Part shown: positions 1 through 20,099 of the stretch, in pieces
Layout of the letters: every line of letters begins with the position of its first letter
How positions within the stretch are numbered: position 1 is the stretch's first letter
IMG/VR virus record: IMGVR_UViG_3300036861_000878
Span: 1-20,099 of that record
Direction: 5' to 3' (one strand)
Source of the DNA: a virus
Length of the DNA: 20,099 nucleotides
Notes under the pieces: generated by a model
Seen by the model: the letters and a program-made list of their open reading frames with translations, nothing else
The model's database searches: none
Told to the model about the DNA's origin: nothing
Program-made: the position numbers and the translations under genes

Positions 1-158
1 CCCTTCCCGACGAGGATCGCGTTCTCGAGCCAGGCGAGTTCGTCGTCCTCGATCGAGACGCGAGCGTCCGTCAGGTTGAGGCGGCTCCACTGCCGATACT
101 GAAACGTCTTGGCCTTGGGCTGCGGCGCTCCCCTGGCGGCCTGCTGGCGCGGTGGCAT
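1..158 (-). CDS. Phage structural protein, N-terminal fragment (cut by window edge)
   Basis: The ATG at 158-156 overlaps the TGA of the upstream adaptor-like gene by one base (TGATG), so the two are translationally coupled. Only about 52 residues are visible: a basic, Gln/Pro-rich start (MPPRQQAARG), then a segment containing NLTDARVSIEDDELAWLENA and a glycine-rich turn. From memory, this NLTDA...DDE..WLENA pattern opens long virion proteins of podovirus-like phages that follow the head-tail adaptor, such as tail-tube or stabilisation proteins. That assignment is inference; what is seen is an open frame leaving the window in a structural operon. It could also be another large tail component. 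Confidence 0.6.
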   Translation of the reverse strand, partial: MPPRQQAARGAPQPKAKTFQYRQWSRLNLTDARVSIEDDELAWLENAILVGK

Positions 159-1027
159 CAGACTCTCGTCAGCCCGTCATAGGCCGAGCGCACGGAGCCG
201 ACCCGACTATTGATCGCGGTGTTGAGTTCGCGGTAGTAGTCGCGGAGGAAGGCATCCGCCTCGTCATATTGGCGTTCGTTCCGCTTGGCCAGGCTGGCGG
301 CATAGTGCGCGACCGGCTTCGTGTAGGGATAGGGCAGCGGGTCCGGGTCTGTGAGCGAGACCAGCGGATTCGAATAGACGGCACAGTCCCATTCGGTCGT
401 GTACGCGAAGGACGGGTTGGGCCCGAGGATGACCTGGTTCGGGCCGTAGCGCGCCCACGCCTCGGGCACGCCCTGATAGGGCGTCCAGGGCCGCTTCGTC
501 GCGTTCAGCATGGTGAGCGACTTCTCCTCGAGGATCACGCGCGTCGAGACATAGATCAGGTTGATCGCGATCACGTCGAAGACCTGGTTGTTGCCGACCT
601 GGGTAAAGGTGTAGGTGTCCGTCCCGACGATCAGCGTGAAGGTGAACAGTTGGCGGTTCTGCTCGGTGTCGAGATCCCGCTGGTTCATCGCTCGGTTGAT
701 ATAACCGATCTTGTTGGCCAGTGGCCAGAAGCCGTCATTGGGATCGTGGAGCAGGTCGCGGAGTTCGGTGAGATAGCCGGAGAGGTTCTGCACGCCGGCC
801 CCGCCGCTCGGCAGCGTGCCGAAGACCGCCCAATCGATCGAGCCGCCAGCCGCCGGGGCTGGCACCGAGAAGGTCACGACAAACTGCGTCGCGGTCTCGC
901 CGGTCACCGAGAAGGCCGTCACCCACGAGGGCGAGACGGAGACCTGGTAGCCGGTGCCAAAGGCCCCGGTCACGGTGACGGCGACGGCCGCCGCGGTCAC
1001 TGCCTGCGTCCCAGTGATGATGCTCAT
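158..1027 (-). CDS. Putative head-tail adaptor/connector protein with N-terminal beta domain
   Basis: This 289-residue protein has two parts. Residues 1 to about 70 are a Thr/Val/Ala-rich beta segment (GAFGTGYQVSVSPSW ... SIDWAVFG), of a kind I associate with small beta-sandwich modules in phage virion proteins. From about residue 78 the sequence becomes mixed alpha/beta and ends in a charged helix (HYAASLAKRNERQYDEADAF) followed by DYYRELN. The C-terminal half fits connector proteins that sit below the portal. Its position downstream of the capsid gene fits that role. Its start overlaps the end of the previous gene by four bases (ATGA), and its stop overlaps the next start. No signal peptide is present, unlike its three upstream neighbours. 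The exact adaptor family is not certain. Confidence 0.6.
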   Translation of the reverse strand: MSIITGTQAVTAAAVAVTVTGAFGTGYQVSVSPSWVTAFSVTGETATQFVVTFSVPAPAAGGSIDWAVFGTLPSGGAGVQNLSGYLTELRDLLHDPNDGFWPLANKIGYINRAMNQRDLDTEQNRQLFTFTLIVGTDTYTFTQVGNNQVFDVIAINLIYVSTRVILEEKSLTMLNATKRPWTPYQGVPEAWARYGPNQVILGPNPSFAYTTEWDCAVYSNPLVSLTDPDPLPYPYTKPVAHYAASLAKRNERQYDEADAFLRDYYRELNTAINSRVGSVRSAYDGLTRV

Positions 1028-1605
1028 TGCCGCCGGCTCTGGTCTAGCTGCACATCGACATAGGTGATGGTCGAGATGTCGCCCGCAAAGCCGCTATTGA
1101 CGAGCTTAAACTGCACATGGACACTCTGTTTCGTCGTGGGTGATGGCGTGATGGCCGTTCTAGTGATCGCGGCGACGGTCGCCGCATCGAGGGAAAACCC
1201 CTCGTAGATGAGCGGCTGGGCCGTAGCGGTCACGCGCCCAGGAATCGTGACGGTGATGAATCCGTAGACCGTATTCCCCACGGTCGCGCTGGTGCAGCAG
1301 GACGAGACGGTGTTGCCGTCGATGAGGACATTGAACCCATTCGCGGCCCCGCCGCCGGAAGCCTGAAACAGGCCCGCGGCCCGAATCGTGAGGATCGCTG
1401 GCAGATCGATCGGGACCACGACATCGAAGACGATGGGCGATGTGCCGGTATCATTCGACTTCGAGCCCTGAAAATAGAAGAGCGGGATCTTGCGACCCTG
1501 GGCCTGCGGGGGCGTGCCATAGTTGTCCGTCACCGCAGCGGAGAGGCCCGGAACGGCGAGCAGGCCGAGCAGGAGCAGGACCAGGCGGCGCAGGGAGCGC
1601 GGCAT
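1024..1605 (-). CDS. Secreted beta-rich protein of unknown function in the structural operon
   Basis: This 193-residue protein starts with a clear Sec-type signal sequence: basic MPRSLRR, a leucine-rich core (LVLLLLGLLAV) and a likely cleavage site around GLSAAV. The mature part is rich in Thr, Val, Gly and Ser, with alternating hydrophobic residues expected of a beta sandwich, and has a CC pair near residues 102-103 (SSCCTS). There are no predicted membrane helices after the signal. It sits between another exported protein and the adaptor-like gene, overlapping both ends. A capsid decoration or fibre-like role is possible, but the signal peptide argues that at least some of it leaves the cytoplasm. 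No family is recognised. Confidence 0.55.
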   Translation of the reverse strand: MPRSLRRLVLLLLGLLAVPGLSAAVTDNYGTPPQAQGRKIPLFYFQGSKSNDTGTSPIVFDVVVPIDLPAILTIRAAGLFQASGGGAANGFNVLIDGNTVSSCCTSATVGNTVYGFITVTIPGRVTATAQPLIYEGFSLDAATVAAITRTAITPSPTTKQSVHVQFKLVNSGFAGDISTITYVDVQLDQSRRQ

Positions 1606-2114
1606 CAGTAGGTGCCGCAGACCGCGGTGATCTGGTAATAGGCAGCGACGACGGTGCCGAGGGTCACGAACAGCCGGTAGCTGGGCGGCAAGGGCAAATC
1701 GAGTTGAACCTGAATGGCCGGCATCGAGGCCACTTCCGACACCGTCGAGGACGGCAGCGTCACATCCGCATAGTAGACGTTATTGGCGGGCGAGGTCGTG
1801 GCCGATCCGTTGTTGATGAAGATGCGCGCCACCGTCGCAACGGACGTGCCGGTGGGCTGGAAGACCATTTTCTCGCACCGGCTGCCGTTGGTCGCATCCG
1901 CCGTGAAGACGATGACGACGGTGCCGCCGCCGTCCTTGTCGGTGTTGGCCGCCGAGATCGTGGCAAAGCCGATCGCGGGGGCCTTGGTGAAGATCGGGCT
2001 CGTGTTGGCGACCCCGAAGGCGGGCAGGACCGGGGCGAGGAACTGCGCGCCGAGCAGCCCGATCACGGCCGCGGCGACGTACAGCCGGAACACATTCCGC
2101 TTTGTCCACTTCAT
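1605..2114 (-). CDS. Phage beta-rich structural-type protein with an N-terminal signal/anchor
   Basis: The start chosen is the ATG at 2114-2112, preceded by a gagaggag Shine-Dalgarno; the longer reading to 2186 has no such signal. The 169-residue product begins MKWTKRNVFRLYVAAAVIGL, a basic N-terminus with a hydrophobic helix that could be a signal peptide or anchor. The mature part (NTSPIFTKAPAIGFATISAA, then VARIFINNGS, EVTLP-like strands and an LDLPLPPSYRLFVTLGT segment) recalls a small beta protein I know from many phage structural operons, usually without any signal. The added N-terminus is therefore notable. Two cysteines (SRCEKM and AVCGTY) could form a disulphide after export. A decoration-protein role is inferred from position only. 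Confidence 0.55.
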   Translation of the reverse strand: MKWTKRNVFRLYVAAAVIGLLGAQFLAPVLPAFGVANTSPIFTKAPAIGFATISAANTDKDGGGTVVIVFTADATNGSRCEKMVFQPTGTSVATVARIFINNGSATTSPANNVYYADVTLPSSTVSEVASMPAIQVQLDLPLPPSYRLFVTLGTVVAAYYQITAVCGTY

Positions 2115-2127
2115 CAGATGTCTCCTC

Positions 2128-2715
2128 TCAGCGCACTGGCAGGGTGGCCGGGAGCGAGTAGAGCATCCCGATATTGAAGCCGCCACCCGCCGCCGCCAGA
2201 TCGATGCTCCCGGCGCCCGGCGTGATCGTCACGGTGCTATTGGTCGAGGTGAGCGAGGCCAGCGTGAATCCCGAGCCGTTGCCGATCAAGAGTTGACCGT
2301 TTGGCGTCGTCGCGCCGTTGACCCCGGTGCCGCCATCGGCCGCGGGGATGGGCGTCGTCTGCATCGTGACCGTGTTGGCGGCGCCGCCCTTGATATAGGC
2401 GCCATTGGTGATCGCATTCGTGGCGAACACTCCGGCGTTGAGGGTCGGCAGACCGGAGGAGTTCGGTTGGCCGAAGTTCTGCCCGGTGCCGCCGTTCGTG
2501 GTCGAGATCGGGAAGCTGACGGCGTTGAAGGTGTCGAAGGCGGCGCCGTTCCAGACCTTGACGACGCGGTTGGCCGAGTCGAAGCACCAGGTGCTCCCAG
2601 TGACGGGCCCCGTGATGAGCGTGCAGTCCGAGCGGATGAAGAGGCCGGGGCCTTGCGCCCAGGCCGGGCTCGCCACGGCCACCACGAGGAGGGCGAGCCA
2701 CCACTTCCGGCGCAT
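2128..2715 (-). CDS. Secreted fibre-like repeat protein
   Basis: This 195-residue protein opens with a textbook signal peptide: MRRKWW, a hydrophobic core LALLVVAVA and cleavage near SPAWAQ. The mature part has a short Cys-containing beta segment (SDCTLITGPVTGSTWCFD), whose two cysteines are well placed for a disulphide. Glycine-rich motifs typical of phage tail-fibre shafts follow: TTNGGTGQNFG, AADGGTGVNGATTPNGQLLI and a TPGAGSIDLA stretch. Fibre repeats of this kind are normally cytoplasmic virion parts, so a Sec signal in front of them is odd. The gene lies directly downstream of the major capsid gene in the same operon. It may be a short fibre, a decoration protein or a surface-displayed adhesin. 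Confidence 0.55.
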   Translation of the reverse strand: MRRKWWLALLVVAVASPAWAQGPGLFIRSDCTLITGPVTGSTWCFDSANRVVKVWNGAAFDTFNAVSFPISTTNGGTGQNFGQPNSSGLPTLNAGVFATNAITNGAYIKGGAANTVTMQTTPIPAADGGTGVNGATTPNGQLLIGNGSGFTLASLTSTNSTVTITPGAGSIDLAAAGGGFNIGMLYSLPATLPVR

Positions 2716-2745
2716 CGCGGTCCCCTCCCTCTGTGAGGCGTTGAA

Positions 2746-3765
2746 TTAGATCTGGCCGCTGACGGCGTACCCCGTGACCAGGGTCATCGATGCCGGCTTG
2801 ACGCAGATCGCCTCGAGCACGGCCACAAGCGCCCCGATGTATCCAAGCTGGAAGTTCGGCAGGGTCGAGGCGAACCCGGTGAAGGCGAAGGCCGCCGCCT
2901 CGTGGATGTAGAAGGAGAAGTAGCGCGTATTGAAGAGCAGGAGGTTCCCCTGCGGGCACTTGGGGTCGAGATAGATCGGCACGCCCGCAACCATGAGCGC
3001 CGTAAAGGCCGCGCGGATGCCGCCGACCTGGTTATCGAAGCCGGTGCCGGGCGTGACGCGGTACTGCTCATTGGAGACGAAGTCCTCGGCCAGGAGCACC
3101 CAGGTTGCCGGGTGCATGACGCCGATGTTGGGCATGTCGCCGCCGTTGAAGTTCATCGCGGAGACGATCATCTCGAGCACGCTGGCCCGGGTCGGCGTGG
3201 GCGCGCCCGACTTGGCCTTCACGTTCGCGTTCCACCAGGTATTGACGGTGGCCGACCGCGGGATGTTGCCATACGTCCCGGTGTTGCCGGCGATCAGCGG
3301 GAAGCCGTCGATGTTGATGCTGCCGTAGGTGCCATTGGTCCACAACTGCGTCGAGAGGTAGTCGGCGACCTGGTTGCCCGCGTCGTTCATGCGGGCCTCG
3401 ATCAGCGGGACCACGGCCGCGTTAAGCTGGACCAGGCCCTCCATCCCGAGGAACGGGATCGGGACCACGACGGCCTTGAGGTTGAAGTCGGCCTCGGTGA
3501 TGCCGGTCAGCGCCGCGGGCTGCTGGAAGGCGCCCGAGTAGTCCGTCGCCTGGGCCTGGACGAAGGGCGTGCCCTGGACCGGGACGGTGACGGAGGACAC
3601 TCCGCCTGACGCGGTCTGAGCATTGGCGAGCCCGGCCGAGAGAACCGGCGTCGCCGTGTAGAACTGCACGACGGCCTTCGGAATGAAGGCGCGGCGCGTG
3701 ACGGCGGTCAACTCCGTCCCGACCGCCCCCGATGGGATGATGCCTTGACCCAGAACCGCTGGCAT
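2746..3765 (-). CDS. Major capsid protein
   Basis: The product has 339 residues and no signal peptide. Sequence features fit an HK97-fold coat protein: an N-terminal arm (VTRRAFIPKAVVQFYTATPV), an extended beta segment (FNLKAVVVPIPFLGMEG, residues 94-110), a long helix at about 118-142 (VVPLIEARMNDAGNQVADYL) expected to be the spine helix, and later domain strands such as MHPATWVLLAEDF and GVPIYLDP. Length, position after a scaffold-like gene and before connector genes, and composition all agree. It starts at the ATG at 3765, three bases after the end of the WaaL/Wzy-type gene. Residues 92-142 are mirrored in a diverged form by the small gene at 13383-13667. Confidence 0.85.
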   Translation of the reverse strand: MPAVLGQGIIPSGAVGTELTAVTRRAFIPKAVVQFYTATPVLSAGLANAQTASGGVSSVTVPVQGTPFVQAQATDYSGAFQQPAALTGITEADFNLKAVVVPIPFLGMEGLVQLNAAVVPLIEARMNDAGNQVADYLSTQLWTNGTYGSINIDGFPLIAGNTGTYGNIPRSATVNTWWNANVKAKSGAPTPTRASVLEMIVSAMNFNGGDMPNIGVMHPATWVLLAEDFVSNEQYRVTPGTGFDNQVGGIRAAFTALMVAGVPIYLDPKCPQGNLLLFNTRYFSFYIHEAAAFAFTGFASTLPNFQLGYIGALVAVLEAICVKPASMTLVTGYAVSGQI

Positions 3766-3768
3766 GGT

Positions 3769-4926
3769 TTAGCCCTCCGTGAGTGCGGGGTGATCGACCC
3801 GAGACGCCGTGCCGAGGCCCACCACGATCAGGCCCACGAGCGCCAGCGGCACGACATGAAGCGGGAAGAACCCAAGCGATGAAGTCCCGAGCGCGGCGAT
3901 CGAGCCGCCCCAGGGCGAGACGGCGAACATCTCGCGGTGCGACCAGAGCCAGAGCGCAAACAGCACGGCGCCCACGAGGCCGGTCTCACAGAGCCACTGG
4001 AGCGGCTCGGAGTGCGCCTCGCGGAAGAATTCCTTGGTCGGGAGAAACTTCTGCTGGAGTTGCTCGAGCGGCACGCGACGAGCCCAGCCGCCCAGGCCCC
4101 AACCGAAGACAGCGTCCGAGTGCCACCAGGTATGAAGCCCAAAACCCCAGATGCCGACGCGCCCAGCGGCGCGGCTCCAGAGCCCAGCGGCGCCCTTGGC
4201 GTAAACCCGCCAGCCGACCGCGAAGCACGCCATGGCCATCACCAGCGCGCCAGTCCAGTTGACCTTTCGGTATCGCACCGCCAGGCCGATCGTGAGCGCG
4301 GCGAGCGCGGTGAACGACTTGCCGGTCCAGACCGCGAAGATCGCGAAGGGCAGGCACCAGAGCGGCATCAGCGGCGCCGTGATGGCGATGTAGCTGCCGG
4401 CGGCATCCACGGTGCCGAGCGTGCCGAGCGGCTGGACGACCGGATTCAGCTTGCCACCGAAGAGCGGGCCCCAGAAGAGGTCATAGCCCGCCAACTGCTG
4501 CAAGACATAGGCGACCTGGAAGGCGCCGAGTGCGGCGAGAATCGCGGAGATCCGGGGCCGCCACGCGGTGGGCGTTCTCCGCATGAGGATCAGCAGCCCC
4601 GCGCCCGCGGTGAAGAGGATCGTATGCGTGGCCTCCATCGTGGCGCCGCGGTAGAAGATCACGACGGCCGCCATGGCAATCACCACCCCGAGCCAGCGGT
4701 CCTGGGTGCCGATCCAGCAGGCGCCGACGCCCAACACGACCAGCCAGAGCACCTGCAAGCCCCAGAAGTCGATGCCAGGCGCCGGATCATACGGCGGCAG
4801 GCCCAGGCCAGGGAAGCGATGGGCGAGCATGGGCCACCACGTCACGAGCGGGGCGAGGATGACGCCAGCGACGGGCAGCATCCAGGCCCGCCGATGAAGC
4901 CGCCGCCAGCGTCGTGACGTGGGCAC
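3769..4926 (-). CDS. O-antigen ligase/polymerase-like (WaaL/Wzy_C) membrane protein
   Basis: The 385-residue product is a multi-pass inner-membrane protein with roughly ten hydrophobic segments. Three features match the WaaL/Wzy_C superfamily, whose members join or polymerise O-antigen units at the periplasmic face: GTLGTVDAAGSYIAITAPL (169-187) resembles the usual GTFGNPN..AAYLAL segment; GRVGIWGFGL ... FGWGLGGW (255-281) resembles R...W..AL....PLFGxGLG; and AHSEPLQWLCETGLVGAV (304-321) is the classic H-x-x-x-LQ-x-x-x-E-x-G-x-x-G motif, with His305 and Arg256 as likely functional residues. The gene sits between an exported beta protein and the capsid gene, 3 bases from the latter. A role in changing host surface polysaccharide is inferred; temperate phage D3 carries a comparable O-antigen polymerase. 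Confidence 0.75.
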   Translation of the reverse strand: MPTSRRWRRLHRRAWMLPVAGVILAPLVTWWPMLAHRFPGLGLPPYDPAPGIDFWGLQVLWLVVLGVGACWIGTQDRWLGVVIAMAAVVIFYRGATMEATHTILFTAGAGLLILMRRTPTAWRPRISAILAALGAFQVAYVLQQLAGYDLFWGPLFGGKLNPVVQPLGTLGTVDAAGSYIAITAPLMPLWCLPFAIFAVWTGKSFTALAALTIGLAVRYRKVNWTGALVMAMACFAVGWRVYAKGAAGLWSRAAGRVGIWGFGLHTWWHSDAVFGWGLGGWARRVPLEQLQQKFLPTKEFFREAHSEPLQWLCETGLVGAVLFALWLWSHREMFAVSPWGGSIAALGTSSLGFFPLHVVPLALVGLIVVGLGTASRVDHPALTEG

Positions 4927-4932
4927 GCTCGA

Positions 4933-5622
4933 CTACTCGCAGAGTTGCAAGGTCGCGCGGTAGATCTCGACCGAGTTGCTGCTGCTCGCAGCCTGCCAAC
5001 CCCACCAGACAGAGAGCTTCTGCGGCACGAGGGTATTGGTCTGCGCCAGCGACGCAGCGTTGAAGACCGACTCCGTGGCGAAGCCGCCCGTGCCGCTCTC
5101 ATAGGCTAGCCTGGCGGTGAGGAAGCTGGTGAAGCCAGCCGGCGCCAGGGTTGGCGTGGCGAAGGTCGGCGCGAAGTTCGTGGTCGCAATCGGCGAGACC
5201 CAGACATCGAGCGCGATCGGCCGACGCGCCATCGAGGCATCGAGCGCGACGGCGTTGACGAGTGCCACCGTCGCCGTCTGGTTGCTTGGCGTGGAGGTCG
5301 TGCCCCCCGGTCCCCAGTTGACGCCCAGGTTGATCACCGTGCTCGAGGAGGCCGTGCTGATGAGCCCGTGCATGGCGAGATGAAGCGGAATGGCCGAGTT
5401 GGACTGGGAGATGGTCGCCATCAGGGCCGCGGGGATGGTCCAGTAGAAGAGCTTGCCCTGCGCGGTCGAGTTGACGATGTTCACGCTGGCCGTACTGGCG
5501 ACGACCAGGCCACAGGTGATGATGAGGCTCGGCTGCCCCTCGGCGGATCGCGGGAAGGGGACCAGGCTGCCCCCAAGAAGGAGGCCAGCCATCAGGACTG
5601 CACAGAATTTCCGTCGTGTCAT
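4933..5622 (-). CDS. Secreted beta-rich protein of unknown function
   Basis: The 229-residue product begins MTRRKFCAVLMAGLLLGGSL, a twin-Arg/Lys basic N-terminus and hydrophobic core, with a likely signal peptidase site near SAEGQP. A lipoprotein reading is unlikely because no lipobox Cys lies at the end of the core. The mature protein is rich in Ser, Thr, Ala and Val with many short strands (HLAMHGLIST, VINLGVNWGPGGT, SNSVEIYRATLQLCE), as in beta-jelly-roll or decoration proteins. It starts after the scaffold-like gene and is followed six bases later by the WaaL/Wzy-type gene, so all are probably co-transcribed. No family is recognised. Function could be virion decoration or modification of the cell envelope. 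Confidence 0.5.
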   Translation of the reverse strand: MTRRKFCAVLMAGLLLGGSLVPFPRSAEGQPSLIITCGLVVASTASVNIVNSTAQGKLFYWTIPAALMATISQSNSAIPLHLAMHGLISTASSSTVINLGVNWGPGGTTSTPSNQTATVALVNAVALDASMARRPIALDVWVSPIATTNFAPTFATPTLAPAGFTSFLTARLAYESGTGGFATESVFNAASLAQTNTLVPQKLSVWWGWQAASSSNSVEIYRATLQLCE

Positions 5623-5650
5623 GGGAGGCCCTCCTTCGAGCCCTGGTCGC

Positions 5651-6220
5651 TTAAAGCCACCGATCGCCGCGTCCGTTGCGAAAGTCCGAAATGATCTCGT
5701 GCGCCTTGGTCCGTGTCACGGAATCGAGCACGCTCTTATCCCCGCCGAGTGCCGGGACCAGCCACTTGAACTCGTCCCCGCCAGCGCCGTTGAGCCCCGG
5801 AACGGAGAGCGGCCCGCCGGGCGGCTCCGTCCTGCCGGTGGCCACGGTCTGCTGCGCGCGATAGAGCCGGGCGGCGGCGCGGTGGCTGCCGATCAACTCC
5901 TCTTGCATCAGCTTCTCGATGGCCGGGATCTCCTCCGGACGGACGTGGAGTTCAGGGTCGGCCAGGAGAGTCTCGCGGGCCTCGCGCAAATGGTCCTCTT
6001 GCCTGACAGCCTTCCGCTCATCCGCGAAGGCTGCCCGCTCCTTCCGCACCTCGCTCAGAATCCGCTCGCCCTCGACGCGGAGGTCGTGGCTCGCGATGGG
6101 GGCATTGGGAAACTTCTTCTTGACGATCCGCTCCATCTCGGGCCGGGTCTCTGGGTCGTTCCAGAGCGACTCCGAGAGGCGGGTTCGCGCGTCGAGTTGC
6201 TGCTCGTTCTCAGGCGGCAT
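5651..6220 (-). CDS. Putative scaffold (prohead assembly) protein
   Basis: The 189-residue product is strongly charged and mostly helical: an acidic start (MPPENEQQLDARTRLSESLW), a long Glu/Lys/Arg-rich stretch through residues 25-110 (for example SEVRKERAAFADERKAVRQE) that should form coiled coil, then a looser Gly/Pro linker and a C-terminal basic helix ending FRNGRGDRWL. A coiled-coil body with a basic C-terminal coat-binding tail and a place between portal and capsid genes is typical of scaffold proteins, which guide coat assembly and leave the mature head. No catalytic protease motif is seen. The call rests on composition and position. Confidence 0.5.
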   Translation of the reverse strand: MPPENEQQLDARTRLSESLWNDPETRPEMERIVKKKFPNAPIASHDLRVEGERILSEVRKERAAFADERKAVRQEDHLREARETLLADPELHVRPEEIPAIEKLMQEELIGSHRAAARLYRAQQTVATGRTEPPGGPLSVPGLNGAGGDEFKWLVPALGGDKSVLDSVTRTKAHEIISDFRNGRGDRWL

Positions 6221-6235
6221 GGCGCATCTCCTCCC

Positions 6236-6409
6236 TTATGGGGCCTCTGGAGCCGGCGTGTCGTCCGGCTCCGATGGTGGTGCGGGCTGGGGAAGCAAGA
6301 TCTGGCCGCCCCCCTTCCGAAGCCGGTAGGGATGCTCCGGGTGATCCGGCGCCAGTTCGGCGGGGGGCGGCGCGGGCTCTGGATCTGGGTCGGGTTTGTG
6401 TCGTGCCAT
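6236..6409 (-). CDS. Small Pro/Glu-rich protein of unknown function
   Basis: The start is the ATG at 6409-6407, which overlaps the TGA of the upstream gene (TGATG). A longer in-frame reading up to 6769 overlaps genes in better frames and is not used. The 57-residue product is very rich in proline and acidic residues at both ends (DPDPEPAPPPAEL and PSEPDDTPAPEAP) around a short basic centre, HPYRLRKGGGQILL. It is likely unstructured apart from the centre. Position between the portal and scaffold-like genes suggests a minor virion or assembly role; nothing more specific can be said. Confidence 0.5.
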   Translation of the reverse strand: MARHKPDPDPEPAPPPAELAPDHPEHPYRLRKGGGQILLPQPAPPSEPDDTPAPEAP

Positions 6410-6651
6410 CACATCACGTCGTGATCGCTCGACTTCTTCGCGGCGCGCACCTTGGTCGGCGACTCCACCCGGAAATCGTTCTCTCTGGTATTCTTCTCCT
6501 CGATGGAGGGCTTGCCGGTCCACTTGTCGGAGCCGTTCATGCCGCCCATCTCGGGATAACGGACCTGGTTGACGATGCGGCCATGCACCTGCAAGGGGTC
6601 GCGGGGATCGCGGATCGGGAAGTTCTCGGGTTGCACCACGCCTGGGCCCAT
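6409..6651 (-). CDS. Small hydrophilic protein of unknown function in the virion operon
   Basis: The 80-residue product starts at the ATG at 6651 and ends with a TGA coupled to the next gene. It is charged and soluble, with recognisable segments IRDPRDPLQVHGRIVNQVRY and KWTGKPSIEEKNTREN, and no cysteines, membrane segments or signal peptide. Small proteins of this style lie between portal and capsid genes in several phages, but I do not recognise a family. The reading frame is supported by its tight overlap with the next gene and by the absence of a better frame on either strand. Confidence 0.55.
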   Translation of the reverse strand: MGPGVVQPENFPIRDPRDPLQVHGRIVNQVRYPEMGGMNGSDKWTGKPSIEEKNTRENDFRVESPTKVRAAKKSSDHDVM

Positions 6652-6663
6652 GAGTGCCTCCTG

Positions 6664-7146
6664 TTAGGCCGCGGCTCCGGGCATGGTCGAGGTCGTGGTC
6701 GGCGACGCGCCGCCCCCGCCTGCTCCCATCCCCAAGCCAGACAGCCGGTTTCGAATCATCGATTTCCACGCCGCGCCCTGCTGCGGCGTCGGCTGTGAAA
6801 TCGGGGCGACTCGCTCTCCCAGCAGCTTCACTTCCGCCTTCTGGAGATCCGCCGAGGCCGTCCCGAATGTCTTGCGCAAGGTCACGAGCGCCTTCATCAA
6901 CGCTTGCCCCTCTTCGCTCTTGCTCCCCAGCGCGCCGGCCGCCAGGTCGAGGATGTTCAACCCCATCGTCGCCAGCGTCAGTCCTCGCGCACGCATCCCG
7001 CGGCTGTCCGGGGCAACGGTCGCCGGGGCGGTCGGCCCCGGCGACCCTCCGGGCGCCGCTGCGGCAGGAGGAGTAACCGGCGGCGGCGCGGAAGCCGCAC
7101 CAGGGGCGGGAATCGAAGTCAGTCCAGCCGGGGCTCTCTCAGGCAT
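6664..7146 (-). CDS. Pro/Ala-rich protein of unknown function in the virion operon
   Basis: The 160-residue product has an N-terminal 48-residue Pro/Ala/Gly-rich tail, probably disordered, then an alpha-helical centre (GLTLATMGLNILDLAAGALG, then EGQALMKALVTLRKTFGTAS and DLQKAEVKLLGERVAP) and a Gly-rich C-terminus. The central helices look like a phage-conserved small domain, but no enzymatic motif is present. It starts at the ATG at 7146, eight bases inside the preceding small frame. Its position between the portal and scaffold-like genes suggests an internal virion or head-assembly protein; this is inferred from context alone. Confidence 0.55.
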   Translation of the reverse strand: MPERAPAGLTSIPAPGAASAPPPVTPPAAAAPGGSPGPTAPATVAPDSRGMRARGLTLATMGLNILDLAAGALGSKSEEGQALMKALVTLRKTFGTASADLQKAEVKLLGERVAPISQPTPQQGAAWKSMIRNRLSGLGMGAGGGGASPTTTSTMPGAAA

Positions 7147-7417
7147 TGATCGTCACCGTCTCCTTGTGGCGCGCCGAGCCGACCGTCCAGGGTGCCGACG
7201 GAGTCTGGCTTTGCCCAGATTCCGACGGGCCGCGCGGGAATGCGATTGGCTCAGGCGCGCCATCAAGCAGGAGTCCTCTTACCGCCTCTTCGCGCGCCGC
7301 TTGCCGCGATACCGAACGATCTCCATCACAGCCACCTTTCTGCACCGTTCCCTTGTGGGGGCGGGCCGGGATGTGAACACCGTGCATCTGGAGGGGATAG
7401 TAAGAACATAGTGACAA
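7139..7417 (-). CDS. Small uncertain ORF between the portal and virion-minor genes
   Basis: This frame ends in HKETVTINA with a TGA that overlaps the next gene start by eight bases, a junction typical of real genes here. The C-terminal 45 residues (GAPEPIAFPRGPSESGQSQT onward) look like genuine coding sequence. The N-terminal half does not: it runs into the AT-rich patch and has no good Shine-Dalgarno, so the true start may lie well downstream of 7417. Competing short frames on the same strand are MEIVRYRGKRRAKRR (start near 7325) and a 36-codon Arg-rich frame starting with MARLSQSHSR. I cannot decide which are translated. The gene may have been damaged by the nearby HNH insertion. Confidence 0.35.
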   Translation of the reverse strand: MSLCSYYPLQMHGVHIPARPHKGTVQKGGCDGDRSVSRQAAREEAVRGLLLDGAPEPIAFPRGPSESGQSQTPSAPWTVGSARHKETVTINA

Positions 7418-7463
7418 AAAATGGCAAGGGGAAAAATCAAATACATATGGTATAGATACGGGT
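7401..7463 (+). promoter_or_regulatory. AT-rich patch in front of the HNH gene, possible promoter
   Basis: This stretch is strikingly A/T-rich for the window (for example gacaaaaaatggcaagg and tcaaatacatatggtataga). It contains TATAGAT at 7451-7457, seven bases before the GTG chosen for the HNH gene, so any transcript from it would be nearly leaderless. No convincing -35 element is seen at the right spacing. The change in composition may mark the edge of inserted DNA as much as a promoter. Confidence 0.3.
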
Positions 7464-7883
7464 GTGGCGGGCTACGGGGCGCTCCATTCGCGGGTCCAGC
7501 GCCGGCGCGGGCAACCGAAACGGTGCGAAGAATGCGGGACGACTGACCCCAAAAAGTCCTACGATTGGGCGAACCTCACTGGGCGGTACGAAGACCCGAG
7601 CGACTATCGGCGGCTCTGCCGATCATGTCACGTCCGGCTTGATCTCAAGTCTCCTCCTCGGCGCGATGCGCCGAACGGCCCACGCACGGAACTATTCAAG
7701 GCCGTTCCGTTCTTGCGATCAGGTGTCGGCTCCGAAATTCAATGCGGGTGCGGCTGCGGACTCGTGATGTTGCAGTTTGATAAAAATGGGCGCGAGCGAA
7801 AATTTGCGAAGGGCCACTATCTTCGATGGATCGCTAACGCCGCTGCGCCTTCTCCAACTTCGCCTTCGCCTCCTGCTCCTTGA
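7464..7883 (+). CDS. HNH-type zinc-binding protein, putative free-standing homing endonuclease
   Basis: The 139-residue product starts at the GTG at 7464; an in-frame ATG is not available nearby. Residues 21-24 (CEEC) and 52-56 (CRSCH) form the paired zinc knuckles of small HNH nucleases, around DWANLTGRYEDPSDYRRL, the usual WAN...Y.D..DY..LC.SCH pattern. Residues 94-121 (CGCGCGLVMLQFDKNGRE, then FAKGHYLR) resemble the CGCG...F.xGHxxR module often attached to such nucleases. The last ~15 residues are Pro/Ser-rich and are read from the antisense of the portal 3' end, which the gene overlaps. It is the only plus-strand gene in the left block, suggesting a mobile insertion. Nuclease activity is inferred from the family. 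Confidence 0.6.
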   Translation: MAGYGALHSRVQRRRGQPKRCEECGTTDPKKSYDWANLTGRYEDPSDYRRLCRSCHVRLDLKSPPRRDAPNGPRTELFKAVPFLRSGVGSEIQCGCGCGLVMLQFDKNGRERKFAKGHYLRWIANAAAPSPTSPSPPAP

Positions 7884-9489
7884 TCTCCATCACGCGCTCG
7901 CCCTGCTTGGCCTGAGCCTCGGCAATCTTCCGGGCCTTGGCCTTGAGCCGCGTGTCCGTCATCGGGAGATCGAGGAACTCGAGGAAGTCCTCCGCGTCGA
8001 TCACCTTCATCTGTTTGGCGAGCGTGGCCTTCTGGAGGAGATGCTGCTGGTAGAGCGGGCTGGCTGAATGCGCCCAGACGCGCGCCACGAAGTCGCCCGG
8101 CATCTGTGAGAGAAGGAACTCCTCACCGTTCGGCTTGCGGAGCGTCGTGTCGTTCACGCGGCGATGCAGCCGCATCATCGAGGTCGCGATCGACTCGAGG
8201 GTATCCTCCACGAGCATCGCGCGGATCATCGTGGGCCCGGCGCCGAGCATGGCCTGCGCCATCGCCTGCTCGCCTGAGCGCACGCCCGCCTCGGTCTGGC
8301 CGACCATGCCCCTCGGGAGCGCGCCCTGCCTGGAGAAGAGCGAGTCGATGTGATCCACCATATAGAGCGGATCGGGCAGCGGCGGCGGGGCCAGCGATGT
8401 CACTTCTGAATTCGGCTGGCTCGAAACGATATTGCCGCCCTTCTTGCGGAACGCCTTGGCCTTCTCGCCGTCGAGCATCGAGAAGTTCTTGAAGAACATC
8501 GGCGGATCGAGTTGAAGCTCGTCGCGCTCGTTCACCTCGGCCAGCTTCATCTCGCGGGCGGCCTGCAAGCTGACGAGATACTCGAGCGGGCAGACGCCCC
8601 AGGCATACCCAGGCGTCGGGTTGAGCGTCAGATTATGGAAGGGATGCTCGCCAGGGTTCAGCGGGTTGAGCGGCTCCCAGATGATCTCCTCGGTGTGGGT
8701 GAAATTGGTCACGACGCGATAGTCCTTCGCGGCGTCGTCTTTCACCCAGAGTTCGGCCAGCCGGACGACCTTGTCGCCCACGCGCGGGCGGGCGTGCGCG
8801 ACGTTGCTCTCGCCCTGCACGTTGCCGATCATGCTGGGCGAGGAGGCCGCGACGAGGAGGCGCTGCATCGTGGGCGGCATCGTCTCCGACATGGACTCGT
8901 AACTAGGAGTGGCGTGCGCTTCGGCCAGGGCCATCAGCCGCTCGCGCCGATCGTCCGGCAGTGGATCGATGAGCCGACGGAAGCGGGCGAGGTCGAGGAC
9001 GTACCAGTGGCAGATCGCCTCCTGGGTGTCCCAGTCGAGTTCCTCGTGGAGCAGGCCCACATCGGATGGAGCCGGCACCATGGTCAGCGCGGCCTCGTTC
9101 TGTGAGACCAGGACTTTGAAGACGACCGTGTCCCAGACGTGCGACCAGGTGACGCCCATGCCGAAGATCAACCCGGCGTCGGAGTCGTGCCAGAGCCGAT
9201 GAAGCTCCTCGCGTGCCACCGCGGCTTCGTCCATCCATTGATCGCCGTAATGCGGCGGCAGCGCGATCCCGAACCGGACGGACTCCGGCGCGTAGAGATA
9301 GGCCGAGGAGTATCCGACGAATTCGTTGAGCTTGTTGTAGAGCGCCCGGTCTCCGCGCTCGCTGCCGGTGAGATACCAGGTCTTCATCCGCTGGTTGCGC
9401 GACCCTCGGTCAGCCCGCGAGATGTCGCACTGCCGGATGAGGTTTCGATAGAGCCGGTCGCGGGCGTCTCGCTCAGTGGGGAGGATCAC
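7834..9489 (-). CDS. Portal protein
   Basis: The 551-residue product has the size and layout of a phage portal, the dodecameric ring at one head vertex through which DNA is packaged. Visible features are an N-terminal helical region (RDRLYRNLIRQCDISRADRG), a clip/stem-like middle with WSHVWDTVVFKVLVSQNEAA and HPFHNLTLNPTPGYAWGVCP, a segment LVSLQAAREMKLAEVNERDE, the phage-portal-like LFSRQGALPRGMVGQTEAGV, and a long charged C-terminal helix (LKAKARKIAEAQAKQGERVM). It begins eight bases after the zinc-ribbon gene and its 3' end is overlapped by the convergent HNH gene. The terminase is not adjacent, which is unusual. No split or frameshift is seen. Confidence 0.75.
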   Translation of the reverse strand: MILPTERDARDRLYRNLIRQCDISRADRGSRNQRMKTWYLTGSERGDRALYNKLNEFVGYSSAYLYAPESVRFGIALPPHYGDQWMDEAAVAREELHRLWHDSDAGLIFGMGVTWSHVWDTVVFKVLVSQNEAALTMVPAPSDVGLLHEELDWDTQEAICHWYVLDLARFRRLIDPLPDDRRERLMALAEAHATPSYESMSETMPPTMQRLLVAASSPSMIGNVQGESNVAHARPRVGDKVVRLAELWVKDDAAKDYRVVTNFTHTEEIIWEPLNPLNPGEHPFHNLTLNPTPGYAWGVCPLEYLVSLQAAREMKLAEVNERDELQLDPPMFFKNFSMLDGEKAKAFRKKGGNIVSSQPNSEVTSLAPPPLPDPLYMVDHIDSLFSRQGALPRGMVGQTEAGVRSGEQAMAQAMLGAGPTMIRAMLVEDTLESIATSMMRLHRRVNDTTLRKPNGEEFLLSQMPGDFVARVWAHSASPLYQQHLLQKATLAKQMKVIDAEDFLEFLDLPMTDTRLKAKARKIAEAQAKQGERVMEIKEQEAKAKLEKAQRR

Positions 9490-9496
9490 GGCCTGG

Positions 9497-9976
9497 TCAG
9501 ACCTTCACGGGCTCGCCCGTGCCGTCCGCGCGTTTCCGAATGGCGAACTCCGTATCGACGCGCGTGCCGGCGCCAGGCCGCGGGGGGCGCTGGCGGATGA
9601 TGCCCTCGACCGGATGGGCCACGGACGAACTGATGACGGCCTTTCCCGCTGGAATCCCGACCGGGACCGCTCCGAGCCCGATACGCGCCAGGGTCTCACC
9701 GATGCGATGGATGGGGACGGCGATCGTGGGCGCCTTCCGCTCGGCGGCCTTGGCCTCATCGTGCTGGGCATAGGCGGCCGTCACCGGGCCCTCGACGAAG
9801 GCATCCACCTTTTTCCCGGTGCCGCCGTTGACGTTGATGGCGTTGTAGAGCCGGCGGAGGCGCTTCGACCCGCAGACGGGGCACCGGATGGCCGCGATGG
9901 GCAACTCATACACGGAGGCGGCCCCGTCCTGCTGGCATTTCTTGCTCATGCAGGCGAAATCGGCCCGTGGTCCCAC
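9497..9976 (-). CDS. Zinc-ribbon protein of unknown function upstream of the portal
   Basis: The visible zinc site consists of FACMSKKC followed by CPVCGSKRLRRLYNAINVN, the pattern of short FmdB-like zinc ribbons found in phage packaging regions. The GTG at 9976 was chosen because it keeps the first Cys of the four-Cys site; the ATG at 9949 would lose it, and a further GTG lies at 9985. None has a strong Shine-Dalgarno. After the ribbon, the protein has a helical segment (AYAQHDEAKAAERKAPTIAV) and a hydrophobic/Gly region (LARIGLGAVPVGIPAGKAVI), then a basic C-terminus. It is the first gene of the leftward operon, about 125 bases from the divergent rightward one. Function is unknown; DNA or protein binding is plausible. 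Confidence 0.55.
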   Translation of the reverse strand: MGPRADFACMSKKCQQDGAASVYELPIAAIRCPVCGSKRLRRLYNAINVNGGTGKKVDAFVEGPVTAAYAQHDEAKAAERKAPTIAVPIHRIGETLARIGLGAVPVGIPAGKAVISSSVAHPVEGIIRQRPPRPGAGTRVDTEFAIRKRADGTGEPVKV

Positions 9977-10020
9977 GGCCTGCACGCTACCACGGGCAGC
10001 GGGGCCCTGGCAAGGGGCCT

Positions 10021-10035
10021 GTTCAATAAGTGAAC
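10021..10035. promoter_or_regulatory. Inverted repeat in the divergent intergenic region, possible operator
   Basis: GTTCAATAAGTGAAC is a perfect 5-base inverted repeat (GTTCA/TGAAC) with a 5-base spacer. It lies between the leftward zinc-ribbon/portal operon and the rightward small-gene operon, where a shared regulator would act. It is the only compact dyad I see in this gap. A TTGACA occurs at 10065-10070 but no matching -10 follows. The only nearby DNA-binding candidate is the helix-turn-helix gene at 19184; any link is speculation. Confidence 0.3.
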
Positions 10036-10100
10036 ACGCTGGCCGGGGGCCCTGTTTTTTCTTCTTGACAGAGATAGTGGTGGTGGTGGAGGATGGTGGC

Positions 10101-10322
10101 ATGGATGAGATCACACAAAGCCACCGCTGGCAGGCTCCGCGCGGCACCCGCCGCTTCGGTGGTCGGCACTACATCCTAGCCGGCCGTGGCACGCGCGAGG
10201 AGATGGCCACAGAGGCCAAGGCCCTGCGCGCGTCGTGGCAATATGTGCGGGTACGGTGCTACCGTGGGCCGGCCTCGCTCGACGATTTCGCTTGTTACGT
10301 TTTCGGCCTAATCAGCGCGTGA
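10101..10322 (+). CDS. Small basic protein of unknown function, first gene of the rightward operon
   Basis: The ATG at 10101 is preceded by a purine-rich ggtggaggatgg Shine-Dalgarno region; a longer reading upstream (from 9888) crosses the antisense zinc-ribbon gene and is rejected. The 73-residue product is basic and compact (SHRWQAPRGTRRFGGRHYIL, TREEMATEAKALRASWQYVR), with alternating strands and helices and a final hydrophobic DDFACYVFGLISA. There is no signal peptide. The repeated RHYI.AGRGT...A...AKALR pattern suggests a small alpha/beta fold, but I recognise no family. Its place behind the divergent gap makes it the promoter-proximal gene of the operon. Confidence 0.5.
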   Translation: MDEITQSHRWQAPRGTRRFGGRHYILAGRGTREEMATEAKALRASWQYVRVRCYRGPASLDDFACYVFGLISA

Positions 10323-10334
10323 GGAGGAACCTTT

Positions 10335-10544
10335 ATGGCATGGAAGGTCAAGATTATCACCTGTGGATGCGGACGTGAGCTAGCCTGCTCCGGCTTCACC
10401 AACACCTGCGACTGCGGCGCCGACTACAACTGGGCCGGCCAGCGGCTCGCGGCGCGCTCTCAGTGGGGCGAGGATACCGGAGAGACGGCCGGCGACATTC
10501 TCATGGCCGAGGCGGCCGGCTTCCCTGACGTGGAGGACTACTGA
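10335..10544 (+). CDS. Cys-rich zinc-knuckle protein
   Basis: The 69-residue product has a strong Shine-Dalgarno (gaggagg) before its ATG. Four cysteines sit in CGCGRELACSGFTNTCDCGA, two CxC pairs about 15 residues apart that could bind one zinc ion, followed by DYNWAGQRLAARSQWGEDTG and an acidic tail. I recall the CxCG...GFTNTCDCGADYNWAGQ pattern as a recurrent small protein of tailed phages, always without a known function. Its TGA overlaps the next ATG (TGATG). A DNA- or RNA-binding role is possible. Confidence 0.6.
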   Translation: MAWKVKIITCGCGRELACSGFTNTCDCGADYNWAGQRLAARSQWGEDTGETAGDILMAEAAGFPDVEDY

Positions 10545-10882
10545 TGCCACTCCGGCACGGAGTCCAATACTCGAGCACGACCCTCAAGCGGTGCCCGATG
10601 TCCGTTGACGAATGCGCGGCCAGGGTGATCGCCCTGATCTCCGAAAAGTATCCGCAGCCGTTTGACGCGACCGCCATGGTCGAGGAGCACTGCGGTCGGT
10701 TCAAGCGCGGCGCTCACGCCGGGAAGCTGCGCGGCTGGGCCGAGATCGAGGTCGTGACCGAAGGCGGCTGGAAGCGGAACGGTCCAGGCGAACGGAATGG
10801 TGGAGTGGTGCGACCTGGTACGGTGTTGGGCATTCGCATTGTTGACTTCAACGGCCATCCTTATCTGGAAGTGTCGCGATGA
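10544..10882 (+). CDS. Protein of unknown function
   Basis: The 112-residue product starts at an ATG overlapping the previous stop. It has a helix-turn-like N-terminal half (SVDECAARVIALISEKYPQP, FDATAMVEEHCGRFKRGAHA) and a basic, strand-rich C-terminal half (GIRIVDFNGHPYLEVSR). No signal, membrane segment or metal motif is seen. The N-terminal region might be a small winged-helix-like fold, but no family is recognised. The next gene begins at the ATGA overlap at its end. Confidence 0.5.
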   Translation: MPLRHGVQYSSTTLKRCPMSVDECAARVIALISEKYPQPFDATAMVEEHCGRFKRGAHAGKLRGWAEIEVVTEGGWKRNGPGERNGGVVRPGTVLGIRIVDFNGHPYLEVSR

Positions 10883-11160
10883 TCGAGACAGCGGGAGGCT
10901 TCCGCGTTGGTGATCGGATTCTGTTCGACCACTTCGGGCACAAGGGCCGCGAGGGTCGCATCGTGAAGATCACGAAGTCGGCGGTTCATATCGAGTGGAC
11001 CGCGCCGTCGTCTGGCGTGACCCGCGTGGTGCGCGTGAGCACGCTCTCCCGGCCGTACTCGGCGTGGCAGCAGCGGCCTGGGGAGATGTGGCGGGAGATC
11101 GACTGCAAGAACATCGTGTGGCTCTCGCGAGGGCCAGCGCCCGAGGAGGTGTCGCGATGA
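10879..11160 (+). CDS. Small beta-barrel-like protein of unknown function
   Basis: The 93-residue product overlaps its upstream neighbour by four bases (ATGA). The N-terminal part, GGFRVGDRILFDHFGHKGRE followed by GRIVKITKSAVHIEWTA, has the alternating strands and GDxxxF..G..GxV pattern of small SH3/KOW-like barrels, which often bind nucleic acid or protein. The C-terminal part is hydrophilic with several Trp. No catalytic motif is visible. The barrel is inferred from pattern only. Confidence 0.5.
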   Translation: MIETAGGFRVGDRILFDHFGHKGREGRIVKITKSAVHIEWTAPSSGVTRVVRVSTLSRPYSAWQQRPGEMWREIDCKNIVWLSRGPAPEEVSR

Positions 11161-11381
11161 AACGGGCGAGTTACCGAGACGGCGTGGCTTGGATCGCGCA
11201 CAACGACGAGCCGCTCTCCGTGGATCGAGAGGAGATCGAGGGGTTCATTTCCACCCTGCTGCTGGCCGACCTATTCCATGTCGAGGCGTCGCGCGTCGCT
11301 GACGACGTGCTGCGACTCAAGGAGAAGGAGGTGTGCGATGAAGCATTTGGACGCTCCAGAGACCGCGCTCGCTCTCGGTAA
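11157..11381 (+). CDS. Small helical phage protein of unknown function
   Basis: The start is the ATG of the ATGA overlap with the previous gene. The 74-residue product begins MKRASYRDGVAWIAHNDEP and has a conserved-looking centre, EIEGFISTLLLADLFHVEAS, that I have seen in small proteins of many tailed phages with no known function. The last ~15 residues lie within the overlap with the next gene and look less like coding sequence. No metal-binding or membrane features are present. Confidence 0.55.
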   Translation: MKRASYRDGVAWIAHNDEPLSVDREEIEGFISTLLLADLFHVEASRVADDVLRLKEKEVCDEAFGRSRDRARSR

Positions 11382-11559
11382 CCAACTCACCGAGATCGAG
11401 GCGCACATGCTCGAGAAGGACGTGGCCCGCGTCGGCCGGAAGTATGGCCAGGCGACCGCCCGCGTGCGCCGGCTCCGCGCCGGGCTCAAGAAGGCCGAGG
11501 CCGAGGTCCGCGAGTTGCGTCGGCAGATGCGTCTCCTCATCAGCGCCAGGAAGGTCTGA
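11338..11559 (+). CDS. Short coiled-coil protein of unknown function
   Basis: The 73-residue product (MKHLDAPETALALGNQLTEI start) is almost entirely helical and highly charged. Residues 35-68 (YGQATARVRRLRAGLKKAEA, then EVRELRRQMRLL) show heptad-like leucine spacing, so a coiled-coil dimer is likely. The start was chosen at the ATG at 11338, preceded by aaggaggtg; the longer frame from 11278 lacks a Shine-Dalgarno and overlaps the preceding gene further. The protein may be a small regulator or assembly factor, but nothing supports a particular role. Confidence 0.5.
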   Translation: MKHLDAPETALALGNQLTEIEAHMLEKDVARVGRKYGQATARVRRLRAGLKKAEAEVRELRRQMRLLISARKV

Positions 11560-11561
11560 CG

Positions 11562-11690
11562 ATGGGCGCCAAGGATCAGATGCAGTGCCCGAAATGCGGC
11601 GCGAAGTGGACGCGGCGGGTCAAGGTGCCGATCCGCTGCCCGCGCTGCACGAAGGTCTTACCAAAGGGAGGAGGAGACCATGGACGTTAA
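11562..11690 (+). CDS. Small zinc-ribbon protein
   Basis: This 42-residue ORF has two CPxC knuckles: CPKCGAKW and, 14 residues later, CPRCTKVLPKG. The spacing fits a single zinc-ribbon site. It starts two bases after the previous gene and its 3' end overlaps the following gene, whose Shine-Dalgarno (gggaggagga) lies inside it. The frame is clean from ATG to TAA. Such minimal ribbons are common in phages and may bind nucleic acid; no partner is evident. Confidence 0.55.
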   Translation: MGAKDQMQCPKCGAKWTRRVKVPIRCPRCTKVLPKGGGDHGR

Positions 11691-12042
11691 GGACTTCGTC
11701 GAGGGGCTCCGGCAGATCGCGGACTGGTATGAGGCGAACTCGGACGTGGTCATTCCGGAAGCTCGGCTGACGGTGTTCGGCGAAAAAGACAACAAGAAGA
11801 ACATCGCCACGCTGGCCTGGAGGCTGGGCCCACTCAAGAAGGAGATGAACGAGGAGATCCTGGCCCTCGAGCGGAGCTTCAACGGGGTCGCCCTGCGCTT
11901 CGTGTTCCTGCGCTCGGCAGTCTGCGAGCGCCGCGTCGTTCGCACCGAGGAGATCCCAGAGGCGGTCATCCCGGCCCATACCAGGGAAATCGTCGAGTGG
12001 GACTGCCATGCGCTCCTCGACCAGAGAGAAGACAATGGATAG
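11680..12042 (+). CDS. Conserved-looking phage protein of unknown function
   Basis: The 120-residue product has a strong Shine-Dalgarno and starts MDVKDFVEGLRQIADWYEAN. It is a soluble alpha/beta protein with an N-terminal helix, a VIPEARLTVFGEKDNKKNIA segment, and a central ALRFVFLRSAVCERRVV strand pair. The DWYE...P...F...K...A pattern is one I recall from uncharacterised small phage proteins. The last codons overlap the start of a small membrane protein. No motif allows a function to be named. Confidence 0.55.
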   Translation: MDVKDFVEGLRQIADWYEANSDVVIPEARLTVFGEKDNKKNIATLAWRLGPLKKEMNEEILALERSFNGVALRFVFLRSAVCERRVVRTEEIPEAVIPAHTREIVEWDCHALLDQREDNG

Positions 12043-12133
12043 GCTCCTGGCCTTCGTGCTCACATGGATCGCGATCTGGCTCGTCTGCCGCTGGATGGTC
12101 GGCGGGAGCGAGGCGCCGAAGAGGAGAGAGTAA
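12035..12133 (+). CDS. Single-pass small membrane peptide
   Basis: The 32-residue product begins MDRLLAFVLTWIAIWLVCRW and is one hydrophobic helix followed by a short basic tail (PKRRE). Its ATG overlaps the end of the previous gene and its TAA is immediately followed by the ATG of another membrane protein (TAAATG). Two membrane peptides in tandem could form a holin or holin-like pair, but no lysis enzyme is nearby, so this is speculative. Confidence 0.45.
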   Translation: MDRLLAFVLTWIAIWLVCRWMVGGSEAPKRRE

Positions 12134-12334
12134 ATGGACGTCGGCGAGTTTATCCGGCAGGGACGCACTCTAGGCGGGGCGGTTCTCTGGATTCCGTTCT
12201 TCTACGTCATGCTGCTGCTGGTGGCCCACGCATGGTGGGGCTGGGGCCAGGTGGTTACATGCATCGGCAGGACGCTAAGTAACGCGCTGCTGTGGTACTG
12301 GCTCCCGAAGCGGATGCGGATCTTTGAGCGATGA
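12134..12334 (+). CDS. Small membrane protein of unknown function
   Basis: The 66-residue product (MDVGEFIRQGRTLGGAVLWI start) contains a central hydrophobic segment, AVLWIPFFYVMLLLVAHAWW, as a membrane helix, and a second, weaker one around LSNALLWYWL before a basic end. It starts directly at the stop of the previous membrane peptide. Coupling suggests the two work together. A holin role is possible but unsupported by any adjacent lysin. Confidence 0.5.
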   Translation: MDVGEFIRQGRTLGGAVLWIPFFYVMLLLVAHAWWGWGQVVTCIGRTLSNALLWYWLPKRMRIFER

Positions 12335-12346
12335 GGTACGACGACT

Positions 12347-12583
12347 ATGGCCATCATCACGGGCAAGGACGGGCTTCCCTACTGCACCGACTGCCGCGGC
12401 GAGTACGACCTCTGCACGACGCACAAGCGGGCCGTGACTCGGGAGTTGAACTTTCTGCGCACCGCCCTGATCCTGGTCAGTGCGGAGGGGGACATCCGGC
12501 CGCTGCTCACGAGGAAGAAATGGAGCACCGACAAGGAGAGGAGGAAACGCGATGAAGACCAGCGCGCCCGATCCGGATCGTGA
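12347..12583 (+). CDS. Small Cys/His zinc-knuckle protein
   Basis: The 78-residue product starts at ATG 12347, behind a weak gaggt. Residues 13-26 (CTDCRGEYDLCTTH) give a Cys-x2-Cys...Cys-x2-His site fit for one zinc ion. A helix follows (KRAVTRELNFLRTALILVSA), then a highly charged tail. The alternative overlapping frame starting at 12331 lacks this pattern. The next gene starts 32 bases inside its 3' end. Function unknown. Confidence 0.5.
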   Translation: MAIITGKDGLPYCTDCRGEYDLCTTHKRAVTRELNFLRTALILVSAEGDIRPLLTRKKWSTDKERRKRDEDQRARSGS

Positions 12584-12983
12584 TTCGATGTTCACGGTGG
12601 TTTACGCCGTCGCGCTCTGTGTCCTGGCGTTCCTGTTTGCGCTGTGGCTCGTCACGCCAGCGCACGCGGTCGAGGCGTCCTTCTACATGACGGCCGAGCG
12701 GTTCACCATGTCCTCGACGCCGAACCCAGAGAAGCTGGCGTATACGGCCGGCGTGATGAACACGCTCCAGATCGCCGGCCGGCTGACGTGTCCTCGAGAC
12801 TTCCCACGAGGGGAAGTGATGGCTCGCGCTGAGGCGCTCATCTGGCGGGCCGAAGGTGAGCAGCCTGGCACCTCGAGGAGGATGTCCGCATCGGGCCCGA
12901 TCATCGGCGCGCTGGGCGAACTCGGCTGCCGGTGGACGCCGCCGCCCAGTGTGGAACCCGAGAGCCAGAAGGTGCCGCTGTGA
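12552..12983 (+). CDS. Exported small protein resembling Rap1a/Tai immunity-type domains
   Basis: The start chosen is ATG 12552, behind ggagaggagg; the longer frame from 12480 lacks this signal. The 143-residue product has a signal anchor or peptide (TVVYAVALCVLAFLFALWLV, then TPAHAV as a likely cleavage site). The mature domain reads FYMTAERF ... AYTAGVMNTLQ ... RLTCPRDFPRGEVM ... SASGPIIGALGELGCRW. The aGv...C.P...g.v...a ... A..l...L...C pattern, with Cys80 and Cys126, resembles the Rap1a/Tai family of periplasmic amidase-immunity proteins. In a phage it could act in the periplasm on cell-wall enzymes, but this is inference; family membership should be tested by profile search. Confidence 0.45.
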   Translation: MKTSAPDPDRDSMFTVVYAVALCVLAFLFALWLVTPAHAVEASFYMTAERFTMSSTPNPEKLAYTAGVMNTLQIAGRLTCPRDFPRGEVMARAEALIWRAEGEQPGTSRRMSASGPIIGALGELGCRWTPPPSVEPESQKVPL

Positions 12984-13168
12984 AGACACCGAAAGAGACC
13001 AGGCCGACGCTGGTCGAAGCCCGGCTTCTCCGGAGGAAACTGGAGATCGCGAGGGCCAAGGCGGAGAAGTGGGATGCGCTTGTAAGCTTGCTCGCTGATG
13101 AGATCCGATCCATCGCTGAGGATGCGGCGGAGGGCGCGGTGGACGACGTGAGGTTAATGGGGACATGA
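12980..13168 (+). CDS. Small helical protein of unknown function
   Basis: The GTG at 12980 overlaps the previous TGA (GTGA). The 62-residue product is a charged helical protein (TLVEARLLRRKLEIARAKAE, then KWDALVSLLADEIRSIAEDA) with heptad-like spacing, probably a short coiled coil. A longer reading from 12932 is not needed. No motif assigns a function. Confidence 0.45.
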   Translation: MKTPKETRPTLVEARLLRRKLEIARAKAEKWDALVSLLADEIRSIAEDAAEGAVDDVRLMGT

Positions 13169-13386
13169 CGACTCGGATTCGCACGATCTATGTGATGCGC
13201 GAGGCCGACAAGGACGGCAGCGCGGCTCCGGCGGCCCACGTCTTCATCGAGACGACGGCGGCCGGCGCGATCGTCTACGGTGTGCGCGCGAGCGCCCGAC
13301 GCCTTGGGCGTGCCAGGGAACTCGCCGAAGCCGAGTTCCAGAAACTCCGGACATTCGCGGAGAAGCAGAAGGAGGCGAAGGCGTGA
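13165..13386 (+). CDS. Small alpha/beta protein of unknown function
   Basis: The 73-residue product starts within the ATGA overlap of the previous gene. It has strand-like segments (TRIRTIYVMREADKDGSAAP, AHVFIETTAAGAIVYGV) and a charged C-terminal helix (LAEAEFQKLRTFAEKQKEAK). There are no cysteines or membrane segments. The next gene, the capsid-derived ORF, starts at the GTGA overlap with its stop. Function unknown. Confidence 0.45.
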   Translation: MTTRIRTIYVMREADKDGSAAPAAHVFIETTAAGAIVYGVRASARRLGRARELAEAEFQKLRTFAEKQKEAKA

Positions 13387-13667
13387 GACTGACGGCCGGA
13401 GAGTTCAATCTGAAAGCGGTTGTGACGCCGATTCCATTCCTGAGTATGGATGGGCGCGTTCAGGTGTCAGACTCCACGCCAACCCCACCACGCGACCGGC
13501 GCCATCGCTGGGAGCGCACCGGCAGCACGAAGCGGCGGCACTCGTGGCGGTGCCGGGCCTGCGGCCGTCGCCGTTGGACGACTCCGATCGTGGCGCTGAT
13601 CGAGTCGCGGATTAATAAGGCCCAGCGACAACTAAGCCGTGCGCTGGAGGCTCAGGTCTGGCGATGA
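13383..13667 (+). CDS. Capsid-derived fragment interrupted by a zinc-knuckle insert
   Basis: This 94-residue ORF starts at a GTG overlapping the previous TGA. Residues 6-27 (GEFNLKAVVTPIPFLSMDG...) match major capsid residues 92-113 at 16 of 22 positions. Residues 69-93 (IVALIESRINKAQRQLSRAL, then EAQVW) match capsid residues 118-142 at 11 of 25 positions, without gaps. Between them, the four capsid residues LNAA are replaced by 41 residues containing HRWERTGSTK and HSWRCRACGRRRW, a basic zinc-knuckle-like patch. In the first block ten of the sixteen identical residues use different codons, so this is an old, diverged copy rather than recent duplication. It is an intact frame in the operon: its stop overlaps the next ATG. 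It might interfere with capsid assembly, or be a recombination relic; both are inference. Confidence 0.6.
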   Translation: MRLTAGEFNLKAVVTPIPFLSMDGRVQVSDSTPTPPRDRRHRWERTGSTKRRHSWRCRACGRRRWTTPIVALIESRINKAQRQLSRALEAQVWR

Positions 13668-14050
13668 CGAAGAAGAACACCGCGCTAAAGGGTCGAAAGC
13701 TGGTGAACTTCGCCAAGGCCATCCTCGAGGCGCAGGGCGCAAAGGTGGAGGTCGCCCAGAATGTCGTCCGCTGGTGGCAGGACAAGGCCACGAAGCGATG
13801 GGTGCCGCGCTCGGTGAAACATGATCTCTTCGGGGTCTGGGACATCCTGGCGATCCACAAGGACGGGGCGCGCGTGTTCTACCAGGTGACGACACTTGAC
13901 AACCTGTCCGGCCGGCGGGAGAAGATCAAGGCGGCCGGCCAGTGGACGGCGTCGGATGCGATCCTCGCCTGGGTGAAGGGCCGGGGGCGACACTTCCGGG
14001 TCTACTACGGGCCGGACTTCGACGAGTCGATCCAGCGGTGGCAACCGTGA
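13664..14050 (+). CDS. Putative PD-(D/E)XK-like nuclease (resolvase-type)
   Basis: The 128-residue product has an N-terminal helix (GRKLVNFAKAILEAQGAKVE) followed by a strand pair with HDLFGVWDILAIHKDGARVF and YQVTT. Asp54 and Asp60 with a following strand carrying Gln74-Val-Thr are reminiscent of the D...(D/E/Q)-x-K core of PD-(D/E)XK nucleases, and the order helix-strand-strand-helix fits; the usual Lys is replaced by Thr, so activity is uncertain. A basic helix (RREKIKAAGQWTASDAIL) follows. It starts at the stop of the capsid-derived ORF and ends in GTGA overlap with the next gene. Resolvase or host-DNA degradation roles are possible. Confidence 0.4.
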   Translation: MTKKNTALKGRKLVNFAKAILEAQGAKVEVAQNVVRWWQDKATKRWVPRSVKHDLFGVWDILAIHKDGARVFYQVTTLDNLSGRREKIKAAGQWTASDAILAWVKGRGRHFRVYYGPDFDESIQRWQP

Positions 14051-14220
14051 GCGATTGGCACTGGTACATGATGGTCACGAATGATCCTCGACGGATCGTC
14101 CGAATCGGGGATGGCGCCGACGACTGCTGCATTGAGATTATCGAGCGACGAGAGGACGGGCTCTGGGAAAGCACGCAGACGGTTCTAACAAAGGGCGAAT
14201 GGTCGATTCTTCGGTCATAA
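14047..14220 (+). CDS. Small protein of unknown function
   Basis: The GTG at 14047 overlaps the previous stop (GTGA). The 57-residue product (MSDWHWYMMVTNDPRRIVRI start) is hydrophilic with a strand-rich centre and a CC pair (DDCCIEIIERREDG). It shows no signal, membrane segment or recognisable motif. A longer frame from 13942 crosses the previous gene and is not used. Confidence 0.4.
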   Translation: MSDWHWYMMVTNDPRRIVRIGDGADDCCIEIIERREDGLWESTQTVLTKGEWSILRS

Positions 14221-14233
14221 GGGAGGAGCACAC

Positions 14234-14476
14234 ATGAAGATCCTGATCGCGATCGTGACGGCGGGGTGTCTGATGGCCGGCTGCGCCACGACGCTCCAGC
14301 ATCCGACGACGGGGCAGACCGTGACCTGCGAACAGCCGGTGATGGTCGGGGGCGGAACCGGGATCATCGGCGGGGCGCTGCTCGGCGTCTCGCTTGTCTT
14401 CGATGCCGTGACGTGGGGCATGAAGGCCCACTGCGTCTCGGAGGCGAAGCGGGCAGGATACGAGGAAGTGGAATAG
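14234..14476 (+). CDS. Small lipoprotein with glycine-zipper-like helix
   Basis: A strong Shine-Dalgarno (ggagga) precedes the ATG. The signal sequence MKILIAIVTAGCLMAGC ends in an L-M-A-G-C lipobox, so Cys17 should be lipid-modified. The mature part has a Cys (TVTCEQP), a glycine-rich hydrophobic stretch (VGGGTGIIGGALLGVSLVFD) that could insert in a membrane as a glycine zipper, and a second Cys (HCVSEAKRAGY). Phages often carry such small lipoproteins in lysis or superinfection-exclusion regions. No partner spanin is evident. Role inferred only. Confidence 0.6.
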   Translation: MKILIAIVTAGCLMAGCATTLQHPTTGQTVTCEQPVMVGGGTGIIGGALLGVSLVFDAVTWGMKAHCVSEAKRAGYEEVE

Positions 14477-14522
14477 CGGACCATGAGACGCTTTCTCCAC
14501 CTTTTACCGAGAGGAGACCGTG

Positions 14523-14756
14523 ATGCTGGGACTCGAGGAGAGCGTGCTATACGACGAGGTCAGGGCCGAGTTGAGGGCGACCAGGGCGCGGATGACCAGG
14601 GACGCCGTGCGGCTTGGGGTGCTCCAGCGGGCCTCGCTGATGCTCGGGACCGGCTCGAGCGCCTCGGAGGTCCAGGGCATATTATCTCGTTCGGCCTCAA
14701 GTGCGCCTGGTGCGAGACGCTCATCGAAGTCCCGGCCGGTGTCTTCCGAGCCGTGA
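14523..14756 (+). CDS. Small helical protein, out of frame with a following zinc-knuckle segment
   Basis: Behind gagaggaga, the frame starts at ATG 14523 (a GTG at 14520 is an alternative) and gives a charged helical protein, MLGLEESVLYDEVRAELRAT, up to about residue 50 (GSSASEVQ). The remaining 26 residues (ILSRSASSAPGARRSSKSRP onward) are poorly coding: third positions lose their usual G/C. At the same place good coding appears in the -1 frame (next entry). The true gene may therefore end earlier by frameshift, or the two may be separate overlapping genes. Confidence 0.4.
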   Translation: MLGLEESVLYDEVRAELRATRARMTRDAVRLGVLQRASLMLGTGSSASEVQGILSRSASSAPGARRSSKSRPVSSEP

Positions 14757-14830
14757 GTCAAAGCCGCGAGCGCGTCCTCTGTCAAGGCTGTTACCACCGT
14801 CGAGAGCGCGTGCTGGACATGATCGAGTAA
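14681..14830 (+). CDS. Zinc-knuckle segment without a canonical start codon
   Basis: This frame reads IISFGLKCAWCETLIEVPAG, then an 18-residue helical stretch with RERVLCQGCYHRRERVLDMI to TAA. The two knuckles CAWC and CQGC, about 27 residues apart, look like one zinc site and the codon usage fits the window. No ATG, GTG or TTG starts it cleanly; a ggagg lies ten bases before an ATT at 14681, which would be an exceptional start. The other explanation is a -1 shift from the gene at 14523, either programmed or a sequence error. The start given here is therefore provisional. Confidence 0.35.
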   Translation: MISFGLKCAWCETLIEVPAGVFRAVSQSRERVLCQGCYHRRERVLDMIE

Positions 14831-14875
14831 CTCGTGCGAGATGCTCACATACCATCAACCAGGAGGAGAGGGGAC

Positions 14876-15448
14876 ATGAAAAAGGCATTGGCTGGATTGA
14901 TGGTGGCGCTGCTGCTGGCGCTGCCCACCCTGGCCTCGGCCGGGATGCTCGATGTCGGAGCCGATCGATGGGACACGAAGTATCAGAAGTCTGGTGCTCT
15001 CGCCGGCAAGTACGGCGAGCGCCAGATCGACAAGGACGGGCTCGACTGCACGCCGCTCGATGTCAAGTTTGCGGTGGTGGCCGCGTATGCGAGCCTGCTC
15101 ATCCCGGCCTTCGGGCTAGGTGAGGGCGCCAGGACGGGCGCGCATTACATCGTCCAGAACGCGGCGACGGCGTTCACCAAGGGCGAGACCTTCCATCCCG
15201 CCCAGCCCGGCGAGATCGCGAAGTCGGGCGGCCGGGCCGCCTTCAATCCGACGGCGCTGGCCACCATCACGGGCTTCGTCGGCTCGATGGCGTTGGCGAT
15301 GTATCTGTCCGACGCTGAGGCGCATGCCAAGTGCATGCAGGCCAAGGGCTACAACATCAGCGGCGGTTTCGTGAACACCGAGCACGTCGGCGCCCGCGGC
15401 GTGCCGCTCAATCAGTACAAGTCAGGCTTTGGAGGCGTCCAGAAGTAG
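14876..15448 (+). CDS. Secreted protein of unknown function
   Basis: The ATG at 14876 has a strong Shine-Dalgarno (aggaggagagg) and gives a clear signal peptide: MKKALAGLMVALLLALPTLA with cleavage near ASAG. A longer reading from 14834 only adds a non-signal extension. The 190-residue product has a hydrophobic segment (FAVVAAYASLLIPAFGLG) and another (TALATITGFVGSMALAMYLS), so it may anchor in a membrane after export. Cysteines are at DCTPLD and AKCMQA. No family is recognised. It lies between the lipoprotein and another secreted protein, suggesting a small envelope-directed module. Confidence 0.5.
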   Translation: MKKALAGLMVALLLALPTLASAGMLDVGADRWDTKYQKSGALAGKYGERQIDKDGLDCTPLDVKFAVVAAYASLLIPAFGLGEGARTGAHYIVQNAATAFTKGETFHPAQPGEIAKSGGRAAFNPTALATITGFVGSMALAMYLSDAEAHAKCMQAKGYNISGGFVNTEHVGARGVPLNQYKSGFGGVQK

Positions 15449-15504
15449 AGCGCCGCCGTTCGACCAGGGGGGCGCAGTGAATCCATTACTGAGGAGGAGA
15501 TGAG

Positions 15505-16212
15505 ATGAGGAAGTTCCTGATCCTGTTCGCACTGGTGGCGCTCTTTGTGGCGCCGGCCGGTCTCGCGTTCGCCGCTGGCGGGGGCGAGGGCAACAACACC
15601 GGCTGTAACGGTGTCGGGAATCCAAACTCGCCGTGCAGTGGCGCGGCGGGTGGCGGTGGTGGGGATACGGGTGGGGGCGGCGGCGCGGCGGCAGCGACCG
15701 CATCGGCGACGTCGTCCTCGTCGTCGTCTTCTTCGGCGAGCGCCACCGGAGTCGGCGTGGGCAGTGCATCGTCCACCTCGGGCGGCGGCAGTTCGGATGT
15801 CAGGATCGACGTGCCCAGGCAAGCTCCGGCGGCTGTCGCGCCTGGGCTCACCTCGGCCGGGACTGGCGTCTGTCTCGGCAGTGTTGTCATCGCCGGCAGT
15901 TCGCCATTCGGTGGGCTCTCGTTCGGCATCACCAAGGTTGACCCAGGATGTGAGCAGCGCAGCGGCGCGGCGCTCCTGTACCAGATGGGACACCCGGCCG
16001 CGGCGCTCCGCGTCCTGACGGGTGAGAGCATCAAGGATGCCCTGGCGGCCGAGAATGAGTTGCCAGTGAGCAAGGTGAAGGTGTCCGCTCAGGAGGCTCC
16101 GAGTCTCGCGGTCTCCGCTCAACCGAGCGCGCAGCCCGTGCCGGCGGCGGGGCCCTGCGGTCGTGGCACCTATGTCACGGCGAGGGGATACTGCGCCTGG
16201 GCGGCTCAGTAA
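15505..16212 (+). CDS. Secreted Gly/Ser-rich protein with conserved Cys domain
   Basis: The 235-residue product starts MRKFLILFALVALFVAPAGL with cleavage near AFAAGG. Residues 25-100 are low-complexity, with CNGVGNPNSPC followed by long Gly, Ala and Ser runs. A compact domain follows at about 110-185: APGLTSAGTGVCLGSVVIAG, FGGLSFGITKVDPGCEQRSG and ALLYQMGHPAAALRVLTG. The pattern APGL..C.GS...G....G.S.G......C..r..A..L...G...AA is one I recall from exported proteins of other phages, with no assigned function. The C-terminus has two more cysteines (GPCGRGT, YCAWAAQ). The low-complexity linker suggests display at the surface. A perfect gaggaggag precedes the start. Confidence 0.5.
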   Translation: MRKFLILFALVALFVAPAGLAFAAGGGEGNNTGCNGVGNPNSPCSGAAGGGGGDTGGGGGAAAATASATSSSSSSSSASATGVGVGSASSTSGGGSSDVRIDVPRQAPAAVAPGLTSAGTGVCLGSVVIAGSSPFGGLSFGITKVDPGCEQRSGAALLYQMGHPAAALRVLTGESIKDALAAENELPVSKVKVSAQEAPSLAVSAQPSAQPVPAAGPCGRGTYVTARGYCAWAAQ

Positions 16213-16226
16213 GAGAAGGAGATCCG

Positions 16227-16271
16227 GTGGCAGGGGCGCGGCTGCCGATCAACGCGCGGGAGGCCAAATGA
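16227..16271 (+). CDS. Mini-ORF coupled to the next gene, possible leader peptide
   Basis: A strong Shine-Dalgarno (aaggag) lies six bases before GTG 16227. The 14-codon frame (MAGARLPINAREAK) stops at TGA 16269-16271, sharing ATGA with the next ATG at 16268. The next gene has no other close Shine-Dalgarno than gggagg inside this frame. It could be a translated leader, a tiny gene or the residue of a larger one. Confidence 0.25.
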   Translation: MAGARLPINAREAK

Positions 16272-16627
16272 GGACTGAGGCTCCGTGGAAGACACCAATC
16301 GTTTTCGAGTGCGGCTGCTCAGTGGAGACAGGCGACGAAGGACGCCCATTATTCGTACCAGGATCTTGCCACCAGCGCGTGAGGACTGAGGCGGTGGAGT
16401 GGCTGCTCAAGGATATAGAGAGTGACAAGTTTTATTACGGCTGCGTTGACTGCATCAATCACCTCATGGGACTGGCGCGATCAAGGGGGACCGACCTCAC
16501 CGCGGCGCGGGAGGCGCTGAGGCTGGCGGATGAACTAATTGTCGGGCGTCGATCTCTTCGTGGCTGGGGTGTAGACGAATGGAAGCGCCACCCCGCCGTG
16601 ATCGCGGCGCTCGGGGAGAAGCCATGA
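16268..16627 (+). CDS. Cys-rich protein of unknown function
   Basis: The 119-residue product starts MRTEAPWKTPIVFECGCSVE. Its cysteines (CGC, GSCHQ, YYGCVDC) and nearby His could hold one zinc ion. The centre is helical (LMGLARSRGTDLTAAREALR) and the end has a WGVDEWKRHPAVIAALGE segment. The longer frame from 16163 overlaps the previous gene and is not used. The stop overlaps the next ATG by four bases. No function can be assigned. Confidence 0.5.
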   Translation: MRTEAPWKTPIVFECGCSVETGDEGRPLFVPGSCHQRVRTEAVEWLLKDIESDKFYYGCVDCINHLMGLARSRGTDLTAAREALRLADELIVGRRSLRGWGVDEWKRHPAVIAALGEKP

Positions 16628-16866
16628 TTGAGAGCCACGCTGACGCTTATCGGACCATCGTTGCGATCCGCCGCCTTCTTCTAAGCGATGAGGAGATTCC
16701 ACCTGACCTCATGCGTCGCGAGTACCTGCGGACGCTCGATATGTGCGAAGAACTCCTGGTCGGTCTTGACCAAGCGCGGGATGCGTTCGTCGTGTTTCTC
16801 CGGATGGTCAACGAGCGGCGCCGATTGAGGAGTTCACATGAAGATCCTCTCGAATCGAGGCGGTGA
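16624..16866 (+). CDS. Small helical protein of unknown function
   Basis: The ATG at 16624 overlaps the previous stop (ATGA). The 80-residue product (MIESHADAYRTIVAIRRLLL start) is helical, with a hydrophobic repeat (MCEELLVGLDQARDAFVVFL) and an Arg-rich end. It has no signal, membrane or metal motif. Its TGA overlaps the start of a membrane peptide (TGATG). Its position two genes before the terminase large subunit could suit a small terminase subunit, but no DNA-binding motif supports that. Confidence 0.4.
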   Translation: MIESHADAYRTIVAIRRLLLSDEEIPPDLMRREYLRTLDMCEELLVGLDQARDAFVVFLRMVNERRRLRSSHEDPLESRR

Positions 16867-16979
16867 TGCTCAGGAAGGCCATGGAGGACTTCGAGATGAA
16901 ACTGGCCGTGATCGTCATTGCCATCGGCGTCGGCATAGTCATCCTCGCAGCGCTGGTCGTGATAGAGTTGCGTGGATGA
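16866..16979 (+). CDS. Single-pass small membrane peptide before the terminase gene
   Basis: The ATG at 16866 overlaps the previous stop; a second in-frame ATG is at 16881. The 37-residue product is a membrane helix (MKLAVIVIAIGVGIVILAAL) after a short charged N-terminus, with a charged tail. Its TGA overlaps the terminase ATG (ATGA at 16976), so translation is coupled. Function unknown. Confidence 0.45.
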   Translation: MLRKAMEDFEMKLAVIVIAIGVGIVILAALVVIELRG

Positions 16980-18766
16980 TCCGGCTCGACGTTGCGGGCT
17001 TCGAGGAGTTCGGCCGCCAACTCACGATTCCGAGCAAGGACAGCGGACTGGTCCGGCTAGAGCCCTGGGGCACCCAGCGGCACCTGATTCGAGAGATCGA
17101 CGCCGGGCTCGAGCAGGATGTCCACGACTTCGTCGTCCTCAAGGGCGGCCGACAGATCGGCGGGACGACGACCTGTGATGCCCTAAGCCTCTGGTGGTGC
17201 CAGGCGAATCCTGGCATCCAGGGCATGCTCGTCAGCGATGATGACCCGAACCGAGACTATCGCCGCGACGTGATCCTCGAGATGCTCGAGAGCCTGCCTC
17301 GGGACTATCGCCAAGAGGTGCGGTTGAACAACCTCGGTCAACTCGCCTGGCGGAACCGATCGCGGCTGATGTTCGCGGCGGCGGGGCGGAGGTCGGGCGG
17401 CAACCTCGGCCGCTCCCGCGGGGTGAATTACCTCGAGGCCGACGAGGTCGGCTCCTGGCGCAACCAGGAATCTGTCTCGGCGCTCAGGGCGGCGCTGTCA
17501 ACGAAGAACCCCCGCCGGCTCTACGTCTGGAATTCCACCGCCCGCGGCATCGGGACGGTCTTCCACGATATGTGCAAGGTGGCCCAGCGCGCCGTCACGC
17601 AGCGGTTCATCTTCCTGGCCTGGTGGCGGCATGAAGGCTGTCGGATTGAACGGACCCAGGGCGAACTCTGGGATCGCTACTGGCTGGAGCGACCACAGCC
17701 GACCCAGGAGGAGCGGCAGTGGATGAGCGAGGTTCGCCTTCGCTATGAGGTCGAGATCCAACCCGAGCAGCTTGCATGGTATCGGTGGCAACTCGTCGAG
17801 GAGTTCTTCGGAGACGAGGCGATGCTGGCCCAGGAGTTCGGCTGCCTGCCGGAGGACTGCTTCCAGGCATTCGGCGATAAGTTCATCGCGCCGCCCATTC
17901 TCCAGCGGCTCCGGATCGCGCTCGACGCGGCCCCGAGGCCGTCGGGCTACCGTTACGACTGGGGGCCGACCCTTGACGAGAGCCGCGTGATTGCGGATGA
18001 TCCCGACACCGCGCCGCTTGTGATCTGGGAGGAGCCCGATCCTCTGGGGGCCTATGTGGTCTCCGGTCATCCGGCGTGGAGTTCGTCACCGAATGCCGCC
18101 CACTATGTCGCGCAGGTCTGGCGGGTGTGGCCAGACCGGATCGTCCAGGTCGCCGAGTACGCTGCGGATGCTGGAGCCATGTACCAGTTCGCCTGGGTGC
18201 TGCTCCACCTGGCGGGGGCCTACCGGACGCAGCTTCCGACCTACTTCATCCTCGAGGTCGGCGTCACCGGCTATCGCGTGCTCGAGGAGATCCAGCTTCT
18301 CGAGCGCCACGGCTACGGGCTCTCGCTCCGTGGCAAGCAGCAGATCGAGAACCTCATCGGATCGGTGCAACACTATTACTATGTTCGGCCAGATAACATC
18401 TATGCCCGCACGTCTCCGATTGAATGGAAGACGGACCACGACAAGCGGCCATGGATTCTGCACGGCTTGCGGGACACGATCGAGCGCGACCACATCACCA
18501 TCCGCTCGCGAGAACTCATCGACGAGTTGGCGGCGGTGCGCAGAGGCGAGGAAGGGGACAGTGACGTGATCGCGGGCGCCGCCGCGTCGAGTGATGCGCG
18601 AGTGATGACTGCGGCACTAGCCACGGAGTGCTGGATGCGGTCGGCGATGCCGGATCTTCACATGATGGTCGCGCCGAAGGAGGCTGGGCCGGCTGACCCG
18701 ACGAGCGTGCAGCAGCGCCTCGTTCAAAACTATCTGAGTCGGTTGGTCTCTGGGGGGACACCGTGA
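16976..18766 (+). CDS. Terminase large subunit (packaging ATPase/nuclease), atypical catalytic residues
   Basis: The start is ATG 16976, coupled to the preceding stop; the frame is open to 16838 but that part overlaps better genes. The 596-residue product has the two-domain layout of the motor that pumps DNA into the head. The ATPase part has a Walker A-like GGRQIGGTTT (57-66), a Walker B NYLEADEVG with Asp156-Glu157, and YVWNSTARG (183-191) as coupling motif. The nuclease part has YVVSGHPAW (360-368), EYAADAG...QFAWVLLHLAGAYR, ILEVGVTG with Glu427, and ASSDARVMTAALA with Asp540. Canonical enzymes have Lys near Walker A residue 63 (GK) and Asp at the GxDPA position; here Gly63 and His365 stand there. 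Activity could be altered or use displaced residues. It is separated from the portal and inverted. Confidence 0.8.
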   Translation: MIRLDVAGFEEFGRQLTIPSKDSGLVRLEPWGTQRHLIREIDAGLEQDVHDFVVLKGGRQIGGTTTCDALSLWWCQANPGIQGMLVSDDDPNRDYRRDVILEMLESLPRDYRQEVRLNNLGQLAWRNRSRLMFAAAGRRSGGNLGRSRGVNYLEADEVGSWRNQESVSALRAALSTKNPRRLYVWNSTARGIGTVFHDMCKVAQRAVTQRFIFLAWWRHEGCRIERTQGELWDRYWLERPQPTQEERQWMSEVRLRYEVEIQPEQLAWYRWQLVEEFFGDEAMLAQEFGCLPEDCFQAFGDKFIAPPILQRLRIALDAAPRPSGYRYDWGPTLDESRVIADDPDTAPLVIWEEPDPLGAYVVSGHPAWSSSPNAAHYVAQVWRVWPDRIVQVAEYAADAGAMYQFAWVLLHLAGAYRTQLPTYFILEVGVTGYRVLEEIQLLERHGYGLSLRGKQQIENLIGSVQHYYYVRPDNIYARTSPIEWKTDHDKRPWILHGLRDTIERDHITIRSRELIDELAAVRRGEEGDSDVIAGAAASSDARVMTAALATECWMRSAMPDLHMMVAPKEAGPADPTSVQQRLVQNYLSRLVSGGTP

Positions 18767-19035
18767 GGGCATGGGATCGAGTGCTCTGGGGCGTTCAGTT
18801 TTCGAGTAAGGGAGACACGATGCTCCTTGGCCAGGGCTGGGCGAGTTGGCAATCCCAGTCTCGCTATCAAGGGGAGCCGACTCGGGCCCTGCTGTTCACG
18901 ACTCGGTCGGCCGCTCGGAAGTGGTGCAGTGAGACACGCGCGAAGTATTCCGGCCGGACGGACTGCTGCGCCTCCTGGCGGTTCCACCCGACTCGAGTGC
19001 GCGAAAAGGTCTCGGTCTCTGTGGGGGGAGGTTAA
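18763..19035 (+). CDS. Small conserved-looking phage protein of unknown function
   Basis: The GTG at 18763 overlaps the terminase stop (GTGA). The 90-residue product contains WGVQFSSKGDTMLLGQGWAS, RYQGEPTRALLFTTRSAARK and WRFHPTRVREKVSVSV. I recall this W-G-V-x-F ... PTRALLF.tR..A..WC pattern from small proteins in several phages. Three cysteines are present (WCSE, DCCA). It is soluble and basic. Function unknown. Confidence 0.55.
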   Translation: MRAWDRVLWGVQFSSKGDTMLLGQGWASWQSQSRYQGEPTRALLFTTRSAARKWCSETRAKYSGRTDCCASWRFHPTRVREKVSVSVGGG

Positions 19036-19041
19036 GAGCCG

Positions 19042-19182
19042 ATGAAAACCGTCTTAATCTGGAGCGGCCTCTGTGTCGGCCTGTACGTTGTCGGCTGCCT
19101 GTTGGAGTCGGTGCCCTACATACCGCAAGGCTTTCGTGCTGTTGTCGTCGTGGCCGGGCTAATCTTTTGGAGCGAGTGTTGA
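19042..19182 (+). CDS. Small two-helix membrane protein
   Basis: The 46-residue product (MKTVLIWSGLCVGLYVVGCL, then LESVPYIPQGFRAVVVVAGL and IFWSEC) has two hydrophobic segments separated by a short polar loop, a hairpin-like topology. A purine-rich gggggagg lies upstream. It precedes the helix-turn-helix gene by two bases. A holin-like role is possible but unsupported. Confidence 0.45.
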   Translation: MKTVLIWSGLCVGLYVVGCLLESVPYIPQGFRAVVVVAGLIFWSEC

Positions 19183-19183
19183 C

Positions 19184-19495
19184 ATGGCCACATCACTCCG
19201 TGTCCGGCTTGCCTCTGAGGCTCCAGCGGGCGCCTGCCGGGTCTTCGATGGCGCTGGAGAGTTGGTGGCGATCATTCATCCCACGACGAGAAAGCGAACG
19301 TGGACCGGACTACGACGCACGCTGACCGGCCACAAGGGCGGCCGACCGAAGAAGATCACGGACAAGCAGATCCTTGACATCCGAGATCGCATCAGGAGAG
19401 GCGAGCGCCTCGCGATCATCGCCAATGAGTTCGGATGCTCGGAGTCGGCGATCTATCGACGGATTCGAGAAGCGAGGAGGAAGGCCAAGAAATGA
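19184..19495 (+). CDS. Recombinase-type helix-turn-helix DNA-binding protein
   Basis: The 103-residue product has a basic middle (RKRTWTGLRRTLTGHKGG) and a C-terminal HTH: GRPKKITDKQILDIRDRIRR, then GERLAIIANEFGCSESAIYR and RIREA. This GRPKKIT..QI..I......G.....IA..FG.S..TIYR pattern is that of the DNA-binding end of Hin/Tn3-type serine recombinases, but no catalytic domain (Ser nucleophile region) is present, so it is likely a regulator or a small-terminase-like DNA-binding protein. Position just after the terminase large subunit is compatible with either. The stop overlaps the next ATG. Confidence 0.6.
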   Translation: MATSLRVRLASEAPAGACRVFDGAGELVAIIHPTTRKRTWTGLRRTLTGHKGGRPKKITDKQILDIRDRIRRGERLAIIANEFGCSESAIYRRIREARRKAKK

Positions 19496-19701
19496 AGCCA
19501 TCGCACGCCACCAAACTCGTCGAGTTGATCCGTCAATGGAATCTCGGGACTTCAAGCTGGAAGATGATCGAACGAGGGAAAGCTGGGGTGACTGTCGTCT
19601 GGCCGAGCGGCGTCAAAGTCGATTATACAAACCGCCGGCTCCTCGAGGCCGACATCGACACGGAGAGGAAAGTCAAGAACGGGGAGGCCCTCAAGCCATG
19701 A
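19492..19701 (+). CDS. Small protein of unknown function
   Basis: The ATG at 19492 overlaps the previous stop (ATGA). The 69-residue product (MKPSHATKLVELIRQWNLGT start) has a helix followed by strands (MIERGKAGVTVVWPSGVKVD) and a basic end. No cysteine, signal or membrane segment is present. It precedes the last gene by a four-base overlap. Function unknown. Confidence 0.45.
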   Translation: MKPSHATKLVELIRQWNLGTSSWKMIERGKAGVTVVWPSGVKVDYTNRRLLEADIDTERKVKNGEALKP

Positions 19702-19865
19702 CCGCTCCGACTGAACGGGCTGTGGTGGAGCAGGCGCGTAAATGCCCCTGTCCCGCGCGCTGCAAATATTGTGGAGCGCGAAGGCGTCGCGACATCGTGG
19801 GCCACTACTGTCCAACGAAAAACTGTCAGTGGCAATTCGGATACGACTGCTGCACGTTAGGTTGA
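19698..19865 (+). CDS. Small Cys-rich zinc protein, last gene before the structured region
   Basis: The 55-residue product carries CPCPARCKYCGARRRRDIVG, HYCPTKNC and DCC, in total nine Cys in the 55 residues, so one or two zinc ions could be bound. The ATG at 19698 overlaps the previous stop. Its TGA at 19863-19865 ends immediately before the first base of the inverted-repeat stem at 19866. This is the last gene seen in the window. Confidence 0.5.
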   Translation: MTAPTERAVVEQARKCPCPARCKYCGARRRRDIVGHYCPTKNCQWQFGYDCCTLG

Positions 19866-20099
19866 TGCTCGCTGCGGCGTGAAAGCGCCGGGAAGGCGCT
19901 CCCTGTTTGGGGCCCCTTGGTAAGTAAAAGCTGACGGTGATCGGCGCCGGGTGGGGAATCCGGCCAGCGAGCACTCCCACGAACGCCTCGAAACAGCCAC
20001 GACCAAGGCAGAGAGAGGCCCCAGGGCGAGAGATCGCCCTCGAGGTGGGCCCGTACACCCCTGATCTCGTCTCAGGCCAACCTTGGGCGCTACAGAAGG
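19866..20099 (+). ncRNA. Candidate structured non-coding RNA (truncated by window edge)
   Basis: No gene is seen here, but the plus strand folds into abutting helices. A perfect 9-bp stem, TGCTCGCTG (19866-19874) with CAGCGAGCA (19965-19973), encloses four hairpins: 19875-19890 (CGGCGT-GAAA-GCGCCG, GNRA loop), 19893-19918 (nine pairs with one mismatch), 19930-19945 (GCTGA/TCGGC) and 19946-19964 (GCCGG/CCGGC). The first hairpin and the last two adjoin each other or the stem without spacing. Downstream, CCTCG (19986-19990) pairs CGAGG (20041-20045), next to AGGGCGA-GAGA-TCGCCCT (20023-20040, another GNRA loop); CCTGA/TCAGG forms 20060-20076. CCTTGG (19915-19920) could also pair CCAAGG (20003-20008) as an alternative or pseudoknot. 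The class is unrecognised. GC-rich DNA folds easily, so this needs a covariance test. Confidence 0.45.

Follow-up and report, generated by a model that had tools for sequence, protein, structure and literature searches.

Tailed-phage heads are thought to assemble entirely in the cytoplasm. The virus record examined here, which is 20,099 bases long and is referred to in full as the window, carries within its head operon a gene for a putative periplasmic glycan transferase. What does such an enzyme act on, and why does its gene stand among those of the head? The initial annotation had read it as a WaaL/Wzy-type O-antigen ligase or polymerase that modifies the host surface late in infection, and had mentioned an unexpected role in the virion only as an aside. 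Our analysis ties the gene, termed wzyC, to an adjacent gene for a protein with an export signal, and virion protein glycosylation, which lies nearer to that aside, is the best-supported reading, with late modification of the host surface as the main rival.

The head operon and neighboring genes of the window

The genes relevant to this question are all encoded on the minus strand:

7834–9489, minus strand: portal protein at the upstream end of the head operon, with 29–30% identity to the annotated portals of MW202825 and MW202753
5651–6220, minus strand: 189-aa gene in the scaffold position (tblastn), directly preceding the capsid gene in relatives that lack the pair
4933–5622, minus strand: g229, predicted Sec signal peptide followed by a jelly-roll beta-domain; proposed glycan acceptor
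3769–4926, minus strand: wzyC, 385 aa, GTG start; putative periplasmic glycan transferase of the Wzy_C/WaaL/PglL superfamily
2746–3765, minus strand: major capsid protein, 339 aa, podovirus type (NF033394, E 1.6e-33; phrog_9953, E 1.1e-23)
2128–2715, minus strand: 195-aa protein with a signal peptide (MRRKWWLALLVVAVASPAWA/Q) and tail-fibre-like repeats (phrog_31660 tail fiber, E 0.0016)
1605–2186, minus strand: 193-aa protein, by inspection with a hydrophobic N-terminus near an internal start (MKWTKRNVFRLYVAAAVIGLLGAQFLAP)
1024–1605, minus strand: 193-aa protein, by inspection with a signal-peptide-like N-terminus (MPRSLRRLVLLLLGLLAVPGLSA/A)

Transcription proceeds from the portal gene (9489–7834) through small genes and the 189-aa gene (6220–5651) to g229, wzyC, the capsid gene and the fibre-like genes. 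Just 3 nt separate the stop codon of wzyC from the capsid ATG, and the two capsid profile matches confirm the capsid-operon position described previously. The capsid protein of the window has a normal cytoplasmic N-terminus, for which the start was checked. The 195-aa protein is a possible further exported virion protein, judging from its signal peptide and repeats.

Two other features of the window lie outside this operon. A short plus-strand ORF at 13383–13667 encodes a degenerate capsid-like fragment (EFNLKAVVTPIPFL...), which may be what is left of a second capsid gene. The terminase gene (16838–18766) lies on the strand opposite the head genes, while in G001, L027, MW202825 and MW202753 it is located on the same strand and directly upstream of them. 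The orientation in the window reflects either a rearrangement or an assembly join.

WzyC belongs to the Wzy_C superfamily and retains two catalytic residues

The wzyC product matches the Pfam profile Wzy_C (PF04932) over residues 207–324 with a score of 42.2 bits (E 8.9e-11), above the gathering score of 31.7 bits, and the profile is matched by eight of nine family members. The superfamily assignment made from the bare sequence is thereby borne out, and the three motifs named for it are present as AHSEPLQWLCETG-LVG, GTLGTVDAAGSYIA and W-HSDAVFGWGLGGW. PHROG profiles gave no match to wzyC, and NCBIfam gave nothing meaningful. Its hydropathy (GRAVY 0.58, about 10–12 hydrophobic segments) is that of a polytopic membrane protein, in agreement with the many-helix backbone noted earlier. 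An AlphaFold model from five sequences is poor (pLDDT 59) and consists almost entirely of helices; a fold search with it yielded no significant match, and a search of PDB sequences with alignment profiles of wzyC and g229 yielded none.

The long loop preceding the last helices (residues 243–308) contains R256 and H305, which align with R288 and H338 of E. coli WaaL in a family alignment including WaaL. Among 20 phage Wzy_C proteins, the H338 equivalent is His in all and the R288 equivalent is Arg in 19. The position of WaaL R215 is Lys in the window protein, His in most members of the window's own clade (clade I) and variable elsewhere. As judged from the alignment, two of the three catalytic residues are present in WzyC. 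A study of PglL and WaaL identified R215, R288 and H338 as functional residues common to both enzymes, and reported that BLAST is unable to tell PglL from WaaL, that PilO lacks the PglL motifs and that pglL genes mostly adjoin the gene of their target (PMC3643930). The PglL_A profile (PF15864) was unmatched in all nine wzyC family members tested, at E values up to 0.1. Since the residues are shared, BLAST does not separate the enzymes, PilO is devoid of PglL motifs and PglL_A is unmatched, lipid and protein acceptors cannot be told apart from the sequence alone.

In two close pairs of genomes, dN/dS is about 0.2 for wzyC, 0.3–0.46 for g229 and 0.08–0.17 for the capsid gene, values that indicate purifying selection on wzyC. 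This ratio, together with the occurrence of homologues at the equivalent site in numerous divergent phages, excludes a chance ORF.

The fixed neighbor of wzyC is g229

Relatives were reached through a capsid protein search, followed by profile searches for further carriers; single-sequence wzyC searches of IMG/VR and of 50,697 phage records returned no relative. All carriers are metagenomic contigs, and no cultured relative was found. In clade I they comprise the window, L002, the L004–L008 group, L026, L027, L032/L113, L034, L037, L112, L114 and L122. The gene thus occupies the same site in 10 further phage lineages, at least 11 including the window, with 42–54% identity to the window protein in the family alignment. 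One of these contigs (L114), from a bacterial genome collection, was placed by binning in a Chloroflexi MAG; since all of the stretch read is phage, this is weak evidence on the host.

Every carrier has the order scaffold, g229, wzyC, capsid, and in some of them a short additional segment precedes the capsid gene. The placement ahead of the capsid gene, first seen in the window, therefore recurs among the relatives, but the capsid gene is not the constant partner: its distance from wzyC ranges from 1 to about 900 nt, whereas the g229 stop and the wzyC start are separated by −1 to +6 nt in eight of nine lineages (6 nt in the window) and overlap by 8 nt in L026. Wherever wzyC precedes the capsid gene in clade I, the gene immediately upstream of wzyC is a g229 homologue. 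Among the 80 capsid loci for which 2.5 kb or more of upstream sequence was available, wzyC is present in 22 (many of them copies of the same phage) and absent from 58, and a search of these 58 with the g229 profile was negative. The fixed neighbor of wzyC is g229, not the capsid gene.

In a capsid tree of 27 deduplicated rows, the eight sampled carriers form one clade (support 97/87), which corresponds to a single change, a result reached in 0 of 500 shuffles. L038, the sister of the carrier clade, has an empty site, in which the scaffold gene directly precedes the capsid gene. Because the carriers form one clade and their sister is empty, the pair was gained once in clade I; it was retained there as capsid protein identity fell to about 48%. 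We regard it as very probable that wzyC and its exported partner constitute one functional unit.

Four capsid ORFs of this clade (L027:9376–10512, L032:9860–10999, L112:9182–10288 and L114:9747–10886) begin in frame with a signal-peptide-like start and a second hydrophobic stretch. Each has AGGAGG or AAGGAG upstream, and no ribosome site is present at the internal GTG. Such a membrane hairpin, as predicted from the sequence, would keep the capsid domain cytoplasmic yet anchored.

g229 encodes a jelly-roll protein with a predicted export signal

The g229 start in the window is preceded by the Shine-Dalgarno-like AAGGAGG (GAAGGAGG), and such a sequence is found just upstream in 17 of the 18 partner starts checked across all phage types. 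Following the predicted signal cleavage site, Q30 is invariant in 11 g229 homologues. The g229 model (pLDDT 69.8) shows an N-terminal helix followed by a jelly-roll. Its fold is similar to that of legume (ConA-type) lectins in the PDB (VIA, Z 9.7, rmsd 3.8 over 163 residues), with a low TM score and moderate model confidence; among viral models, it resembles mostly uncharacterised phage proteins, some of them annotated as depolymerase or tail-repeat proteins. On the strength of this model, g229 is taken as a virion-type jelly-roll protein, with no claim of sugar binding. The window g229 matches no Pfam or PHROG profile, including the cement family PF09956 and the decoration PHROGs.

N51-x-T53 of g229 was considered as an N-glycosylation sequon and dropped, as it is not conserved (absent in L034 and L112). 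No acceptor sequon common to the partners of all phage types is visible. The genome G012 contains three g229 copies, including L026:9247–10062, between wzyC and the capsid gene, and L028:3499–4131. One copy is far from wzyC, as if several acceptors were served.

Similar pairs occur in other phage head operons

Distant Wzy_C genes were found in four other types of head operon (clade I being type I), each directly after the gene for a signal-peptide protein. In type II (L129, L127/L126, L134, L135 and L136), the capsid-protease gene is followed by a signal-peptide protein of 159–162 aa and, 0–12 nt later, by Wzy_C. Type III (L123) has scaffold, capsid, signal-peptide protein and Wzy_C, the last with a 14-nt overlap. 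Type IV (L148/L149) has a PF19821 capsid, another gene, a signal-peptide protein and Wzy_C, and type V (L124/L125) has the capsid, a 151-aa signal-peptide protein and Wzy_C. The Wzy_C profile score exceeds the cut-off in L129, L123 and L148 and is weak in L136 and L125. A capsid PHROG is common to types I and III, and capsid-protease PHROGs are common to types II and V; owing to this sharing, the five types amount to no fewer than three clearly distinct head modules, not to five fully independent cases.

The partners in two of these types resemble a known class of virion protein. Matches to the cement family PF09956 exceed the cut-off in L134 and are weak in L129, L127, L135 and L123, and the L123 partner also matches phrog_122 head decoration. 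By these profile matches, the partner resembles a capsid cement protein in types II and III, and its gene stands where a cement gene usually lies. Bordetella phage PBb001, which has a capsid protein related to the type II one, is devoid of Wzy_C, and the gene after its capsid gene encodes a PF09956 cement protein (E 9.2e-20) without a signal peptide. Thus, in this single control, the most telling comparison in the data set, the cement gene at the same place bears an export signal only where Wzy_C follows. The Wzy_C-linked partners differ from the PBb001 protein in their Sec signal peptides, and the window g229 falls outside PF09956.

The type II partners (L129:7253, L127:1775, L134:3672, L135:6958 and L136:6993) end in P-x-S-[AT]-x-A-[AG]-Tyr-stop. 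This conserved tail, which is absent from the PBb001 cement protein, is a candidate acceptor site.

Export signals, sugar genes and lifestyle of the carriers

With one simple scorer, signal peptides were counted in 11 of 64 genes downstream of the capsid gene in wzyC-positive loci and in 4 of 343 such genes in wzyC-negative loci, counts that are confounded by phylogeny and by repeated near-copy genomes. Nonulosonic-acid genes (NeuB and a CMP-sugar transferase) are present in three of six carrier records of 38–44 kb; the window has none within its 20 kb. Family-2 glycosyltransferases (Glycos_transf_2) are absent from the eight records searched. The six 38–44 kb relatives, whose records are possibly incomplete, gave no match to tyrosine integrase (PF00589) or serine recombinase (PF00239), which lowers the likelihood of lysogenic conversion. 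These findings fit a role in the lytic cycle, in which the phage supplies special sugars and the remaining lipid-linked glycan comes from the host.

The nonulosonic-acid-like cluster of G003 (L017:732–9038) encodes a DegT aminotransferase, epimerases, NeuB, a CMP-transferase and a Gfo/Idh oxidoreductase, and includes a second Wzy_C protein just below the Pfam cut-off. G013, a carrier without NeuB, encodes formyltransferase-like and methyltransferase proteins (L030:1072–1800 and 179–883), which are possibly sugar-modifying.

A proposed mechanism and its relation to known systems

On balance, we consider it probable that WzyC is an inner-membrane transferase resembling PglL/PilO, which glycosylates an exported virion protein in the periplasm. 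In addition to the pairing, the export signals with their ribosome sites, the superfamily, the single gain with retention and the recurrence, which can be read in the sequences, this account takes in the export, enzyme activity, acceptor, glycan and virion attachment, which we infer. During late expression, g229 and then wzyC would be translated in succession from the head operon. g229 would be exported by Sec and its signal peptide removed. WzyC, an inner-membrane protein with the catalytic loop on the periplasmic side, would move a host-made lipid-linked glycan onto g229, and the glycan may be tailored in some relatives by the phage nonulosonic-acid genes. Other exported fibre-like proteins are perhaps also acceptors of WzyC. 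The glycosylated protein would then encounter virions, either at the membrane or when the cell lyses, and decorate them, and the decoration would change adsorption, stability or recognition.

The nearest known arrangement is that of PglL/PilO (comP-pglL in Acinetobacter, pilA-pilO in Pseudomonas), in which, as with wzyC, a membrane enzyme of the Wzy_C superfamily adjoins the gene of one Sec-exported protein. The enzymes also have in common the His and Arg conserved in the Wzy_C region and a G-x-G motif near the active loop. In contrast to those systems, wzyC is phage-borne and located in a head operon, and its partner is jelly-roll or cement-like rather than a pilin; WzyC further differs from PglL in that the PglL_A motif is missing and the Arg at R215/R224 is not conserved. 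These last two features count against glycosylation, although PilO likewise lacks PglL_A. Other points against it are the absence of a common acceptor sequon, the poor wzyC model without a fold match and the clade-I g229, which is not recognised as any known virion protein. Furthermore, an exported decoration protein would still have to reach a cytoplasmic capsid.

A broader form of this reading, which we offer tentatively as somewhat short of probable, is that in several tailed-phage groups virion proteins (cement and fibre-like) are exported by Sec and glycosylated periplasmically by the phage's own Wzy_C, with lipid-linked glycans that come from the host and are modified in part by phage nonulosonic-acid genes, and that virion assembly is completed outside the cytoplasm.

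Alternative explanations

WzyC could instead be an O-antigen ligase or polymerase that alters host LPS or capsule late in infection, against re-adsorption or superinfection, with g229 as an exported helper such as a lectin-like receptor blocker. The superfamily is shared with WaaL and with the phage-borne Wzy proteins of D3 and VarioGold, which have been read as serotype-conversion morons (PMC9658991). E. coli WaaL (waaL, b3622) resembles WzyC in size, many-helix topology and the H338/R288 equivalents. The likeness of the g229 model to ConA-type lectins also agrees with such a role, and the nonulosonic-acid genes of three relatives could change surface sugars. We nevertheless judge this explanation fairly unlikely. 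Unlike waaL, wzyC resides in the head operon in all lineages and in no LPS locus, its R215 equivalent is replaced, and it is paired with a virion-type protein that carries an export signal. The O-antigen genes known from phages resemble morons and are expressed in lysogeny; those of D3 and VarioGold lie in moron-like, probably lysogenic clusters, whereas wzyC belongs to a late head operon and no integrase was detected, in keeping with the distinction from D3-type morons drawn at the outset. Within the phage collection, no sequence match between wzyC and D3/VarioGold-type genes was detectable. The proposal that host O-antigen is the target is weakened by the partner: in every lineage, and in the four other types as well, the gene is linked to a neighbor for a phage protein with a Sec export signal, and in two of those types the partner is cement-like. 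O-antigen modification leaves unexplained why a cement protein gains a signal peptide only together with Wzy_C. In VarioGold, a signal-peptide gene lies directly upstream of the Wzy_C gene in the same direction (VG_p25/VG_p26; PMC9658991), which may be the same kind of pair as g229-wzyC.

Alternatively, the export signals could serve to anchor virion proteins at the inner membrane for assembly there, with WzyC as an anchor or lipid-handling factor that transfers no glycan. The four clade-I lineages with a signal-peptide-like, hydrophobic capsid N-terminus and an upstream ribosome site are in line with this idea, as is the loss of the WaaL R215 equivalent. However, nearly all members keep the catalytic His and an Arg of the R288 type, under purifying selection, the capsid N-terminus is normal in most lineages, and the partner signal looks cleavable, with the invariant Q30 after the site. 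Membrane anchoring is a rather improbable account of the pair.

That wzyC is a selfish or accidental passenger without function in infection, including the host remnant from misassembly named in the initial annotation as grounds for refutation, is most improbable; the carriers are metagenomic contigs with no cultured relative, but conservation in at least 11 lineages, the single gain with retention, the low dN/dS and the recurrence in other types refute it for practical purposes.

Implications for tailed phages

Literature searches, which are no proof of absence, found no description of a phage-encoded oligosaccharyltransferase for virion proteins or of a tailed-phage head operon that pairs an exported virion-type protein with a glycan transferase of its own. 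Phage virion glycosylation as known from mycobacteriophages is performed by cytoplasmic glycosyltransferases. A pair consisting of an exported virion-type protein and a periplasmic-type transferase would reveal another glycosylation route, with a testable acceptor for each enzyme. It would also offer new enzymes for coupling proteins to glycans and correct the annotation of such genes as O-antigen conversion genes. If true, the proposed mechanism would represent a new route of morphogenesis and cloaking for double-stranded DNA tailed phages.

Follow-up and report, generated by a model that had tools for sequence, protein, structure and literature searches.

A small phage gene with two capsid-derived blocks around a putative zinc-ribbon insert: a tentative candidate for modulating capsid assembly

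The weapons of phage satellites include complete homologues of capsid protein and mimics of scaffolds, and capsid protein is sensed by several defences. Ccm of SaPIbov5 is a satellite-borne capsid homologue of 355 residues with a full-length HK97 fold, which forms pentamers and enters the pentamers of helper capsids; a phage has been suggested as its source, it acts on capsid assembly, and the mutations that escape it lie partly in a patch of the spine helix and P-domain (PMC8569155). The satellite proteins CpmB, Rcm, Sid and TcaP, which redirect capsid size, are small, bind capsid protein and alter assembly, acting as scaffolds or mimicking them (PMC5644958, PMC12409344, PMC7552001, PMC10945586). 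The prophage tail assembly blocker Tab is likewise a small phage protein that halts the assembly of competitors, its targets being tails (PMC10884400). Among the defences, CapRel-SJ46 is triggered by newly made major capsid protein (MCP), its pseudo-zinc-finger being predicted to touch the P-domain beta-sheet and the spine helix, where the escape mutations L114P and I115F are found (PMC9712102). The same paper cites Gol, a T4 capsid peptide, as activating Lit; in both systems segments of the MCP in the working capsid act as triggers (PMC9712102). Staphylococcal Thoeris senses capsid hexamers (PMC11312562).

Here we describe a 94-residue ORF from a virus record, found in a window (the whole stretch of DNA that was analysed) of 20,099 bases. 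Like Ccm, the ORF is a capsid homologue encoded besides a working MCP gene, both lying in the same window, and we liken the two on capture and on the role in assembly proposed below. Unlike Ccm, it consists of about 49 capsid residues plus an inserted domain and is carried by the phage itself. It also differs from CpmB, Rcm, Sid and TcaP in deriving from capsid protein, and from the CapRel-SJ46 and Gol/Lit triggers in being a separate gene. The ORF joins the capsid-derived accessory genes, among which a short, phage-borne fragment with an inserted domain is new. The features of the window referred to below are as follows.

1 to 20,099, whole window, virus record
2746 to 3765, minus strand, MCP gene, HK97 fold (PHROG 9953 major head protein, E = 1.1e-23), the family from which the fragment derives
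7834 to 9489, minus strand, portal, a head gene
13165 to 13386, plus strand, upstream coupled gene, 73 residues, no family found
13370 to 13375, plus strand, Shine-Dalgarno sequence AGGAGG, 7 nt 5' of the GTG and within the upstream gene
13383 to 13667, plus strand, the chimeric small gene (capsid fragment split by an insert), 94 residues, GTG start, predicted pI 11.9
13392 to 13463, plus strand, block 1, ORF residues 4-27 matching MCP 90-113, E-loop strand, 17 of 24 identical
13464 to 13586, plus strand, insert, ORF residues 28-68, arginine-rich, with a zinc-ribbon-like core at 38-66
13587 to 13661, plus strand, block 2, ORF residues 69-93 matching MCP 118-142, spine helix, 11 of 25 identical
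13664 to 14050, plus strand, downstream coupled gene, 128 residues, nuclease-like by eye, without a confident family
16838 to 18766, plus strand, terminase large subunit gene terL (PHROG 2, E = 3.2e-13), end of the plus-strand gene series

The gap-free, two-block match to the window's own MCP reported in the first-pass annotation was borne out, and the interpretation offered there is supported in part. ORF residues 6-27 share 16 of 22 positions with MCP 92-113, block 2 matches as listed above, and a two-sequence BLASTP over both blocks gives E = 7e-12. Block 2 alone has a BLOSUM62 score of 57. No shuffle out of 200,000 reached this value, and when the MCP was compared with the other proteins of the window, the highest score over 1.48 million pairs of 25-mers was 44. 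Furthermore, an HMM built from the distinct capsid fragments of relatives, with the ORF left out, picks up the two blocks in collinear order, with 33.2 bits for block 1 and 7.9 bits for block 2, so that both blocks have a significant profile match to capsid proteins. Collectively BLASTP, the shuffles and the HMM rule out a chance similarity, and as judged by sequence both blocks are capsid-derived. In every related MCP listed the linker between the blocks is four residues long and none carries an insert there, so the idea that the MCPs of relatives share the insert was rejected. Only MCP 89-142 is represented in the ORF, the complete HK97 fold (N-arm, E-loop, spine helix, P-domain and A-domain) being absent. 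A capsid copy that continues 5' of the GTG in the same frame was ruled out, as the similarity stops there, and no further capsid pieces were found up- or downstream of the ORF, in the window or in related loci. Short capsid matches in three TerL-linked loci (L133, L147 and L162) proved to be MCP genes cut by contig ends.

In order to place the blocks within the capsid fold we used an AlphaFold2 model of the MCP, made from an alignment of 19 capsids, which is of modest confidence (mean pLDDT 63.7) and has strands at 90-94 and 98-103 and a helix at 118-143. A Foldseek search with this model matches HK97-fold capsids, the best being that of cyanophage A-1(L) (E = 4.9e-12). On this modelling block 1 is the E-loop strand and block 2 the spine helix of the HK97 fold, the latter in agreement with the original suggestion. 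The model of the ORF, also of modest confidence (mean pLDDT 66.5), places strands at 43-48, 53-57 and 63-66, ends in a helix spanning 69-93 and renders block 1 poorly. The hydropathy of the block 2 helix follows that of the capsid helix (correlation 0.88, p = 0.018), and its changes cluster opposite the kept hydrophobic face (p = 0.018). Three residues conserved in capsids have been lost from this block (D128K, N131R and D135R). With the loss of conserved residues such as D128 and N131 the helix is, to judge from its sequence, no longer held to capsid rules, and because of these three losses block 2 may no longer fit a capsomer.

Given the parts kept in the ORF, binding to capsid protein appears the likeliest function. 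We propose a model in which the plus-strand operon of small genes captured part of a capsid gene (MCP about 89-142) belonging to the same capsid clade as this phage, and a zinc-ribbon-like domain came to occupy the four-residue linker between strand and helix. The ORF protein would be made and would contact capsid subunits, or their binding partners, by means of its retained E-loop strand and of the hydrophobic side of its helix, and so could modulate assembly, either by tuning it for the phage's own capsid or by poisoning it for a related competitor. The putative zinc ribbon may cap and stabilise a fragment that is missing the rest of the capsid fold, or may supply a second binding site. The precedent of Ccm, a capsid homologue that enters helper pentamers, supports this reading, and the account we favour, tentatively and at somewhat short of an even chance, is that the captured piece of capsid has kept the ability to bind capsid protein and serves to modulate assembly. 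We are more doubtful of a stand-alone capsid mimic, composed of the own-capsid fragment and the zinc ribbon, that blocks the assembly of competitors or silences the capsid sensors of the host.

The ORF is intact and coupled at both ends within its operon, as the first-pass annotation had stated, through four-nucleotide overlaps with the upstream gene (GTGA at 13383) and the downstream gene (ATGA at 13664). The sequence AGGAGG occurs ten times between 10300 and 16900, the majority of the copies lying directly 5' of gene starts. Translation of the ORF is likely in view of its perfect AGGAGG and the four-base overlaps with both neighbours. The head genes (portal and capsid) are on the minus strand, and the series of small plus-strand genes runs from about 10335 to terL. 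The description of the ORF as a small, intact and coupled gene stands, but its earlier labelling as 'early-type' is unproven because the plus-strand operon continues into terL. The motif order in the product of the downstream gene recalls, by eye, that of PD-(D/E)XK nucleases; no relatives of this gene were found in viral contigs.

Searches by six-frame translation, profile and peptide pattern found no homologue of the ORF in viral contigs, 84,980 species genomes, phage records or plasmids, and none at the loci of some 90 phages whose capsids are related or in 29 whole related records, some of these searches requiring short exact peptide matches, so that distant relatives may be missed, and many of the records being fragments. 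Phage records held no nucleotide relatives of 12900-14100, and the split capsid arrangement was absent from all the collections searched. The ORF is a singleton within these collections. With no homologue of any kind found, neither homologues that lack the capsid-like blocks nor decaying close relatives came to light.

The strongest of the other explanations is that the ORF is a recombination relic, a scrap of capsid gene from a related phage, possibly captured recently, that is open by chance and is under no selection. Its being a singleton fits this explanation, as does its codon usage: the GC3 of its blocks (0.67) is the lowest among the window genes examined, the others having 0.74-0.92 and the own MCP fragment 1.0. 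Furthermore, the insert codes better in another frame, with a coding score of -7.8 in the ORF frame compared with 0.6 in the +2 frame; these poor coding statistics may come from its arginine content or from a non-coding origin. Over both blocks the closest capsid is the own MCP (28/49), followed by that of L021 (24/49); over block 1 alone these two tie at 17/24 each. The ORF sits on a long branch close to the capsid clade of the window, and the serine of its FLSMDG motif recurs in the capsid of L097 (FNSMEG). The only flanking repeat that might mark an insertion was a single 11-nt pair at chance level.

The pattern of nucleotide change bears on the same question. Ten of the 16 identical residues in ORF 6-27 use codons that differ from those of the MCP, confirming an earlier count. 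Block 1 has 24 nucleotide differences from the own MCP, where about 10 would be expected without selection for the same seven amino-acid changes, and block 2 has 36 compared with about 23 expected (p = 0.00025). For codons that do not vary among the three nearest MCPs, pairwise counts over few codons give nine synonymous and nine nonsynonymous changes, the neutral nonsynonymous/synonymous ratio being 4.3. This excess of synonymous change is consistent with constraint on the ORF protein. Part of it may predate the capture, however, because the low GC3 allows for a donor capsid with other codons, and the synonymous differences could stem from that donor capsid being itself under selection. Hence, of the first-pass view that the copy is old or from a related phage and constrained in its protein, the pattern of change is consistent with the constraint, but an unsampled donor capsid could explain part of it. 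A relic also sits poorly with the perfect Shine-Dalgarno sequence and the overlaps on both sides, with a long branch that has acquired neither stop nor frameshift, and with substitutions that keep the hydropathy of the helix. Phage genomes are compact and tend to shed gene scraps. We consider a relic unlikely.

The insert was originally read as a CRAC knuckle. The replacement of the four-residue linker by 41 residues is confirmed, but on the model the insert looks more like a whole zinc-ribbon-like beta domain than a lone knuckle. In the model its elements follow the zinc-ribbon order (D38xxH41, strand, strand, C57xxC60, strand), with H41, C57 and C60 as putative ligands and either D38 or H53 as the fourth, the full set being uncertain. 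Foldseek gives weak matches to zinc ribbons, including 1k81 and archaeal RNase P (E about 1), and none of these is significant. No Pfam zinc family for the ORF scored above the cut-off, and the search for a known family for the insert gave only weak PHROG and Pfam matches; neither the PDB nor phage records yielded a convincing one.

These features suggest another explanation, in which the ORF is a co-opted zinc-ribbon protein that binds nucleic acid or protein, the capsid pieces having served only as building material from which a tail and a helix were made, and the link to the capsid having gone. The insert and helix are the best-modelled part of the ORF (pLDDT 69-79), though without alignment support, and the weak ribbon matches, the predicted pI and the loss of conserved capsid residues from the helix all point the same way. 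However, all of the fold matches have E > 0.05, the first cysteine pair is represented only by DxxH, and the retention of block 1 at 71% identity, with most of the capsid motif kept, is left unexplained. We judge a co-opted protein less probable still than a relic.

Least probable is a decoy against capsid-sensing immunity, in which the fragment would occupy a host sensor of the spine helix and nearby strands without triggering it: the predicted binding of CapRel to the capsid spine helix and sheet (PMC9712102) makes this plausible, and the ORF holds a segment comparable to the CapRel-SJ46 target, but a sensor-binding fragment could equally trigger the sensor, a host with such defences and expression before the MCP would be needed, and no such capsid-fragment decoy was found in the literature searched.

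If the favoured reading is right, and the captured fragment does bind capsid protein and modulate assembly, the ORF would be a minimal and easily tested capsid mimic made from the E-loop strand and spine helix alone, and would indicate that new small genes can arise from capsid genes. It would also offer a direct tool for finding which capsid surface is read by assembly partners or immune sensors. Were it only a relic, it would still illustrate clearly how a domain can be inserted into a captured piece of a gene.

The portal (minus strand) and terminase (plus strand) genes of the window form a divergent pair some 7 kb apart, unlike those of the relatives L016, L017 and L022, which are collinear. 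The same divergent arrangement of portal and terL is present in L097, where the portal is 51% and the terminase 53% identical and the intervening genes differ. This locus was found by a TerL profile search, an exact TerL peptide scan having matched nothing, and it holds no second capsid piece. A small HNH-like ORF on the plus strand (7464-7883) lies within the minus-strand head cluster; it overlaps the portal gene at its end and has a partial relative in L019. At 19184-19495 the plus strand encodes a small product that carries a helix-turn-helix of the resolvase type (HTH_7, E = 6.6e-6, above cut-off). Directly adjoining the MCP gene within the head cluster, at 3769-4926 on the minus strand, is a gene whose membrane-protein product resembles Wzy_C or O-antigen ligases (Pfam, E = 8.9e-11, above cut-off), and several related phages (L020, L004, L022 and L018) have counterparts 45-55% identical to it in the same position beside their capsid genes.
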